64,000 nt of DNA from Methanocella paludicola SANAE (GTDB taxonomy: Archaea; Halobacteriota; Methanocellia; Methanocellales; Methanocellaceae), in NCBI RefSeq assembly GCF_000011005.1, contig NC_013665.1:2705501-2769500 (forward strand), in the 5' to 3' direction. The notes beneath the pieces are model-generated. The model was not told the DNA's origin. It did not search any database and worked only from the letters and a program-made list of their open reading frames with translations. Position numbers and translations under genes: made by a program. This document shows, in pieces, positions 1-64,000 of this stretch; position 1 is the stretch's first letter, and every line of letters starts with the position of its first letter.

Positions 1-113
1 TATTCACGACCGGCAAGGCGAAGGTCGTATACGACCCCGACGTCGTCAAGGTCGACCAGATGCTCGCCGTCGTGAAGGAGCTCGGCTATACGGTAAAGGG
101 CACGAAGGAGTGA
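1..113 (+). CDS. C-terminal end of a heavy-metal-associated (HMA) domain protein, truncated by the window edge
   Basis: Only the last 36 codons are present (frame starting at base 3, stop TGA at 111-113). The peptide has the closing part of a ferredoxin-like HMA fold: a strand resembling KAKVVYDP, then a helix with a [13 protein letters not shown] pattern and a Lys-rich end. This is the usual C-terminal half of CopZ/MerP-type metal chaperones or of an HMA domain of a copper ATPase. The metal-binding CxxC would lie upstream, outside the window. The rubredoxin gene starts 5 bases after the stop, so the two are probably co-transcribed. Whether this is a free chaperone or the tail of a larger protein cannot be told from here. 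Confidence 0.7.
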
Positions 114-118
114 TATCG

Positions 119-283
119 ATGGCAAAATGGCAATGCATCCCCTGTGGATACATCTATGATCCGGCGAAGGGCGACCCCGACGGCGGAGTGGAGCCCGGGA
201 CGCCGTTCGAGAGCTTACCCGAGGACTGGGCCTGCCCCGTCTGCGGCGCCTCGAAGGACCAGTTCGAGAAGGTCGAAGAGTAA
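119..283 (+). CDS. rub: Rubredoxin
   Basis: A 54-residue protein with the two rubredoxin iron-binding knuckles, CIPCGY (Cys6, Cys9) and CPVCGA (Cys39, Cys42), and the conserved aromatic and Pro/Gly-rich stretch between them ([12 protein letters not shown], then a Trp at 37). The length is normal for the family. It carries one Fe(Cys)4 centre and acts as a cytoplasmic one-electron carrier; in anaerobic archaea rubredoxins commonly feed oxygen- or superoxide-detoxifying enzymes, but no such partner is visible here. It follows the HMA-domain gene by 5 bases and is probably in the same transcript. It is too short to be found by long-ORF searches. Confidence 0.95.
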
Positions 284-345
284 GCATTCCCTTTTTTAAC
301 GTAATTTATTTGAGGATGATTGGAGATATTACCGCAGGATCCGTT

Positions 346-879
346 ATGATCACCAAGGGCAAAGACATGGAGCAGAAGGCCGTCGAAGAGGTGGCGGCCC
401 TCATGTGCGCGGCCGCCAGGACGGCGCCGAAGGGCAAGGGCGTGGACAACCTGGCGACGCTGGTCGTCACTGGCGAGGACAAGGACAGGCTCGCCAAGGA
501 GATGCGGCGCATCGCGGAGGAATACAGCGCCGCGTTCTTCGCCCGGGACGCCGGCAACGTGGACTCCTCCGAGGCCGTCGTCATCCTGGGCCAGCGGCCT
601 GTGCCGTTCTACCTGCCCGTCTGCGGCTACTGCGGCTTTGAGAACTGCGCCGAGAACAAGGAGAAGTCCGGCGTGTGCGCCGTGAGCGTGGGCGACCTGG
701 GCATCGCCGCCTGTTCTGCTGCGGCTGTCGCGGGGCTGCACCACATTGACAACCGCATCATGTTCTCGGTGGGCCGGGCCGCGTTAAACTTAAAATTGTT
801 CAACGACGACGGCATTGTAGAGGCCTACGGCATACCGCTGAGCGTGTCCGGCAAGAGCCCCTACTTCGACCGCAAGTAG
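346..879 (+). CDS. DUF2148 (ferredoxin-domain) protein of unknown function
   Basis: About 177 residues. The ATG at 346 is preferred because the protein then begins with the family-typical pattern of a short MITKGKD-like start followed by an Ala-rich helix and SARTAPK/ARTAPKGKGVDNL. Upstream in-frame candidates at 310 (TTG) and 316 (ATG) would add an unrelated leader. A Cys-rich patch near the middle (CGYCGFENC and a later Cys) fits the putative iron-sulfur binding region of the DUF2148 family, which is common in anaerobes. The biochemical role is not known. It lies downstream of rubredoxin with a 62 base gap, so a redox connection is possible but only inferred. Confidence 0.8.
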   Translation: MITKGKDMEQKAVEEVAALMCAAARTAPKGKGVDNLATLVVTGEDKDRLAKEMRRIAEEYSAAFFARDAGNVDSSEAVVILGQRPVPFYLPVCGYCGFENCAENKEKSGVCAVSVGDLGIAACSAAAVAGLHHIDNRIMFSVGRAALNLKLFNDDGIVEAYGIPLSVSGKSPYFDRK

Positions 880-946
880 CGGCCTTCACGTCTTTTTCCC
901 GGTTAAGTTAAATATCTAAAAATACCAGAATTATAGGGAGTTTACG

Positions 947-1966
947 ATGGGAGTCGACCTCACGGACCTGGTGCCGGAGCACGAGACAACTCTCGTGGAC
1001 CTTAATGGCAAGGTCATCGCCATAGACGCCTTTAACACCTTATATCAGTTCTTGAGCATTATCCGGCAGATGGACGGCACGCCTTTAGTAGACGACAAGG
1101 GGGAAGTGACGTCCCATCTTTCGGGCATCATCTACCGTGTGACGAACCTGGTCGAGCAGGGCATCAAGCCGGTCTTTGTGTACGACGGCAAGCCGCCCGT
1201 GCTGAAGGCCGAGACCATCAAGGCACGCCGGGAGGTCAGGGAGGCCGCCAGGCAGATGTACGAGGCGGCCAGGGCCGCGGGGAGCGCCGAGGCCTACAAG
1301 TACGCCCAGGCCTCCACGAGCATCAACGCCCAGATCATAAAAGACTCCAAAGAGCTTTTAGGCTACATGGGAATGCCGTTCCTCATCGCCCCATCGGAGG
1401 GCGAGGCGCAGGCCGCCTACATGGTGCAGAAGGGGGCCGCCGACTTCGTGGGCTCCCAGGACTATGACTCGTTATTATTCGGCGCGCCCCGGATGGTGAG
1501 GAACGTGACCATCACCGGCCGCCGAAAGATACCAAGGCGTGGGGTCTACGTGGACGTAAAGCCCCAGATCGTAGAGCTCAAAGAGGTCCTGGAAACGCTG
1601 GAGGTCACGCGGGAGCAGCTCATCGACATGGGCATCCTGGTGGGCACGGACTTCAACCCGGGCATCTATAAGGTAGGCCCCAAGACCGCCCTCAAGCTCG
1701 TGAAAAAGCACCCTGACATGCGGGCCATCTTAGATGAGCTCGGCCAGGATATTGAGAACTACCAGGAAATAAGGGAGTTCTTCCTTCACCCGCCCACTAC
1801 GGACGATTACAGCATCAAGTGGGGCAGGCCCGAGCCCGAAAAGATCAGGCACTTCCTCTGCGACGAGCATAACTTTTCCCCGGAGCGCGTGGATAAAGTC
1901 ATCGAAAGGCTCGACAGGGCCGTGTCGGAGACCGGCAAGCAGAAGACGCTGTCGGCGTGGTTCTAG
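947..1966 (+). CDS. fen: Flap endonuclease 1 (FEN-1/XPG family)
   Basis: 339 residues, the normal archaeal FEN-1 length. The N-terminal XPG region has the catalytic Asp in IAIDAFNTLYQF and the FVYDGKPP motif. The internal XPG region has APSEGEAQAAYM and the metal-binding GSQDYDSLLFG, followed by a helix-hairpin-helix/H3TH segment (GTDFNPGIYKVGPKTAL). The C-terminus ends in QKTLSAWF, a PIP box for docking to the PCNA clamp. The enzyme cuts 5' flaps during Okazaki fragment maturation and base excision repair. The ATG start is preceded by GGGAG-like bases at about 935. It is an isolated housekeeping gene with about 65 base spacers on both sides. Confidence 0.97.
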   Translation: MGVDLTDLVPEHETTLVDLNGKVIAIDAFNTLYQFLSIIRQMDGTPLVDDKGEVTSHLSGIIYRVTNLVEQGIKPVFVYDGKPPVLKAETIKARREVREAARQMYEAARAAGSAEAYKYAQASTSINAQIIKDSKELLGYMGMPFLIAPSEGEAQAAYMVQKGAADFVGSQDYDSLLFGAPRMVRNVTITGRRKIPRRGVYVDVKPQIVELKEVLETLEVTREQLIDMGILVGTDFNPGIYKVGPKTALKLVKKHPDMRAILDELGQDIENYQEIREFFLHPPTTDDYSIKWGRPEPEKIRHFLCDEHNFSPERVDKVIERLDRAVSETGKQKTLSAWF

Positions 1967-2032
1967 TGCTCTCACAAAGGCTTTAAGCTTTTAAGCTCAT
2001 TTTTTAATTAACAATGTTAAGAGGTAGCTATC

Positions 2033-2704
2033 ATGGCCAATTATGCAGAGATGTCATCCAAGCTGAAAACGTTACTTGGCCTCAAGGGCTCGCCCGTGGC
2101 CGTACGGTTAATAAAGGAGAGAAGCGAGATACCGGCGGGCACGCCGGAGCTTAAGGAAAAGCTAAGGCACTGCGAGATGGTCCAGAAGGCCCGCGGCGGA
2201 GACGTGTTCTACGCCACCAGGGAGCAGCACGCCTGCGCCGGAGGCGCCGGTGCGCTGGGCATCATGGAGACCCCGGAGAAGATCAAGAGCGGAGAGTTCT
2301 ACTTCGGCCTGGGCCGGTTCAAGACCCTGGAGTCGGCGAAGAAGACCATGGACGCCGTGCCCCGCACGAACAAGCAATTCATTGCATCGCTGTACGCCCC
2401 GCTGGAGAAGGCCGGATTCAAGCCCGACGCGATCGTCATCATCGGCAACCCGAAGCAGCTTTTAAAAATAGCCCAGTCCAACATATACGAGAAGGGCGGC
2501 CGGAACATCGTGAGCTTCTCGGGCATCCAGTCGGTCTGCGCCGACGCGGTGGCCCAGGTATACAACACCGGGGAGATGAACGCCTCCTTCGGCTGCGACG
2601 GCTCGCGGAAGAACGCTAAGATCGCGGACGACGAGCTCGTCGTGGGAATTCCCGAGGCGAAGCTGGAAAGCCTCGTCGAGGCGCTCGAAAAGATCTCTAA
2701 ATAA
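2033..2704 (+). CDS. DUF169 family protein
   Basis: 223 residues resembling the DUF169 family: an N-terminal GSPVAVRLIKE segment, then HCEMVQKAR, a central CAGGAGALGI motif, a TNKQFIASLYAPLEK stretch, and a C-terminal half with IIGNPKQLLKIAQ and a Cys-containing SVCADAV/FGCDGSR region. The family is widespread in methanogens and other anaerobes and has no established biochemical role; the conserved cysteines suggest metal or cluster binding, which is an inference. The start ATG follows an AAGAGGT Shine-Dalgarno-like stretch at about 2020. The gene converges on the next gene, with only 6 bases between the stops. Confidence 0.8.
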   Translation: MANYAEMSSKLKTLLGLKGSPVAVRLIKERSEIPAGTPELKEKLRHCEMVQKARGGDVFYATREQHACAGGAGALGIMETPEKIKSGEFYFGLGRFKTLESAKKTMDAVPRTNKQFIASLYAPLEKAGFKPDAIVIIGNPKQLLKIAQSNIYEKGGRNIVSFSGIQSVCADAVAQVYNTGEMNASFGCDGSRKNAKIADDELVVGIPEAKLESLVEALEKISK

Positions 2705-2710
2705 ATTTTT

Positions 2711-3484
2711 TTAAAAGTGGCTCTTCACGTAGCCGATAAGCTCCTTATAGAGCACCATCAGGTCGCCGCTATCCCTGCCGGCGATCTCCTGCTGGTCGAG
2801 CTCCATAGTGAACGTGCCGTTAAACCTGTTAGCCTTCATCTTCGTGAGCAGCATACCCAGCGGCAATAAACCGTTCCCGGGCACGAGGTGGCTGGCTTTA
2901 CGGCCGCCGTGATCGCTGATGTGAACGCTTTTTATCCGGGGCGCCATCATGTCGTAGGCCTGGAGTATGTCCCGGCCGCTGGCGGCGCAGTTGGCCACGT
3001 CGAAGCTGATGAACACGTCCAGCTCGTAGGCCAGGTCCCGGACCCCTTTGATGTCCATGATGGGAGGCACCCTGAGGCTTCCCGAAGGGGCGCCGTTCTC
3101 GACGCATATGGCGCCTCCGCCGTACAGGCTTTTGAAGTACTGCAGCCGGTCCTTGAACATGTAGCCGGACAGGTCCCTGAGCACGGGCGTATTGGGCAGG
3201 CGGAAGACGATGCGCTGGGGCTTGAAGACGTGAAATGCAGAGTGCGCGTCGATGTCGCCGTGGATCAAATAGTGCACGGGCTGCCTGAAGGTCAGCGTGG
3301 GCGCCAGAAGGCTCTTAACGGGCATGTTATAGTCGACCGACTTCACGTAAAGGCTGTCCAGGTCGGCCTTAAGCCCCGCGCAGTCGAGCTCGATGCCGTC
3401 GTAGCCCGCCCTTTCGGCGATCTCGAAGATCTCGTCGGCCTTCTTCTGGTCCGGTAATCGCACCTGTAGTAATACTTCGGGCAT
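2711..3484 (-). CDS. Xylose-isomerase-like TIM-barrel protein (sugar phosphate isomerase/epimerase family)
   Basis: 257 residues. The order of strands and helices fits the AP-endonuclease-2/xylose-isomerase-like TIM barrel: an N-terminal strand into IAERAGYDGIELD, a central FDVANCAASG after a FISFD strand, then KSVHISDHGG and a final TFTMELD strand with an acidic residue. These acidic and His positions are those that normally hold a divalent metal in the family. The substrate cannot be named; related proteins include isomerases, epimerases and endonuclease IV-like enzymes. It is a single gene, convergent with the DUF169 gene and separated by about 80 bases from the DUF98 gene upstream on the same strand. 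Confidence 0.75.
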   Translation of the reverse strand: MPEVLLQVRLPDQKKADEIFEIAERAGYDGIELDCAGLKADLDSLYVKSVDYNMPVKSLLAPTLTFRQPVHYLIHGDIDAHSAFHVFKPQRIVFRLPNTPVLRDLSGYMFKDRLQYFKSLYGGGAICVENGAPSGSLRVPPIMDIKGVRDLAYELDVFISFDVANCAASGRDILQAYDMMAPRIKSVHISDHGGRKASHLVPGNGLLPLGMLLTKMKANRFNGTFTMELDQQEIAGRDSGDLMVLYKELIGYVKSHF

Positions 3485-3563
3485 TACAACAGTGTCTGTA
3501 GGCGAATGGATAAATCAGGGAAGCACGGAAAAAACCAGCATAAGCCCGGATTGGCCGAAATTA

Positions 3564-3977
3564 TTACATTTCGTAGTAGAGCTCTTTGATCTTTATGTAG
3601 ACGTCCCCGACCATCTCGTATTCCTTGAAAACAGTGTCGTGGTCGGTGATATGCCTCTCCACGTTATAGCCGTTCAGCCTCAGGATGTCACCGATGGGCG
3701 TGACCTGCCGGCGGATCTCCTCGACGAACTCGGGAGGGTTCCTGGCGACGGGCATCTCGACCGTGGAATGGACGATGACCTTGCCGTCCTTTAAAAATTC
3801 GGATATGCGGAAAATTACGCCGTCCTTTTCTTCCTGGCCGACGACCCTGAACTCGACGCCCGCGTAGTTATCCATTAAATAGCGCGTGGTCGAGCCGGTG
3901 GAATTGATGATCGCTTTATACCAGGGCATCGATGGCGTGCTCCCAGCCTTGGTCTTGGAATAAATAGGGTTGAACAT
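3564..3977 (-). CDS. DUF98 / chorismate pyruvate-lyase family protein
   Basis: 137 residues from the ATG at 3977; an internal ATG at 3929 is an alternative start. The protein shows the DUF98 layout: an N-terminal TGSTTRYLMD segment, a central strand with VEMPVARNPPEF (the family's small patch before a Leu/Pro-Pro helix) and PIGDILRLNG followed by an Arg. In the known family, relatives cleave chorismate to 4-hydroxybenzoate and pyruvate; in methanogens 4-hydroxybenzoate feeds methanopterin synthesis. The assignment to that reaction is by family resemblance only. A TATA box (about 4002-4010 on the minus strand) predicts transcription starting near 3980, so the message could be leaderless. A perfect 10 bp inverted repeat covers the start. 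Confidence 0.6.
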   Translation of the reverse strand: MFNPIYSKTKAGSTPSMPWYKAIINSTGSTTRYLMDNYAGVEFRVVGQEEKDGVIFRISEFLKDGKVIVHSTVEMPVARNPPEFVEEIRRQVTPIGDILRLNGYNVERHITDHDTVFKEYEMVGDVYIKIKELYYEM

Positions 3978-3997
3978 CTCCTTGTAGGGAGATGTTC
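3972..3997 (-). promoter_or_regulatory. Perfect 10 bp inverted repeat over the DUF98 gene start
   Basis: GAACATCTCC (3972-3981) and GGAGATGTTC (3988-3997) are exact reverse complements separated by six bases. On the minus strand the second arm contains GGAG directly followed by the ATG at 3977. A TATA-like TTATATAAC lies just upstream (about 4001-4010), so the dyad sits on the expected transcription start. It may be a repressor operator or, as RNA, a hairpin hiding the start codon. It could also act as a 3' hairpin for the fwd operon, which ends at 4020, but no T-run follows it. Confidence 0.6.
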
Positions 3998-4019
3998 ATA
4001 TTGTTATATAATCTTTTTC

Positions 4020-4820
4020 TTATGCCTTTACGTATAGTGTGCCTTTTCCTGCTTCTGCGCGGTCGCCCTGGTAGACCTTGAACGCTGCTGTCCTGCCGTC
4101 CACCTCGACGTCCTTCGTCTCCTTCAACGCGAAGCCGGGCATCATGGTCTCTATCCTGCCGAGCATGTAGATGTTCCCGCGGATCATCTGGGCGCCGACA
4201 CGTCCGGGACTGTCGCCGTAAATGACGATCTTGCCGCCCACATCCTTGGCACCGATGGCACGGCCGGCATGAATGCCAGCGTTAATATCCACGTTGCCTT
4301 TAACGGTGATCGTGCCGCCCATCATGTACTCGCCCAGGTCACAGCCAGCGTTGCCGCTGACGGTGATGACGCCGCCCTTCATGCCACGCCAGTCGCCACG
4401 GTAAGAGGCGCCGAGATAGTTGCCGGCGTTCCCCTCGATGATGAGCTGTCCGCCCTCCATCTGAATGCCCGCGAACGCATCGGTATTGCCCTTGACGATA
4501 ATCGAGCCGCCCTTCATCCACGCGCCGCAGTACATGTCCACGTCGCCCTTACACAACACGGCGCCCGCGGTCATCCTCGAGCCAACGTACTTGACCCGGG
4601 GCACGCTACCGTTGATAACGATAGCCTGATCGGCAGCGTTAGCAGCCGTACTGCCCTGCACATCGAAGAACTTGCCCAGCGGCCACGAGGTGTTACCCTC
4701 CCAGACCAGCAGAGCCCGGATCTCCTCGAGACTCTTGCCCGCAAAAGCATCAGGCGTTATCACTTCAGCCTCCAGCACCAGGTACTTCTCGCTATTGGGA
4801 GTTAACGTGATCTTCTCCAT
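4020..4820 (-). CDS. fwdC: Formylmethanofuran dehydrogenase subunit C
   Basis: 266 residues, the usual length. After an N-terminal stretch the protein consists of repeated short beta-helix turns rich in GG, such as GGSIIVKGN, GGQLIIEGNAG, GGVITVSGNAG and GGTITVKGNVD; this is the parallel beta-helix also found at the C-terminus of glutamate synthase. In the Fwd complex subunit C docks subunits A and B. The start overlaps the fwdA stop by one base. It is the last gene of the ten-gene minus-strand operon that begins with fwdG. From sequence alone, tungsten (Fwd) and molybdenum (Fmd) isoenzymes cannot be told apart; the symbol fwd is used by convention. Confidence 0.96.
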   Translation of the reverse strand: MEKITLTPNSEKYLVLEAEVITPDAFAGKSLEEIRALLVWEGNTSWPLGKFFDVQGSTAANAADQAIVINGSVPRVKYVGSRMTAGAVLCKGDVDMYCGAWMKGGSIIVKGNTDAFAGIQMEGGQLIIEGNAGNYLGASYRGDWRGMKGGVITVSGNAGCDLGEYMMGGTITVKGNVDINAGIHAGRAIGAKDVGGKIVIYGDSPGRVGAQMIRGNIYMLGRIETMMPGFALKETKDVEVDGRTAAFKVYQGDRAEAGKGTLYVKA

Positions 4821-6571
4821 CAGATCCCTCCTGCAAGCGGGCCGGCCTTAAGAACCGTCGGATTGACGAGATACGAATCCTGCACCGGGTAATTGTTCAA
4901 CGTCACCGAGTAGTACTTGAGGAACTTATCCACGATGTCATGCTTCACTTCAGGATTATCGAACCCGTCAGCATCAGTCCAATACGTGCTCTTCGTACTG
5001 CCATTCGACACGACTTCGCCATCCTTCACGACGATATCGCCGCCCTTGATGGTGTAAGCAGCCCTCTCGAGCGCCTTAACAAGCAACTCAGGCCTCTGCG
5101 TCACATCAGTCGTCTTCAGGTTAAGGTCGTATATGGCAACGTCACCGTCAGCACCGACCGCCAGACTGCCCTTCCTCTTACCCAGGCCCAGCGCCTTAGC
5201 AGGCCCGGCACGGCTCATCTGCGCAATCTCGTACAGCGACAACTCCCTGGAAATGCCGCCAAGCTGGCACCTCTCGGCAACCCACTTGTGCAATGAGCCA
5301 AGCTTCTCATCCCTGGCCTTCTTGCTCATCAACCAGCTAGTCACCGTCGGATACCTGGTGAACGGACCAGCATTCGGATGATCAGTGGTCATGTAACACT
5401 TCATCGGATCCTTAATAAGAAGTGCCAACTCGAGGCCGATGGCCCACTGCAGGCCGAACACGTGGTTCTTCGGATCGTAAATGAACGGAACGACCCCAGA
5501 ACCGGTCTCCAATTCGACATCAACGTTAGCCCACTTTAGATGGTTGAGGCCGCTGAGCGAGTATTCGAACGGCCCGTCAGCAGTCATCGTCGTGGTCTCA
5601 TCGAGAGTTACGAACCCGGCGTCGATGGTGACATGGTCGTGCGAGTTAACGTAGTCAGCCAGCACGCCCGCTTTGGACTCGAAGTCCTTCCACGACGTGC
5701 CGCCATAACTGTTAAACTGCGCATGGGTCAGGTGAACGTTCTGGTTCCTCCCGCTCTTCTTGTTAGTCTTCAAATTCTCCGTCAACGCCAAGGTCTTCAG
5801 CGTAGTGGTAATGTTCCCGGGGTGGCCGAGGTTGTTCGCATGCACATGAATGCTATGCGGCAAACCCAGACGCTCGTTAGCGCCCGCAAGGCCCGTTATG
5901 ATATCCCTCGGAGTAACGTCGAAGTAAGGCACCGTATCATCGATGGACACGCAATTCTTGCCCCACCCCCACGCCTCAGTACCACCGGGATTGACAAGCT
6001 TAACTACTGAGCCTTTAGTGGCCTTGAGCATCCATGCCACGAAGGCATCAAGCTTCTCCGTCTCCCCTCTCTTGATGTACTCCATCACAAGCCAGTTGTT
6101 ACCCAGCAGGGTAAAAGCAGACTGGTCGATGATCGGGGTATCACGGATCTCCTCGTGCGTATGCCTCGCTAAGAGTGGCGGCATTGCCGCCTCGTTAGCC
6201 ATCGTATACCCGAGCACGGCGTACCGGTAAGCCGTGACGAACGTGCTGGGCACGCTGAAGCCCCCGCCCGCTCTGAGGAGCCTGGACGAGTGCTGCATGG
6301 CCGGGTCGTGAAGCTTATCCTCGGGCCTGTACAACCTGCCCACGTTGATCTTCGGGCCGGCAATATGCGTATGAATATCGATGCCGCCCGCCAATACCGC
6401 CTTTCCACGGGCATCGATCACTTTAGCGCCCGTAGTGAGCTTCGAGGCCTCGACTATCCTGCCGTTCTGAATGGCGATATCCTTCACATCGCCGTCGATG
6501 CCGCTGGCAGGGTCATACACGAACCCGTTCTTCACTAAAATCTCGTTAGTTGCAGTGACTTTCTTAGTCAT
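4820..6571 (-). CDS. fwdA: Formylmethanofuran dehydrogenase subunit A (amidohydrolase-like formyl transfer subunit)
   Basis: 583 residues, close to the family norm. The N-terminus builds the amidohydrolase beta-sandwich, then GGIDIHTHIAGP supplies the HxH zinc ligands at the start of the TIM barrel. Further His and Asp residues occur in HSIHVHANNLG, VHLTHAQF and MTTDHPNAGP, as expected for the binuclear metal site. Known role: formate, made by subunit B from CO2 and carried through an internal tunnel, is condensed here with methanofuran to give formylmethanofuran, the first step of CO2-based methanogenesis. The start lies 8 bases after the fwdB stop and the stop overlaps fwdC by one base, so translation is likely coupled. 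Confidence 0.97.
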   Translation of the reverse strand: MTKKVTATNEILVKNGFVYDPASGIDGDVKDIAIQNGRIVEASKLTTGAKVIDARGKAVLAGGIDIHTHIAGPKINVGRLYRPEDKLHDPAMQHSSRLLRAGGGFSVPSTFVTAYRYAVLGYTMANEAAMPPLLARHTHEEIRDTPIIDQSAFTLLGNNWLVMEYIKRGETEKLDAFVAWMLKATKGSVVKLVNPGGTEAWGWGKNCVSIDDTVPYFDVTPRDIITGLAGANERLGLPHSIHVHANNLGHPGNITTTLKTLALTENLKTNKKSGRNQNVHLTHAQFNSYGGTSWKDFESKAGVLADYVNSHDHVTIDAGFVTLDETTTMTADGPFEYSLSGLNHLKWANVDVELETGSGVVPFIYDPKNHVFGLQWAIGLELALLIKDPMKCYMTTDHPNAGPFTRYPTVTSWLMSKKARDEKLGSLHKWVAERCQLGGISRELSLYEIAQMSRAGPAKALGLGKRKGSLAVGADGDVAIYDLNLKTTDVTQRPELLVKALERAAYTIKGGDIVVKDGEVVSNGSTKSTYWTDADGFDNPEVKHDIVDKFLKYYSVTLNNYPVQDSYLVNPTVLKAGPLAGGI

Positions 6572-6579
6572 GATAACAC

Positions 6580-7947
6580 CTAATGCCCCTGCCCGGCAGG
6601 CAATCCCTTAAGCTCCTTAACACGAGCAAGGATCCTCCGAAGGACTTCCTCGTCCGAAAGCATGCCCTCAGGCCCGTCAATAACCTTCCTGCACCTGATA
6701 GGCACATTATCCATACGATAAGCCGTCCCCTCCTCCTCCACACCAACCATCGTGCTCGGAATGACGATATTCGAAACACCAGTAGTCGGAGTGTAGTGGG
6801 GGTCCAACGCAATCGTCGGTATCTTGGCGTAATGCTTCATGCTCGACACCGGGAAGTGCGCTCCAGGATCCGAAGCGATCACCATGGCCGCATCCACCTC
6901 TCCCCTCCGCAACAGGTCGTTAGACGTGGTCTCCCCGGGATTGTACCTCGGGTAACCCCTGCTAAAGTCCATCGCGAACGGGAAGCCGCTCTGCCAGCAC
7001 ATGACCTGACCGCTGCCCGTCACATTGTAGTGGCCCCGCATGGGAATGAGGCTGAACTTCGTATACTTGTTCATATCCGCAACCCACGAAATGGCAATGT
7101 CAATATTACGATGCTTGCCAATCGTCTGCGTAACCCCCATCCCGAAGAACAACAAACCGAACTTCTTCGTCTTCGCAAGCTCAGCCAATTGTACTATCTG
7201 CGCCTTCGGCACTCCTCCCACTACGTCAGGGATGTCCTCCCCACGGGTGGCGGTCCTCAACGCGTCCAGCACCTCGTAATCTTTGCCCTGCTCAACCTGG
7301 ACGTAAATGTCCGCCTGCTTCGCAGTATCCGTAGGCCTCGGATCCACGACCACCAGCGTACGGTCATCGAACCCACGCTCGGTAAAGAACCCCCTCGGAT
7401 AGATCGTGTACCGGCTCATGTGCCTCGGATGCGCATGGATCGGGTTGCAACCCCAATAAATAATGAGGTCAGCACGGTTCTTCACCTCACCCAACGTGCA
7501 CTGCGGAGCGCCAACCGTCTGAATCGCCATAATACTGGGCCCGTGACACACAGTAGCCGTATTGTCCGTGACCCCACGGCACACTTCGGCCAGCTCGTTC
7601 CCAACCTCCTGCGCCTCGCAGGAAGTAGACGACCACCCGTAGAACAACGGGCGTTTAGCCTTGGCCAGTATCTGGGCCGCCTTCTCCACCGCATAATCGT
7701 AGCTCACCGGGGTGAACTGGGTCGTGCCCTCCTCCCTCTCCAGGGGCTGCATGACCCGGTGGCCCGCCTGCGCGCTCTTGAACTTCTCGTTCCCGATAAT
7801 GCAGGCGTTCATCGTGTCCACGATCCTGTTGCCGTCCAGCACCACCTTGACATCGTCGCACAACGTGCCGCAGAACGGGCAGACGACATCCGTAACGACC
7901 TTCAAGCCCTCGCTCTTCGTCGCAGCCTGCGTCTTCGTCTCTATCAT
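6580..7947 (-). CDS. fwdB: Formylmethanofuran dehydrogenase subunit B (Mo/W-bis-pterin catalytic subunit)
   Basis: 455 residues. The N-terminal [4Fe-4S] site is CPFCGTLC with Cys23, Cys26, Cys30 and a fourth Cys at 49. TATVCHGPS places Cys134 at the position that holds the Mo/W ligand in this family; some methanogens have selenocysteine there, and here it is an ordinary TGC/TGT cysteine codon. About 15 extra residues precede the first cluster motif compared with short family members. Known role: reduction of CO2 to formate at the metal-pterin site using electrons from the polyferredoxin. The start overlaps the fwdD stop by four bases. Long antisense ORFs in this region are by-products of codon bias. 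Confidence 0.97.
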   Translation of the reverse strand: MIETKTQAATKSEGLKVVTDVVCPFCGTLCDDVKVVLDGNRIVDTMNACIIGNEKFKSAQAGHRVMQPLEREEGTTQFTPVSYDYAVEKAAQILAKAKRPLFYGWSSTSCEAQEVGNELAEVCRGVTDNTATVCHGPSIMAIQTVGAPQCTLGEVKNRADLIIYWGCNPIHAHPRHMSRYTIYPRGFFTERGFDDRTLVVVDPRPTDTAKQADIYVQVEQGKDYEVLDALRTATRGEDIPDVVGGVPKAQIVQLAELAKTKKFGLLFFGMGVTQTIGKHRNIDIAISWVADMNKYTKFSLIPMRGHYNVTGSGQVMCWQSGFPFAMDFSRGYPRYNPGETTSNDLLRRGEVDAAMVIASDPGAHFPVSSMKHYAKIPTIALDPHYTPTTGVSNIVIPSTMVGVEEEGTAYRMDNVPIRCRKVIDGPEGMLSDEEVLRRILARVKELKGLPAGQGH

Positions 7948-8357
7948 GCCGTCGTCTCCTTCAAATCCAACGTGGTCTTTTGTAGCAGCTCGATACCGTT
8001 CATCACTTTCTCGTTAGGCGCTGGCTCAATACTGACCCTCACTCCCTTAAAATTGGGCATGCCCGTGCTCCAGGTGTTCGGATTCGTCACCTGGTTAGCC
8101 CACGGCCCCATGGGAATAAAGACCAGCCCAGGGTGAGGACCCTGGGTCGCCTTGACCGCCCTAACGACTACCGATCCGTGAGCCGACTTGACTCTAACGG
8201 ACTGGCCCGGGTACACCTTAAGCTTCTTAAGATCACTAACATCGATCTCGCAAATACCACAAGCCTTAATATACTCATCCTCATGCTTGTGCCCCTCAAT
8301 AGCGACACCCTGCATGAAGGTCCTACCTGAGATCAGGTTAACCTCAATCGTAGTCAT
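7944..8357 (-). CDS. fwdD: Formylmethanofuran dehydrogenase subunit D (molybdopterin dinucleotide-binding)
   Basis: 137 residues forming the small molybdopterin-dinucleotide-binding beta-barrel domain that in other DMSO-reductase-family enzymes is the C-terminus of the catalytic chain. Visible features are LISGRTFMQG near the N-terminus, a GQSVRVKSAHGSVVVRA strand pair and the FIPMGPWANQVTNPNT segment close to the cofactor. It completes the active site of subunit B. Its stop overlaps fwdB by four bases, and mvhD ends 27 bases upstream of its start, so it sits at the hinge between the Hdr/Mvh part and the Fwd catalytic part of the operon. Confidence 0.96.
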   Translation of the reverse strand: MTTIEVNLISGRTFMQGVAIEGHKHEDEYIKACGICEIDVSDLKKLKVYPGQSVRVKSAHGSVVVRAVKATQGPHPGLVFIPMGPWANQVTNPNTWSTGMPNFKGVRVSIEPAPNEKVMNGIELLQKTTLDLKETTA

Positions 8358-8384
8358 CTCTAGGGTCTCCTCAGAAGCCCCGGC

Positions 8385-8912
8385 TCACTTCTTCTGAACC
8401 GGCGCGGCTTCCAATTTCACACCAGCGCTCGCCTTTGCGATCTCGGCCAGGTCGTCGTCTGCGCCAGCGGGGGCGTGGCCTGCCTCGTGCAGGTCGGCTT
8501 TCTTCTGGACGGGCGTCGGGCCCAGCTTCTTTACAGTATTGACCATATCCTTGACGACTTCCGCCCACAGCGCTCCTTCCGAGGCCGAGACGAAGGTCAT
8601 CTTGAGCCTTCTCGGGTCAATGCCGAACTGTTCTATCACTTTTCTGGTCAGAGCGATCCTGCGCCTCGCCTTGTAGTTGCCCGCGATGTAGTGGCAGTCG
8701 CCGATGTGGCAGCCGGATATGAGCACCGCGTCGGCACCGAGGCTGAACGCCTCCATGACGAAAGCGGGGTCGATACGGCCGGTGCACATCACACGGATGA
8801 CACGCACGTTGGGGGGGTACTGGATACGGGATGTGCCCGCGAGGTCTGAGCCTGCGTAGGTACACCAGTTGCACAGTATGCCGAGTATCTTGGGTTCGAA
8901 CTCGTCAGCCAT
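8385..8912 (-). CDS. mvhD: F420-non-reducing hydrogenase / heterodisulfide reductase linker subunit D
   Basis: 175 residues from the ATG at 8912, which has a strong GGAGGTG ribosome binding site 6-7 bases upstream; an upstream start at 9014 would only read back into hdrA. The MvhD core is clear: ILCNWCTYAGSDLAG near the N-terminus, VMCTGRIDP, and ISGCHIGDCHY, giving the five cysteines around the [2Fe-2S] centre. Known role: it passes electrons from MvhA/MvhG to the flavin of HdrA. Unusually, about 40 residues rich in Ala, Lys and Asp follow the core and contain the short sequence PVQKK twice, the second time as the exact C-terminus. The gene starts one base after the hdrA stop. Confidence 0.95.
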   Translation of the reverse strand: MADEFEPKILGILCNWCTYAGSDLAGTSRIQYPPNVRVIRVMCTGRIDPAFVMEAFSLGADAVLISGCHIGDCHYIAGNYKARRRIALTRKVIEQFGIDPRRLKMTFVSASEGALWAEVVKDMVNTVKKLGPTPVQKKADLHEAGHAPAGADDDLAEIAKASAGVKLEAAPVQKK

Positions 8913-8913
8913 T

Positions 8914-10893
8914 TTAGGCACCTCCTGCGGGGGTGAACAATGCAGCGATCTGCGCCCTGATCTGTTCGCTCTTGAAATGTTGCATGGTAATCGCTTTTGC
9001 CGGGCACGCTGCACCGCAGGTGCCGCAGCCCTTACACATCGCGTCGTTCACGCTGGCCCTTCTCTTGCCATCCTCGATCTCGTTCAGGGTGATGGCCTTG
9101 TACGGGCACAGGCTTCCGCATACTCCGCAGCCCGAGCAGAGGTCGTCGTCGACCTTTGCCGCGATGGGCTCCAGCGCGACCTTGCCCTGGTTGATGGGCA
9201 CCTGGGCCGCAGCCGCCGCACCGGCAGCCTGGGCCACCGTGTCGGGGATGTCCTTCGGGCCCTGGCAGCACCCGGCCAGGAATATGCCGTCCGTCGAAGT
9301 CGAGAACGGGTTCAGCTTCGGGTGAGCCTCGAGCAGGAACTTGTCCGGGCTCCTGGAGATCGTCAGCTTGTTCCTGAGCAGCTCGGTCGTCTCCTTCGGG
9401 ACGATGGCGGATGCCAGCACGACCACGTCGGCCTCTAAGGCGACAGGCGTGCCGAGCAGCGTGTCCTCTGCGTGGACGATCAGGTTCTTGGTGGCCGGGT
9501 CCTCCTCGATGTACGAGACCCTGCCCCTCACGAACTTCGCGCCCTCGTCCTGGATACGGTAGTAGAACTCCTCATACGCCTTACCGAACGCCCTGATGTC
9601 CATGTAGAACAGCCATGGCACCACTCCGGGCATCTTTTCCATGATCTGGTGGGCGTGCTTCAACGAGTACATGCAGCACACACGGCTACAGTACGGGTTC
9701 GCGTCCTGGTCCCTCGACCCTGCGCACAATACGAACGCAACGTTGTGAGGCTTCTGGCCGTCCGAAGGCCTTATCAGCTTACCGCCCGTCGGGCCGGAAG
9801 CGTTGATGAACCTCTCGAACTGCATGCCGGTAATGACGTTATCAAACCTGCCATAACCCCACTCCTCCTTCTTCTGGATCTCGTACAGGTCAAAGCCGGT
9901 GGCCACGATGATGGTGCCGACTTTGATCTCTACCAGCTCGTCCTTCATGTTGAGGTCGATGGCGTTCTTGTCCCCGCACTTCTTGACGCAAAGCTCGCAC
10001 TTGATGCAGCTGTTGAAGTCAACCGTGTACTTGAGGGGCACTGCCTGGGGGAACGGCACGTATATGGCCTTCCTCGGCCCGAGGCCAAGGTCGAACTCGT
10101 TGCCCTTCGTTACCGGGCATACTGCAGCGCAGTCGCCGCAACCGTTACAGTCAGCCTCCTTCACGCCTCTCGCCTTCTTGCGCACCGTGACGGTGAAATT
10201 GCCGATGTACCCGTCGACCTTCTCCACCTCACAGTAGGTCATGGTCTTAATGTTCGGGTGCCTGTCAACATCCACCATCTTGGGCGTAAGGATACACTGC
10301 GAACAGTCCAGCGTCGGGAACGTCTTATCCAGACGGGACATGTTACCGCCAATACTCGGCTCCTTTTCCACTAAATAAGTGGTAATACCCGAGTCGGCGA
10401 TCTCCAGCGAGGCCTGAATGCCCGCCACGCCGGCACCTATCACCATGATCGACTTCTCGACCGGGATGTACTTCGTGTCCAGAGGCTCAAGAAGAGTTGC
10501 CCTGGCAACGCTCATGCGTATGATATCCTTAGCCTTCTCCGTGGCCTTCTCCGGCTCCTTCATGTGGATCCACGAGGACTGCTCACGGATGTTGGCCATC
10601 TCGAATATGAACGGGTTCAGGCCGCCTGCCGCCGACGCCTTCCTGAACGTGGGCTCATGCAGACGGGGCGAACACGCCGCGACCACGACCGCATCAAGGT
10701 TCTGCTCCTTAATTGCGGCTTTTATCTTTTCTTGCCCCGGAGTTGAGCACATATAAGTGTAGTTGTCCGCGTGCACCACGTTGGGGAGGGTCTTAGCGTA
10801 TTCCCTCACCTGGTCGATGGGGATGACGCCCGCGATGTTGGTGCCGCAGTGGCAGATGAACACTCCGACTCTGTTAGGTTTCTTTTCTGTCAT
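8914..10893 (-). CDS. hdrA: CoB-CoM heterodisulfide reductase subunit A (flavin electron-bifurcating subunit)
   Basis: 659 residues, normal for HdrA. Order of elements: N-terminal CHCGTN domain, the FAD-binding VIGAGVAGIQASLEIAD at about 150-165, a LDCSQCILTPKM cysteine pair, a double ferredoxin insert (CNGCGDCAAVCPV and CIKCELCVKKCG), a second Rossmann part with VLCAGSRD and CSRVCC, and a C-terminal ferredoxin domain (CSGCGVCGSLCPY and CKGCGTCGAACPA). No selenocysteine is needed. Known role: the flavin splits electron pairs from hydrogen between ferredoxin and the heterodisulfide CoM-S-S-CoB. It lies between hdrB (10 base gap) and mvhD (1 base gap). Confidence 0.98.
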   Translation of the reverse strand: MTEKKPNRVGVFICHCGTNIAGVIPIDQVREYAKTLPNVVHADNYTYMCSTPGQEKIKAAIKEQNLDAVVVAACSPRLHEPTFRKASAAGGLNPFIFEMANIREQSSWIHMKEPEKATEKAKDIIRMSVARATLLEPLDTKYIPVEKSIMVIGAGVAGIQASLEIADSGITTYLVEKEPSIGGNMSRLDKTFPTLDCSQCILTPKMVDVDRHPNIKTMTYCEVEKVDGYIGNFTVTVRKKARGVKEADCNGCGDCAAVCPVTKGNEFDLGLGPRKAIYVPFPQAVPLKYTVDFNSCIKCELCVKKCGDKNAIDLNMKDELVEIKVGTIIVATGFDLYEIQKKEEWGYGRFDNVITGMQFERFINASGPTGGKLIRPSDGQKPHNVAFVLCAGSRDQDANPYCSRVCCMYSLKHAHQIMEKMPGVVPWLFYMDIRAFGKAYEEFYYRIQDEGAKFVRGRVSYIEEDPATKNLIVHAEDTLLGTPVALEADVVVLASAIVPKETTELLRNKLTISRSPDKFLLEAHPKLNPFSTSTDGIFLAGCCQGPKDIPDTVAQAAGAAAAAQVPINQGKVALEPIAAKVDDDLCSGCGVCGSLCPYKAITLNEIEDGKRRASVNDAMCKGCGTCGAACPAKAITMQHFKSEQIRAQIAALFTPAGGA

Positions 10894-10903
10894 TTCTTCT
10901 CCC

Positions 10904-11815
10904 TCACACGATCTTATCCAGTAATGAGTCTACCTTGATCTGGTGCGCCTCAAGCCCCAGCTCGTCCGGGCTCAAGCCCTGGGCAAGCCCGAGAAGCTGG
11001 CCGTAGTGCAGCACGGGTATGTTGTACACGTCGCCGAACTTCTCCTTGATCTCCACCTGGCCCAGGTCGAACTGCAGGTGACAGAACGGGCACACGTCCA
11101 CGATACAGTCCACTCCGACGGCCTGCATGTTCCTGAGCTTCTCGTTGGTCATATCAAGGGCGAAATCCTTCTTGTACCCACGGACGCCTCCGCCTGCCCC
11201 GCAGCACATCATCTTGTTCTGGTACTCCATGCTCCTCGCCCCAAGCGCCTCGACCATCTCATCGAGGAACCTCGGCAACTCGGTGCCGAAGCTCGGAGCG
11301 TTCGGGAAGTTCCTCTCCCTGCCAGGCCTCAACAGGTGACAACCGTAGTGAATACCCACTTTGATACCGTTAAGCGGCTGCACCACGCTATCCCGGATCT
11401 TCTTGATCCCGACATCGTTATACAGCTGCTCGGCCACATGCCGCACCTCTATAGAGCCCTGGAACTTCATGTCAGCCAGCTTGAGGATACCGTTGACCTT
11501 CTCCTTCTCCGCAGGGTTCTGCTTCAACTTCTCGTTAACATCATACAACGACTTGTAACAGCCATTACACACAACTGTGCAATTCATGCCCATCTGCTCC
11601 GACAGGCAAATATTCCTCGCCGCCAAAGCCTCCCACGTCAGGAGGTCCATCGAACCGAACGCGCCCGGAGCCGGACAGCACCCGGCACCCTTAAGGTCCA
11701 CCAGCTCAACGCCAAGATTCTTCGACGTCTTAATGGTGGCAGCCTCAATGCCCGGATAACGGTTCGGAGCAATACAGCCCAGGAACAACGACGACTTAAA
11801 CTTAGATTCGCTCAT
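10904..11815 (-). CDS. hdrB: CoB-CoM heterodisulfide reductase subunit B (catalytic, CCG-domain)
   Basis: 303 residues with two CCG domains. The first shows GCIAPNRYPG, GAGCCPAPGAFG and VVCNGCYKSL; the second shows HYGCHLLRP, MMCCGAGGG and DVCPFCHLQFD. In the known structure these cysteines hold two non-cubane [4Fe-4S] clusters that reductively cleave CoM-S-S-CoB. The start overlaps the hdrC stop by four bases, and hdrA follows 10 bases after the stop. The soluble HdrABC form fits a cytochrome-independent route; no HdrDE genes are seen in this window. Confidence 0.97.
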   Translation of the reverse strand: MSESKFKSSLFLGCIAPNRYPGIEAATIKTSKNLGVELVDLKGAGCCPAPGAFGSMDLLTWEALAARNICLSEQMGMNCTVVCNGCYKSLYDVNEKLKQNPAEKEKVNGILKLADMKFQGSIEVRHVAEQLYNDVGIKKIRDSVVQPLNGIKVGIHYGCHLLRPGRERNFPNAPSFGTELPRFLDEMVEALGARSMEYQNKMMCCGAGGGVRGYKKDFALDMTNEKLRNMQAVGVDCIVDVCPFCHLQFDLGQVEIKEKFGDVYNIPVLHYGQLLGLAQGLSPDELGLEAHQIKVDSLLDKIV

Positions 11816-12360
11816 TTCTTTACCTCCTTAGCGTCATACTGAGCTTTGAGGGCCATGAGTCCTGTTCCCTCCAGGATCTTCTGCACGCCGGGCATGTACT
11901 CCGGGTACGCGTGAGTCGTCGGCGGCACCTCGGACAGTCCCAGCTTGACCCTGAGCTTCTTGGTGGCGTCGTTGATCGGCACTGCGTGGCCGGTCTGGTA
12001 GATGAACGTGGCGTTCTGCAGGAAGTTCTTCGGCGCCATCAAATTCTTCGTGGCCATGTTCCTCAACGCCAGTATCACGTCAGTCGGCTTCACGTGCCTC
12101 GGGCACCTGTCAGTACAGGTGTAGCACGTCGAACAATACCAGATCTCATCGCTCTTCATCAGCTCATCCTTCAAGCCAAGAGCGGTCATCCTCATGATCT
12201 TCCTGGTACGGAGAGCGTTCCTCCTGCCCATGGGGCAGCCTGCGGTGCAGGTGCCGCACTGGTAGCATACGGAGATGTTCTCTCCTCCGCCCTTCTCCAC
12301 CTCGTGGGTGAAGTTCACGAGACCCTTGTTAAGATTTAAAACCTGAGATTCTAAAGCCAT
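11812..12360 (-). CDS. hdrC: CoB-CoM heterodisulfide reductase subunit C
   Basis: 182 residues with a two-cluster ferredoxin fold: CYQCGTCTAGCP near residue 30 and CSTCYTCTDRCP near residue 75. In the known complex HdrC relays electrons from HdrA to the active-site subunit HdrB. The C-terminal part (EVPPTTHAYPEYMPGV) is typical of HdrC. It starts one base after the fwdF stop and overlaps hdrB by four bases. The order polyferredoxin-hdrC-hdrB-hdrA puts all electron carriers in one transcript. Confidence 0.97.
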   Translation of the reverse strand: MALESQVLNLNKGLVNFTHEVEKGGGENISVCYQCGTCTAGCPMGRRNALRTRKIMRMTALGLKDELMKSDEIWYCSTCYTCTDRCPRHVKPTDVILALRNMATKNLMAPKNFLQNATFIYQTGHAVPINDATKKLRVKLGLSEVPPTTHAYPEYMPGVQKILEGTGLMALKAQYDAKEVKK

Positions 12361-12361
12361 T

Positions 12362-13456
12362 TTACGCCCCCTTGATCTTGGGAGTCTTCTCGGCCATCAG
12401 CTTGTCGGAGATCTTCTTGGACAGGTTCGTCTCCTCGCCCTTCCAGTTGATCTTCGTCCTCTTCATCCTGATGGTACCGTCAGCCGGGCAGGCCTTGATA
12501 CATGCTCCGCAGTACATGCAGAAGTCCTTGTTGTAGCTCAGCTTGCCGGGCTTCTGGCCCGCTTCCTCGACCGGCGGGATGTATAATGCGTTGGCCGGGC
12601 ATACCTCTACGCAGGTAGAGCAGCCGGCGGGGCACCTGTCGGTGACGAGCTCGTACTCGCCCTCGAACAGCTTCTCGACCTTGGCCGCGTCCCTCGGGCA
12701 GATGACCTGGCACCAGGAGCAGGTGATGCACTTCTCCAGGTCGATGTCGACCTTGCCGCTCAGCTTCGGCGCAGCGAGCTCCTTTCTCTCTAGCTTGATG
12801 GCCTCTTCGGGGCAGGCGCTGATACATAGCTGGCAATAGTCGCACTTCTTCTCGTCGAAGTTCAGTTTGCCGATCTTCTTCACGGTGAGGGGGGTCGGCT
12901 CCTTGTAATCGATCTTGTAAGCGTCACAGAGCTCGGCGCAAATGCCGCAGAGCGTACACTTGTCCTCGTCGAGCTTGAATTCAAGCGCGTACTTAGTGTT
13001 CGTCGAAGACGCTTTGTGGCCCTGGTCCACGTCGGCCACTTCTCGCTTGATGGCGTCCCTGGGGCAGACTTCCTCGCAAAGCACGCAGCGAGTGCACTTC
13101 TCGGGGTCGATCTTCGCGTCCTTGGCGATCTGGGGGAAGCCCTGCTGCTCGATGATGGGCAGCTTCGGCTGGCCGTCCACGGTCAGCTTGATCGCGTCGA
13201 ACGGGCACATGATGTTACAAACGCCACAGTACGAGCACTTCTTAGCGTCGACGTCGATCTTCGAGGTCTTGGCCTTGCCGCGCCCGACCGCTCCGAGCGG
13301 GCCTTCGCTGATGGCCTCTTCGGGGCACGCGTCGATGCACACTCCGCAGCCGGTACACTTGTCGAGGTCGACCGTTAAGTTGGACCTGGTCAATAGCAAC
13401 TTTTGCTCGACGTCCAGCTTATTATTCTCTATTTTTTTCGAGTAACTGGGAAACAA
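12362..13456 (-). CDS. fwdF: Polyferredoxin FwdF with eight [4Fe-4S] motifs
   Basis: 364 residues. Eight CxxCxxCxxxC-type motifs can be read: CTGCGVCIDACP, CSYCGVCNIMCP, CTRCVLCEEVCP, CTLCGICAELCD, CDYCQLCISACP, CITCSWCQVICP, a variant CPAGCSTCVEVCP, and CMYCGACIKACP. This matches the family's chain of clusters that wires FwdB to other Fwd and Hdr modules. The start is a TTG at 13456 with a good GGAGGAG ribosome binding site 8 bases upstream; no ATG lies in a suitable place. It follows fwdG by 21 bases and ends one base before hdrC. Confidence 0.95.
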   Translation of the reverse strand: MFPSYSKKIENNKLDVEQKLLLTRSNLTVDLDKCTGCGVCIDACPEEAISEGPLGAVGRGKAKTSKIDVDAKKCSYCGVCNIMCPFDAIKLTVDGQPKLPIIEQQGFPQIAKDAKIDPEKCTRCVLCEEVCPRDAIKREVADVDQGHKASSTNTKYALEFKLDEDKCTLCGICAELCDAYKIDYKEPTPLTVKKIGKLNFDEKKCDYCQLCISACPEEAIKLERKELAAPKLSGKVDIDLEKCITCSWCQVICPRDAAKVEKLFEGEYELVTDRCPAGCSTCVEVCPANALYIPPVEEAGQKPGKLSYNKDFCMYCGACIKACPADGTIRMKRTKINWKGEETNLSKKISDKLMAEKTPKIKGA

Positions 13457-13477
13457 GTATATTCTCCTCCTATACGT

Positions 13478-13720
13478 TTATTCCGTTGTTAGCGTGATCG
13501 CTCTCTGGGGACATACCATTAAGCAAATGCCGCAACCATTGCAGACGTCCTCATCGATCACTACAGCCTTTCCGTTCAGCACGTTGTACGTCTTCTTCCT
13601 GGTCACCGGGTTGACCACGGTGAGCTCCAACGCATTGACCGGACAGGCGACAACGCAATTATTGCAACCAGTACAGATCCTGCCCTGGATATCTAATGCT
13701 ATTGTCGTCACTTTTCGCAC
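13478..13720 (-). CDS. fwdG: Small two-cluster ferredoxin, FwdG-like
   Basis: 80 residues with two [4Fe-4S] motifs, CTGCNNCVVACP and CNGCGICLMVCP, separated by a longer linker that includes a KKTYNVLNGKAVVIDEDVC stretch. It is the first gene of the fwd-hdr-mvhD operon and most resembles FwdG, the ferredoxin subunit of the formylmethanofuran dehydrogenase complex. The only in-frame start after an upstream stop is GTG at 13720 (or CTG at 13723), with no convincing Shine-Dalgarno sequence. A TATA box at 13761-13770 predicts a leader of only about 20 bases. Confidence 0.88.
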   Translation of the reverse strand: MRKVTTIALDIQGRICTGCNNCVVACPVNALELTVVNPVTRKKTYNVLNGKAVVIDEDVCNGCGICLMVCPQRAITLTTE

Positions 13721-13760
13721 CAGCCATTAGGGATTTTTTTCATTTTTGTATGCCTACGTA

Positions 13761-13770
13761 TCTATTTATA
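13761..13770 (-). promoter_or_regulatory. TATA box for the fwdG-fwdF-hdrCBA-mvhD-fwdDBAC operon
   Basis: TATAAATAGA on the minus strand, about 41-50 bases before the fwdG GTG. An archaeal start about 25 bases downstream would fall near 13740, leaving a leader of roughly 20 bases. CCTACGT-type direct repeats lie immediately on either side, at positions where a regulator could block or help TBP/TFB. Confidence 0.55.
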
Positions 13771-14091
13771 GATTGCCATCGCCTACGTTTGCCTATTTGA
13801 GGTGTTGAACATCCTATTTTGAGCGTTAGTTTTTAAATATTTTTTTCCTCTGGCCCTTTTAGGTATATCGGCAAGCTCAGGATGGCTCGTAAATTTTTGG
13901 CACCATACCGGCGCTCGTTTACTCGACGCTACCGGTTGGTTATCACATTTAATTACAATTTCAAACCTATGACTTTATAAACTTTTCCGGTGACTATAAA
14001 TAATAAATTAGTATAATAAACATATATTATAGGTCGAAAGGAATTTATACTTTTAAATTATAGAAATGTGTAAGGGTATACATATATAAGG

Positions 14092-14131
14092 CTGTCGCCC
14101 CGGCACGAGAGCGCTTGAGCTGCCAGGACAG
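14092..14131 (+). ncRNA. Candidate small RNA or cis-element hairpin between fwdG and mvhG
   Basis: A GC-rich island in an AT-rich spacer. CTGTC (14092-14096) can pair with GACAG (14127-14131), and inside it GGCA (14102-14105) with TGCC (14121-14124). A TATA-like ATATATAAG ends at about 14090, and an A5-T5 run at about 14161-14170 could end a short transcript. Because a start would be expected near 14112, inside the hairpin, a free RNA is uncertain; the pairing may instead be a DNA site. No homologue is known to me. Confidence 0.25.
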
Positions 14132-14186
14132 TCTAACATATTATGCCCGAACCGCGGTGAAAAATTTTTCAATTATAACTAAAGCT

Positions 14187-14194
14187 TTAAATAC
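14187..14194 (+). promoter_or_regulatory. Likely TATA box of mvhG-mvhA
   Basis: TTTAAATA preceded by AAAGC, a plausible BRE. The expected start near 14216-14220 gives a leader of about 75 bases. The leader can form a 6 bp hairpin, TTCGGC (14239-14244) with GCCGAA (14255-14260), upstream of the mvhG ribosome binding site. Confidence 0.55.
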
Positions 14195-14294
14195 CCCCGC
14201 GGGAAAAAGAACATCATACTAAGCACAGGGACTATTGATTCGGCACCCGGAGAGGCCGAAATAGGACCAAGTCTTGTTAATTGGAGTGAATAAA

Positions 14295-15209
14295 ATGGGA
14301 GAAAAAGTAAAGGTAATCGAGTCATGGATGGGCGCATGCGCCGGCTGCGAGATCTCGGTGCTCGACCTGCACGAGGCCCTCTTGCCCGTCCTGGACAAGA
14401 TCGAGTTCGTCTACATACCCGTGCTGATGGACACCAAGCACCCGCCCAAGGCGACCGTAGGCATCGTGAGCGGCGGCGTCAGGAACAGCGATAACCTGCA
14501 CGAGCTGCTCGAGATCAGGAAAAATTGCGATATTTTAATTGCGCTGGGAAGCTGCGCCTGCTTCGGCGGCACTCCCGGCATGGCCAACTTATACGACCTC
14601 AACGCGCTGCTCGAGGAGGTCTACATGACCACCAAGAGCACGAAGAACGACATCAACAGGCTCCCGTACATGGACGGCCTGCCGACCCTCATGCCGGACA
14701 TGAGGCCGGCGAGCGACTACGTCAAGGTCGATGTCATGATACCGGGCTGCGGCCCGACCCCGGCCATGATCGGCGCGGCCATCATGTCGCTGCTCGGCGG
14801 CGCTCCCTACGAGCTCAGCAAGAAGTCCGTATGCGACGAGTGCTCCAGAGTGAAGAGCGAGCGCAACATTAAGAAGATCCTGAGGCCCTTCGAGGGCACT
14901 CCGGACGACAAGAAGTGCCTGTTCGAGCAGGGCTACATCTGCAGCGGAGCCGCCACCCGCGCGGGCTGCGGCGCAGCATGCCCGGCCGCCGGCGCCGCAT
15001 GCCGCGGCTGCTTCGGCAAGTGCGAGAACGCCCCCGAGCAGGGCGCCGCGATGGTCAGCGCCGTCACGTCCTGCTACGGCCTGGACGACGACCCGGCCAC
15101 CGATTTAGATAAAATGGTCGCCGACATCTACGACCCCATCGGCAACTTCTACAAGTACACCGTGCCCGTCTCGTTCCTGACCAAGAAGGCGGTCGAGAAG
15201 GTCAAGTAA
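14295..15209 (+). CDS. mvhG: F420-non-reducing [NiFe] hydrogenase small subunit
   Basis: 304 residues from the ATG at 14295, chosen because TTGGAGTGA lies 7-8 bases upstream; a TTG at 14274 lies before this site. The N-terminal SWMGACAGCEISVLDLHE carries the proximal-cluster CxxC of [NiFe] small subunits, followed by GSCACFGGTPG and a PGCGPTP motif. A C-terminal Cys-rich part (CDECSR, CSGAATRAGCGAACPAAGAACRGC) holds the other clusters. Electrons from H2 leave the active site in MvhA through these clusters to MvhD and HdrA. mvhA follows 12 bases after the stop. There is no adjacent polyferredoxin mvhB gene. Confidence 0.96.
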   Translation: MGEKVKVIESWMGACAGCEISVLDLHEALLPVLDKIEFVYIPVLMDTKHPPKATVGIVSGGVRNSDNLHELLEIRKNCDILIALGSCACFGGTPGMANLYDLNALLEEVYMTTKSTKNDINRLPYMDGLPTLMPDMRPASDYVKVDVMIPGCGPTPAMIGAAIMSLLGGAPYELSKKSVCDECSRVKSERNIKKILRPFEGTPDDKKCLFEQGYICSGAATRAGCGAACPAAGAACRGCFGKCENAPEQGAAMVSAVTSCYGLDDDPATDLDKMVADIYDPIGNFYKYTVPVSFLTKKAVEKVK

Positions 15210-15221
15210 GAGGTGAATATC

Positions 15222-16634
15222 ATGGTCAAGCAAATCAAAGTAGCACCCGTATCAAGGATCGAGGGCCACGCCCAGATCACCATCGACGTCGAGGACAGCG
15301 GCAAGGTTAGCGACGCCCGCCTCAACATCATGGAAGTAAGGGGATTCGAGAAGTTCCTCCAGGGCAGGCCCGTCGAAGAGGCGCCCAGGACCGTCACGCA
15401 GATCTGCGGCATTTGCCCCGTATCGCACCACCTGGCCGCGGCCAAGGCCGTCGACCAGTGCTTCGGCGCAGGGACTGCCCCCACGGCCACCATGCTCCGT
15501 GAGCTAATGCAGATGGGCCAGTTCATCCACTCCCACTCGCTGCACTTCTACTTCCTGGCCGCCCCGGACTTCGTGTTCGGCCCGGACGCCGACCCGAAGC
15601 AGAGGAACGTGTTCGGCATCATAGCCGCCAACCCGGACCTCGCCGTACAGGCCGTCAAGTTCCGAAAGATCGGCCAGCAGATCGTCGAGGCCACCGGTGG
15701 CAGGTCCATCAACCCCGTGACCTATGTCCCCGGAGGCATCACCAAGGGCCTCACGAAGGATGACGTCGACAGGCTGCTGCCCATGGCAAAGCAGGCCGTC
15801 GAGTACTCAAAGGCGACGTTAGCGCTGGCCAAGCCCATCTTCAACCAGTACATCGACGCCGTCAAGCTGTTAGGCGACGCCGACTCGATGCACCTGGGCC
15901 TCGTGAAGAACGGCAACCTCGAGCTGTACGACGGCACCGTCAGGCTGCTCGGCAAGGACGGCAGCATCGTCAAGGAGTTCGCGGACAAGGACTACCTCCA
16001 GTACATCGCCGAGTACGTGTACCCGCACTCCTACATGAAGGCGCCCTACTGGAAGGACATGGGCTGGGAGAACGGCATGTACCGCGTCTCGCCGCTGTCC
16101 AGGATCAACGTCTGCGACCAGATCGACACCCCGCTCGCCAACGCCGAGCTGCAGGAGTTCCGCAAGGCGTTCGGCCGGCCGGCCCAGAAGACCCTGCTGT
16201 ACCACTACGCCAGGCTGATCGAGCTTCTGTACGCGTCCGAGAAGGCCGTCGAGCTGCTCTCCGACCCGAAGATCACCGGCAAGGAGCTCCGCGTGCCCGT
16301 GAAGGCCCGCGCTGCGACCGGAGTCGGCATCATCGAGGCCCCGAGAGGCACTCTGATCCACGACTACGATACGGACGACAAGGGCTTCATCACGAAGGCC
16401 AACATCATCGTCGCCACGGCGCACAACAACAAGGCCATCAACGTCGGCCTGAAGAACACCGCCCAGAAGATCATCAACACCCCGACTCCCGCCGAGGGCG
16501 TCCTCAACAGGATGGAGATGGTCATCAGGGCGTACGACCCGTGCTTCTCGTGCGCTACACATACGGTCTCAGGCAAGATGCCCCTCGAAGTGGTCATCAA
16601 CAGGCCCACCGGCAGGGAAGTCATCCGCAGATAA
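15222..16634 (+). CDS. mvhA: F420-non-reducing [NiFe] hydrogenase large subunit
   Basis: 470 residues from the ATG at 15222, with AGGTGA 5 bases upstream; a GTG at 15213 overlaps that site and is less likely. The nickel ligands are visible: QICGICPVSHH near residue 65 and DPCFSCATH near the C-terminus. Residues follow the last Cys motif to the stop as in other Mvh large subunits, where a short C-terminal peptide is removed on maturation. The protein oxidises H2 for flavin-based bifurcation by HdrA. It is the last gene of a two-gene transcript ending in a hairpin. Confidence 0.97.
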   Translation: MVKQIKVAPVSRIEGHAQITIDVEDSGKVSDARLNIMEVRGFEKFLQGRPVEEAPRTVTQICGICPVSHHLAAAKAVDQCFGAGTAPTATMLRELMQMGQFIHSHSLHFYFLAAPDFVFGPDADPKQRNVFGIIAANPDLAVQAVKFRKIGQQIVEATGGRSINPVTYVPGGITKGLTKDDVDRLLPMAKQAVEYSKATLALAKPIFNQYIDAVKLLGDADSMHLGLVKNGNLELYDGTVRLLGKDGSIVKEFADKDYLQYIAEYVYPHSYMKAPYWKDMGWENGMYRVSPLSRINVCDQIDTPLANAELQEFRKAFGRPAQKTLLYHYARLIELLYASEKAVELLSDPKITGKELRVPVKARAATGVGIIEAPRGTLIHDYDTDDKGFITKANIIVATAHNNKAINVGLKNTAQKIINTPTPAEGVLNRMEMVIRAYDPCFSCATHTVSGKMPLEVVINRPTGREVIRR

Positions 16635-16649
16635 AATCAGCACATGTTC

Positions 16650-16685
16650 GCGAGCCCTGCGGGGTTCGCTATCTTCTATTTTTAT
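16650..16685 (+). terminator. Terminator of mvhGA
   Basis: GCGAGCCC (16650-16657) pairs with GGGTTCGC (16662-16669) as an 8 bp stem with one G-U pair, followed by TATCTTCTATTTTTATT. A second small hairpin, CCCAC/GTGGG, lies at 16691-16709. Confidence 0.6.
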
Positions 16686-16747
16686 TATATCCCACATTCG
16701 CTTAGTGGGTAACCTTTATTGCCTTTAATGGCATATAGCATTGCCAA

Positions 16748-17551
16748 TTGGAGGGTTTAATCATACAAAAGAAAACAATTTTGATCAGCGTAATTGCTAT
16801 AGTAATTATCGTCAGCGCCCTGAGCGGCTGCCTGGGCTCGTCCGGCACCACCCAGACCTCGACGCCGACGGCGACCGCGACGGGCACGCCATCCCTGGCC
16901 GCCGGGTCCGGCGACAAGATCACCGTGACCCAGTCCGGTAACACGATGACCATCAAGGGCGGAGTGGCCAACAAGGTCGTCTCCGAAAAGTTCCCGATGG
17001 ATGCGGATGCCTGGTACATGATCACGTACGAGTACAATGGGCCCGAGTGGAGCAACTTCATCACCATGATATCCACCCCCGAGTACATCGCGAACGACGA
17101 GGCGATCGGAGGATTGCTGCCGATGCTGCTCGAGCCCGGAAAGGGCACCATCATCAAGGAGAAGGGCGTCTACAAGTCCACGGATTACCAGCTTTTGGCG
17201 GATACGTGCGGCGGCCCATGGACCGTTACCATTGTGAAGAACCCGGCGCCGGCGGCGTCAGGGCAGGCCAGCTTCAGCCACAAGGCGGCGGACTCGACCA
17301 ACTCGATCTCCCCGTACTTCCACCTGAACAAGGGCTCGGCCACGTTCACCGTGAACCAGCAGCTCCCGGGCCAGTACTCGGTGGCGGCGGACGTCCAGCT
17401 GTATAATGCCGACACGGGCGAGTGGGCCGCGGACATCACGCACAACGATAACACGGCGACCATCACCCGCACCGTGGACATAGAGGCCGACGGCAACTAC
17501 ATCATGGGCGTGACCTGCGGCGGCGACTGGCAGATATCGTTCACGCAGTAA
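16748..17551 (+). CDS. Secreted lipoprotein with two beta-rich domains, unknown function
   Basis: About 262-267 residues. A lysine pair and a hydrophobic stretch lead to a lipobox ending LSGC, then a Ser/Thr/Pro linker, so the mature protein should be lipid-anchored outside the cell. Two beta-rich halves each end in a Trp-containing strand (GGPWTVTI and GGDWQISF). The start is odd: GGAGGG at 16750-16755 is an evident ribosome binding site, but it overlaps the only TTG (16748), and the codons at the proper distance are ATC (16760) and ATA (16763). The ATA start would give QKKTILIS as the signal-peptide beginning. It resembles the next gene in layout and may be its paralogue. Function is unknown. 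Confidence 0.75.
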   Translation: MEGLIIQKKTILISVIAIVIIVSALSGCLGSSGTTQTSTPTATATGTPSLAAGSGDKITVTQSGNTMTIKGGVANKVVSEKFPMDADAWYMITYEYNGPEWSNFITMISTPEYIANDEAIGGLLPMLLEPGKGTIIKEKGVYKSTDYQLLADTCGGPWTVTIVKNPAPAASGQASFSHKAADSTNSISPYFHLNKGSATFTVNQQLPGQYSVAADVQLYNADTGEWAADITHNDNTATITRTVDIEADGNYIMGVTCGGDWQISFTQ

Positions 17552-17558
17552 ACGGCAT

Positions 17559-17592
17559 GCCATGGCTTCCTTGCCATGGCCCTCTTTTTTTA
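17559..17592 (+). terminator. Terminator after the first lipoprotein gene
   Basis: GCCATGGC (17559-17566) and GCCATGGC (17573-17580) form a perfect 8 bp stem with the loop TTCCTT, followed by CCTC and eight T residues. Confidence 0.75.
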
Positions 17593-17634
17593 ACACAAAA
17601 ATTTATAGGCTATCGGTGCCTTGTATGGCACATC

Positions 17635-18402
17635 ATGAAGCCAGCCCCGGCCGTAGTTTTACTTATTGTCATTCTCGCCGCGACGATGAGCGGGTGTTTC
17701 GGCACCGAGCGCAAGATCACTAACACAGTGCCCCCGGCCACGCCTGAGCCGACGGCCACCCCGGAGCCGACTGCAACGCCAAAGCCGACCACCACGGCAG
17801 TACAGCCCAAGGTGACCACCGTGGGCGATACTACCTCGATAGCGGGCGCCATGGCCGGCGTGGCGAGGGACTTCAGGCTGAAGCAGGGCGTATACGTCGT
17901 CACCTGGTCGGGCTCGGGCACGCAGCTAAGCCTGTCGCTGGCCGACCTCAACGGTAACACGGTATCGGACCTGTCGAACGGCAAGACGTCCGGCAGCCGG
18001 CTGCTGGCCGTGGACGGCAGCTCTTTTTACGCGGGCAACTACAGCCTGATGGCCACGTCTGACGGCGAGTGGTCCGTCACCATCAAGAGGCCGGACACGC
18101 CATCTGCAAGCTCGCTCCCGGTGACGATGTCGGGCGGAGAGTCAGAAGGCGCGGTCTCTGCGCCGTTCAAGGCCCATAAGGGATATATCAAGATCGGCTA
18201 TACGTTCACCCGCACCCCGTATGACTCCGGATACGTGTATATTTACGACGTCCTGACGGGCGAGTCGTTCTATATCAGGCCCATGACACCGGGCTCCCAG
18301 CTCGGCCAGTCCATGGCGGACGTGCCGGCCGAGGGCGTCTACATCGCTCAGGCCACGATGCCCCCGGGCTCCTCGTACGGCGAGATCACGATAAGCCAGT
18401 GA
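17635..18402 (+). CDS. Secreted lipoprotein with Pro/Thr-rich linker and two beta domains
   Basis: 255 residues from the ATG at 17635; upstream in-frame codons read through the preceding terminator and are rejected. The N-terminus is a lipoprotein signal ending in MSGC, then a TPEPTATPEPTATPKPT linker and two beta-rich halves ending in GEWSVTIKRP and YGEITISQ. The layout matches the upstream lipoprotein, so the pair probably arose by duplication. A TATA-like TTTATAGG lies at about 17602-17609, giving a short leader. No catalytic motif is visible; a surface or sensor role is a guess. It converges on the flavoprotein gene. Confidence 0.75.
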   Translation: MKPAPAVVLLIVILAATMSGCFGTERKITNTVPPATPEPTATPEPTATPKPTTTAVQPKVTTVGDTTSIAGAMAGVARDFRLKQGVYVVTWSGSGTQLSLSLADLNGNTVSDLSNGKTSGSRLLAVDGSSFYAGNYSLMATSDGEWSVTIKRPDTPSASSLPVTMSGGESEGAVSAPFKAHKGYIKIGYTFTRTPYDSGYVYIYDVLTGESFYIRPMTPGSQLGQSMADVPAEGVYIAQATMPPGSSYGEITISQ

Positions 18403-18425
18403 GCCTACAACGAAGAAAAAAAGAA

Positions 18426-19097
18426 TTATGCCTTAAGCCAGCCCTTTTCTACCCAGTGCTGGTAGTTGTGGGCCCAGTTCTCCTTATTGTACTTGACGCT
18501 CTGGCTGAAATTCTTGCGCCATTCCTTATGGGCTGCCTCCTGCTCCGGGTAGTGGCGCTTTTCCTTTATTGCCGCGACCATGTCCATGCCCAGGGCGTGA
18601 GCCTTCTTGATCCCTGCGTCCATCCCCTGGGGCCCCTGGGCCGCCAGGAAGCTGGCGCTGCCGACCACCAGGCCGCCGGACTTGTTGATGAAGGCGTTCA
18701 TGACGGCGAGCACCTTCTCATCGCCCCCGCCGCCCGCCGTGGTCAGCGTGACGCCGTACTTGCCGTCCATTAGCTGCTCGTGGATGAAGTTGGCGCTCCG
18801 GTCCAATAGCGTCTTGAGCTGGGCGGTGACGCCGTCGATGTAGTTGGGGCTGCTCAGGATGATGCCGTCGGCTGCGAGCAGCTTTTCTTTTATTCCGGCG
18901 TACTCGTCCTTCTGCGCGCACTCGCCGACCTTATAGCAGTTAACGCAGCCCTTACAGTAGTTTACCTTTTTCCGGGCGACGTCGATGATCTCGGTCTCGG
19001 CGCCGGCCTCGCGGGCCCCCTCCAGGGCCGCGTTCACGAGCCTGAGCGTCAGGCTGTTCTTGCCCTTCGGGCTGCTGGTGATCGCGATGATCTTCAT
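18426..19097 (-). CDS. Iron-sulfur flavoprotein (NADPH-dependent FMN reductase fold)
   Basis: 223 residues. A flavodoxin-like N-terminus with the phosphate-binding ITSSPKGKNSLT loop is followed by the compact cysteine motif CKGCVNCYKVGEC (CX2CX2CX5C), characteristic of the methanogen Isf family, which binds [4Fe-4S] next to FMN. Further flavin contacts are likely at SSPNYIDGVTAQLKTLLDR and TTAGGGGDE. Relatives transfer electrons from ferredoxin to O2 or H2O2 and protect against oxidants; the exact substrate here is not known. It is a single gene with its own short upstream spacer, divergent from the TctA-like permease. Confidence 0.88.
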   Translation of the reverse strand: MKIIAITSSPKGKNSLTLRLVNAALEGAREAGAETEIIDVARKKVNYCKGCVNCYKVGECAQKDEYAGIKEKLLAADGIILSSPNYIDGVTAQLKTLLDRSANFIHEQLMDGKYGVTLTTAGGGGDEKVLAVMNAFINKSGGLVVGSASFLAAQGPQGMDAGIKKAHALGMDMVAAIKEKRHYPEQEAAHKEWRKNFSQSVKYNKENWAHNYQHWVEKGWLKA

Positions 19098-19185
19098 ATT
19101 ATGAAAGGTTGGCCCGCGGCCTGATATATTTTCGTATGAAGGAGCGTACCACTAATTTTTAATATTTTGAAAATAAGTCTTTATT

Positions 19186-20469
19186 GTGCTTGAGCTTTCG
19201 CTGTTATTATTAGCATCGTCGGTGCTCGCCGGCATCGCGGTGGGCGCTGTGGCAGGGCTGCTCCCGGGGGTGCATGTTAACAACACGTCGGCGATCCTGC
19301 TGGGCCTTGCCCCTGCGCTGGCGGCCCTGGGCGTGCCGGCCCTCTACGTGGCCGTGATGATCGTTGCCAGCACCGTCTCCCAGAGCTTCCTGGACATCGT
19401 GCCCTCAATATTCCTGGGGGCTCCCGACGAGGCCACGGTCATGGCGGTGCTCCCCGGCCACCGGATGCTGCTCGAGGGCAGGGGCGTAGAGGCTGTCCGC
19501 CTTTCGGCCATGGGCAGCGGCCTGGCCATCGGCGTGTCGCTATTGCTCATGGCGCCGCTCTCGCTCTTCTTCAGGCACTTCAACGGCCCCATACAGGACT
19601 ACATGGGCCTCATCCTTATCGCGATATCTGGGCTGGTGATCCTATCGAATAAAGGTACGGGGCCGTTCGCGGGGGCTCCTGAAAGGCTGAAGGCCGTCGC
19701 CTGGGCAGCCGCCATATTCCTGGCTTGCGGTTTCCTCGGCCTGGCGGCGTTCGGCGCCGAGGGGCTGCTCTCCCCTCTCATACACATCGCCGCGCCCGAG
19801 ATGCTCCTGCCGCTCCTGTCGGGGCTGTTCGGCGCTCCGACGCTTCTCCTCAGCCTGCGCTCCACGCCGATCATGCCTCCCCAGTACAAGAGCACGCTAT
19901 CGCTGCCGGCCGGGGATGTCCTGAGGGGAGCGGCCGCGGGCACGGCTGCAGGCGCCCTGGTATCCTGGTTCCCGGCGGTGAGCACTGGAGTGGCGACCAC
20001 CATAACCGGCATGTTCTCGAAAAAGAGCGAGGCCGACGACAGGAAGTACCTCGTTTCCGTCTCTGGCGTGAATACGGCCAACGCCGTCTTCTCGCTGGTG
20101 GCCCTGTACGTCATCGGCCACCCCAGGAGCGGCGCTGTAGCGGCCGCCCAGGCGGTCATCGGAGCCATCGACTTTCGGACGTTCATGCTGCTGGCATTCG
20201 CCATGTGCCTTGCGGGGGCGCTGTCGTACCCGGTAACGATGCTAGCAGGCGGCGTCGCCGCCGCAGTGTTCGCGAAAATTAACTACGGCCTGCTCAACAC
20301 CACGGTACTGGCATTCCTTGGGGCAATGAGCCTGACAATGACGGGATTCCTGGGGTTCGCGGTCTTTGTGCTGGCGGCAATGCTCGGGCTGGCGCCCCAC
20401 CTGGTTAACGTGAGGAAGACGTGCCTGATGGGGGTGCTCCTCGTTCCCTGCATCCTCTATTTTATCTGA
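19186..20469 (+). CDS. TctA-like (DUF112) membrane permease
   Basis: 427 residues, nearly all hydrophobic with about ten predicted membrane segments. The N-terminal GLLPGVHVNNTSAILLG resembles the glycine-rich signature of tripartite tricarboxylate transporter large subunits (TctA family), and a second similar GAPTLLLS/ALVSWFPAVSTGVATTI stretch occurs in the second half, suggesting an internal repeat. Archaeal members usually lack the TctB and TctC partners, as here, so the substrate is unknown. The start is GTG at 19186, with no strong ribosome binding site. Confidence 0.75.
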   Translation: MLELSLLLLASSVLAGIAVGAVAGLLPGVHVNNTSAILLGLAPALAALGVPALYVAVMIVASTVSQSFLDIVPSIFLGAPDEATVMAVLPGHRMLLEGRGVEAVRLSAMGSGLAIGVSLLLMAPLSLFFRHFNGPIQDYMGLILIAISGLVILSNKGTGPFAGAPERLKAVAWAAAIFLACGFLGLAAFGAEGLLSPLIHIAAPEMLLPLLSGLFGAPTLLLSLRSTPIMPPQYKSTLSLPAGDVLRGAAAGTAAGALVSWFPAVSTGVATTITGMFSKKSEADDRKYLVSVSGVNTANAVFSLVALYVIGHPRSGAVAAAQAVIGAIDFRTFMLLAFAMCLAGALSYPVTMLAGGVAAAVFAKINYGLLNTTVLAFLGAMSLTMTGFLGFAVFVLAAMLGLAPHLVNVRKTCLMGVLLVPCILYFI

Positions 20470-20521
20470 GGCCGCGTCTAAAGGCTTATATCCTCCGTCG
20501 TGTTATTAAGTTCGATAATAC

Positions 20522-21379
20522 ATGGTACGAATAGCGCTGCCCAACAAAGGAAGGATATACGAGCCGATCATGGACCTGTTCGAGCGGGCGGGGCTGCATG
20601 TCGTGGACCACTCTTCGCGGAGCCTTTTCGCGAAGACCGTGGACGATGATATCTCGCTTTTGTTCGCCCGGGCGAGGGACATTCCCGAGTACGTGGAGAA
20701 CGGCGCCGCTGACCTGGGCATCACCGGCGAGGACTTCATCCGTGAGTCAGGGGCGAGCGTCGAGACGCTCCTCGACATAGGCATCGGCAAGGCCGACCTG
20801 GTGCTGGCAGTGCCGGACGAGTCGGGCATCGGCCGGGCGGAGCAGCTTGCCGGAAAGAAGATCGCCACCGAGTTCCCCGAAGTGACCGGGAAATTTTTCG
20901 AGTCAAAGGGCATCAAGGTGCACGTCGTCGAGGTCTCGGGGGCCACCGAGGTCACGCCCCATATCGGGGTCGCCGACGCGATAGTGGACCTGACGTCCAG
21001 CGGCACCACGCTGTCCATGAACCATCTGGTAGTCATCGAGCACGTGCTGCGCACCTCGCAGCGGCTCATCGCGAGCAGGGAGAGCCTGGAGAGGCACCCG
21101 AAGAAGGTCTCCGAGATCAAGCTGGCGCTGGAGAGCGTCATCGAGGCCAAAGGCAAGCGCTACTTAATGATGAACGTTCCCGCGACCTCGCTGGAAGAAG
21201 TGAAGAAGAAGCTCCCCGGCCTTTCGGGCCCGACGGTGATGAAGGTCGAGTCAAACTCGCCCATGTGCGCGGTCCACGCGGTCGTCCCGGAGAGGGAGAT
21301 CTACAAGGTCGTCAACGAGCTGAAGAGCGTAGGCGCGCGGGACATCCTCATCGTGCCCATCGAGCGCATCGTTCGCTAA
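20522..21379 (+). CDS. hisG: ATP phosphoribosyltransferase, long form
   Basis: 285 residues. The N-terminal IALPNKGRIYEP, the central ADLGITGEDF and the PRPP-binding GATEVTPHIGVADAIVDLTSSGTTL region identify HisG. The length and a C-terminal ACT-like domain (about 215-285, ending GARDILIVPIERIV) mark the long form, which is feedback-inhibited by histidine and needs no HisZ. It catalyses the first step of histidine synthesis. The GGGP synthase gene follows after 10 bases with a GGAGG ribosome binding site, so the two are likely co-transcribed although their pathways differ. Confidence 0.96.
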   Translation: MVRIALPNKGRIYEPIMDLFERAGLHVVDHSSRSLFAKTVDDDISLLFARARDIPEYVENGAADLGITGEDFIRESGASVETLLDIGIGKADLVLAVPDESGIGRAEQLAGKKIATEFPEVTGKFFESKGIKVHVVEVSGATEVTPHIGVADAIVDLTSSGTTLSMNHLVVIEHVLRTSQRLIASRESLERHPKKVSEIKLALESVIEAKGKRYLMMNVPATSLEEVKKKLPGLSGPTVMKVESNSPMCAVHAVVPEREIYKVVNELKSVGARDILIVPIERIVR

Positions 21380-21389
21380 AAGGAGGATC

Positions 21390-22067
21390 ATGATCGACTG
21401 GAAGAAGTGGAGGCACGTGACCAAGCTGGACCCGGATAAGCCCATCACGCCGAAGGCGGTGGCGGAGATAGTGGACTCCGGGACGGACGCCATCATGGTC
21501 TCCGGCACGCAGAACATCACGAAGGAGAACGTCGCCCGCCTGGCTGAAATGCTCAAGGACTACAGTATCCCTAAAGTGCTGGAGCCCTCGGGCACGGACG
21601 GCCTGCGGGACGATATGGACCTGCTCTTCGTGCCCTCCGTGCTGAACACCGACGTGGCCTTCTGGTTCATGGGCGCCCACAAGATATGGGTACAGCACTT
21701 CGACATCGACTGGGACAGGGTCGTGCCCGAGGCGTACATCGTATTAAACCCCAGGTCCGCCGTGGCCATCGTCACGAAGGCGAAGACAGAGATAACGCCG
21801 CGCGAGGCGGCCGCCTACGCGGAGTGCGCGGACCGGTTCTTCCACTTCCCCGTCGTGTACGTCGAGTACAGCGGCACGTTTGGCGAGCCTTCGCTGGTAA
21901 AAAGCGTCAAGGAGAGGCTGCACGATGCCCGGCTGTTCTATGGCGGGGGCATCAACTCCCGGGAAAAGGCGGAGGAGATGGCGCAGCACGCTGACACCAT
22001 CGTAGTGGGGAACGCCGTATACGAGTCGGGCGGAATTGAGAAGCTCAAGGAAACCATTGTAAGATAA
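21390..22067 (+). CDS. Geranylgeranylglyceryl phosphate synthase
   Basis: 225 residues of the PcrB/GGGPS TIM-barrel family. Typical motifs are HVTKLDPDKP at the N-terminus, TDAIMVSGTQNIT, KVLEPSGTDGL, VVYVEYSGTFG and the C-terminal phosphate-binding LFYGGGI and TIVVGNAVYE. The enzyme joins geranylgeranyl diphosphate to sn-glycerol 1-phosphate, the first committed step of archaeal membrane ether lipids. A GGAGG site lies just before the ATG at 21390. The UbiA prenyltransferase about 0.7 kb downstream on the other strand is a good candidate for the next step. Confidence 0.95.
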   Translation: MIDWKKWRHVTKLDPDKPITPKAVAEIVDSGTDAIMVSGTQNITKENVARLAEMLKDYSIPKVLEPSGTDGLRDDMDLLFVPSVLNTDVAFWFMGAHKIWVQHFDIDWDRVVPEAYIVLNPRSAVAIVTKAKTEITPREAAAYAECADRFFHFPVVYVEYSGTFGEPSLVKSVKERLHDARLFYGGGINSREKAEEMAQHADTIVVGNAVYESGGIEKLKETIVR

Positions 22068-22075
22068 ACACTTTT

Positions 22076-22738
22076 TTATTTATAGAGTCGCAGCCGGTAA
22101 GTAAAAAGCCGGTAATCGATGTCGTACTTTTTGAACCTTGAGCCCGAGGCCAGCTCGCCCAGGGACTTCTCGTCGTAGAAGTGCTCGGTGAACGTGTGCA
22201 GGTGCATGAACGTGGGGGCGAAGAAGCCGTATCGCCGTTTCAGGTCCTCCCATACCAGCGGGTTGACCTTTTTAGGGATGTCATAGATCCAGGCCTCGCC
22301 GCCTTCTCTCAGGACGCGGTATAACTCATCGAGGGCCTTACCGGGCTCCCTCCAGTGGTGGAACGAGAGGGTGCTTATCGCCAGGTCGAACTCCCGGTCC
22401 CCGAAAGGCAGGTCGTCGGCGCTGCCCGCCCTGAAGTCGACGTTAGTGACGCCCCTCTTCGCGGCCAGGGCCGGGGCGATCTTCACCATGTCCGCAGAGA
22501 GGTCCAGGCCCGTGACGTGGACGTACTTGTTCTTAGATGCTATGGCGATGGGCAGCCTCCCGGGGCCTGTGCCCACGTCAAGGATGCGGCCGGCGGGCAG
22601 GCGCTCCAGCACCTGGGCGGCGACGCTATCGTAATAGTCCCTGACCATGCGGGACGACGTGATCCAGGAGTAAAGCCTCGACAGCGGGAAAGGTATGGCC
22701 TCGGGCTCGATACGGCCTATGAGGTCGTGCAGCGACAT
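22076..22738 (-). CDS. Class I SAM-dependent methyltransferase
   Basis: 220 residues from the ATG at 22738 (MSLHDLIG); an earlier start at 22768 would put translation over the probable TATA region. Motif I is ILDVGTGPGRLPIAIA, followed by an acidic residue at the end of strand 2 (VTGLDLSADM), a GSADDLPFGDREFDLAIS motif and SFHHWREPGKALDELYRVLREGG, typical of UbiE/COQ5-like and Methyltransf_11 enzymes. The substrate is unknown. It lies between the lipid genes GGGPS and UbiA, so a lipid or quinone-like substrate is possible but unproven. It converges on GGGPS with 8 bases between stops. Confidence 0.88.
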   Translation of the reverse strand: MSLHDLIGRIEPEAIPFPLSRLYSWITSSRMVRDYYDSVAAQVLERLPAGRILDVGTGPGRLPIAIASKNKYVHVTGLDLSADMVKIAPALAAKRGVTNVDFRAGSADDLPFGDREFDLAISTLSFHHWREPGKALDELYRVLREGGEAWIYDIPKKVNPLVWEDLKRRYGFFAPTFMHLHTFTEHFYDEKSLGELASGSRFKKYDIDYRLFTYRLRLYK

Positions 22739-22777
22739 GGCATTTACCGCGTATGGCGGGCGCCGCAATAAAAGTTA

Positions 22778-23662
22778 TCAGAGCAAAGCCGTGAGCAGCA
22801 CGCCCAGGAGCGCGATCGCCATCGAGGCGAGCGTGGTCTTACGGGCTTTCCCTATGGTCCTGACGTCGTGGCTCTTCAGGAGCGTGTAGCACACGTAGGC
22901 AAGGATGGCCACCGAAACGAGGGCAGAGGCGCCGTAGACGGGGCTCATGTAGAACTTCGTGTTCTGCATTAAAAGGGGCAGGGGCGACAGGAGCATGCCC
23001 AAAACATAGAGCGCCACGGCCATGTATTTGGCCCGGTCGGGGCCCCAGGTGCGCGCCACGGTCCGGACGTCACGGAGGGCGTCGCCCTCCATGTCCATGA
23101 TCCCCTTCATGATCTCCCGGCCCAGCCCGACCACGAACGCGATGGCCGCGATGGCGTACAGGGCGAGGTTGTTATTGGCGAAGAGCATGCTGCCGAATAT
23201 GAAGGGGGCAGCCATTGTGAAACTGATATAGACGTTACCCCAGATGCCGTACTCCTTGAGCCTGGCGTTATAGAGCGCGCCGAAGAGGACGAGGAATATG
23301 AGCGCCAGGACCGCGCCCATGCTGCCGGTGAAGTACATGGCCACGACGCTCAGCAGGGACGTCGCAATAGCGATCCACAGGGCCTCGGCCTTCGAGACGT
23401 CCCCTCTCACGATGGGCCTGTCCGTCCGGTTATTTTTGATGTCCACTTCGACGTCGAAGTAGTCGTTAAGGGCGAAAGCGCCCATTTCAGCCAGCACGGC
23501 GCCGGCGACGCCCGCGGCCGCGATGGCCGGGTCGGGCACGCCCCCTTTGCCTATGGCGAGGGCGATGAGCACGCCCAGCCCGTAGATGAAGCCGTGTTCC
23601 AGCCTCGTCAATTCCCAGATAGCTTTTAGTCTGATGACTATTCGAGCGAGCTTGTTCGCCAT
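22778..23662 (-). CDS. UbiA-family prenyltransferase, likely digeranylgeranylglyceryl phosphate synthase
   Basis: 294 residues from the ATG at 23662 (MANKLAR). About nine hydrophobic segments and both Asp-rich motifs of UbiA enzymes are present: NDYFDVEVD near residue 70 and DMEGDALRD near residue 185, which bind Mg-diphosphate. The nearby GGGP synthase makes DGGGP synthase, the second prenyl transfer of archaeal lipid synthesis, the best guess; other UbiA roles cannot be excluded. The methyltransferase gene starts 39 bases after its stop on the same strand. Confidence 0.85.
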   Translation of the reverse strand: MANKLARIVIRLKAIWELTRLEHGFIYGLGVLIALAIGKGGVPDPAIAAAGVAGAVLAEMGAFALNDYFDVEVDIKNNRTDRPIVRGDVSKAEALWIAIATSLLSVVAMYFTGSMGAVLALIFLVLFGALYNARLKEYGIWGNVYISFTMAAPFIFGSMLFANNNLALYAIAAIAFVVGLGREIMKGIMDMEGDALRDVRTVARTWGPDRAKYMAVALYVLGMLLSPLPLLMQNTKFYMSPVYGASALVSVAILAYVCYTLLKSHDVRTIGKARKTTLASMAIALLGVLLTALL

Positions 23663-23718
23663 AAACGTCCCCGGCAAATATTAAAGCTAAATCACGCCAA
23701 TCCTATAAACGATTTTCC

Positions 23719-24231
23719 ATGGTCCCGCTGTACGTGTACCACGCCCGCCAGGACGACCCGAAGAAGTGCTCGGCCCGCCGGATGCAGAAGTTCGGCCTGG
23801 CGACGGTATACGAGGCGGTGGATAAGCTGCCCAGGGGGGCGGTCTTGATGAGCCCGCTGGCGGAGAAGGCCATCTCGAGGGCCGACCTGCCTTATGCCCG
23901 GAGGGGCATCGTCGTGCTCGACTGCACCTGGGAGGAAGTGGAGCGCATATTCCCGAAGCTCAACTCCAGGCGGATGGAGGAGCGGGCGCTTCCTTATTTA
24001 TTGGCTTCGAACCCCGTGAACTATGGTAAACCCTTTATGCTCAACAGCGCCGAGGCCTTCGTCGCAGCGCTGTATATCCTGGGGTGCGAGGAGCAAGCCC
24101 GCGAGGTGGCGGACAGGTTCAAGTGGGGGGAGACATTCCTCGCCCTGAACAGAGAGCCCCTCGACGCATACGCCTCAGCAAAAGATTCGGCAGAGGTCAT
24201 CGCCGTCCAGAAAGATTTCATGCCTGGGTAA
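23719..24231 (+). CDS. tsr3: 16S rRNA aminocarboxypropyltransferase Tsr3 (DUF367)
   Basis: 170 residues, the usual archaeal length. Family features: CSARRMQKFG near the N-terminus, GAVLMSPLAEKAISRAD, the strongly conserved VVLDCTWEEVERIF, RALPYLLASNPVNYGKP and a helix with EAFVAALYILGCEEQA. Tsr3 transfers the aminocarboxypropyl group of SAM to a hypermodified uridine in the small-subunit rRNA. The ATG at 23719 lies just after a spacer shared with the divergent UbiA gene. Confidence 0.93.
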   Translation: MVPLYVYHARQDDPKKCSARRMQKFGLATVYEAVDKLPRGAVLMSPLAEKAISRADLPYARRGIVVLDCTWEEVERIFPKLNSRRMEERALPYLLASNPVNYGKPFMLNSAEAFVAALYILGCEEQAREVADRFKWGETFLALNREPLDAYASAKDSAEVIAVQKDFMPG

Positions 24232-24403
24232 CATTTAAGGCCTGACCGTCCTTATAGTACAATTAACAAGCCTTAGCTTAAGAAAGGATCCGCAAGGGGG
24301 GCGCGGAGACAGCGATGTACGGTCGGGTATGCGTATCAAACACATGTCACGGTAGCGACACTAATTTTTGGCGTCTGGAGCCTACGGGCCGGAGGTATGG
24401 CAC

Positions 24404-26335
24404 ATGGTAGGCATGCTTCCAGAAGATAAGGGCAATTTTTACGACCGTCTCCATGACTCTGTGATACTACCCTCCAGCATCGTCGAATTCTACCCGGACG
24501 CCACGCTCGTCGTCGACAACGGGGGCAGGGTCGTCGCCTGGAATAAGGCGATGGGCGAGATGACGGGCGTCCCCGCGGAGGACATGCTGGGAAAAGGAAA
24601 TTACGAGTACTCCATACCGTTCTATGGCAAGCGCATGCCGATACTCGTGGACATGGTCGGGTTGCCCAGGGAGGAGGTCAGCAGCAGGTACACGAACATC
24701 ATCGTGCACGGGGACACGCTTGAGGCGCTGACCATCAAGGCGAAGGTAAAAGGGCGGGACGTCGTCCTCTGGGGGACCGCGGCCAGGCTGTACGGCCTGA
24801 ACGGGAAGCCGGTCGGGGCCATAGAGTCCATACGGGACGTGACCGCGCAGGATATGGTCGAAAGAAAGCTGATGGAGTCCGAGGAAAAGTACCGGACGAT
24901 CATCACGTCGACGAACGATGCTATCATTACGGTGGACACGAAAGGCATTATCACCTACGTTAATCCCAGCGGAATAAAAATGATGGGCAGGCCATACGAT
25001 GACATCATTGGCCGCCATTTCACCTATTTTGTCGTGGACGCCTATAAAGATCGAGCTATACAGGCGTTCAGCCAGGGGATGGTAGGGTCGCCGGTGCCGC
25101 CCCTTGAGATCGAGATGGTCGACGGGGACGGAAGGCAGGTGCCAATAGAGCTGAGCGGCGGGGCACTGCATTCGGGGAGAGTAAAGGTAGGAGCCATCGT
25201 GACCTTCCGGGACGTGAGTGAGCGCTGGAAGGCTCACGAGAGGCTGGAGCGCCGTGTCAAGGAAAGGACAGAGGAGCTGGCCCTGAGCGAGGAAAAGTTC
25301 CGCGTGCTCGCCGAGACCACGTCGTCGGCCATCTTCATCTACCAGAAGGGGCGGTTTAGGTACGTGAACCCCGCCACGTGCAGGATCACCGGCTACTCGG
25401 AAGAGGAGCTGCTGACGATGAACTTCTGGGACTGGGTCCACCCGGATTACCAGGAGCTCGTCAAGAGGAACGGCCGGGCCAGACGCCACGGCCAGCTGTC
25501 TCCGCCGCGGTACGAGATCAAGTTCGTGACCAGGGGCGGCGAGGAGCGCTGGGCCGAGCTGACGCCAGGGCTTATCGAGTACAACAAGCGCCCGGCCATC
25601 CTGGTGACGGCCGTTGACATCACGGACCGCAAGCGGACCGAGGAGGCGCTGAAGAACTCTAAAGAGAACGCCGAGATGTACCTGGACCTCATGGGCCATG
25701 ACATCAACAACATGGACCAGGTGGCATTGGGATACCTGGAGATGGCCATGAAAGCGGTGCAGGAGGACGACCCCGTCTACGCTTACATAAGCCGCTCCTA
25801 TGCAATGCTCCAGGAGAGCTCCAGGCTCATCGATAACCTGAGGAAGGTCCAGCAGGCCGTAGACCGGAAGCTCAGGCTTGAAGCCGTGGACCTCGGGGCG
25901 ATATTATCGGAAGTTGCGGAGGAGTACTCCATCGTGCCCGGAAGGGACGTTACTATCGAGTACCGCCCCGTCGAGTGCCAGGTCATGGCCAGCCGGCTGC
26001 TCAAGGACGTGTTCTCGAACATCGTCGGCAACGCCGTCAAGCACTCCACCGGCCCCCTGAAGGTGTCCATCGGCGTCAGGCCCTGCGTGCATAACGGCGT
26101 GCGCTGTTGCGAAGTGAGCGTCGAGGATGACGGCCCCGGCATACCCGAGGGCCTGAAAGATGCTATCTTCTCCCGCATGAAGCGCGGCAGCACCAAAGCG
26201 CCCGGCAGCGGCCTTGGCCTGTATATTGTGCGGTCCCTGGTCGAAGGTTTTAACGGCCGGGTCTGGGCCGAGGACCGCGTCCCCGGAAAGCCCGGCGATG
26301 GTAGCCGTTTCGTCGTGCAGCTCCCGTCCGTTTAA
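24404..26335 (+). CDS. Soluble PAS-domain sensor histidine kinase
   Basis: 643 residues from the ATG at 24404, which has GGAGGT 7 bases upstream; the TTG at 24368 lies before that site. Three PAS domains (roughly 15-145, 155-275 and 295-410) are followed by a kinase core. The phosphoacceptor region is LMGHDINNMDQ (His432), a form common in methanogen kinases, then NIVGNAVKHS (N box), DDGPGIPEG (G1) and GSGLGLYIVRSL (G2). No membrane segments are seen, so it is a cytoplasmic sensor; the ligand is unknown. No response regulator is adjacent. Its TAA stop lies inside the first bases of the palindromic element at 26332. Confidence 0.92.
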   Translation: MVGMLPEDKGNFYDRLHDSVILPSSIVEFYPDATLVVDNGGRVVAWNKAMGEMTGVPAEDMLGKGNYEYSIPFYGKRMPILVDMVGLPREEVSSRYTNIIVHGDTLEALTIKAKVKGRDVVLWGTAARLYGLNGKPVGAIESIRDVTAQDMVERKLMESEEKYRTIITSTNDAIITVDTKGIITYVNPSGIKMMGRPYDDIIGRHFTYFVVDAYKDRAIQAFSQGMVGSPVPPLEIEMVDGDGRQVPIELSGGALHSGRVKVGAIVTFRDVSERWKAHERLERRVKERTEELALSEEKFRVLAETTSSAIFIYQKGRFRYVNPATCRITGYSEEELLTMNFWDWVHPDYQELVKRNGRARRHGQLSPPRYEIKFVTRGGEERWAELTPGLIEYNKRPAILVTAVDITDRKRTEEALKNSKENAEMYLDLMGHDINNMDQVALGYLEMAMKAVQEDDPVYAYISRSYAMLQESSRLIDNLRKVQQAVDRKLRLEAVDLGAILSEVAEEYSIVPGRDVTIEYRPVECQVMASRLLKDVFSNIVGNAVKHSTGPLKVSIGVRPCVHNGVRCCEVSVEDDGPGIPEGLKDAIFSRMKRGSTKAPGSGLGLYIVRSLVEGFNGRVWAEDRVPGKPGDGSRFVVQLPSV

Positions 26336-26550
26336 GCCCCTCAAAGCAATATAAGAATGCACGAAGACTTTTTCAGCCTCAAAGCGACTCGAAGCTGGCT
26401 CAAAGCCACTCTAAGATTTTTAATATAATTAAATAACAGCGATCAATAAGCCCCTTTTTAAAAAATTTTAGTGTCACTTCAGGCAAGCTTCGAGACACTT
26501 CGTGGCTGAAACAGTCTTCGTGCATTCTTTTGAGGCTTAGAGAAGCTTAA
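26332..26550 (+). repeat. Palindromic repeat element, copy 1
   Basis: A 219 bp imperfect palindrome filling most of the spacer between the histidine kinase and hel308. The left arm starts TTAAGCCCCTC, then AGAATGCACGAAGACTTTTTC, then CTCNAAG heptamers at 26378, 26388, 26399 and 26409 (spacing 10, 11, 10). The right arm is its diverged reverse complement and ends AGAAGCTTAA. The centre (about 26416-26475) is AT-rich. The left end contains the kinase stop codon. The second copy is at 57927-58117 in the opposite orientation. Confidence 0.85.
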
Positions 26551-26600
26551 CCTCGCTCGAGGAGAGTACTTTCGGGGCGCGAGGGAAAAGATGATTTAAG

Positions 26601-28817
26601 ATGGGGGCGTCCTTTGCGCTAATGAAAATAGCCGAGCTGGACCTGCCGACAGATATCAAGGACTTTTACGAAGCCTCAGGCATCAGGGAGCTCTACCCGC
26701 CCCAGGCGGAGGCCGTAAAAAAGGGCTTCCTGGACGGGAAGAGCCTGCTGGCGGCCATACCCACGGCCAGCGGCAAGACGCTCTTAGCCGAGATGGCCAT
26801 GCTCAAGTCCATCGCCGCCGGGGGTAAAGCGCTCTATATCGTTCCTCTGAAGGCGCTGGCCTCGGAGAAGTTCGAGCGGTTCAGGCAGTTCGAGGGCCTC
26901 GGGGTCAGGGCAGGCATATCCACGGGCGACTACGACTCGAAGGACGAGTGGCTCAAGGATCGTGACATCATCGTCGCCACCTCGGAAAAGACCGACTCGC
27001 TGCTCCGGAACGGGGCCCCGTGGCTGTCGAGCCTCACCGTGGTCGTCGCCGACGAGGTACACCTCATCGATTCTGCTAACAGGGGCCCGACCCTGGAGGT
27101 CACCCTGGCCAAGCTCAAGCGGCTCAATCCTGCCTTGCAGATCATCGCCCTGTCCGCCACCATCGGCAACGCTAAAGAGCTCGCTGACTGGATGAAGGCA
27201 CAGCTGGTCGTAAGCGAGTGGAGGCCGACGGAGCTTAAAGAGGGCGTATTCTTCGGAAGGGCGATCAACTTTTCTAACGATAAGCGGGTCATAAAGACGC
27301 CCGGCCCCGACGACGTTCAGGCGCTGGTCTCCGACACGCTGGCCGAGGGCGGCCAGTGCATCGTGTTTGCCAACACTAGGAAGAGCAGCGAGAGCATCGC
27401 CCAGAAGCTCGCCAAAAGCCTCTCCAGGAAGATGACGGAGGAGGAAAAGGCCGCTTTTTTAGAGGTCAAGCAGCAGGTCATGCGCCACGCGGAGACGGAC
27501 ACGTGCGCCAAGCTCGCCGCCTGCGTGGAGCACGGCGTAGCCTTCCACCACGCGGGGCTCAAGGGCGAGCACCGGCACATCATCGAGAACGCCTTCAGGA
27601 AGAACACCGTCAAGGTCATCGCGTGCACGCCGACCCTGGCGGCCGGCCTTAACCTGCCGGCCCGGCGAGTGATCATAAGGGACTACCGGCGCTTCGACGT
27701 GAACTACGGGAACGTGCCCATACCGGTCCTCGAGTACAAACAGATGGCCGGGCGGGCCGGAAGGCCCGGGCTCGACCCATACGGAGAGGCCGTGCTCATC
27801 GCGAAGAACTACGATGAGCTGGGCGAGCTCATGGAGAACTACGTGCTCTCCCTTCCCGAGCAGATCACCTCCAAGCTGGGCACCGAGCCCGCGATGCGGG
27901 CCCACGTGCTTTCGGCCATCGCCACCGATTTCTGCGGCGACGTCATAGGCCTTAACGAGTTCATGGACACCACGTTCTACGCTCATCAGCGAGGCGACCT
28001 GTCCGCCGTGATCGATAATGTGCTCGATTTCCTGGAGGCCGAGAGGATGATCATAAGGACGGCGGACCGGCTTAGGGCGACCGAGCTGGGCAGGCTGACG
28101 TCCCGCCTGTACATCGATCCTCTATCCGCCTCCATCATCGTGAGGGCGCTGGAGGCCTCCAAGAAGAGGCAGGAACCCTATAACACTGAGATGGCCCTTT
28201 TACAGCTGATAGCCTCGACGCCCGACGTGAAGTCCCTGTACCTCCGCCGGTCGGACTACGGCTGGATCATCAAGTACACGGACGAGCACATATCGGACTT
28301 CCTCACAGATGTGCCCGACGTAGGGGACGAGACGGATTTCGAAGCCTTCCTTTCAAGCGTAAAGACGGCAGCCCTGGTAGACATGTGGGTCAACGAGAAG
28401 AACGAGGAGGAGATGACCGCCTTCTACAACATCGGCCCCGGCGACGTGCGTAATTTAATGGAGACCTGCGTCTGGCTCATGCACTCGACGGCCGAGATAT
28501 CGCATTTGCTGAAAGCGCCCTTGACCCGGGAAGCACGGGAGCTGGCCGTGCGCATCGACTACGGCGTCAGCAAGGAGCTCATGGATCTCATTGAGCTGGA
28601 GGGCGTGGGCCGCGTCCGCGCCCGCCGTCTCTACGAGGCTGGCTATAAGAACAGGGAGGCGCTGAAGCATGTCGACCTCCAGGTACTGGCGGCCTTAATG
28701 GGCGAGAAGGTGGCCGCGAAAATACTGTCCCAGCTCGGGCGTAAAGACGTTCCCGTCTCGACGGAGCCCGACGAAGAGGTCATGGGACAGAGCACGCTGT
28801 TCAGCTTCGGGGATTAA
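26601..28817 (+). CDS. hel308: ATP-dependent DNA helicase Hel308
   Basis: 738 residues from the ATG at 26601, or 731 from the ATG at 26622; the latter begins MKIAELDLP, more typical of the family. Superfamily 2 motifs are clear: TASGKTLLAEM (I), VADEVHLID (II), LSATIGN (III), FANTRKSSE (IV) and AGRAGRPG (VI). The C-terminal part holds the winged helix, ratchet domain and a helix-hairpin-helix (LEGVGRVRARRLYEAG). The very end, GQSTLFSFGD, may be a PCNA-binding-like tail. It unwinds lagging-strand DNA at stalled forks. cgi121 follows after 32 bases, a pairing known in archaea. Confidence 0.96.
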   Translation: MGASFALMKIAELDLPTDIKDFYEASGIRELYPPQAEAVKKGFLDGKSLLAAIPTASGKTLLAEMAMLKSIAAGGKALYIVPLKALASEKFERFRQFEGLGVRAGISTGDYDSKDEWLKDRDIIVATSEKTDSLLRNGAPWLSSLTVVVADEVHLIDSANRGPTLEVTLAKLKRLNPALQIIALSATIGNAKELADWMKAQLVVSEWRPTELKEGVFFGRAINFSNDKRVIKTPGPDDVQALVSDTLAEGGQCIVFANTRKSSESIAQKLAKSLSRKMTEEEKAAFLEVKQQVMRHAETDTCAKLAACVEHGVAFHHAGLKGEHRHIIENAFRKNTVKVIACTPTLAAGLNLPARRVIIRDYRRFDVNYGNVPIPVLEYKQMAGRAGRPGLDPYGEAVLIAKNYDELGELMENYVLSLPEQITSKLGTEPAMRAHVLSAIATDFCGDVIGLNEFMDTTFYAHQRGDLSAVIDNVLDFLEAERMIIRTADRLRATELGRLTSRLYIDPLSASIIVRALEASKKRQEPYNTEMALLQLIASTPDVKSLYLRRSDYGWIIKYTDEHISDFLTDVPDVGDETDFEAFLSSVKTAALVDMWVNEKNEEEMTAFYNIGPGDVRNLMETCVWLMHSTAEISHLLKAPLTREARELAVRIDYGVSKELMDLIELEGVGRVRARRLYEAGYKNREALKHVDLQVLAALMGEKVAAKILSQLGRKDVPVSTEPDEEVMGQSTLFSFGD

Positions 28818-28849
28818 TTTTATCTGTTTTTAGCCTCAAGTAGGCAGTA

Positions 28850-29362
28850 ATGACGGGTCTCATCATCGTCGGCGGCAAAGTGGAAATTAAAGACGTTAAG
28901 GCTTTTATTGGTAAGCTGACGGCCATCGGCAAAGAGTGCGGCGTCACGGTACAGGCGGTCAACGCGGACCTGGTGGCCGGCCGGGGCCACATCGAGTTCG
29001 CCTCGGACAAGGCCGTGGAGGCGTTCCGGGAGAAGAGGAACCTGGCCCGGGACCTGGGCATGGAGATCATGCTGTACCTCAGGGGCCGCCGCCAGATCGA
29101 GAAGGCTCTGGAGCTGGGCATCCGCGAGGGCACGAATAACGTAGCTATTATTATCGTGGGCGACGAGCCGGGATGCGCCGAGGATAAGGCACGGGCCGCG
29201 CTGGACAGGGTGGACGAAAAAGTCGTCGACTACGACCACCGGAAGGACGAGGCGCTCATGCGCCTGTACGACATCACGCCGGCCGAAGTCGACATCGTGG
29301 GAAAAGAGCGTATTCCGCTTTTGGTCAGAGAGCGGTCCGCATTACTGGAGTTTGAAAAATAG
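28850..29362 (+). CDS. cgi121: KEOPS complex subunit Cgi121
   Basis: 170 residues with the Cgi121 pattern: VNADLVAGRGHIEFASDKAVEAF, LGMEIMLYLRGRRQIEKALELGI and an alternating hydrophobic strand VAIIIVGDEP. In KEOPS this subunit binds the tRNA CCA end and helps Bud32-Kae1 make N6-threonylcarbamoyladenosine at position 37 of tRNA. It follows hel308 by 32 bases, with a TATA-like TTTTATCTG in the gap, so it may also have its own promoter. It converges on fdhD with one base between stops. Confidence 0.88.
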   Translation: MTGLIIVGGKVEIKDVKAFIGKLTAIGKECGVTVQAVNADLVAGRGHIEFASDKAVEAFREKRNLARDLGMEIMLYLRGRRQIEKALELGIREGTNNVAIIIVGDEPGCAEDKARAALDRVDEKVVDYDHRKDEALMRLYDITPAEVDIVGKERIPLLVRERSALLEFEK

Positions 29363-29363
29363 T

Positions 29364-30122
29364 TTAAACGATGATACGCTCCGGGCACGAGAACGCCTTT
29401 AGCTTATCCTTATCGGCGAAACAGCACAGCGTCAGGTTCGCCCTGCGGGCGCCGTCGATGCCCGAGCTAATGGGCGCAGCCTTCGATACGACGAGCGGTA
29501 TTCTCGCCCGGGCGGCCTTCATGACCATCCCCGCGGGCTGCCGTCCCGAGGACAGCATGAACATCTTCGTTATGTCGTCCCCGGCGAGCGTCGCAGCCCC
29601 GACAACCTTATCGATGGCGTTGTGCCGGCCCACGTCCAGGGCGATGTGCCCTGCCCGGCCCGAAGCGTCCACCAGGCACGCCATGTGGGCGCCCCTGGTG
29701 CGGTCGTGAACCTCCGAGTAAAGGTACTTCAGGCTGTCCAGGATGACGTTGATATTAAATTTCTGCTCCACGGGCAGGAACAGGTCCTCGTCCCGGTGTT
29801 CCCAGTTGATGCCGATGCACCCGGAGGAGCGGAGCTCGTACCACAGGTCGAAGTGCTCGAAGTTCTTAATCTTCACGTCCACTTTGTTGCCCTTCTGCTC
29901 GATACCCTGGATATCGTCCCGGGAGCGCACAGCGCCCTCCGTGACGAGGTATCCCATGACGAGCTCCTTGTGCATCTCGGGCGTGGTGACGATGGAGGAC
30001 AGCCGGGTCCCGTTCACTAAAAGGTCGATCGTCGTCTCCACGATAACGGGGTCCTTCGCGGGCTCCTTCCCCATCCTGGTCACTTTAACGGAGTCGTATT
30101 CTTTTACAAGAGGGCTGTCCAT
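29364..30122 (-). CDS. fdhD: FdhD-like sulfurtransferase for Mo/W-enzyme maturation
   Basis: 252 residues from the ATG at 30122 (MDSPLVKEY); the longer reading from 30167 would start inside the shared promoter. Family features are ELVMGYLVTEG, HDRTRGAHMACLVD, DVGRHNAIDKVVG, MLSSGRQPAGMVMKAARA and VVSKAAPISSGI. FdhD carries sulfur from a desulfurase to the Mo/W-bis-pterin cofactor. Where bacterial FdhD has a CxxC loop, this protein has SSGCIG, with one cysteine only. Likely clients are Mo/W enzymes such as FwdB or a formate dehydrogenase elsewhere. It is divergent from the tfx gene, sharing 51 bases. Confidence 0.88.
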   Translation of the reverse strand: MDSPLVKEYDSVKVTRMGKEPAKDPVIVETTIDLLVNGTRLSSIVTTPEMHKELVMGYLVTEGAVRSRDDIQGIEQKGNKVDVKIKNFEHFDLWYELRSSGCIGINWEHRDEDLFLPVEQKFNINVILDSLKYLYSEVHDRTRGAHMACLVDASGRAGHIALDVGRHNAIDKVVGAATLAGDDITKMFMLSSGRQPAGMVMKAARARIPLVVSKAAPISSGIDGARRANLTLCCFADKDKLKAFSCPERIIV

Positions 30123-30173
30123 GTGATCCACAAACCCAAAATATATAGTGTAATTAGAACATAACAATGCGTG

Positions 30174-30581
30174 ATGGGTAATAAATCATTCCTTACGAAG
30201 AGGCAGGTCATGGTGCTGAGGCTGAGGCAATCCGGCCTTACCCAGGACGAGATCGCCCGGCGTATCAAGACCACCAGGGCGAACGTCAGCCTCATCGAGA
30301 AGAGGGCCAGGGAGAACATCGATCGCTCCCGGGAGACCCTGAAGGAATGGGAAAGCATCGTCTCCCCCGTCCGGATCGCCATCAAGAAGGGGACCGACGT
30401 CATGAAGATACCCGAGATCGTGTTCTCCGAGGCGGACAAGTCGGGGATCCACGTGAAGTCGAATTCGCTCGACCTGATCACCCGCGTAAAAAAAGAGAAG
30501 GGCACCATTATCGGTAACAGGACGCTCGAGGACGACATGGAGATCGACATCACCGATACCGGCGAGGTGAGCATCCTCTGA
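30174..30581 (+). CDS. tfx: Tfx-type transcriptional regulator
   Basis: 135 residues from the ATG at 30174. The N-terminal helix-turn-helix FLTKRQVMVLRLRQSGLTQDEIARRI...TTRANVSLIEKRARENI is characteristic of Tfx, a methanogen DNA-binding protein first described as binding near the molybdenum formylmethanofuran dehydrogenase operon. A C-terminal domain (about 75-135) follows with no obvious ligand site. A TATA-like AAATATATAG at about 30139-30148 puts the start almost at the ATG, so the message is probably leaderless. Divergence from fdhD and the fwd operon in the same window suggest control of Mo/W enzyme genes; that is an inference. Confidence 0.88.
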   Translation: MGNKSFLTKRQVMVLRLRQSGLTQDEIARRIKTTRANVSLIEKRARENIDRSRETLKEWESIVSPVRIAIKKGTDVMKIPEIVFSEADKSGIHVKSNSLDLITRVKKEKGTIIGNRTLEDDMEIDITDTGEVSIL

Positions 30582-31591
30582 TCTTCGCCATCGACGTGGG
30601 CTCGGGGACTCAGGATGTACTTTTAACGGACGATGAACTGACTTTTCATGCTAAGATCGTTATGCCGGCGCCCACGCAGCTCTATGCTGCCGTCGTGCGC
30701 AGGGCCCGGAAGGATATCTTTTGCGATGGCTACACCATGGGAGGGGGAGCCTTAAGCGGCGCCCTCGTGAGGCATGCGCAAAAGCACCGTGTGGTCATGA
30801 CCCCCGATGCTGCCCGAACCGTCCGCGACGACCTGGAGCAGGTCAAAGCCAGGGGCATCGAGGTCGGCACAGAAGAGGACATGAAGAAGCCGTACCTGAA
30901 GCTTACTTTACGGGACATCGATATGGCTTCTTTTAAGGACGCGTTCGCAAGGATGAGCTACCCGTTACCGGAGAGGCCCGTGGTTGCGGTGGCCGTGCAG
31001 GACCACGGCGTGGCCCCGAGGGGAGTAAGCGACAGGCAGTTCCGGTTCGAGCAGTTCGGTAAAAAGATAAAAAAGGGAGCCACTTTCAAGGATTTTATTT
31101 TTACGAAAAAGACGCCGAAATATTCCCGGGTGAGCGCCGTAATCCAGAGCCTGAAGGACGAGGGATACGAGGACGTCCTGGTGATGGACACGAAGATGGC
31201 GGGCATATTCGGGGGCCTCTACGCGGAGCCCCTGCCCGCGGTCGCCGTCGACGTAGGCAACGGCCACACCACGGCCGTCTCTGTTTCAGGGGATGGCACC
31301 ATAGCGGGCATATTCGAGACCCACACGGCCGACCTGACCCATAAAAAGCTGGCGCTGTACATAAAAAAGCTGGCCGACGGTACCCTGACCAACGGGGAGA
31401 TCTTCGACGAGGGCGGCCACGGGGCGTTCGTGAAGGAGACCGTCGAGCCGAAGGCCGTCATAGCGACCGGCCCCCGGAGGGACATGGCGATGAAAATGAA
31501 GATGGGAGCGAAGCCGGCCTCTCCTTTTGACGACGTTTACATGGCGGGGCCCGTCGGGATGGCCCGTGCTTATCTTGCTCTCCATGGATAA
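30578..31591 (+). CDS. DUF1786 protein (actin-like ATPase-fold) with probable CTG start
   Basis: About 337 residues. The first GTG with an open frame (30596) would cut into the ATPase motif IFAIDVGSGTQD, so translation must begin earlier. The only suitable codon is CTG at 30578-30580, overlapping the tfx stop as CTGA, with GAGGTGA (30564-30570) 7 bases upstream. A second nucleotide-binding-like motif, VAVDVGNGHTTAVSV, lies near residue 220. The family occurs in methanogens and some anaerobes; its role is unknown. Tight coupling to tfx suggests a shared function. A 13 bp perfect dyad follows the gene. Confidence 0.8.
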   Translation: MIFAIDVGSGTQDVLLTDDELTFHAKIVMPAPTQLYAAVVRRARKDIFCDGYTMGGGALSGALVRHAQKHRVVMTPDAARTVRDDLEQVKARGIEVGTEEDMKKPYLKLTLRDIDMASFKDAFARMSYPLPERPVVAVAVQDHGVAPRGVSDRQFRFEQFGKKIKKGATFKDFIFTKKTPKYSRVSAVIQSLKDEGYEDVLVMDTKMAGIFGGLYAEPLPAVAVDVGNGHTTAVSVSGDGTIAGIFETHTADLTHKKLALYIKKLADGTLTNGEIFDEGGHGAFVKETVEPKAVIATGPRRDMAMKMKMGAKPASPFDDVYMAGPVGMARAYLALHG

Positions 31592-31617
31592 GCCCTAAAA
31601 TAAATATACGCTAATAC

Positions 31618-31644
31618 CCATATATTTGGCAGCCAAATATATGG
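31618..31644. promoter_or_regulatory. Perfect 13 bp dyad between the DUF1786 and transglutaminase-like genes
   Basis: CCATATATTTGGC (31618-31630) and GCCAAATATATGG (31632-31644) are exact reverse complements around a single A. It lies 27 bases after the DUF1786 stop and about 40-50 bases before the TATA box of the next gene. With a one-base loop it suits a protein operator better than an RNA terminator, and no T-run follows. Confidence 0.65.
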
Positions 31645-31680
31645 CACGACATCCCTTAATTTATGACCGCCAGGAGAACA

Positions 31681-31720
31681 AATTTTATATAAGTACAGGT
31701 TTAACTTATCCCTATTAGGG
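31681..31720 (+). promoter_or_regulatory. Promoter of the first transglutaminase-like gene
   Basis: TTTTATATAAG at 31683-31693 is a good TATA box; a start about 25 bases later is only a few bases before the ATG at 31722, so the transcript is nearly leaderless. A palindrome, CCCTATTAGGG (31710-31720), covers the expected start. Confidence 0.55.
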
Positions 31721-31721
31721 G

Positions 31722-32489
31722 ATGGTTGAGTTAAAAAAACTTGTTAAAATAGCCTTAGCCATAGCGGTCATTGCCGCTATATCGGCCGCAGCTATTATAA
31801 AAATGGGCGTATCTTCTACTGGCCCTGGTGATAATAACACGGCCATGTTATCGCTTTCATCGTCATCGGATTCGGGCATAGTGGCATATGCGGCAACGCC
31901 CGATCCGACCGTATCGCCTGCGAGGACTCCTCTGGCCGGCGACCGAAATTGGTACACGGTGGACGAGATACTCGGGGCGTTTGGCCCGGAACCTGCCTCA
32001 TTAGCTCAGAACGCTACTGAGACTTTTCCGGTAAAATGCGGCGATAGGGCGTACCCGTACCCGAACGGCACCATGGCGTACTATACCGATCACATGGGCG
32101 CTGCCAGACCCACGACCGACCAGGTCATCGCGTTCCTGGCCACCGACGACACGTACAGGCAGCACACACTGACGGAAGGCAAATTCGTCTGCGTGAACTT
32201 CGCCGTGATGCTTCATGACAGCGCCGAGGCCAGGGGCATCGAGGCCCACATGGCATCCGTGTTCTTCTCGAGCGGCCCATCTTCGGGCAGCGGCCACATG
32301 GTCAACGCGTTCAACACCACGGACGCCGGATGGGTCTACGTCGACGCTACTGAGAACGGGTGGATACTGATAGGCCCCCTCCGGGAGGGAGACAAGTACC
32401 GGGGCACACTCATGGAATGCCGGGACGGCAAGTGGGGCTTCTTCCGGACCGAGACGGGGAATATCGTCAGCACCGTGGAAATAATATAA
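31722..32489 (+). CDS. Secreted or membrane-anchored transglutaminase-like protein, paralogue 1
   Basis: 255 residues. One N-terminal membrane segment (about 8-27) is followed by a Ser/Thr-rich linker and a domain starting at NWYTVDEILGAFG. The second half has the transglutaminase-like/papain-fold order Cys157 (KFVCVNFA), His192 (SGHMVNAFN) and Asp208 (GWVYVDAT), spaced as in that superfamily. It may act as a protease or crosslinker on the cell surface; the reaction is not known. The gene at 35560 is a close paralogue, with identical stretches such as FLATDDTYRQH and FNTTDAGWVYVDA. Confidence 0.75.
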   Translation: MVELKKLVKIALAIAVIAAISAAAIIKMGVSSTGPGDNNTAMLSLSSSSDSGIVAYAATPDPTVSPARTPLAGDRNWYTVDEILGAFGPEPASLAQNATETFPVKCGDRAYPYPNGTMAYYTDHMGAARPTTDQVIAFLATDDTYRQHTLTEGKFVCVNFAVMLHDSAEARGIEAHMASVFFSSGPSSGSGHMVNAFNTTDAGWVYVDATENGWILIGPLREGDKYRGTLMECRDGKWGFFRTETGNIVSTVEII

Positions 32490-32510
32490 TAGGGGCCAAT
32501 GGGCCCCATT

Positions 32511-33710
32511 TTATTTTGCCTTGATGGGCTCGACTTCCTTCTTCTGCTGTCCCACCATGTTGTCCAGCGTGAGGGCCATGAGGAAGGATATGGCCAGGAA
32601 TACGAGGATGCACAAAAAGGCGCCCTTCAGGCCGATCCAGTCGCCCAGGAGGCCTATTAGTATAGGGCCTCCGCCGTCGCCCACCTCCTTAAAGGTGCCC
32701 GACAGGCCCATGACCGTGCCCATAATGGCCGATGGGGCGGCGTAGGCCAGGTATGAGTTCGATACCACCCACAGGGCCGATATGCCGAGACCTGACAGGA
32801 TCACGGCCGCTCCCCAGACTAGGGGATCCGGCACCAGCGCGATCATCAGCACGCCCGCCGCCAGCAATATCGAGCCGGTCATGATGGGCACCCGTGAGCC
32901 GTACTTATCGGCGAGCTTCCCGGAGTAATACTGGGCCAGCACGTATACGACTGCCTGCACGCCCAGTATGGCGCCCGTCACACCGGCGCCGATGCCGTTC
33001 TGCGTGCCATACACGGGAAGGAAGGATATGATCGAGTAGAAGGCCAGCATGCCACTCATGCCGATGAAATAACAACTGAAGAAGTCGAGCTTGTTGCTCT
33101 CCTTGAGCATGAGGCCGACTGACTGCTTCTTTTTCGGGGGCGTGAAGCTCTCCCGGACAGAGACAAAGCAGAGCACGAGCACTACGGCGCCCGCTATGGC
33201 GCAGAGGAGGAACGTGTCGAAGAAGTCGAAGTACTGGGTGACCAGGCCGCCAAGGATCGGGCCGAGGGCGTAGCCTGCGCCCTTGAACGAGTTGTACGTG
33301 CCCATGGCCTCGCCCTTGCGGTCCGTGAAAAGGTCGGCCACCAGGGCCGTCGAGGTGGTGGAGAACGCGGCGATGGCGATGCCCTGCATGAACCGGATGA
33401 CGAATAATAAGAGAGGGGTCTGGAACATGGGGAACATGAGGGAGACGATAACGAGGAGCGCCAGGCCTCCGAGCATGAGCTTTAGCTTGCCTACGCGGTC
33501 CGAGAGGATGCCGAACGGGGTCTTCAGGAGGACTTCGGCGATGGCCAGGGACCCGATGACCAGCCCGATGACGGTCATGCTCGAGCCGTATGAGCCCATG
33601 TAGTTGCCCAGGTTGGATGATATGAGGTGTCCGGTAAATGAAGCCGTGAACCCTACGAGTGATAGGGCCATTAATGCGATAGTGTCCTTTTTTAACCAGT
33701 TTATCGCCAT
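32511..33710 (-). CDS. Major facilitator superfamily transporter
   Basis: 399 residues with twelve predicted membrane segments. The loop between helices 2 and 3 has GILSDRVGKLKLMLGG, matching the MFS GxxxDRxGRR/K motif, and a weaker counterpart, GKLADKYGSRVPIM, occurs in the second half. Motif C-like glycines (GAGYALGPILGG) suggest a drug/metabolite antiporter, but the substrate cannot be named. It lies between two surface-protein genes with no obvious link. The upstream gene on the same strand ends in a terminator, so it has its own promoter (AT-rich 33733-33765). Confidence 0.9.
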   Translation of the reverse strand: MAINWLKKDTIALMALSLVGFTASFTGHLISSNLGNYMGSYGSSMTVIGLVIGSLAIAEVLLKTPFGILSDRVGKLKLMLGGLALLVIVSLMFPMFQTPLLLFVIRFMQGIAIAAFSTTSTALVADLFTDRKGEAMGTYNSFKGAGYALGPILGGLVTQYFDFFDTFLLCAIAGAVVLVLCFVSVRESFTPPKKKQSVGLMLKESNKLDFFSCYFIGMSGMLAFYSIISFLPVYGTQNGIGAGVTGAILGVQAVVYVLAQYYSGKLADKYGSRVPIMTGSILLAAGVLMIALVPDPLVWGAAVILSGLGISALWVVSNSYLAYAAPSAIMGTVMGLSGTFKEVGDGGGPILIGLLGDWIGLKGAFLCILVFLAISFLMALTLDNMVGQQKKEVEPIKAK

Positions 33711-33841
33711 ATTTCCATCTCTATGCCTGGCAAAGATTGTATTACTAACCTAAATATTTTTTCTATGGCGTATGCTTGGTAGTTATTTTACCCATCATCG
33801 CCAGTGGCGGTAGCCATGTTAATGTTCGTAAAAAGGATAAA

Positions 33842-33862
33842 ATGCCGGCCTGAAGCCGGCAT
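33842..33862 (-). terminator. Terminator of the (PTAT)n protein gene
   Basis: ATGCCGGC (33842-33849) and GCCGGCAT (33855-33862) pair perfectly with a 5-base loop. On the minus strand it follows the stop codon by 13 bases and is followed by a T-rich stretch (TTTATCCTTTTT). Confidence 0.7.
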
Positions 33863-33875
33863 CAACTCATTTTTT

Positions 33876-34751
33876 CTATGAGAATATCCCGGCGCCCCAG
33901 ACGAATAGGTTGTAGGCCGTTATCGTCGGGTTGCTGATCGGCCCGGTGACGATCCAGCTGAGTATATTATTTTCGTAGATATAGCTCATATCGCTTTGCG
34001 GCGGGAGAGCTATCGTTACTGACGAAGGTCCGGCCTGTTCAACAGGGCTAGGAGTCGGGGTCGGGTTCCATGTCGGTTCGGGCGTGACCGTGGGTGTTGG
34101 AGTAGCCGTAGGCGTGGCTGTTGGGGTTGCCGTAGGTGTAGCCGTCGGAGTGGCAGTTGGCGTTGCTGTGGGCGTCGCAGTAGGTGTAGCCGTCGGAGTG
34201 GCAGTTGGCGTTGCTGTGGGCGTCGCAGTAGGTGTAGCCGTCGGAGTTGCCGTAGGTGTAGCCGTCGGAGTTGCCGTAGGTGTAGCCGTCGGAGTTGCCG
34301 TAGGTGTAGCCGTCGGAGTTGCCGTAGGTGTAGCCGTCGGAGTTGCCGTAGGCGTCGCAGTAGGCGTCGCAGTAGGCGTTACAGACGGATTCACGGGCAA
34401 TGTCAGATCCAGGTAATTGTTACCGGTCGTCAGCGTGATCGACGCGCTGGCCGTCGCCCCGTTCAGGCTCGCCGTTACAGTGCACGGCCCCGCCGGGACG
34501 TTGGAGAAGTGACACTCTCCGCCGTTGTTAGTCGTTCCGGTAAAGGTCGTGCCGTCCGGGTATACCAGCGTCACGGTGGCGCCTGGCGCCCACCCGCCGC
34601 TGGAGAGACCGACCTTTACGTTCAGGTTAATATCGGTTTGAGTCGCGATGTCGATATCCGCTACGGGTCTGGCGTAGGAGATAAGCGCCATGCTGATCAT
34701 TACAGTAATTAGTACAACTATGAAGATGGTGGCTAGCTTTTTATTTGCCAT
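33876..34751 (-). CDS. Secreted protein with Ig-like domain and long (PTAT)n linker
   Basis: 291 residues. An N-terminal membrane/signal segment (about 7-26) is followed by one beta-sandwich resembling carboxypeptidase-regulatory-like domains ([23 protein letters not shown] to LDLTLPV, about 45-120). About two dozen PTAT tetrapeptides (about 125-220) then form an extended, probably glycosylated stalk, and a short C-terminal segment rich in aromatic residues follows. There is no clear C-terminal membrane anchor, unlike the other Pro/Thr-rich proteins here. The linker DNA is a perfect tandem repeat, so length is likely to vary between strains. Confidence 0.75.
34132..34347. repeat. Tandem DNA repeat encoding (PTAT)n
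   Basis: Two perfect copies of a 48 bp unit (34132-34179 and 34180-34227) are followed by five perfect copies of a 24 bp unit (starting at 34228, 34252, 34276, 34300 and 34324). Both are built from a 12 bp base unit encoding four residues. Degenerate 12 bp units extend on both sides (about 34090-34385). It lies inside a coding sequence, so it is not a CRISPR array. Confidence 0.92.
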
Positions 34752-35081
34752 ATATTATAATGCCCCCTTATTGTTATTAGACATGCTATGTATGGGATTA
34801 CACGGCAATGTCTACAATACCAAGTTAGAAGATATATTTTTAAATAGTTATCGCTTATTGTAAAAGGGTTTGTCAAAACTGTTATAAATTATATAATGTT
34901 TATTAAAAAAATATTTTACACTCAAAGATATCTCTAAAAATAGTCAAAAATATTCGCTTTAGCTCACTATATTTGTTTATTGTTCATAAATTATAATTTA
35001 TGATTTACTGTGATATGGCTATTGTTGGTATGCCGAGCATAAATCAAAATAACGTTAGTTAGGAAATTATGGTAAATATCC
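34752..35081. other. 330 bp AT-rich spacer
   Basis: Contains the minus-strand promoter of the (PTAT)n gene (TATA-like TTTAAAAATATATC at about 34828-34841) and a perfect 18 bp palindrome CATAAATTATAATTTATG at 34985-35002. No ORF or RNA gene is apparent. The stretch 34860-35000 is strikingly AT-rich compared with flanking genes. Confidence 0.5.
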
Positions 35082-35402
35082 CTACCAGTTATTTATCGCT
35101 TTCAGCTCGAGCGCTTTAAGGCATAAAAAATTACGGCATACGATGGGCTTGGTCTCGTGTATGGAGCACCAGCCGTCCTTTAAAAAGTAACAGGACCTGC
35201 CTGGCGATGTGACCTCGTGTACCTGCCTGCCTTCCACGACCCTGGCCTTGATGTGCGCCAGGATATCCTGCCGCCCCTCTGCCTTCCATCGTTCGACGTC
35301 CTCCGTTGAGACCCAGAGGAAGCGCGTACAGCACCGGTCCGGGTGGCAGCTCGTGCAGAGGTCCTCGATGGATACGTGTTTTTGTTGTGGCTCCCCTACC
35401 AT
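35082..35402 (-). CDS. YkgJ-type cysteine cluster protein
   Basis: 106 residues with a cysteine pattern of the YkgJ/CxxCxxCC family: LCTSCHPDRCC near the N-terminus, then SCYFLKDGWCSIHETKPIVCRNFLC near the end. Such proteins are predicted to bind zinc or an iron-sulfur cluster; their role is not established. The ATG at 35402 is preceded by AT-rich DNA with a weak GGGAAAAT site. It is a lone gene between surface-protein genes and shows no obvious functional link to them. Confidence 0.8.
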   Translation of the reverse strand: MVGEPQQKHVSIEDLCTSCHPDRCCTRFLWVSTEDVERWKAEGRQDILAHIKARVVEGRQVHEVTSPGRSCYFLKDGWCSIHETKPIVCRNFLCLKALELKAINNW

Positions 35403-35559
35403 GGTATTTTCCCTAAATTGGAGGCTCAGAGGGCATTTTTGATATATAGCCCTTATGGTGATGCCTATAAAATGTTGTAGATTATAGGACCATAAGCTAT
35501 TATTAACCAGGCATTATTATGGCAACTATTATATACAAATATCATTTATAAAAAATTAA

Positions 35560-36330
35560 ATGGACAATAATTATAGAAATAAGCTTATCAGCCCTATGGT
35601 CATCATATTTCTGGTCGTAATCTTATTAGCCGCATTTTTAGTCATATTGCAGCTCAGCGTTTCCATCGCTGCTAATAATTCGAGCGACAAACCGGCCTCA
35701 ATATCCTTTAGCCCATCCACGGCCTCGACACTCTTTTCCATGCCAGTACTCACGACGTCGACTGAAAGGATACCCCTCGATAATAATAAAATATGGTATA
35801 CGGAGGATGAGATCCTCAACGCGTTCGGGCCGGCGCCGTCGGCAATATCAGGTGCGACCACCCAGGTACTACTGGCGAAGAACGGCATCGTCTTCCCGTA
35901 CCCGAACGGCACTCAGGCGTACTGTACGGAATTTGCAGGCGCACAAGACCCGACGACTGAAGAGCTTATAGCTTTCCTGGCCACGGACGACACGTACAGG
36001 CAGCATGATCTTGTCCCCGGAAAGTTCGTTTGCGTGAACTTTGCGGTCCTGCTGAACGACCGCGCGGAATCCCGGGGCATTAAGGCATATATGGCATCGA
36101 TAATGTTCACGAGCGGCCCTGAATCAGGCACAAATCACATGATCAACGCGTTCAACACGACCGATGCAGGGTGGGTGTACGTTGACGCCATGGATACCGG
36201 TTGGATACTGATCGGCCGGCTGGTCCCGGGAGAAAAATACATGGGCACGCTGATGAAAAACCAGGACGGGAAATGGGGCTTCTTCCTGGCGGAAACTGGT
36301 AACGTCATAGGCGATGTCGAAATTATTTAA
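35560..36330 (+). CDS. Secreted or membrane-anchored transglutaminase-like protein, paralogue 2
   Basis: 256 residues with an N-terminal membrane segment (about 12-36), a Ser/Thr-rich spacer and the same domain as the gene at 31722. The Cys (KFVCVNFAVLL), His (TNHMINAFN) and Asp (GWVYVDAM) positions are conserved, as is the ending GKWGFF...ETGNV. By eye well over half of the domain residues are identical, while the N-terminal anchors differ, so an old duplication with a conserved reaction is likely. A TATA-like ATTATATAC lies at about 35528-35536 and gives a short leader. It converges on a Pro/Thr-rich gene. Confidence 0.75.
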   Translation: MDNNYRNKLISPMVIIFLVVILLAAFLVILQLSVSIAANNSSDKPASISFSPSTASTLFSMPVLTTSTERIPLDNNKIWYTEDEILNAFGPAPSAISGATTQVLLAKNGIVFPYPNGTQAYCTEFAGAQDPTTEELIAFLATDDTYRQHDLVPGKFVCVNFAVLLNDRAESRGIKAYMASIMFTSGPESGTNHMINAFNTTDAGWVYVDAMDTGWILIGRLVPGEKYMGTLMKNQDGKWGFFLAETGNVIGDVEII

Positions 36331-36362
36331 AGAAGAGGCCGAGGGCGGGTGCCCCCGGGGAG

Positions 36363-37046
36363 TTATTTTTGTTTCGTGAAGTACCAGTATCCCGCCACTA
36401 ACGCCACGGTGATGAGCAACAGGATGAGCCACCACCAGGACGACAGGTCCGTGGTCTGGGCGGCCGCCGTCGGCTCGGGGGTCGGCGTAGGTGTAGGCAA
36501 TACCGTTGGTGTCGCCGTGATGATGGATGTCGGCGTGGCTGTCGGTACGGGCGTTGGCGTGGGAGTTGACCACAGGCCGGGGCCTAATATCCAGTCGTCG
36601 ACATCGCTGGGCGCACGTGCCGTGGGATGTGCAGTCGGCTGAGGTGATGTAGATGGTTCGTTTGAAGGGGTAGGAGTCGTCGTCGGCGTTTCGATGGTGA
36701 TTATAATGTTTCTTTGAAACTTATCCATATTGGGAACCGTGAACGTGTCCCTGACCTCGTGTCCATTGTATTGGGCAACAATTGTTACCTGTTTTCCTAC
36801 CTGTATGGTATATTTAAACTGATAAAACCCTGACCCAGCACTCGTAGCCTGTTGGCCATCACAATTTAACGTAGCGCTACCGACAGGGTTGCTATTATCG
36901 TTAATATATACATACCCGTAAATGGTACAGCCCGGGTTAGTGCCTTCAGATAAAGCGTAAAGGGGTATTTGGCTGAATGTAATTAACCCGATGGCTACTA
37001 TTATTATTAGACTCTTCAACTGCCCGAATCCCATATTCTCCCGCAA
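36363..37046 (-). CDS. Small membrane-anchored Pro/Thr-rich protein, partner of the large Calx-beta protein
   Basis: 227 residues: an N-terminal signal segment (about 9-30), one carboxypeptidase-regulatory-like beta domain (CTIYGYVYINDNSNPVGSA to DTFTVPN, about 39-105), a Pro/Thr-rich linker with TPTPTP runs, and a C-terminal membrane segment SSWWWLILLLITVALVAGYW followed by a basic tail. The last 30 residues nearly match those of the gene at 40260. It starts two bases after the stop of the large Calx-beta gene, so the two are certainly co-transcribed. A role as membrane partner of the large secreted protein is inferred from this repeated arrangement. Confidence 0.75.
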   Translation of the reverse strand: MRENMGFGQLKSLIIIVAIGLITFSQIPLYALSEGTNPGCTIYGYVYINDNSNPVGSATLNCDGQQATSAGSGFYQFKYTIQVGKQVTIVAQYNGHEVRDTFTVPNMDKFQRNIIITIETPTTTPTPSNEPSTSPQPTAHPTARAPSDVDDWILGPGLWSTPTPTPVPTATPTSIITATPTVLPTPTPTPEPTAAAQTTDLSSWWWLILLLITVALVAGYWYFTKQK

Positions 37047-37048
37047 CC

Positions 37049-39841
37049 TTAGAATGTATATTTTACTATGTTTTCAGATTCCGAATAAATGAAGTACCCC
37101 TCTCCGGGTATCATATCGAAACTATATTCATCTGGACTTATTCCTTCTATATAGCTTTCGTAGTTATCGACTGGGTTTATATAATGATCAATAGTCTGAC
37201 TGCCATCCATCTTACCACATACGGTTTTCGCATTAGACGTACTTAAACTACTCCAGCCGATCAGATTCCAGCCTGGAAATATATCAATGGACCGATGGTC
37301 CGGTAAGGAACCATAGATTACAATAAAAGTGTCCTCTTCACAGTATAGGAAATATCCGCTATCTGTCCTCAGATTTATATCGTACGACGGGGGACTAATC
37401 CCAACGAGATATGAGGTAAAATTGCCGCTGACACGATCATATGATAATACTGTTGATATTGCAGTACCAGTAAACTGGCTCGCCCAAACAGAATCATTTA
37501 CGAGCGGGAATGATATGAGGTTCCATCCCTTCTTTAATTGGATAGTAAATGATTGTTGGTCATTCTGGTCATTATCTAATATATTCAACACGGCGGTCTT
37601 TTGCTCTCCGAGCACTGCCCCGCCCGTCGGAGCGCTCAACTCAAGGTCGACGGACTCGGTCGGCTCGGCATCGGCATCGTTGAGGATAGTCACATCGAAG
37701 GTTTTACTCATCTCGCCCTGGCTAAATGTCAAGGTGCCGCTCGTCTCGAAGTAGTCCTCATCGGGGATGGCGGTGCCCGGCTTTGTCGTATAGCTTACGG
37801 TAATGGGGTTCTGGGCATCGTTGACCCTGGTCGCCGTGATTGTCGCGATATGGCCATCCTCGCTCACGAAATACTCGCTCATGCTGAACTGGATAACGGG
37901 CGCTAGGTCGTTGCCGCGGTCATCGCGGATCGTCAGCACTGCGCTGCCCGGGGTGCCGATGCCCGCGCCGCCGGCCGCATTACTCAAGGCCAGGTTGACC
38001 GTCTCGTCGGGCTCATAGAGGCCGTCGTCGAGGATACGCACTTCAAAGCTCTTACTGAACTCGCCTTTGCTGAAGGTCAGCGTGCCGCTGGCGGCCGTGT
38101 AATCTTTCCCCTGCGTGGCAGTACCATCGCTCGTGGCATAATCGACCGATACCTGGCCTTCCGCATCGTTTGCCCTGGACACGGTGATGGCCACAACGCC
38201 GCCGTCCTCGTCCACGCCATACGTGGAGGAGCTGAAGTAGACGACAGGTGCGGGATCGTTATCGTTTATCGTGAGCACGGCGCTACCCGGTGTGCCAATA
38301 ATTGCGCCGCCAGTGGGGGCGCTCAATGTGAGGTTCACCGTCTCGTCGGGCTCATACAGGCTATCTTCAAGGATTGGCACCTTAAAGCTCTTAGTGAACT
38401 CGCCGGGGCTGAAGGTGAGGGCGCCAATGGCCGCAATATAATCGCTGCCGGCACTGGCCGTGCCGTCGCGGGTCGCATAATTTACACTGACGGGGCTCGC
38501 TGCGTCGTTGGTCCGGGTGACCGTGATCGTGGCATTGCCGCCGTCCTCATCGACTGAGTACGCTGAGGAGCTGAACTGAATTGCTGTCGCGGGGTCATCG
38601 TCCTTGATTGTCAGCACCGAGGTGCCCCGGGCGCCGATGCTCGCGCCGCCCTTCGGGTCGCTCAAGGCCAGGCTGACCGTCTCGTCAGGTTCATAGAGGC
38701 CGTTATCGACGAGGGGCACCTTGAATGTCTTGCTGAACTCACCCTGACCGAATACCAATGTACCGCTCGCAGGAAGATAGTCCAGCCCCTGCACAGCGGT
38801 ACCATCGCTTGTGGTATAGAATACCGAAATGGGCCCGTCCGCATCGTTTACCTTGGACACGGTGATAGTCGCATTACCATCGCTCTCGCCGGCCGTGTAA
38901 GAGGCCGCGCTGAACTGGACGACGGGCACGGGGTCCGTGTTGATGACCGTGACTGTGGCGGTGCTCGGGCTGCCGAGGGAGCCACATACGGAGGGGTTGG
39001 TAAGAGAGATCGTAAAGTCCTTATGGATGGAGTTGAGGCCGTCATCCAAGATCCCGATGGTGATCGTTTTACTCGTTTCACCGTCGCCGAAAGTGAGGGT
39101 GCCGCTTGTACGCTCATAGTTCCGGCCGGCGACCGCTGTTCCATCTTTCGTGCCATAGGAAACGCTCAATGTACCGTAGCTCCCATCGCCGCGCTCCACC
39201 GTGACAATAGCAGGGCCTTTATCCTCGTCGACCGAGTAGGTCGCGGACGTGAACCGAAGCTTACCCACGTCCTTCGTCCGGATGGTCACGTCGTCCAGCT
39301 GCCACCAGGATTCGTACGGGGACGACTTGACTGGCGGTGCGCGGAACATGAAGGTCAGCCTGACGTCATCCCTGCCCGCCACGATGTCCGAGATGTCGAT
39401 CGAGACCTTCCCGTTATAACTTTCTTTGTTATAGCACCAGACGACGTGTTTTCCGCAGCCGGTCTCGACGATGACCTTGGCCATCAGGTCGCCGACCTTC
39501 ACGTCATACTTAAGATCGGTGTTGAACTCGAGCACCGCCGTCTTCACGCCCGACAGGTCGATCGTGGGGGACTCGAGCGGGGCATTGAACGGCTGGGGAG
39601 GGGCCGTGTTAATGGTGTGCGTACTCACGAACGCATAGCTGCCCGAGCCACACTGGTTGCCGGAGCCATTCACTATCCAGGACCCGTCGCCGCTCGACCA
39701 TCCTGAGGGTAGTGTATCGCTATTGAAGGGCTCGTAAAAAATGACTCCAGGCCCGGCCTGCGGGGACATGGCTTCGGCCTGGCCTGACCGCTGTACGATC
39801 GTGGAAATGGAGGGGGCTGTCGCTATGACGAGAATGAGCAT
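37049..39841 (-). CDS. Large secreted protein with five Calx-beta domains
   Basis: 930 residues from the first in-frame ATG. A hydrophobic signal is followed by a jelly-roll/MAM-like domain (about 30-190), five Calx-beta domains with the pattern FSxxxYxVxEDxG and DGTAxxGxDY (about 195-770), and a C-terminal pair of GWNLISFP/GWNLIGWS modules (about 775-930) ending without a membrane anchor. Calx-beta domains bind calcium and are common in adhesins. The ATG at 39841 leaves the signal without its basic region; the open frame continues upstream for 42 codons (see 39842-39971). The anchored partner gene follows after two bases. Confidence 0.85.
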   Translation of the reverse strand: MLILVIATAPSISTIVQRSGQAEAMSPQAGPGVIFYEPFNSDTLPSGWSSGDGSWIVNGSGNQCGSGSYAFVSTHTINTAPPQPFNAPLESPTIDLSGVKTAVLEFNTDLKYDVKVGDLMAKVIVETGCGKHVVWCYNKESYNGKVSIDISDIVAGRDDVRLTFMFRAPPVKSSPYESWWQLDDVTIRTKDVGKLRFTSATYSVDEDKGPAIVTVERGDGSYGTLSVSYGTKDGTAVAGRNYERTSGTLTFGDGETSKTITIGILDDGLNSIHKDFTISLTNPSVCGSLGSPSTATVTVINTDPVPVVQFSAASYTAGESDGNATITVSKVNDADGPISVFYTTSDGTAVQGLDYLPASGTLVFGQGEFSKTFKVPLVDNGLYEPDETVSLALSDPKGGASIGARGTSVLTIKDDDPATAIQFSSSAYSVDEDGGNATITVTRTNDAASPVSVNYATRDGTASAGSDYIAAIGALTFSPGEFTKSFKVPILEDSLYEPDETVNLTLSAPTGGAIIGTPGSAVLTINDNDPAPVVYFSSSTYGVDEDGGVVAITVSRANDAEGQVSVDYATSDGTATQGKDYTAASGTLTFSKGEFSKSFEVRILDDGLYEPDETVNLALSNAAGGAGIGTPGSAVLTIRDDRGNDLAPVIQFSMSEYFVSEDGHIATITATRVNDAQNPITVSYTTKPGTAIPDEDYFETSGTLTFSQGEMSKTFDVTILNDADAEPTESVDLELSAPTGGAVLGEQKTAVLNILDNDQNDQQSFTIQLKKGWNLISFPLVNDSVWASQFTGTAISTVLSYDRVSGNFTSYLVGISPPSYDINLRTDSGYFLYCEEDTFIVIYGSLPDHRSIDIFPGWNLIGWSSLSTSNAKTVCGKMDGSQTIDHYINPVDNYESYIEGISPDEYSFDMIPGEGYFIYSESENIVKYTF
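37630..39250. repeat. Five tandem Calx-beta coding modules
   Basis: Five units of about 300 bp within the large gene share long similar stretches, for example the sequence coding for the PDETVNL and SAVLTI parts, mostly in units 2 to 4. Recombination between units could change copy number. Confidence 0.6.
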
Positions 39842-39971
39842 GATGAAAAGGGTTAATGGTACCTTGAATATGTTACTCTGCAGGCGATCCCATGGACGTC
39901 GCGGCTTTTCGCTGCCCGTCCCACTATCTTTTATATTAGATTTATTTCCCGTCGTATTTCTGCCCCCTCAT
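39842..39971 (-). other. Probable true 5' end of the Calx-beta gene, out of frame by one base
   Basis: The frame of the 930-residue protein stays open up to 39967 and encodes a basic region (EKPRRPWDRLQ) that would complete the signal peptide, but it has no ATG or GTG. An ATG at 39971 reads only nine codons (MRGQKYDGK) because of a run of five G; with four G it would read MRGRNTTGNKS and continue in frame. The subtilisin gene at 49996 also begins ATGAGGGGC. An alternative is an ACG codon at 39955, seven bases after AGGGGG. Confidence 0.5.
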
Positions 39972-40259
39972 TTGTATACGCGAGATTACGTATAGACCCT
40001 AAATAATAGGAAAATTACAGTTTGTCTATATAAAGATATCTTAAAAAAGAAAAATTTATTCCTGAAAACTGGAAAATACGAAATTTATTACATTTATTAT
40101 GAATGGCATACGTTCTAATCCTATGATATTGATTCTGATACCAATCTAAATGGCTTGATTAAAATAGCTATATTATCGGATTTTAAAAATCAGTTTCTAA
40201 AAAAATCTGCCCGTTGCTGGTTGTAAATAATAAAAAGTAGGGGGTAATTACCCCCAGTT
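39972..40259. promoter_or_regulatory. Promoter region of the Calx-beta/anchor operon
   Basis: AT-rich spacer. On the minus strand TTTATATAG (40034-40026) is a good TATA box; a weaker CCTATTATTTAGG lies at 40010-39998, closer to the gene. A TATACG/CGTATA dyad occurs at about 39975-39994. The part next to the 40260 gene stop (40200-40259) has no clear hairpin. No ORF is supported. Confidence 0.45.
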
Positions 40260-40943
40260 TTATTGCTGCCTGGTGAAGTACCAGTATCCCGCCACGATCG
40301 CCACGATGATGAGCAATAGTATGAGCCACCACCAGGACGATATGTCCGAGGACGGAGCGGCCGTGGGCTCAGGAGTCGGCGTGGGCGTGGGCTCTACCGT
40401 AGGCGTCGGGGTGATCGAGGCCGTTACCGATGCTGCCGCTGTAGCGCTGGGCGAGGGAACGGGCGTAGGCGTCGGTGTCCCCGGATAAGTCCAGCTGCCG
40501 CCGCTACCGCCGGATCCGCCGTTGTTGGGGTTGGCGGTCGGTGTTGCCGTTGGCGTTGCCGTAGCCGTGGCAGTAGCCGTGGCAGTAGCACTTGGAGTCG
40601 GCGTAGAAGTCGAGTACGTTATCTCCAGATCAACTGTTTCAGCACCCTGCATATTTTGTGTAACTGTATGCGATGCAGAATGGCCGTCGTAAGTTGCTGT
40701 TACAGTAACGCTTGAACCATTTGCGACAGATGGAGCGATCTGATAGTAGCCGTTACTATCGGTAGTCTTCGTCGAACCGCCGGCTGTTACAGTAACGCCT
40801 TGCGTCAGGACTCCGTTCACCTTAACATGCCCCGAAATGAACAGGGGCACTCCCTGGGCTGAAACCGCCGGCGTTAACAAGCATATACACATGATTAACG
40901 TCGACAACACCGTTGCTAGAGTTAATAACAATCCTTTTTTCAT
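40260..40943 (-). CDS. Small membrane-anchored Pro/Thr-rich protein, partner of the second Calx-beta protein
   Basis: 227 residues, the same length and order as the protein at 36363: signal segment (about 8-29), a carboxypeptidase-regulatory-like domain (FISGHVKVNGVLTQGVTV to TVTQNMQGAETVDLEI), a linker rich in TATATP and Gly-Ser (NNGGSGGSGGS), a PTPTPEPT run and the C-terminal anchor SSWWWLILLLIIVAIVAGYW plus basic residues. The anchor is almost identical to that of the other protein while the linkers differ. It starts one base after the stop of the Calx-beta gene. Surface location is well supported; the partner role is inferred. Confidence 0.75.
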   Translation of the reverse strand: MKKGLLLTLATVLSTLIMCICLLTPAVSAQGVPLFISGHVKVNGVLTQGVTVTAGGSTKTTDSNGYYQIAPSVANGSSVTVTATYDGHSASHTVTQNMQGAETVDLEITYSTSTPTPSATATATATATATPTATPTANPNNGGSGGSGGSWTYPGTPTPTPVPSPSATAAASVTASITPTPTVEPTPTPTPEPTAAPSSDISSWWWLILLLIIVAIVAGYWYFTRQQ

Positions 40944-40944
40944 T

Positions 40945-42855
40945 TTAAATCACCTCATAGTATAACATCTGCGGTGCAGCGGATGTCGTGTATAGGAAGT
41001 ATCCTGCTCCGTCGTGCACTGTAAAGTCGTACTCGTCCGGGCTTGAGCCTTCGGCGAAAGCATCATAATCGCCCGTTGTCAAGTTATATTTTGCGATTAT
41101 TTGCACTCCCGTGAGCGATGGCTGGGCGCATACGGCCTTGGCGGTCGAGCTCGTGAAAGAGCTCCAGCCTATCAGATTCCAGCCCGGATTGATCGAAATG
41201 CTCCTGTCCGATGGGCTTGGGCCGTAGACGGATATCGAAGTTTCAGCCGTACAATATACGAAGTAGCCGATGTCGGTGCTCATCGTTATGTCGTACTCCG
41301 ACGGACTGCTTACGGTATTATAGGCATCGTAATCCCCGGTGTCCTTATTATAAGAGGCTACGATGTATACTCCAGTCCCTGCTAGATCGCTCGCCTTGAG
41401 AGTCGTGTTCACGACCGGGAACGATATCAGGTTCCAGCCCTGCTCCAAATTGATCACGTATGGATCTACGTTGGTTATTGTAACCGTGGCAGTGCTCGGA
41501 GCCTCCAGATTCGAGTTACTTGAATTACCGCTTAACTCGACCGTGAACGATAGGTCCGGCGTATATACCCCGTCCGGTAGTATGGGAATCGTGATCTGCT
41601 TTGTCGTATCGCCGCTGTTAAAGGTCAGCGTATCGGTCACATCGCTTCCATCGCCCGCGGTGCCGAAGTTCACGCCAGCTAGGGCCGTCCCATTAGCTGT
41701 CGAATAAGATACCGTCACCGTACCATTTATATTCACGGTACGGGTCACGTTCAGCGTCACGTGGCCTCCATCCTCGGCTACCGAATAGGTGGCAGAGTCG
41801 AATTGCAGGACCGCGAGCGTGGTATAGGTGTCCATATCCTGGATTGTGACCTTGGCGATGTTGGGGTCCGCCAGGGCCGCGTTACCCGTGGGAGTGTCAA
41901 GCGAGACGTTGAACGTCAGGTCCGGCGTGACCACGCCATCGGCCAGGATCGGTATGGTGACCGGCTGGGACGTGACGCCCGGCGCGAAGCTGACCGTGCG
42001 AGTGTACTCGTCAGGGTCTCCGAGAATACCATAGTTCACTCCGGGCTGGGCGGTGCTGTTATCTGTCGTATAGTTCACGCCGACGGTGCCGGTAGTATCC
42101 CCGCCGCGGAGTATGTTAAAGGTTAACGTGCCGGCGTTTTCGTCAACGGTATACGAGCTCGCGTCTAAATATAAAGTGCTCCATGGTGCAACGTCTGACT
42201 TATTACCGAAGACCATGACGTCGTCGACTTCCCACCAGCAGTTACTGTTCTTCTTGTTGCTCTGGTACTGGAAGGTCAGGCTGATGCTCTTATTTCCGGC
42301 GACCAGCTTTGAAATATCGATTTGGACGATACCGTCATAGCTCGATTTGCATTTAGACCAGACGTAGTACGAGTAGCCCGTCTCGTTAGTGACAATGACA
42401 TACGACCTCTGGTTAACGCGCTTGACGCATGAGACGTCAGTATTGAATTGGAGAAGAACCGTTTTGTACTCCGATAGATCAATATTGCTGACCGTCTTCA
42501 ACGTCTGAGGCTTATTATATTTCCCATCACCGGCATTAATATATGCGATATTCCCGGTGCCCCAGAGATTAGGCGTGGACCCGTTGGTTATAAATTGCCA
42601 TCCGCCACCTTTATTCCAGTTGGCCTCGTTATCGAATGAGTCTGAATAAACGACATCCATTCCCGAGGTATCAACCAAAGCGCTCGCAGGTACAACCGCT
42701 ATCAAGAATAATGCCATAATAGGGATTATTCCTGACATGAGTAGTACCGCTACTATTGCTGGAAACTTTGCAGCAAAATTTACAGATTGTTTACTATTAG
42801 AATCGATTTTATTTATTGAACTTGTTTTATTTATCGGTATCTTTATATCTACCAT
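40945..42855 (-). CDS. Secreted protein with jelly-roll domain and two Calx-beta domains
   Basis: 636 residues. A long N-terminal region precedes the signal segment (about 30-60), followed by a jelly-roll/MAM-like domain (VVYSDSFDNEANWNKGGG to NCWWEVDDVMVFG), two Calx-beta domains (SSYTVDENAG and DSATYSVAEDGG starts), and the C-terminal duplicated module starting QGWNLISFP and PGWNLIGWS. The same order is found in the 37049 protein, with fewer Calx-beta copies. The ATG at 42855 has GGGGGC 8 bases upstream. It is co-transcribed with the small anchored protein gene one base downstream. An adhesive or cell-cell contact role is likely but not shown. Confidence 0.85.
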   Translation of the reverse strand: MVDIKIPINKTSSINKIDSNSKQSVNFAAKFPAIVAVLLMSGIIPIMALFLIAVVPASALVDTSGMDVVYSDSFDNEANWNKGGGWQFITNGSTPNLWGTGNIAYINAGDGKYNKPQTLKTVSNIDLSEYKTVLLQFNTDVSCVKRVNQRSYVIVTNETGYSYYVWSKCKSSYDGIVQIDISKLVAGNKSISLTFQYQSNKKNSNCWWEVDDVMVFGNKSDVAPWSTLYLDASSYTVDENAGTLTFNILRGGDTTGTVGVNYTTDNSTAQPGVNYGILGDPDEYTRTVSFAPGVTSQPVTIPILADGVVTPDLTFNVSLDTPTGNAALADPNIAKVTIQDMDTYTTLAVLQFDSATYSVAEDGGHVTLNVTRTVNINGTVTVSYSTANGTALAGVNFGTAGDGSDVTDTLTFNSGDTTKQITIPILPDGVYTPDLSFTVELSGNSSNSNLEAPSTATVTITNVDPYVINLEQGWNLISFPVVNTTLKASDLAGTGVYIVASYNKDTGDYDAYNTVSSPSEYDITMSTDIGYFVYCTAETSISVYGPSPSDRSISINPGWNLIGWSSFTSSTAKAVCAQPSLTGVQIIAKYNLTTGDYDAFAEGSSPDEYDFTVHDGAGYFLYTTSAAPQMLYYEVI

Positions 42856-43147
42856 TAATCGAGCCCCCTGTGATAGCCATTCAATAGGTAGCTTTGCTAA
42901 TTAACTGTACTATAGAAATTTGGGGTTATAAACTCTTCGCATAAGGAGAGAAAATATATTGTATAATCGCTTGTTTTTCGAAAAATACTACTCGGATAGG
43001 CCTGAAAATGCAGAAATATTCCACCTTTTGTCGAAGATTTATTTTTATTTTCGAGGAAATTTTTAATTGTGCGCACACAAAATATCAAAAAATTTTTCAC
43101 AGGTGTTTATTGTAATTATAAATGTATTAGAAAATGGAGGCTACATC
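42856..43147. other. 292 bp AT-rich spacer with small palindromes
   Basis: Upstream of the second Calx-beta operon on the minus strand. It contains a perfect TTTTTCGAAAAA (about 42973-42984) and TGTGCGCACA (about 43066-43075). TATA-like stretches occur at 42950-42965 and 43095-43105. No supported ORF; a 67-codon minus-strand frame (42897-43100) lacks a ribosome binding site and looks random. Confidence 0.4.
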
Positions 43148-45061
43148 TCACGGCCGCGGCCGGTAGCCAAGCCCCTCGATATCCTTTTTAAATTCTCTGG
43201 AGCCCAGCACGTCCAGGAAAGCCTTGATTGCGGGCTTGTCCATTCGGGCCTTCTGTACTGCGAAGTCGTACTCCTCGTCCCGGAGCGGTATGAACCCTAA
43301 GCCGTTCTGGTCCGCCACGGTCTTTATGCCCAGGCCCACGTCGGCCTTTCCGGTGAGGATGGCCGAGGCCACGGCGCTGTGCGTCTTCGCCTCTATATCG
43401 TAGCCAGGTATCGTGCCGGCCAGCGCCTTGAGCGTGGTATGCCTTTCCGCGGCCAGCTTTTTCAGCTCCAGGTCGAGCAGCGTCCTGGTGCCCGAGCCTT
43501 TCGTGCGGTTGATGAACCGCTTTCCGGGCAGGTCGGCGATGCCTTTTATGCTCATGGGGTTGCCCTTCGCCACGATGAGGCCCTGCTCCCGGATGTAGCC
43601 TTTTACGAGGACAGCGTCCGGAAGGTCACGGACGAAGGACTCGTTGTACGTGCCCGACTCGTCCAGGAGGTGAATGCCGGCGACGTCGGCGATGCCCTTG
43701 CGGATGGCCCTGAGCCCGCCGGCGGAGCCCGTGTTGATGGAGCGGATGGTAAAGCCCCGGGCGGCCATCATGCGGGCGATGACGTCGATGCCCAGGCAGT
43801 GGCTGCCGATAATTAACAGGTCCGGGAAGGCGATCTCGTCGGAGAGCAGGCGCACTTTGACCGGCTCGCCCTCCTCGAGGACGTGCACGTCCTCGCCGAT
43901 TTCCACGTATCCGTCCGCGTCCAGGAGCGCCGACACGGCGCCCGAGCCCTTCTCTACGGGGTAGGCGGACATGCCTTCGGGCGCTTTAAGGAGGCCAACG
44001 GGCAGGAGCACTTCCCTCCCGCCTTCGGCGGAGACCCGCAGCGCCATCCGGGCGGGCACTTCCTTAATGGCCCGGCCCCTGCGCCCGCTGATATGGCGGA
44101 TCATGGGCGCCACGACCTCGTTGAAGATGGTGAGCGCGGACGACGGGTAGCCCGGAAGGCCTATGAATGGCTTGCCTTCGGCTTCCCCGATGATGGTGGG
44201 CTTGCCCGGCTTTATCTTTATGCCGTGCACCAGGACCCTCCCGACCGAGCCCACGGTGGAGAACATCATGTCGGAGGCGCCGGCCGACGTGCTGCCGGAC
44301 GTGATGACCACGTCCGCCTTCTTTATGGCCGCGAGCACGGAGTCCCGGAACGCTTCGGGAGTATCACGCACGATCCCCAAGTACAGGGGCACGCCGCCGT
44401 TCTCGCTTACCCCGGCGCCCACGGCGTAGGCGTTGACGTCGTATATCTGCCCCGGCTCGAGCCTCGTGCCCGGAGGGGCCAGCTCGTTGCCCGTGGACAT
44501 GATGGCGACGACTGGCTTTTTGTAGACCCTGACACGGTCCAGGCCCACGGCGGCCAGGACGCTGACCTCACGGGACGTCAGGGTCGTCCCCTCCCGGAGC
44601 ACCAGCTCGCCCATCATGACGTCGGCCCCGGTGTGCATGACGTTCTCCCCGGGCGTGACGGGCTTCCGCACGTTGACCATGTCGTCGTGCAGGTCGGTGT
44701 TCTCGACCATCACGACGGCGTTCGCCCCGGCGGGCATGACCGCCCCGGTGGCGACCTCGACGGCCGTGCCCTCTTTCACGGCAATTGCCGGCTTATCCCC
44801 GGCATGAATCATCCCGGCGAGCCTGAGCGCCTTCGGGGCTTCCTCGTCCGCCCCCCAGGTATCGGCGGCCTTGACGGCGTAGCCGTCCATCGAGGCCCGG
44901 TCGAACCCGGGCACGTCCACCTTCGAGTACACGTCCTCCGCCAGCGTGCGGTCGTAGCATTCGCCCAGCGGCACGCTCTCTACGGAACGCCGGTAGAAAG
45001 GCTCCAGCGCCTTCCTGGCGTCCTCTAACGAGACTAAAGTCCTGAACTCCTTCCTACTCAA
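43148..45061 (-). CDS. moeA: MoeA-type molybdopterin molybdenumtransferase fused to a periplasmic-binding-protein-like domain
   Basis: 637 residues. Residues 1-400 are MoeA: RASMDGYAV, GAVMPAGANAVVMVENT, MSTGNELAPPG, ITSGSTSAGASD and IGLPGYPSSALTIFNE. Residues about 410-637 are a PBP-like domain of the type joined to MoeA in many archaea and bacteria (LLIIGSHCLGIDVIARMM, FINRTKGSGTRTLLDLEL and ILTGKADVGLGIKTVAD). MoeA inserts molybdate or tungstate into adenylated molybdopterin; the extra domain may sense an anion. Its start overlaps the stop of the second moeA by 8 bases. Two MoeA genes fit an organism that may use both metals, an inference. Confidence 0.93.
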   Translation of the reverse strand: MSRKEFRTLVSLEDARKALEPFYRRSVESVPLGECYDRTLAEDVYSKVDVPGFDRASMDGYAVKAADTWGADEEAPKALRLAGMIHAGDKPAIAVKEGTAVEVATGAVMPAGANAVVMVENTDLHDDMVNVRKPVTPGENVMHTGADVMMGELVLREGTTLTSREVSVLAAVGLDRVRVYKKPVVAIMSTGNELAPPGTRLEPGQIYDVNAYAVGAGVSENGGVPLYLGIVRDTPEAFRDSVLAAIKKADVVITSGSTSAGASDMMFSTVGSVGRVLVHGIKIKPGKPTIIGEAEGKPFIGLPGYPSSALTIFNEVVAPMIRHISGRRGRAIKEVPARMALRVSAEGGREVLLPVGLLKAPEGMSAYPVEKGSGAVSALLDADGYVEIGEDVHVLEEGEPVKVRLLSDEIAFPDLLIIGSHCLGIDVIARMMAARGFTIRSINTGSAGGLRAIRKGIADVAGIHLLDESGTYNESFVRDLPDAVLVKGYIREQGLIVAKGNPMSIKGIADLPGKRFINRTKGSGTRTLLDLELKKLAAERHTTLKALAGTIPGYDIEAKTHSAVASAILTGKADVGLGIKTVADQNGLGFIPLRDEEYDFAVQKARMDKPAIKAFLDVLGSREFKKDIEGLGYRPRP

Positions 45062-46262
45062 GGAACGTCACCTCCACTTCCTCTCCGGCCTCGTGGCCCT
45101 CGGTGTCCTCGGGCGTGATCACGTAGCCGTCGGCGTGGGATATTGAGCTTAATATGCCTGAGCCCTTCGTGCGCATGGGCGTTGCTTTATCGCCCTCGAT
45201 GGATACCCTCGTGTATGAGCGGTACCCTGGCTCCGAGAAGATCTTTCTTGTGAGCGTGGCTCTCTGCGTCCGGTATGCCGCCAGGGGCATGTGGCCAAGC
45301 CTTTTAACCGTCGGGTCCACGAAGACCATGGAGTCCACGGCGCATGCCGCCGGATAGCCCGGAAGACATACGATGGGCGTCTTTTTACCATCGTGCTGCA
45401 CCAGGCCCAGCGCTACCGGCTTTCCCGGCTTGATGGCGACGCCGTGTATAAGCACTTCCCCCGCTTTCTCGAGGACTTCGGCGATGAGGTCCCTCTTTCC
45501 CACGGAGCTTCCGCCCGTGGTCACGATGAGGTCGTAGCCGGCGCCCTCCCGCAAGGCGGCGGCGAGCAGGTCTTTTTTATCGGACACGATCCCATGCACC
45601 GCGGGGATGCCGCCGAATCGCTTTACGTAAAGGTAATTCATCACGCCGTTGCTCTCGTTCATCTGCCCCGGGCCAGGCTCCTCGCCCCTGGGTACGATCT
45701 CCTCGCCCGTGGGTATGATGAGCACCCGGGGCCTCGCGTAGACCGATACTTCGGTAAAGCCCATGGAGGCCAGCAGGCCAACGTCAGACGGCTTGAGCTG
45801 CCTGCCCTCGTGGAATACGACGTCGCCCTTCCTGACGTCCTCGCCCCTGCGCCCTATGTTCTGGCCGGGGGATACCTGGGCCAGCGCCTCGATGCTGTCG
45901 CCCATCGTTTCCACGTACTCGAGCATGAGCACGGCGTCCGCCCCGTCCGGTATGGGGCTGCCCGTGTGCACCTGCTTACATTCGCCGCTCTCGATGGCAT
46001 CCTTCGTCGTGAGCTTCAGGATGGCCCCGGCGTCCTTGCTGCTCCCGAACGTGTCCGAGGCCGCAACGGCATACCCGTCCATGGCGCTCCTGTCGTAGTG
46101 CGGGACGTCCCTCGGCGCCCGGATGTCGGATGCGAGCACCCGCTCGCCCGAGGCCTCCAGGGGCACGGTCTCTACTCTCGCGAGGGGCTGAAATGAGCTT
46201 AAGAAAGTGCTGAGCGCGCCGTCGATGCTCGTTAAGGCGCGAAAGCCGGACTTGAGTGGCAT
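45054..46262 (-). CDS. moeA: MoeA-type molybdopterin molybdenumtransferase
   Basis: 402 residues, the normal single-domain length. Motifs match the fused paralogue: YDRSAMDGYAV, GSPIPDGADAVLMLEY, IPTGEEIVPRGEEPGPGQ, VTTGGSSVGKRD and VCLPGYPAACAV. It is first in a two-gene operon with the fused MoeA, overlapping it by 8 bases. Archaea often keep two MoeA proteins, possibly one for molybdenum and one for tungsten. A minus-strand TATA-like TTTATTTTTATC lies at about 46283-46294. Clients in this window include FwdB/FwdD. Confidence 0.94.
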   Translation of the reverse strand: MPLKSGFRALTSIDGALSTFLSSFQPLARVETVPLEASGERVLASDIRAPRDVPHYDRSAMDGYAVAASDTFGSSKDAGAILKLTTKDAIESGECKQVHTGSPIPDGADAVLMLEYVETMGDSIEALAQVSPGQNIGRRGEDVRKGDVVFHEGRQLKPSDVGLLASMGFTEVSVYARPRVLIIPTGEEIVPRGEEPGPGQMNESNGVMNYLYVKRFGGIPAVHGIVSDKKDLLAAALREGAGYDLIVTTGGSSVGKRDLIAEVLEKAGEVLIHGVAIKPGKPVALGLVQHDGKKTPIVCLPGYPAACAVDSMVFVDPTVKRLGHMPLAAYRTQRATLTRKIFSEPGYRSYTRVSIEGDKATPMRTKGSGILSSISHADGYVITPEDTEGHEAGEEVEVTFLE

Positions 46263-46367
46263 AACAGGATTAAATGGATTCGATAAAAATAAACCTTCTG
46301 TTTACTGTTTTTGATTGACGCCTATCGTGTGGAAATTAAAGCGATGGAGGGGCGTAGGCCCATTCCA

Positions 46368-47204
46368 TTACCGGCGTATGTTGAATATGTACAGCACCGC
46401 TGCGCCGGCGATAGCCCCGACCGCGAACATGGCGATGAATATGGGGAAGCTCCACATGTTGTTCTCCGGGATGGGTGTCGGCGTTGCCGTGGGCTCAGGG
46501 GTCGGCGTGGGGGTGGGCGTGGGCGTGGCCATCGGGGCCCTGATCACCGTGAAGGTGCCCGCATCGCCCGGAGGGATGAACTTGACGGTCGTCTCGTTGC
46601 CCGATACGCTCATGCTGAGCTTCAGGAGCTGGTAATCGGGGCCGGAGCTCCTGACCAAATAATACGTGTGGTCCGGGTTGACGCTCGTGTCGGACGAGGT
46701 AATTTTAAGAGTGTACGTCGGGTTGCTTTTGTATCCCCAGTCGCTCGGGCTCTTCGTGATGTTCATCACCCCGAGCGCCAGGCCGCTCTCCATTCCTGGA
46801 GGCACGGCGGCCGAATCGGCGCTTAAGAAGTTGATGTCCAGCCAGCAATTATCGGGAGGCATCGAGCCCAGCTCGCCCTCGACCGTCAGGACGCAGGTCG
46901 AGTTGCCCACAGTGTCGTTCTTTTCGGCCCATACGAGCACGCTGTTGAAATTTTTGGCATCAAGGTGGCCGATGATGGTGCCGTCGCTGGATTTTAATGG
47001 GTCGGTGTAAGATGCGAACACGGGGGGGTTGTAGCTGCCGCCGCTGCTGCCGCTACTACCACTACTACCGCTATTGCCACCACTGTGGGCATCACTCGGA
47101 GGTGTCGGTGGAAGTTCCTGTGCTACCACTATTGTTACCGTCATCCCTAAAAATAGTGCCAGAGTGATCAAGACTATAGCATATTTCCAATTCTTATTTT
47201 TCAT
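46368..47204 (-). CDS. Membrane-anchored Pro/Thr-rich surface protein, partner of the subtilisin gene
   Basis: 278 residues: signal segment (about 9-28), a Gly/Ser-rich spacer with GSSGSSGSSGG, a beta-rich ectodomain (about 55-215) containing a central PPGMESGLALGVMNITKSPSDWGY, a PTPTPTPTPEPTATPTP linker and a C-terminal membrane helix ending FNIRR. The ectodomain differs from those of the genes at 36363 and 40260, but the plan (secreted domain, Pro/Thr stalk, C-terminal helix) and the place right after a large Calx-beta gene are the same. It starts 14 bases after the protease stop. Confidence 0.72.
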   Translation of the reverse strand: MKNKNWKYAIVLITLALFLGMTVTIVVAQELPPTPPSDAHSGGNSGSSGSSGSSGGSYNPPVFASYTDPLKSSDGTIIGHLDAKNFNSVLVWAEKNDTVGNSTCVLTVEGELGSMPPDNCWLDINFLSADSAAVPPGMESGLALGVMNITKSPSDWGYKSNPTYTLKITSSDTSVNPDHTYYLVRSSGPDYQLLKLSMSVSGNETTVKFIPPGDAGTFTVIRAPMATPTPTPTPTPEPTATPTPIPENNMWSFPIFIAMFAVGAIAGAAVLYIFNIRR

Positions 47205-47218
47205 ATCAGCCCTCCCCT

Positions 47219-49996
47219 TTAATAGTGTACCCAGTAACCTTTTCCAGGGTCAAGACTATCCAGATGGAGATACTTCGGACTATATCCCAAAGTATCGCTG
47301 TAATAATACCACTGCCCATTATTGTAGTACCACATATCCTTATTACCTGAATAGACCTTGATTGCATTCAGCGACCCGAGGCCTTCGATGCCGATCATGC
47401 TCCATCCGCTACTCACCGAGGAAACGCCTTTGACCTTGTTTAAGCCGTTTATAGTGAATGTCGAGTTATTCGATAGCTTTACCCAATAGCCCTGGCCGGG
47501 CGTCACATTGGTAAGGTGAGCGTATTTTTGGCTATATCCCTGTGTGCCCGAGTAATAGACCCAGGTACGGTTATTGTAATACCACATATCGGTCAGGTTA
47601 GCCCTTACGGCAGCAGGGAAGAACGCTTCCACGCTATCGTTTTCTAAATATAGGGGCACGGATATCAAATTCCAGCCTTTCGTCAGGTTATATGTAAAGG
47701 TCGATGCCTGTTCATCCTCTAGTATTGTGAGCGTGGCCGTCTTATTTGTGCCTAGCATGGAGCCGTTCGTCGTGCTATTCAATTTCAGGTTAATGGTCTT
47801 ATTTGCGCTTTTAATATCATTATCGATGACCATGACATCGAATGTTTTCAACGTCTGGCCGTCACCGAAGTCGAGCGTTCCATTGGTTGCGGTATAGTTC
47901 AGTCCGGAATACGCCGTTCCGTCCGTAATGTTATAGGTCACGGACACGGCGCCCGTCGTTACGACCGACCTGATGACAGTAATGGTCGCACGGCTCTCAT
48001 TCTCCCATACGGTGTATGAGGTTACGTTAAACTGGATGACAGGCACCGGGTCGTCATCATTTATCGTGATAACAGCATTACGATTGGCGCCAAGCACGGA
48101 ATAGTTCGTCGGCAAGCTCAGCGCCAGGTTGACCGTCTTAGCGGTGCCGTTGTAGCTATTATTGATGATGGGGACCCGGAAATTCTTCATGGACTCGCCG
48201 TCGCCGAAATCGAGAGTGCCACTGGAGGCAGTATAATTGACCCCGGCCTTAGCCGTGCCATCCGAGGTGGTATAAGCCACCGATACCGGGCCATGCAGGT
48301 TAGCGCTTCTTGCTACAGTAACGGTAACGCAGCCGACGTTCTCGGATACTACGTAAGAGGCGTCGCTAAACTGGAGCACAGGCTGCGGATCATCTTCAAG
48401 GATAGTAATAGCCGCCGTAGCGTTAGCGCCTATAGACGAGTTCCCTCCAGGATTGGACAGCGTCAAATTAATTACTTTATTGCCATCATAAACCTGGTCG
48501 TCAATGAGCGTGACGTTGAACGTTTTGAAAAGCTCGCCGGGGCTAAACGCGAGCGTACCGTTATTCGCAAGGAAGTCCCTACCGGCCAGGGCAGTGCTCT
48601 CGCTCAGATTGTAATCGATTGTCGCAGCGCCCTCGCCATCGTCCAGGCGGGACACGCCGATGGTCACATTTCCAGCGCCCTCGGGAAAGCCATACGACGT
48701 CCGGTTCAGGTTGAAAGTGCCGTTATACGTGATATTAAAGACAGCGTACATGGCCTGCACGCGGCCATACCCATAAACGTTGTTGGGGACTGCGCTGCCC
48801 ATGTGCTTCGCCGACCGCTCGAGAATGGACTTGACCTGCGCCGGCGTCAGCGAGGGGTCCTTATCGAGCATAAGAGCGACGACGCCCGAGGTCATCGGCG
48901 TGGCCATCGACGTTCCGCTCATCGACATATAGTAGTTATTATCCTGTAGAGGCGAGCCTATGCTCGCATCCTTCGAGCGTGCGGATATGACACCTACGCC
49001 AACGTTAGATATTTCGGGCTTCACGTTACCGAAGGATGGGCCTCTGGAACTGAACGAGGCGATAATGTCATCATTGTCCACTGCGCCCACGGTGATCGCG
49101 TTCGGATCGTCGCCCGGGCACGAGATGGAACCGCTCGACGGGCCGGAGTTTCCTGCGGCGACGACGACGACAACTCCTGCGGATATTGCGTTATCCACCG
49201 CTTCATCCAGAGATGAAGAATGAGACGAGCTTCCCAGCGACATGGATATGATGTCCGCGTCACTGGATACGGCCCAATTGATCCCATCTATGATATCCGA
49301 TATGTAGCCGCTGCCCCCGTTATCGAGCACCTTGCCCTCGATAAGGCTGGCATTCGGCGCCACGCCCTTATATTTTCCGCCCGAGGCATTGCCCGTGCCC
49401 GCGATGATGCCCGATACATGCGTGCCGTGTCCGTGGAAATCGCAAGGCGTCGAATAATTATAAAAGGTGAAATCTTTCCAGGCGATGACCTTGGTGCCGT
49501 TCAGGTCAGGATGGGTGACATCTATGCCCGTATCGAGCACTGCGACCTTGATGCCCGTGCCATTGTACCCCTCAGCCCAGACCCTATCCGCGCCGATCTG
49601 CGGCACCGCCTCGTCGAGCAAGACATGTACTATCTGGTCTTTTTCAACGTATTTTACGCCAGGGATGGTTTTTAACTGCCCTGCCATTGAGTCTGGCAGG
49701 GTGACGGCCATGCCATTGATTACATTATAGCGGTATTTGACGTGTCCTCCATACGATTCAACAAGACTTGAGGCACTCTGCACTGCCATTGTTTTGGATT
49801 GTAGCGTATCGTTAAAGACGACGATATAGGTAGAAATGCTTGAATTGGAGATGCCATTATTAGGCGCATTTGGCGCATATCCTGCCTGTACCGGCACTAT
49901 CGATATCAATAGTATGATGATAATGAAAGCCGATAATGCCGACCGCTGTATCACAGCACGCCTATCGGTACCAGTCTCCCTTGATCCGCCCCTCAT
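47219..49996 (-). CDS. Secreted subtilisin-like serine protease with three Calx-beta domains
   Basis: 925 residues from the ATG at 49996, with GGTGGA upstream; an in-frame start at 50101 adds an unlikely leader. Order: signal segment (about 18-37), inhibitor-I9-like propeptide (TYIVVFNDTL to KYVEKDQIVH), S8 catalytic domain with Asp in VAVLDTGIDVTHPDL, His in HGHGTHVSGIIAG and Ser in SGTSMATPMTSG, three Calx-beta domains, and a C-terminal duplicated GWNLISVP/GWSMIG module with WYYNN repeats. All catalytic residues are present. No C-terminal anchor is seen; the anchored partner is the next gene. It probably processes cell-surface or external proteins. Confidence 0.93.
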   Translation of the reverse strand: MRGGSRETGTDRRAVIQRSALSAFIIIILLISIVPVQAGYAPNAPNNGISNSSISTYIVVFNDTLQSKTMAVQSASSLVESYGGHVKYRYNVINGMAVTLPDSMAGQLKTIPGVKYVEKDQIVHVLLDEAVPQIGADRVWAEGYNGTGIKVAVLDTGIDVTHPDLNGTKVIAWKDFTFYNYSTPCDFHGHGTHVSGIIAGTGNASGGKYKGVAPNASLIEGKVLDNGGSGYISDIIDGINWAVSSDADIISMSLGSSSHSSSLDEAVDNAISAGVVVVVAAGNSGPSSGSISCPGDDPNAITVGAVDNDDIIASFSSRGPSFGNVKPEISNVGVGVISARSKDASIGSPLQDNNYYMSMSGTSMATPMTSGVVALMLDKDPSLTPAQVKSILERSAKHMGSAVPNNVYGYGRVQAMYAVFNITYNGTFNLNRTSYGFPEGAGNVTIGVSRLDDGEGAATIDYNLSESTALAGRDFLANNGTLAFSPGELFKTFNVTLIDDQVYDGNKVINLTLSNPGGNSSIGANATAAITILEDDPQPVLQFSDASYVVSENVGCVTVTVARSANLHGPVSVAYTTSDGTAKAGVNYTASSGTLDFGDGESMKNFRVPIINNSYNGTAKTVNLALSLPTNYSVLGANRNAVITINDDDPVPVIQFNVTSYTVWENESRATITVIRSVVTTGAVSVTYNITDGTAYSGLNYTATNGTLDFGDGQTLKTFDVMVIDNDIKSANKTINLKLNSTTNGSMLGTNKTATLTILEDEQASTFTYNLTKGWNLISVPLYLENDSVEAFFPAAVRANLTDMWYYNNRTWVYYSGTQGYSQKYAHLTNVTPGQGYWVKLSNNSTFTINGLNKVKGVSSVSSGWSMIGIEGLGSLNAIKVYSGNKDMWYYNNGQWYYYSDTLGYSPKYLHLDSLDPGKGYWVHY

Positions 49997-50228
49997 ACTT
50001 CCACCGTTTTTAGCCTCTCCATCCGGCAAACCTAGACCGTTCCGCCAAAACAACGCGATCAAACCCGGACGAAGGTTAACCAAGCAAGTATCTAACGGCA
50101 AGCATATAACCTTTTCTTAGGCAAGCGCCGGCTTGAAATTATATTGCCTGGTGACCGATGTTCGGGAAAAATATGTGCAAATAGTGATGTTTATATTCCG
50201 GGCGCCCAATATGCAATAAGGTGAAATA

Positions 50229-50387
50229 ATGAAAGTAGAGCTAGTCGTAGACGGGAAAAAGATCCCCCTCAACAAGTTCGTACAGGAGTTCCTTGCAGGC
50301 GCAGTCGTCGGAATGGTCGAGACGCTGGACAGCGTCGAGACGCCCTCGAAGCACATCGAGCTCAAGATCGAGCAGGGCAAGGAGTAG
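50229..50387 (+). CDS. Small conserved-looking protein (52 residues), function unknown
   Basis: 52 codons from the ATG at 50229, with AGGTGA 5 bases upstream. The peptide begins MKVELVVDGKKIPLNKFVQ, then a small hydrophobic helix (FLAGAVVGMVETL) and an alternating end HIELKIEQGKE, a compact beta-alpha-beta pattern. I recall similar short proteins in other methanogens but cannot name a family. A TATA-like TTTATATTCC lies at about 50189-50198. It is divergent from the protease gene and followed by a T-rich stretch that may end its message. Confidence 0.75.
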   Translation: MKVELVVDGKKIPLNKFVQEFLAGAVVGMVETLDSVETPSKHIELKIEQGKE

Positions 50388-50410
50388 TCTTCTTTTTTCT
50401 TTTCTCTTTT
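50388..50410 (+). terminator. Pyrimidine-rich probable terminator of the small protein gene
   Basis: TCTTCTTTTTTCTTTTCTCTTTTTT directly follows the stop codon. Archaeal termination at T-rich tracts without a hairpin is well known. Confidence 0.55.
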
Positions 50411-50509
50411 TTCATATACCCTTTTATTGTTACGTAATCTATTTTGATTACGAAAAGTATATTAATTAAGCATTGTTATTTGCATATCGAGGGGCGTTAT
50501 ACAATAATT

Positions 50510-50618
50510 GGGTCTCCTATCCGCTAACCCGCCTGCAGCCGGCACGGCCGCCACAGCCGAAAACCCCCTCAGGGCCGGCGCAGGCGAATGGGTAAAAACG
50601 CACTAAAGTCCATAGACC
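50510..50618 (+). ncRNA. Candidate structured RNA upstream of the tup-like transporter
   Basis: Nested pairing: GGTCT (50511-50515) with AGACC (50614-50618); ACCC (50527-50530) with GGGT (50590-50593); GCCTGC (50531-50536) with GCAGGC (50580-50585); after a bulged A, GCCGGC (50538-50543) with GCCGGC (50574-50579); and a tip hairpin CGGC (50545-50548)/GCCG (50556-50559). The core is a nearly unbroken 12 bp GC helix in an otherwise AT-rich spacer. It could be a free small RNA with a promoter near 50475-50505, or a leader element sensing oxyanion or cofactor. It does not match a class I can name, and the region lacks an ORF. Confidence 0.5.
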
Positions 50619-50628
50619 GCAACCTCGC

Positions 50629-50646
50629 CCGCTATATATTTAGCGG
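50629..50646 (+). promoter_or_regulatory. TATA box embedded in a palindrome before the tup-like operon
   Basis: CCGCTA-TATATT-TAGCGG is a perfect 6 bp dyad around a TATA-like core (CTATATATTTA, 50632-50642). The expected start near 50665 is about 10 bases before the GTG of the permease gene. The arrangement, an inverted repeat over the TATA box, is that of a repressor site, and CGCTATATA half-sites recall ModE-type molybdate operators; that resemblance is only visual. Confidence 0.5.
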
Positions 50647-50673
50647 CGGGCGAACATTTATTTTGCAGGTGGA

Positions 50674-51375
50674 GTGTCAGAGTTGGGATATATCATCGAC
50701 GGCATCGTCCAGGCTTTACTTCTTATCATCAGCCTCAACCCGGAGATCGTGGAAATCGCTTCCCTTTCGCTGAAGGTATCGGGCGTGGCCACGCTGATCG
50801 CGGCCGCCATCGGGATACCGCTGGGCGCCTTCATCACGCTCACCGAGTTCCCTTTTAAGGGCCTGGTAAAGAACGTCATCTTCACCTTAATGGGACTCCC
50901 GCCCGTCGTGGCCGGGCTGCTCGTTTTCCTGGTGCTGTCCAGGGCAGGGCCCCTTGGGCAGTTCGGCGTGCTTTTTACGCCCACCGCCATGGTCATCGCC
51001 CAGGTCCTGCTGATATTGCCCATCGTCACCGGCCTGACGATCACGGCCACAAAGGCCGTGGACAGGTCGGTCGTCGACACGGCCATGTCCCTTGGTGCCG
51101 ACCGGCTTCATACAGCCGTCATCGTGCTCAACGAGGCCAGCCAGGCCATAGTCGTCGCGGTACTGTCGGGGTTCGGGAGGGCCATCGCCGAGGTGGGCGC
51201 CGTCATGATCGTGGGGGGCGACATCCAGTGGAGCACCAGGGTGCTCACCACTTCCATCGTACTGGAGACGAGGAAGGCAAACTTCAGCCAGGCAATAGCG
51301 CTTGGCATCATACTGCTGCTTTTATCGTTCACCGTCAACATGGTGCTGAACATCATCCAGGGTGAGAAAAAATGA
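50674..51375 (+). CDS. tupB: Tungstate/molybdate-type ABC transporter permease (TupB-like)
   Basis: 233 residues with five or six membrane segments. The ABC inner-membrane signature is the EAA loop near residue 145 (LGADRLHTAVIVLNEASQAIVVAVLSGFGRAIAEVGAVM). GLPPVVAGLLVFLVLSRAGPLG is typical of TupB/WtpB-like oxyanion permeases. The start is GTG at 50674 with GCAGGTGGA just upstream. It is translationally coupled to the ATPase gene (4-base overlap). No substrate-binding protein gene is adjacent. Tungstate is favoured over molybdate or sulfate by resemblance, not proof. Confidence 0.85.
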   Translation: MSELGYIIDGIVQALLLIISLNPEIVEIASLSLKVSGVATLIAAAIGIPLGAFITLTEFPFKGLVKNVIFTLMGLPPVVAGLLVFLVLSRAGPLGQFGVLFTPTAMVIAQVLLILPIVTGLTITATKAVDRSVVDTAMSLGADRLHTAVIVLNEASQAIVVAVLSGFGRAIAEVGAVMIVGGDIQWSTRVLTTSIVLETRKANFSQAIALGIILLLLSFTVNMVLNIIQGEKK

Positions 51376-52088
51376 TCACTGCCAGGGGCATCTCGAGGAG
51401 CGTGAACGGGCGGTATATATTAAAGAGCATCGACCTTGAGGTGAAGGACGGGGAGGTGCTGGCGGTCGTCGGCCCCAGCGGCTCCGGCAAGACCTCCCTG
51501 CTCCGCATCCTGAACATGCTCGAAAGGGACTACCAGGGCAGCGTCCTCATCGGCGGCCGTGATATCCGGGACAGCGGCATGGCCGTCAGGCGGTCCATGG
51601 CCATGGTGTTCCAGAAGCCCGTCGTGTTCTCCATGAGCGTCTACGAGAACGTCGCCTACGGCCTGAAACTACGGAAGGTCCCGAAGGCGGAGATCGACGC
51701 CCGCGTAAAAGAGGTCCTGGCCCTGCTGGACATGTCCGGCAAGGAAAGTGAATACGCCCGTCACCTCTCAGGCGGAGAGTCCCAGAGGATCGCGTTCGCC
51801 CGGGCCTATGTAGTCAAGCCAAAGCTGCTCTTTTTAGACGAGCCCACGGCGAACCTGGACCGGCAGAACGTGGCCATCATCGAGAAGGCGGTACGGGACA
51901 TCAATAAGCGCTATGGTACCACGGTGGTCATCGTCACGCATAACATGGCCCAGGCGAAGCGCCTGGCGGACCGCATCGCCGTCGTCATCGACGGCGAGCT
52001 CGTAGAGACCGGCACCGTGAAGGACATCCTGGAGAAGCCCGCCGACCCGCGGACGAAGGCGTTCGTCAGTGGAGATATGGTATTTTAG
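51372..52088 (+). CDS. tupC: Tungstate/molybdate-type ABC transporter ATPase (TupC-like)
   Basis: 238 residues, a single ATPase domain. Walker A is VGPSGSGKTSLLR, the signature loop is LSGGESQRIAFARA, Walker B is LLFLDEPTANLD and the switch His lies in VVIVTHNM. There is no C-terminal MOP-type regulatory domain, unlike many ModC proteins, which fits TupC. It overlaps tupB by four bases. It provides energy for import of an oxyanion, probably tungstate or molybdate, needed for the Fwd enzyme. The gene converges on the metzincin gene with overlapping 3' ends (about 23 bases). Confidence 0.88.
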   Translation: MITARGISRSVNGRYILKSIDLEVKDGEVLAVVGPSGSGKTSLLRILNMLERDYQGSVLIGGRDIRDSGMAVRRSMAMVFQKPVVFSMSVYENVAYGLKLRKVPKAEIDARVKEVLALLDMSGKESEYARHLSGGESQRIAFARAYVVKPKLLFLDEPTANLDRQNVAIIEKAVRDINKRYGTTVVIVTHNMAQAKRLADRIAVVIDGELVETGTVKDILEKPADPRTKAFVSGDMVF

Positions 52089-52824
52089 ATAAAAACGGTA
52101 ATTGGCCGGCATTATAGAACAGGTCGTATCTCCGGTCGCTCAGCTCATTTTGGTGGTCTGCACAGAACTCCGTGGGCGGGCCGCCCTTGCCAAAGAGCCA
52201 TGAGCGCTTCTCCATCACCACGGAGGTCATGACGCAGGTCCGGTCGTCGTCGTGCTCCAGCCCCAGGAGGTGGCCCGTCTCGTGTATTAGCACGGACTCC
52301 TCGAGCTCGTCGTTGTCGATGTGGGGGGTGAGGATGATGAACGAGTCGGCCCGGTAGGAGATGCCAACGACCGTGTCGTTACCGTTATTCGTGGCGGGGC
52401 CGTCGGCGTCGACGTACAGGATATAGATCGGTATGGTCCCGCCCAGCCATCCCATGTGAGCCCTGCCATACTTGCTTATGATGCCTTCGCCGATGGAGTA
52501 TATGTTGCTGTCGTCGATGCGCTCCGTGACGACGTCGTCGGGCAGGTCCTCGTATGCCTTAACTTCGACTTGCTTGCCCGTGTACTTCTCCAGCATCCCC
52601 TGCAGCCCCGCGAGGGCCTCGTCCGAGGGCGCGGCGCCGGGCTCGTAGTGCACCTCCACGGCGATGGTGGAGTACGGCGAATACTCGTATAAGTATAAGG
52701 GCGCGTACGTTCCCACGACCTCCCCCACTGTCGTATGGACATACAGGGGAAACCCAACGAAAGCCGCTGCAAGAAGTATGAGCAGCGCGGCCGGGATGAA
52801 CCAGAGGTCTTTCAGGGACGGCAT
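52066..52824 (-). CDS. Membrane-anchored metzincin-type metalloprotease
   Basis: 252 residues. One N-terminal membrane segment (about 8-30) is followed by an external domain. The zinc site is HETGHLLGLEHD (HExxHxxGxxH), with a Met-turn-like CVMTS about 15 residues later. It resembles archaemetzincin/matrixin-like proteases in general plan but does not match either closely by eye. The upstream domain (about 35-150) includes YSIGEGIISKYGRAHMGW. Its 3' end overlaps that of tupC on the other strand. The likely role is processing of surface proteins; the substrate is unknown. Confidence 0.8.
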   Translation of the reverse strand: MPSLKDLWFIPAALLILLAAAFVGFPLYVHTTVGEVVGTYAPLYLYEYSPYSTIAVEVHYEPGAAPSDEALAGLQGMLEKYTGKQVEVKAYEDLPDDVVTERIDDSNIYSIGEGIISKYGRAHMGWLGGTIPIYILYVDADGPATNNGNDTVVGISYRADSFIILTPHIDNDELEESVLIHETGHLLGLEHDDDRTCVMTSVVMEKRSWLFGKGGPPTEFCADHQNELSDRRYDLFYNAGQLPFLSKIPYLH

Positions 52825-52919
52825 TGACAGGGGATTAATCGGCGCCTATATAAAATGTTTGGCGCCGTGACATACATCGGATAACGTTTTTGCCTAGCGT
52901 TTTAATTGTAATATGGTGG

Positions 52920-55376
52920 ATGGGCGTGGAGAAGGAGATTACTGGCCTGACGGAGGCCGAGGCGCGGGAGCGCCTGGCGAGGTACGGCCCGAACCGTATC
53001 GCGAGGCCGCGGGAGGTGAGCTTCCTGGGCATCGCCGCCGAGGAAATAAGGGAGCCCATGATCCTGCTCCTGTTGTTCGTGGGCGTCGTCTACTCGTTCT
53101 GGGGCAATCTAACGGACGCGCTCACCATATTCGTCGTCATCGTTTTGCTGGTGCTCGCTGAGGTGTGGAACGAGTACCGGGCCAAGAAGGCCATTGCTTC
53201 GCTATCGAAGATCGCGGCGCCCCGGGCGAGGGTGATACGCGGCGGGCAGGTCGAGGAAATAAAGACCGATGACGTGGTGCCTGGGGACGTGCTCGTGCTC
53301 GGCCAGGGCACGAGGGTGGCTGCGGATGCCAGGCTCCTGGTCTCGTATAGCGTGCAGGCGGATGAGTCGGCGCTCACCGGCGAGTCCTTCCCCGAATACA
53401 AGAAGGCGGGGGACGAGGTGTTCGCGGGGACCGTCGTTGTGTCGGGAGAGGGCAAGGCGGAGGCGCTGGCCACGGGGAAGGACACTCGCCTGGGCAGGCT
53501 CTCGGCCACGGCCCGGGAGATAAAGCAGCCGAAGACCCCGCTCCAGAACGCCATGAAATCCCTGGCGAAAAGCCTGGTGGTCGTGGCGCTGTTCTTCAGC
53601 ATCACCATACCATTATTAGGCTACCTGAGAGGCCAGCCCCTGAGGGAGATGGTGCTGACCGGCCTGGCGCTGGCCTTTGCGGTCATACCCGAGGAGCTCC
53701 CGATCATCATTACCATGGTGCTGGGGCTGGGCGCGTACCAGCTCTCGAAGGAGAACTTTCTGGTCAAGAAGCTGAAGGCGGCCGAGGTGCTGGGCGACGC
53801 CACCGTGATCCTCACGGACAAGACGGGCACGATAACCGAGAATAAGATGAGCGTCGTGGAGGTGTTCCCTCCCGGGGGCAAAGTGCTGGATGCTGCCCTG
53901 GAGTCGATGACGGACGTCTCTCTGTCGCCCACGGACCGGGCCATCGCGGACAGTGCCCGGGAGGCGGGGTCCGTGGCAAAAGGCGAAGTCGTGAGGGAGC
54001 GGAGCTTCGACCCCGAGCGGAAGACGCGGTCGCTGCTGAGGCGCATGCCCGGCGGGCTATGCCTGATCCTCACGGGGGCGCCCGAGCAGGTCTTGAAAAG
54101 CTCATCGGCCCCAAGGCCCGACATCGAGCAGGCCGTCGCCGCCGAGACGTCGAAAGGGCGCCGGGTGGTGGCCGTGGCGACGAAGCAGGTCCCGGAGAGC
54201 GAGCAGGGCCTGCCGTTCGAAGAGCTGGAAAATGGCATGGACGTCGCGGGCATCGTGGGCATCGAGGACCCGCCCCGGCCGGGCGTCAGGCAGACGGTCG
54301 AGAAGGCCAGGGAGGCCGGGATACGCACCATCATGGTCACGGGGGACCACCCGAAGACCGCCGCCTACGTCGCGGGCGAGGTGAGCATACCGAACGAGCG
54401 CGTCGTGACCGGCGCAGAGCTGAGCAGGATGCCTGATGGCGAGCTGCGGAAGACAGTCGAGGACGTTTCGGTGTTCGCCAGGGCGACGCCCGAGGACAAG
54501 TACCGGCTGGTAAAGGCATTAAGGGAGAATGGAGATGTCGTCGCCGTCACGGGGGACGGCATCAACGATACGCTGGCCCTCAAGGGCGCCGACATCGGCA
54601 TCTCCATGGGGATCAAGGGCACGGACGTGGCCCGGGAGGCGGCGGACGTGGTGCTCGCCGACGATAATTATGTCACGATAAGCCACGGCATATTCCAGGG
54701 GCGGAAGTTCTTCGATAACCTGAAGAAGGGGCTGAAGTACTATTTATCGGTCAAGACGGCCCTGGTGCTGGTATTCCTGGTGCCGGTGCTGCTGAGCATG
54801 CCACTGCCGCTGGCGCCCATCCAGATCATACTCCTGGAGCTGTTCATGGACCTGGCGGCGTCCGCCGGGTTCGTGGCCGAGCCGGCGGAGCGCTCCATAT
54901 TCGAGCCGGGGCAGAAGAGAAAGCTTTTCGACCGGAGCATGATAGCGGGCATCGCCCTGTCCGGGCTGAGCCTGTTCGCCGCGGTCTTCGGCTCCTACTA
55001 TTACGCGCTGTACCGGGGATACCCTCTGGCCGAGGCCCAGACCTTCGCCTTCGCGGCCTGGCTCATCGGGCACGTCTTCCTGGCGTTCGTGTCCCGCTCG
55101 GAGCGCGAGCCGCTCATATCGCTGGGCCCGCTCACGAACCGCGTGATGGACGTCTGGGCAGTAGTGGCATTTTTATTTTTACTTGCCATCGTCTTCACGC
55201 CCGCCGGGGCACTGATCAAGGCCGTGAGCCTCGCGCCGTCGCAGGTCCTGCTGGTCGCCGTGTTCGCCTTCGTCGCCATCTTCTGGCAGGAGGGCGTCAA
55301 GATGCTCAGGTACGGCCCGGCCGGAACGCCAGCGATAAAAAGGTCTAAGCCAGCGGCTTCCCACGATAAGCGATAG
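52920..55376 (+). CDS. P-type cation-transporting ATPase (P2-like)
   Basis: 818 residues from the ATG at 52920, with GGTGG just upstream. Elements: N-terminal cation-ATPase domain with EITGLTEAEARERLARYGPN, actuator loop DESALTGESFP, PEELP in membrane helix 4 (not CPx, so not a heavy-metal P1B pump), phosphorylation site LTDKTGTITENKM, MVTGDHPKTA and the hinge VTGDGINDTLALKGADIGI. Several C-terminal membrane segments follow. The PEELP form occurs in P2-type Ca2+ or other cation pumps; the ion is not known. It is divergent from the metzincin gene, with TTTTAATTG at about 52900. Confidence 0.92.
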   Translation: MGVEKEITGLTEAEARERLARYGPNRIARPREVSFLGIAAEEIREPMILLLLFVGVVYSFWGNLTDALTIFVVIVLLVLAEVWNEYRAKKAIASLSKIAAPRARVIRGGQVEEIKTDDVVPGDVLVLGQGTRVAADARLLVSYSVQADESALTGESFPEYKKAGDEVFAGTVVVSGEGKAEALATGKDTRLGRLSATAREIKQPKTPLQNAMKSLAKSLVVVALFFSITIPLLGYLRGQPLREMVLTGLALAFAVIPEELPIIITMVLGLGAYQLSKENFLVKKLKAAEVLGDATVILTDKTGTITENKMSVVEVFPPGGKVLDAALESMTDVSLSPTDRAIADSAREAGSVAKGEVVRERSFDPERKTRSLLRRMPGGLCLILTGAPEQVLKSSSAPRPDIEQAVAAETSKGRRVVAVATKQVPESEQGLPFEELENGMDVAGIVGIEDPPRPGVRQTVEKAREAGIRTIMVTGDHPKTAAYVAGEVSIPNERVVTGAELSRMPDGELRKTVEDVSVFARATPEDKYRLVKALRENGDVVAVTGDGINDTLALKGADIGISMGIKGTDVAREAADVVLADDNYVTISHGIFQGRKFFDNLKKGLKYYLSVKTALVLVFLVPVLLSMPLPLAPIQIILLELFMDLAASAGFVAEPAERSIFEPGQKRKLFDRSMIAGIALSGLSLFAAVFGSYYYALYRGYPLAEAQTFAFAAWLIGHVFLAFVSRSEREPLISLGPLTNRVMDVWAVVAFLFLLAIVFTPAGALIKAVSLAPSQVLLVAVFAFVAIFWQEGVKMLRYGPAGTPAIKRSKPAASHDKR

Positions 55377-55597
55377 AATAAAGTGTAGGAGCCCGGATGA
55401 TTTTAATTTTAGTAGCAACAGTTTGGGGGGTATATAGCTTGCGACTTCAACACCAGGTTCCTACGGGTAATTGGTTTGCTGAATAGGTATATAAACTTAC
55501 CCTTGTTTGACTAGCAAATACCCTGCGTAAAAAACCCCTAATTCTCATACAAACTTTCTTATATACAATATTGCATACTCCCCTAATGTGATTTCAC
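55377..55597. other. Spacer and promoter before the LeuA-family gene
   Basis: 221 bases. TTATATAC at 55559-55566 is a good TATA box with an expected start near 55588-55590. Just after it, CCCC-TA-ATGTGA-TT-TCACAT-GGGG (55580-55603) forms a near-perfect palindrome that covers the probable ATG at 55598. The upstream part has no ORF; another TATA-like GTATATAAAC lies at about 55486-55495. Confidence 0.45.
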
Positions 55598-57134
55598 ATG
55601 GGGAATCGTTTTTTACTCCGTAGAGATACCGAATAGGAATAGAGCAATAGACATTTTTGATACCACTCTCCGTGATGGGGAGCAAACGCCCGGCGTATCT
55701 TTTACGCACGAAAAGAAACTTGAGATCGCCCGCCAGCTGGATAAGCTCGGGGTAAACGCTATCGAGGCCGGCTTCCCGATATCTTCGGCCGGCGAGAAGG
55801 ATTCTGTAAGGGATATTTCCCGGCTAGGCCTGAACTGTACCGTATGCGGCCTGGCCCGCGTGATCAAGGCGGACATCGACGCGTGTATCGACGCCGATGT
55901 GGGGATGGTTCACACCTTCGTGTCGACCTCGGACATCCAGCGGGAGCACACCATCAAGAAGTCCCGGGAGGAGGTCGTCGCCATGGCCATTGAGGCCGTG
56001 GAGTACGTGAAAAGGCACGGCATGCCCTGCCTGTTCTCGGCGATGGACGCCACCCGGACCGACGTGGACTACCTCGTGCAGGTCTTCAAGGCGGCCGAGG
56101 ACGCGGGCGCCGACGCCCTGAACATTCCCGACACCGTCGGGGTGGCCTCGCCCGTAGCCATGCGGAGCCTGACGGCCGAGGTCTACCGGAACGTGAAGAT
56201 ACCCATCGCGGTGCACTGCCACAACGACTTCGGGCTGGCCGTGGCCAACAGCCTGGCCGCTGTGGAGGCCGGCGCGAAGCAGGTCCAGGTAACGATGAAC
56301 AGCCTGGGCGAGAGGGCCGGTAACGCGGACCTCTCCCAGGTGGTCATGAGCCTGCATTCGATATACGACCTGAAGACCAGCATTAACACGAAGTACCTGG
56401 TCGAGACGGCCCGCGTAGTCGAGCGCTTCTCCGGCATACCGATCTCGCCGACACAGCCCGTGGTCGGGGCGAACGCCTTCTCCCATGAGTCGGGCATCCA
56501 CAGCCACGGCGTCATCGCGGAGAGCAAGACCTTCGAGCCGGGCATCATGACCCCGGAGATGGTGGGCCACCAGAGAAGGCTGGTCCTTGGAAAGCACACG
56601 GGCAAGCACGCCGTCAAGAAGATCCTCAACGACTCCGGGCTGGAGCCGACCGACCAGGAGCTGAACGCCATCCTGGAGAGGGTCAAGGCCCTGGGCGATA
56701 AGGGCAAGAAGGTCACCGACGTGGACCTGTACGCCATCACCGAGGCCGTCATGGGGGAGGTCGCCCACGCCGACCGGCGCATCGTCCTGGAGGAGCTCTC
56801 GGTCATGACGGGCAACACCGTTACGCCCACGGCGACCGTGCGGCTCACCGTGGACGGGAAGCAGTACGTCGGCGCTATGACCGGCGTCGGCCCCGTGGAC
56901 GCCGCCCTGAGGGCTGTGGAGAGCCTGGTGGACGGCGAGGGCAACCAGATGCGCCTCCGCGAGTTCAGCATGGAGGCCATGACCGGGGGCTCGGACGCGC
57001 TGGCGGAGGTCATGGTGGGCGTCGAGGACGGAAAGGGCCGCATGGTCACAGCCCGGGCCGCCCGGGAGGACATCGTCCGCGCCTCGGTGGAGGCGCTGGT
57101 GAACGCCATGAACCGCCTGGCCGCAACGAAGTAA
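55598..57134 (+). CDS. leuA: 2-isopropylmalate/citramalate synthase family enzyme with an apparent frameshift near its start
   Basis: About 511 residues. [49 protein letters not shown] and [10 protein letters not shown] identify the HMGL-type synthase barrel, and the last 120 residues are the LeuA dimerisation/regulatory domain. The frame carrying [10 protein letters not shown] is open back to 55587 but has no ATG, GTG or TTG. The ATG at 55598, about 10 bases after the predicted start site, is one base out; reading five instead of six T at 55609-55614 joins it as [21 protein letters not shown]. Leucine or isoleucine synthesis is the likely role; LeuA and CimA are not separable by eye. Confidence 0.85.
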
Positions 57135-57158
57135 GGGGCGTATGCCCCTTACATTTTA
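57133..57158 (+). terminator. Terminator of the LeuA-family gene
   Basis: AAGGGGC (57133-57139) pairs with GCCCCTT (57144-57150), loop GTAT, followed by ACATTTTAG. The stem begins inside the stop codon. Confidence 0.65.
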
Positions 57159-57203
57159 GTAACAGGAGAAGGTATTTTAACTAACGGATTATAAAGTAAT
57201 ACC

Positions 57204-57323
57204 ATGGCGGAAAAGGAAATATTAAAGCACCATTATTATAAAAGGGTGCAGCATTCCGATTGCCTCGATGCCAACCCGTGTATTTATTCCGACAGTGTTA
57301 TTACCTTGAAGTCGGAACAATAA
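57204..57323 (+). CDS. Possible 39-residue small ORF, weak evidence
   Basis: An ATG at 57204 opens 39 codons (starting [16 protein letters not shown]) to TAA at 57321. A TATA-like ATTATAAAG lies too close (about 57188-57196) for a normal leader, and no ribosome binding site is seen. The codon use is less GC-rich than in neighbours. It may be chance. Confidence 0.2.
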
Positions 57324-57358
57324 ATAATAATATCGATAATATTAATGGAGTCATCATA

Positions 57359-57925
57359 ATGGCACCTATAAAGAACACGTTATCATCGCCTATCAAGAAC
57401 GCGTTTAACCTGGATAAGATCCCCTTTTTTAGAGAGAGAAAAAAGGACAGGAGGAACATTGCCCTGCTGGTCGACGGCCCGAACATGCTACGCAAGGAGT
57501 TCCAGATCGACCTGGAGGTGGTCAGGGACATCCTCAAGCGCTACGGGGACATCAAGGTCGGCAAGGTGTTCCTGAACCAGTACGCCTCCGATAAGCTGGT
57601 CGAGGCCATCGAGAACCAGGGCTTCGAGCCCATAATCGGCTCGGGCGACGTGGACGTCCGCCTGGCCGTGGACGCCGTGGAGCTCGTGTTCAGCCCGACC
57701 ATCGACACCATAGCGATCGTTACGAGGGACGCCGATTTCAAGCCGGTGCTGGCGAAGGCGAACTCCCACGGCAAGGAGACCATCGTCTTCGGCGCCGAGC
57801 CCGGCCTGTCCATCGCCCTCAAGAACGTCGCCGACTTCGTCATCGTGTTCGACGGGAACGAGTGGCACGAGGTCACCAAGTCCCACGACCGCGAGATCGA
57901 TACGACAGAGCCCGTGCAGCAATGA
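57359..57925 (+). CDS. NYN-domain (LabA/DUF88-like) putative nuclease
   Basis: 188 residues from the ATG at 57359, with TGGAGT upstream; the longer reading to 57260 lacks support. NYN (PIN-like) motifs: [15 protein letters not shown] with the first Asp near residue 41, a central [13 protein letters not shown], then [26 protein letters not shown]. These acidic residues form the metal site of PIN-like RNases. Archaeal members of this family are uncharacterised. Its stop is followed one base later by the palindromic element copy 2. Confidence 0.85.
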
Positions 57926-57926
57926 G

Positions 57927-58117
57927 TTAAGCTGCACTAAAAATCATAAGAAGGCTCGAAGGCTTTTTCAGCCACGAAGACCTCGAAGTTGGCCTGAAGT
58001 ATCACTAAAAATTTTTAATAATATTTTCTAAATTCTTAGAGTCGCTTAGAGCAAGCTTCGAGTCACTTTGAGGCTGAAAAGTCTTCGTGCATTCTTATCA
58101 GGCTTAGAGGGGCTTAA
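57927..58117 (-). repeat. Palindromic repeat element, copy 2 (opposite orientation to copy 1)
   Basis: A 191 bp imperfect palindrome between convergent genes. In plus-strand reading its right arm carries CTTNGAG heptamers at 58035, 58045, 58056 and 58066 (spacing 10, 11, 10, as in copy 1), then GAAAAGTCTTCGTGCATTCTT and GGCTTAGAGGGGCTTAA. The left arm begins TTAAGCTGCACT. The right arm matches the left arm of copy 1, so the copy is inverted. The end codons and stop of the DHH gene (58104-58117) lie inside it. Confidence 0.85.
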
Positions 58118-59042
58118 GTTTCTTGATAGCCTCGGCGACACAGGCGTCGAGCACCGTATCCGCGCTGGCTTTTCCCTTAACGACCAGCCCGGCGGCCGCC
58201 GCGTGTCCGCCGCCGCTGCCCCCGAACCTCTTTCCCACGTCGCTGAGGAGCGCGGCCACGTCCAGGGATACGCCCCTCTTGACCCGGCCCGAGACGCGCA
58301 CCTCCCGGTCGAGCTCGGAGCCCACGAAGGCCACGTCCGCCCCTATGGCCACGAGGGATGCGGCCGACTGGGCGCCGAACGAGCTGACTTTTGAGGTGAC
58401 GATGAGGTGGTCGCCTTCCCGGGTGAGCGTCATCCGGGACGCCGCCTTCAGGGTGGCGATGCGGCAGGAGACGTCGGTGGGCACCTGCGTTAGGAAGTCC
58501 AGCACGTCGGAGAACTGGATGCCTCCCCTTTCGAGCATGCGGGCGGCGACCTCGAACGAGTGGGGCGGCGCATACCGGAAGTGGCCGGTGTCGGTGACCA
58601 TGGCCAGGAGCAGGGCGAAGGCGATGTCCGCGTCTACCGGCTGCCCGCTCTTCTCGTAAATATCGTACACGATCTCGGCCGTGGCCGAGGCCTTCCGTAT
58701 GAGCGAGATGCGGCAGAGCTTCGACAGGTCGCCGGGCTCGTGGTGGTCGATGACCGCGCAGCTTTTTAGCTCCGGGTAGCCCGTCTGGACGAGGCTGGAG
58801 GTATCGACGACCACGGTGATGCCGTATTTAGACGGGTCCGGCCTGACGACCGCTGCGACCTTCAATTTCTCCGAAAGCATCTCAGCCATGGTGCTGAGGC
58901 CGTCCTCGACCCCCACCGTGCCCCCGAAGATGCGCGCGAGCGCGTACGCGCTGCCGAAGGAGTCGACGTCCGCGTTCTTATGGCATAAAAAAAGGATGTT
59001 CTCGTACTTCTGAAGCTCGTCATAAAAGGCCTTCTCGTCCAT
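58104..59042 (-). CDS. DHH-family phosphoesterase
   Basis: 312 residues. N-terminal CHKNADVDSFGSAYALA and VVVDTSSL give the metal site (the DHH-type Asp and His), and VIDHHEPGD is the DHH motif itself. The C-terminal DHHA1 domain has GGSGGGHAAAAGLVVKG. Such proteins cleave phosphodiester bonds, for example NrnA-type nanoRNases or cyclic-dinucleotide phosphodiesterases; the substrate is not known. The last few codons (KPL and stop) come from the palindromic repeat. The HisA-like gene lies upstream on the same strand with no gap, so the pair is an operon. Confidence 0.9.
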   Translation of the reverse strand: MDEKAFYDELQKYENILFLCHKNADVDSFGSAYALARIFGGTVGVEDGLSTMAEMLSEKLKVAAVVRPDPSKYGITVVVDTSSLVQTGYPELKSCAVIDHHEPGDLSKLCRISLIRKASATAEIVYDIYEKSGQPVDADIAFALLLAMVTDTGHFRYAPPHSFEVAARMLERGGIQFSDVLDFLTQVPTDVSCRIATLKAASRMTLTREGDHLIVTSKVSSFGAQSAASLVAIGADVAFVGSELDREVRVSGRVKRGVSLDVAALLSDVGKRFGGSGGGHAAAAGLVVKGKASADTVLDACVAEAIKKLKPL

Positions 59043-59732
59043 TCAATCCCTCAGCATGCTCAGCGGTATGCGGCCGTCGTGCACGGCCGACGCGACGATG
59101 GCGCCGGAGGCGCCGCATTTCTCTAATAGCTCTAAGTCCTCCACGCTCCTCACTCCGCCCCCGACGATGATGCCGTGCCTGCTGGCGGACGCGGCCGACG
59201 TAACGAACGGCACGTCGATCCCCGCGCCGGCGCCCACCCGGCCCACGTCGAGCAGGATGACCGCGCCGAGCTCGAACCGGTCCAGAAGCTTCAGCGCCCG
59301 CATGGGCGTGGTGTTAAACGCCGGGTCCCTGCACATCATGGCCCCATTCTTCATGTCCAGGCTGACGATCGCCTTTGGCCCCTGGCGCTGCTCGATGACG
59401 CTTAGGGGCGCCGTCTCGGTGCCGATGACCACGGCGTGGGACACGCTGCACGCCAGGTCGAAGTCGGCGGCGCTCGACACGCCCGTGTCGGCCATCGTCC
59501 TGGTCATGCCCGTAAGCGTTTTAATAATGGCAAGATGGTCCCCGGCGCCCATGATCCGGTCCAGGTCAGCTATATAAGTCTCCTTCGGCTTTATCTTACC
59601 GATGACCCCGGCGGGGTCGGACGTGTCGACGACCCGGCTCGACAGCGCGATGGGCCCGTACCGGGACCTCTCCCCTCTGACCCCTTTAACCACGATGCCG
59701 CCCTTCAGGTCACACGCCAGTATGCAGCGCAT
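59043..59732 (-). CDS. HisA/HisF-related TIM-barrel protein
   Basis: 229 residues resembling the archaeal HisA/HisF-like family: ACDLKGGIVVKGVRGER at the N-terminus, ETYIADLDRIMGAGDH, a central IVSLDMKNGAMM, VILLDVGRVGAGAGIDV and IIVGGGVRSVEDLELL. The doubled (beta-alpha)4 arrangement with two phosphate-binding ends is evident. Methanogens have such a paralogue besides the true HisA; its substrate is unknown to me. It starts 30-40 bases after an AT-rich region and abuts the DHH gene. A histidine-pathway role is not supported here, although hisG is in the window. Confidence 0.8.
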   Translation of the reverse strand: MRCILACDLKGGIVVKGVRGERSRYGPIALSSRVVDTSDPAGVIGKIKPKETYIADLDRIMGAGDHLAIIKTLTGMTRTMADTGVSSAADFDLACSVSHAVVIGTETAPLSVIEQRQGPKAIVSLDMKNGAMMCRDPAFNTTPMRALKLLDRFELGAVILLDVGRVGAGAGIDVPFVTSAASASRHGIIVGGGVRSVEDLELLEKCGASGAIVASAVHDGRIPLSMLRD

Positions 59733-59829
59733 ACCTCCTACATATCGCTCAATTTATTTAGACCTTAGCAGAGGCGCTTTTGGCCGTTAAGCAGGCCGCT
59801 CATAGGGATGTTTTTTTATAAATAGTTAT

Positions 59830-61254
59830 ATGTCCCACTTCAACTTGATGCCCGCGAAATATGGCCACGCCTTCAGCCGTCGCCGTTATTACCGTAAATT
59901 CTTGCTGGCGGCGGCCCTGATGGCGCTTCTACTGCTGGTGCCCGCTATGGGCTTATGCGCTTCCTGTGAAACGGTCAGGGTCACGTACGTCTACAGCCCG
60001 CTGTGCACCATCTGCGAGCATTCCGGGCCGTCGATACGGGCGGCGGTGAACGATTCCATGAGCGCGGGCATCGACGTCCGGTACGAGGAGCACATGTTCA
60101 GCTCTAGGGAGGGCAGGGCCGATATGGAGCGATATGGCCTCAGCTCTGTGCCGGCGGTCATCGTCAATGGCAGGGCCATCAGGCCCGGGGACTTCGACGG
60201 CGACACGAAAAAGCTCGAAAGCCTCCTGAGGCGGGCCATCTCGGACGCCTGCCACTATAAAACTCCTGTGACGCTGGAGCGAAAGATCGTGAAAGTCGCC
60301 GAGAAGGACACCGTGAGCGTCGTTACCATCATCGCGAATTCGGGCACGGAGCCCGTGTATGCGACGATACGCGGGGGGACCTGTGAGGGGGTCAGCGTTG
60401 TAGAAGGAGAGACATCATGGGAAGGTACGGTCATGCCGGGAGAGAGGCAGTACCTGGCTTATGAGGCCGACATCTCGCGCAATGTAAGGTCGCTCCCGCC
60501 CCAGGCCCTGACATACAGCGACTCCCTGGGAGAGCACAGCGTATCCTGCCCTGAAACGCCGGTGTTCATACTGAAGAAGCTGTCGGTCGCGGCAGTGTTC
60601 ATCGCGGGGCTCGTCGCCGGGTTCAACCCCTGCCTGCTGGCCGTCATGGCCTTCGTGTCCGCCATGGCGCTATCGATGAAGGGGCGGCGGCTGGACATCA
60701 TCTTTAACCTGCTCGCCTTCTCGGCCGGGCTGCTATGCATCTACCTGCTAATGGGGATAGGGTTCCTTAGGCTCATCGAGAGCGTGCCATCCCTGACTTC
60801 AGCCCTCAAGACGGCCATCATCGTACTCCTCGCCGGGCTTGCCGGGTTCGCCTTTTACGAGGCCTGGCAGGTAAAGAAGGACCCGGACAGGGCCTCGCTG
60901 TTCAAGTCGTTCGTGGACAGGTATAAGCCCCTGTATAAGAAGTACTGCCTGCCCGCCAGCTTCGGGCTGGGCGGGGCGTTCGGCCTCATCAAGATGCCGT
61001 GCGTCGGCGGGATATACGTCGGCATCCTTGGGGCCATCGCGGGGTCGGGAGAGGCGGGGAGAGGCCTTTTATTACTGGTGGCCTATAATTTCGGCGTGGT
61101 ACTCCCGGTGCTGGCGCTCGGAGCGCTGCTCGTCCTGGGCATGAGCCCTGAAAAGGTCGACAGGCTGCGAAAAAAGCACCGGTATGCGCTCAAGCTGGCC
61201 ACGGGCCTGATCCTGGCCACCATGGCCGCGGGCTTCATGCTCAACGTCATCTGA
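59830..61254 (+). CDS. Thioredoxin-like/CcdA-DsbD-type membrane fusion protein
   Basis: 474 residues. A signal or membrane segment (about 26-48) precedes a thioredoxin-like domain with CTIC near residue 60 (SPLCTICEHSGP) and a SVPAVIVNGRAI strand with cis-Pro. A beta-rich middle (about 150-245) follows, then six to seven membrane helices of the CcdA/DsbD type with NPCLLAV and KMPCVGG cysteines. The plan suggests moving reducing power across the membrane to thiol proteins. The Cys-rich lipoprotein gene follows after 70 bases. A TATA box (TTTATAAATAG, about 59815-59825) makes the message nearly leaderless. Confidence 0.85.
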   Translation: MSHFNLMPAKYGHAFSRRRYYRKFLLAAALMALLLLVPAMGLCASCETVRVTYVYSPLCTICEHSGPSIRAAVNDSMSAGIDVRYEEHMFSSREGRADMERYGLSSVPAVIVNGRAIRPGDFDGDTKKLESLLRRAISDACHYKTPVTLERKIVKVAEKDTVSVVTIIANSGTEPVYATIRGGTCEGVSVVEGETSWEGTVMPGERQYLAYEADISRNVRSLPPQALTYSDSLGEHSVSCPETPVFILKKLSVAAVFIAGLVAGFNPCLLAVMAFVSAMALSMKGRRLDIIFNLLAFSAGLLCIYLLMGIGFLRLIESVPSLTSALKTAIIVLLAGLAGFAFYEAWQVKKDPDRASLFKSFVDRYKPLYKKYCLPASFGLGGAFGLIKMPCVGGIYVGILGAIAGSGEAGRGLLLLVAYNFGVVLPVLALGALLVLGMSPEKVDRLRKKHRYALKLATGLILATMAAGFMLNVI

Positions 61255-61326
61255 GGCGATACGGCAATGTCGGGCCTTTCCAAAGATTTAAATATCCACA
61301 GGCCATTGCTCTATGGAGGTTAAGAT

Positions 61327-61518
61327 ATGCTGAAGTGGTTAGTAGCTATAATCCTTGTACTGGCGATACTATCGGTTGCCGGGTGTTGCTGCTGCAGCAG
61401 CAGCGGGTACAGCGGGTACTATTCGACGGTAAGCCAGGAGGAGGCGACATCGGCCACGGCGTGCGATACGCCGTACGAATGCCCGGCCGGCGGCTGCACA
61501 TCCGCCTGCCCGAAATGA
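61327..61518 (+). CDS. Small cysteine-rich lipoprotein
   Basis: 63 residues. A hydrophobic N-terminus ends in a lipobox-like LSVAGC, immediately giving four cysteines (CCCC, residues 20-23), then a Ser/Tyr/Gly-rich part and a C-terminal CDTPYECPAGGCTSACPK with four more. GGAGGT lies 6 bases before the ATG. A TATA-like TTTAAATATCC (61287-61297) precedes it. The gene follows the thioredoxin/CcdA fusion, so the cysteines may be its redox client or may bind metal; both are inferences. No homologue is known to me. Confidence 0.75.
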   Translation: MLKWLVAIILVLAILSVAGCCCCSSSGYSGYYSTVSQEEATSATACDTPYECPAGGCTSACPK

Positions 61519-61638
61519 TTTTTACGCAGGCATATTTTTTATCCATTTTTTTACATTCAGTCTTTTGACGCAGGGAAATGCCGGTCGGCTTTGGAAATCT
61601 TTATATACATATAAGATTTACTTTACGTTAAGGATAAC
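61519..61638. promoter_or_regulatory. Promoter of the HTH regulator gene
   Basis: A T-rich stretch (ATATTTTTTATCC, about 61530-61542) could end the lipoprotein message. TTTATATACATATAAG at 61601-61616 is a strong TATA region; the expected start is within about 10 bases of the ATG at 61639. Confidence 0.5.
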
Positions 61639-62286
61639 ATGGATATGCCATACCTGCTGGACATACTGGGCAACGAGAACCGCCGGAACATCCTGACGCT
61701 GCTCTCCTACCGGCCCTGCTATGTCACGGAGATCTCGGAAGAGCTGGGCGTCGCCCCGAAGGCCATCATCGACCACCTGAAGATACTCGAGTCGGCGGGC
61801 CTGGTGGTGAGCTACCACGACGAGCAGGGGCGCAAGTACTACGAGATCGCCAACAACGTGCGCATCGAGGTGTCCATCTCGCCGCTCATGTTCGAGGTGA
61901 ACGTGAGCCGGGTGGATACGGGGCCCGCGGAGGAGAGAACGCTCAGGGAGCGGTATCACGTCGACAGCGAGGCGGCGGGGGCGCTCAGGCAGATGTCCGA
62001 GGAGCTTCAGCGGCTCGGGCGCTCTGCGGCCGAATTAAGGGAGGCCCAGAAGTCCGTGCAGGCGACGATATCCGAAGTTACCGGAATGTGTATCGAGCTC
62101 ATCAATCATGTGGCGGCCGACCAGATAGAGGCCGAGATACTCTACCTTCTGGTCAGAGGCCCTACGAGCTACGAGGAACTTGCAGACAAGCTGAACATCC
62201 CCGACGTGGAGATGAAGGGCGAGCTGGCGAGGCTCATGAAAAAGGGCCTGGTGACATACAATACAGGATCATGGAGCATCAAATGA
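61639..62286 (+). CDS. ArsR-like winged-helix transcriptional regulator
   Basis: 215 residues. The N-terminal 75 residues form an ArsR-type winged helix ([30 protein letters not shown], then a recognition helix and a wing with GRKYYEI). A middle region with heptad-like spacing (about 110-155) suggests a coiled coil, and a second winged-helix-like domain at the C-terminus (about 160-215) reads [17 protein letters not shown]. No metal-binding cysteine pattern is seen. It is followed 16 bases later by cdc48, so it may regulate or simply share its promoter. Confidence 0.82.
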
Positions 62287-62302
62287 CAGAGGTGACCATT
62301 TA

Positions 62303-64000
62303 ATGGCAGATAAGAACGAAGTGACGCTGCGGGTGCAGGAAGCCTACCACAGGGACGTGGGAAGGGGGATCGCCCGCATCGACATGGAGACGATGAAGAA
62401 GCTGGGCATGGTAAGCGGCGACATCATCGAGATCGAGGGCAAGGGCGCGACCTCGTACGCGGTCGTGTGGCCCGGCTACCCGAGCGAGGAAGGCAAAGGC
62501 GTAATACTTATAGACGGTAACACCCGGGCGAACGCCAGGGTCGGCATCGACGACCGGGTCAAGGTCCGCAAGATCCAGGCGAAGCCGGCCGAGCGGATCA
62601 CGCTCGCCCCGACGCAGCCAATCAGGATCACGGGCGGCGAGTACTATCTGCTGAAGCTATTAGAGGGCCGGCCTATTTCAAAGGGGCAGACGATACGCGT
62701 GGAAATGCTGGGCAGCCCCATGCAGTTCATCGTGACGTCCACGAGGCCCGCCGGAGCGGTCATCGCCGACAGGCGCACGGAGATCACGATCAGCGAGAAG
62801 CCCGCGGCCGAGAAGCTGGAGAAGGTGCCGAGGCTCACGTACGAGGACATCGGCGGCCTGAAGAGGGAGATCGGCCTGGTCAGGGAGATGATCGAGCTTC
62901 CGCTCAGGCATCCCGAGCTGTTCCAGAAGCTGGGCATAGACCCGCCGAAGGGCGTTCTGCTGTACGGCCCTCCTGGAACGGGCAAGACCATGATCGCCAA
63001 GGCAGTGGCCAGCGAGACGGACGCGAACTTCATCAGCATCAGCGGCCCCGAGATCATGTCTAAATATTACGGAGAGTCGGAGAAGCAGCTCCGGGACATC
63101 TTCAAGGAGGCGGAGGATAACGCGCCCTCTATCATATTCATCGACGAGATCGATTCGATAGCGCCGAGGCGCGAGGAGGTCACCGGCGAGGTCGAGCGCA
63201 GAGTGGTGGCCCAGCTGCTCGCCCTTATGGACGGCCTCCAGGCCCGCGGCCAGGTCATCGTGGTGGCAGCCACGAACCGGCCCAACGCCGTGGACCCGGC
63301 GCTGCGCCGTGGCGGCAGGTTCGACCGTGAGATCGAGATAGGCGTGCCCGATAAGAACGGGCGCCTGGAGATATTGCACGTCCACACGAGGGGCATGCCT
63401 CTTGCGAGCGACGTGAACCTTGAAAAGCTGGCGAACGTGACCCACGGCTTCGTGGGGGCGGACATCGCCTCCCTGTGCAAGGAGGCGGCGATGCACGCTC
63501 TGAGGACCATCCTACCCGAGATCGATATCGAGAAGGAGATCCCCCAGGAGGTCATGGACATGCTGCAGATCAAGATGGTCGACTTCGAGGACGCCCTGAA
63601 GAACATCGAGCCCTCTGCCATGAGGGAGGTGTTCGTTGAGGTGCCGAACGTCCACTGGTCGGACATCGGCGGCCTGGAAAAGGTGAAGCAGGAGCTGAGG
63701 GAGACCGTGGAGTGGCCCCTGAAGTACAAGGACGTCTTCGACATCACGCACACCGTGGCGCCCAAGGGCATCCTGGTCTTCGGCCCGCCCGGAACGGGCA
63801 AGACCCTCCTGGCCAAGGCCGTGGCCAACGAGTCGGAGGCTAATTTCATCAGCATCAAGGGCCCCGAAGTCCTGTCGAAGTGGGTCGGCGAGTCGGAGAA
63901 GGCCATACGCGAGACGTTCCGCCGTGCGAGGCAGAGCGCCCCGACGATCATCTTCTTCGACGAGATCGACGCCATCGCCCCGACGAGGGGCATGAGCTCC
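62303..64000 (+). CDS. cdc48: CDC48/VCP-type AAA ATPase, truncated by the window edge
   Basis: 566 codons are present from the ATG at 62303 (GAGGTGA upstream); the 3' end is outside. The N domain (about 1-180) starts with [19 protein letters not shown]. The D1 AAA module shows [17 protein letters not shown] (Walker A), [14 protein letters not shown] (Walker B) and [20 protein letters not shown]. The D2 module repeats these with [17 protein letters not shown] and [12 protein letters not shown], ending at the window edge. It unfolds proteins for the archaeal proteasome. It is preceded by the ArsR-like gene. Confidence 0.97.

Follow-up and report, generated by a model that had tools for sequence, protein, structure and literature searches.

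The two palindromic elements found in the window (the whole stretch of 64,000 nucleotides that was analysed, positions 2705501-2769500 of the single 2,957,635-bp contig, G000:C1, of the methane-producing archaeon Methanocella paludicola SANAE) probably belong, as gene-less, MITE-like, non-autonomous forms, to a superfamily of small mobile elements linked to GxxExxY genes (TIGR04256, PF13366). This reading connects a palindrome that had no explanation with a protein family that has a name but no known function, and offers an explanation for both, as the GxxExxY genes would be the cargo of small elements with inverted arms and the scattered CNCNNAG palindromes would be gene-less copies of these elements. 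The features of the two copies and of their neighbouring genes, the latter named as judged from sequence, are as follows (window coordinates).

26332-26550, no strand: copy 1, entire palindromic element
26360-26415, + strand: copy 1 left arm core, with heptamers CACGAAG at 26360 and CTCNAAG at 26378, 26388, 26399 and 26409
26416-26466: copy 1 AT-rich centre, 51 bp against 21-25 bp in most copies
26467-26522, - strand: copy 1 right arm core, with the 10/11/10 geometry of the left arm and minus-strand heptamers CACGAAG 26522-26516, CACGAAG 26504-26498, CTCGAAG 26494-26488, CCTGAAG 26483-26477 and CACTAAA 26473-26467
57927-58117, no strand: copy 2, entire element, between convergent genes
57955-58009, + strand: copy 2 left arm core, with heptamers CTCGAAG at 57955, CACGAAG at 57973, CTCGAAG at 57982, CCTGAAG at 57993 and CACTAAA at 58003
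58010-58034: copy 2 AT-rich centre
58035-58089, - strand: copy 2 right arm core, with minus-strand heptamers CTCNAAG at 58035-58041, 58045-58051, 58056-58062 and 58066-58072, and CACGAAG at 58089-58083
24368-26335, + strand: PAS/histidine-kinase-like ORF upstream of copy 1, ending within the element
26601-28817, + strand: helicase-like ORF downstream of copy 1
57260-57925, + strand: NYN-domain-like ORF to the left of copy 2, its stop 2 bp short of the element
58104-59042, - strand: DHH-phosphoesterase-like ORF to the right of copy 2, its stop within the element

The sequence-only reading had described both copies as imperfect palindromes, each with one arm carrying four CTCNAAG heptamers, and this description held. 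All eight heptamers were found at the positions listed with a spacing of 10/11/10, the set in copy 2 reading CTTNGAG on the plus strand. The palindrome arms are 78% complementary over 90 nt in copy 1, and 76% over 41 nt plus 87% over 15 nt in copy 2, and both copies fold with energies far below those of dinucleotide shuffles (z -10.6 and -6.9 respectively). The second arm of each copy is laid out in this way too (9/11/10 in copy 2), with the variant heptamers CCTGAAG and CACTAAA, and it also bears an outer CACGAAG or CTCGAAG 18 bp off. A 'CCTGAAG' arm and a 'CTCTAAG' arm are present in each copy, their order swapped between copies, which bears out the proposal of one asymmetric element in two orientations (arms pairing as A-D and B-C). 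The motif said to be shared by the copies, AGAATGCACGAAGAC, is present in each arm of copy 1, whereas copy 2 has it in the right arm alone.

Both copies extend into neighbouring genes. The left end of copy 1 contains the TAA stop codon (26333-26335) with which the upstream sensor-kinase gene ends, and the end of copy 2 (58104-58117) encodes the last residues, KLKPL, and the stop codon of the minus-strand DHH-like gene. The element ends therefore supply stop codons and, in copy 2, the last residues, so that insertions alter the C-termini of neighbouring proteins; the elements shape genomes in this way at some gene ends.

A BLAST search with copy 1 against its own genome gave 75 matches that fall into 30 loci, and the two elements of the window thus belong to a larger family, hereafter the focal family. 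The arm alignment comprises 57 arms and 27 paired copies, both window copies among them. From the outside in, each arm consists of TTAAGCCCCTCTAAG, ATAAGAATG, CACGAAG, ACTTTTTCAGC and four heptamers spaced 10/11/10; an AT-rich centre follows (21-25 bp in most copies) and then the same arm inverted. The paired copies thus consist of inverted arms that are both built as arrays of CNCNNAG heptamers. The heptamer consensus in the focal family is CWCDAAG; across arms, letters 1, 3, 5, 6 and 7 are 96% conserved, as compared to approximately 59-60% for letters 2 and 4 and 74% for the spacers, and the heptamers are kept in copies that are otherwise about 33% different. The focal family was not found in the 40 other genomes searched. 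None of the focal copies in the genome holds a GxxExxY gene, and they can accordingly be filed only as a non-autonomous form.

The link to GxxExxY comes from sister families in the same genome, namely a CGCGAAG family with approximately 24 loci and a CACAGAG/CACGGAG family with at least 40 loci. The genome has six GxxExxY genes, each of them placed between inverted arms of such palindrome families, and two gene-bearing CGCGAAG copies occur at unrelated sites with 99.6% identity. An alignment of the focal arms with the CGCGAAG arms scored 59, against a mean of 17.8 and a maximum of 33 in 1000 shuffles; judged by this alignment, the focal arms are homologous to those of the gene-bearing CGCGAAG elements. 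As there is no focal copy with a gene, mobilisation of the focal family by GxxExxY rests on this arm homology.

The same arrangement was observed in other genomes. Several of the GxxExxY genes read in relatives of the Methanocella family sit between inverted arms with CNCNNAG-type heptamers, and a genome scan gave 80 further GxxExxY loci from many bacterial phyla. When an array is defined as a chain of at least three heptamers, inverted CACNAAG-type arrays are present upstream in the sense orientation at 59 of 79 of the bacterial loci and downstream in the antisense orientation at 56 of 80, whereas arrays in the wrong orientation are found at 13/79 upstream and 16/80 downstream and the background tiles give 13/1852. 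In a second set of loci, all twelve archaeal and fourteen of the twenty bacterial ones have an array on one or both sides. Alignments of upstream with downstream flanks exceed the 99% null for palindromes at only eight of 68 loci, which indicates that the bacterial arms have heptamers in common rather than full complementarity. Each of 20 bacterial genomes contains between 2 and 20 GxxExxY copies. Eight plasmid records carry GxxExxY, and none was found in viral contigs and phages.

The bacterial heptamers are spaced 8, 8 and 10 bp apart, and a scan of the bacterial loci with a strict spacing of 9-12 bp gave almost no arrays because of the 8-bp steps. The suggestion that the heptamers are placed about one helical turn apart therefore stands for the focal and CGCGAAG families and fails for the bacterial arrays, so strict helical phasing is not general. 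This difference in spacing (10/11/10 against 8/8/10) speaks against the mobile-element reading given above, as do the archaeal GxxExxY loci L113, L115 and L116, which are flanked by other inverted repeats. These repeats, also present at L112, are long GC-rich hairpin-like sequences or of the GCAGATAAAC type with a 10-bp period, and show that this class of elements varies in its end sequences.

Two further observations concern the form of GxxExxY loci. At two loci of the relative G001 (L075 and L081), the entire heptamer array in the arms flanking the gene has been expanded on both sides into tandem minisatellites. Three genomes (G184, G204 and G273) contain many GxxExxY fragments in which only some 35-44 positions at the start of the profile remain, which suggests recurrent internally deleted copies.

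Evidence of movement was obtained for gene-bearing relatives of the focal family. In the cyanobacterium G295, a unit of arm, gene and arm of approximately 605 bp lies between cobI and cobJ, a junction that is uninterrupted in five cyanobacterial relatives. The filled allele has the 7-bp sequence AATGAAA on either side, although part of this repeat coincides with a start codon, which would be preserved in any case. For the focal family, copy 2 is absent from the matching convergent junction in two relatives (G001 and G002). Target duplications are clear in few cases; none was found at the two 99.6%-identical gene-bearing CGCGAAG copies and none is shown in the focal family itself.

The AT-rich centres appear to be hot spots for insertion. 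Four focal copies (L043, 596276-596732; L047, 1744702-1745123; L056, 2817458-2817935; L058, 2885456-2885913) carry inserted elements of other heptamer families in their centres, and so do two CGCGAAG copies (L234 and L238). If the insert and one AAAATA, a 6-bp duplication, are taken out of the focal copy at 596 kb, a 25-bp centre is restored, as read by eye. A single focal palindrome (L060, 2949746-2951356) has an ISH3-like transposase element, coding for 382 aa, in its centre.

That transposase gene raises the alternative that the palindromes are MITEs of an ordinary DDE or HUH transposase, with GxxExxY as a passenger or accessory gene that has the same ends. Gene-less copies, an A+T-rich target and a duplication of 6-7 bp would all suit such an origin. 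However, the ISH3-like insertion sequence occurs in one copy only, where it was inserted into the centre, and it is GxxExxY that lies between the arms across very many phyla. The genome also lacks a Y1 (IS200/RAYT) transposase, as a search for PF01797 (Y1/HUH) found none in it and was positive in control genomes. We regard an ordinary transposase as unlikely. Among the copies read, no autonomous DDE element with the same ends was seen. Two outcomes had been named beforehand as refuting the sequence-only reading. The first, a lack of further copies, is contradicted by the 30 loci; the second, a match to a transposon or MITE family already known and with its transposase defined, was not obtained, and a family of elements encoding a nuclease only was found instead. 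REP/RAYT membership was likewise rejected, given the lack of a Y1 transposase in the genome and of covariation between arms.

The GxxExxY protein was modelled with a pLDDT of 94 and a pTM of 0.87. The top Foldseek match of the model is SSO0001, which we take to be a Cas4 nuclease, and the match is modest (E 1.4e-3, TM 0.5); lambda exonuclease and AdnAB are weaker fold matches. Cas4 profiles also match GxxExxY weakly, and a sequence search for a solved GxxExxY structure found none. The four residues D75, E85, K87 and Q99, which form a D...ExK...Q motif, show no variation among 56 sequences. Motif and modelled fold agree in placing GxxExxY as a predicted PD-(D/E)XK nuclease of the Cas4/RecB-like type, and the invariance of the four residues implies that the nuclease is probably active. 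A Holliday-junction resolvase acting on cruciforms was considered and set aside, as the fold matches are Cas4, lambda exonuclease and AdnAB and the 50 matches listed include no resolvase. In open full texts, GxxExxY (TIGR04256/PF13366) is mentioned only in passing, and no earlier description of the element was found in the open-access literature; a literature search by sequence string returned chance matches only, mostly primers.

These observations suggest how such elements might move. The full-length form would consist of an inverted arm, one GxxExxY nuclease gene and a second inverted arm, with the gene occupying the place that is the AT-rich centre in gene-less copies. The CNCNNAG heptamer arrays would serve as double-stranded recognition sites for a mobility protein, and GxxExxY, alone or together with host factors, may bind the arrays at both ends and process these ends. 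A copy would then insert at an A+T-rich site by the stop codon of a gene, with a duplication of approximately 6-7 bp, and gene-less copies would be moved in trans. Both the binding of heptamers and the catalysis of movement by GxxExxY are what we infer from these arrangements, and so is the mobilisation of the focal family, of which the genome holds no gene-bearing copy, by GxxExxY or by a lost relative of it. We know of no clear precedent for transposition by a lone PD-(D/E)XK nuclease, and a cryptic host factor or transposase may be involved. It is conceivable, and we propose it tentatively, that the elements represent a new class of prokaryotic mobile DNA, spread over archaea and many bacterial phyla, that pairs a single small Cas4-like PD-(D/E)XK nuclease with heptamer-array ends and uses no DDE, HUH, tyrosine or serine recombinase, with the window palindromes as non-autonomous descendants that were inserted at stop codons. 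Movement by the nuclease alone would be new chemistry for bacterial and archaeal mobile DNA. With a gene of approximately 130 codons and a pair of DNA ends of about 50-100 bp, the proposal is directly testable.

The genomic location of the focal copies, which the sequence-only reading had proposed to check, is strongly biased to the 3' ends of genes: 25 of 30 lie within 20 bp of a stop codon, as compared to 7.6% of intergenic positions, and 15 of 30 lie between convergent genes. This location, together with the strong predicted hairpins and the T-runs on both strands of the centre, would also suit palindromes that act as RNA, either as long hairpins or as bidirectional transcription terminators at gene ends. 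Selection for a hairpin would, however, make the arms of the same copy match best, and they do not; the within-copy arm identity is 0.652 against 0.666 when permuted (p=0.97), which indicates no covariation, although the within-copy deficit may partly reflect that many copies pair one A-type with one B-type arm. This argues against a long RNA hairpin. Conservation follows the heptamers rather than the pairs, so selection seems to act on a site that recurs along double-stranded DNA. The folding of single arms does not exceed that of shuffles, and Rfam gave no match above the gathering score within the window. Siting at 3' ends is also known from REPs and is expected from selection against damage to promoters and genes. 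An RNA role is thus quite improbable and was dropped as the main reading, and the earlier preference for heptamers as putative protein-binding sites on DNA is favoured by the arms without covariation and by fixed letters that are about 96% conserved.

The focal copies are also unevenly distributed over the chromosome, in relation to the following domain.

G000:C1:2603348-2957635 and 1-282242: origin domain (orc1/cdc6 +/-360 kb), which contains the window

A total of 22 of the 30 focal copies fall in this domain where 7.3 are expected (p 2e-8), its 360-kb width having been picked after the data were seen, and they are spaced more evenly within it than at random (CV 0.57 against 0.96, p 0.003, post hoc). 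Neither of the two sister families is enriched there (3/40 and 2/24). The focal family might accordingly be, or have been co-opted as, a site that organises the origin domain of the chromosome and is bound by a host protein, similar to matS or parS, and the retention of heptamers in otherwise diverged copies would agree with this. Eight copies lie outside the domain, however, and the lack of the focal family in relatives means that it is not an ancient system. The origin half of the genome is reported to be the conserved, syntenic half (PMC3146512), and longer survival of old copies there is the simplest reason for the bias. A chromosome-organising role is therefore very unlikely, and we keep to the reading of the palindromes as gene-less mobile elements.

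Comparison with known systems places the focal copies beside several families. The GxxExxY family (TIGR04256 / PF13366 PDDEXK_3) has its gene between sister-family arms or bacterial inverted heptamer arrays, and the focal copies, which have no gene, have only the arms in common with it. The MITEs of DDE insertion sequences are similarly gene-less, multi-copy inverted repeats with a short target duplication, but the full-length relatives of the focal family encode a nuclease only, and a DDE transposase with matching ends was not seen among the copies read. The Rpn (YhgA-like) proteins are likewise PD-(D/E)XK nucleases with several copies per genome, although Rpn and GxxExxY belong to different Pfam families. 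To our knowledge, palindromic heptamer ends are not known for Rpn. Rpn is reported to be connected with RecA-independent recombination and labelled a putative transposase (PMC5350276), and is later described as a toxin-antitoxin defence (PMC10327210).

REPs are multi-copy extragenic palindromes at gene 3' ends, and a RAYT (TnpA_REP) gene has inverted REP copies on its flanks (PMC2817692, PMC3733652); REP elements occur mainly downstream of genes (PMC3733652). The elements described here differ from them in size (heptamer arrays of approximately 190 bp as compared to REP hairpins of 20-40 bp), in the enzyme, which is a predicted PD-(D/E)XK nuclease rather than a Y1/HUH transposase as in RAYT, and in that compensatory changes have been suggested for REPs whereas the focal arms have none. 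They resemble the REP/REPIN and RAYT system in having an enzyme gene flanked by inverted repeat copies, the repeat spreading on its own as well, and in their location at the 3' ends of genes.
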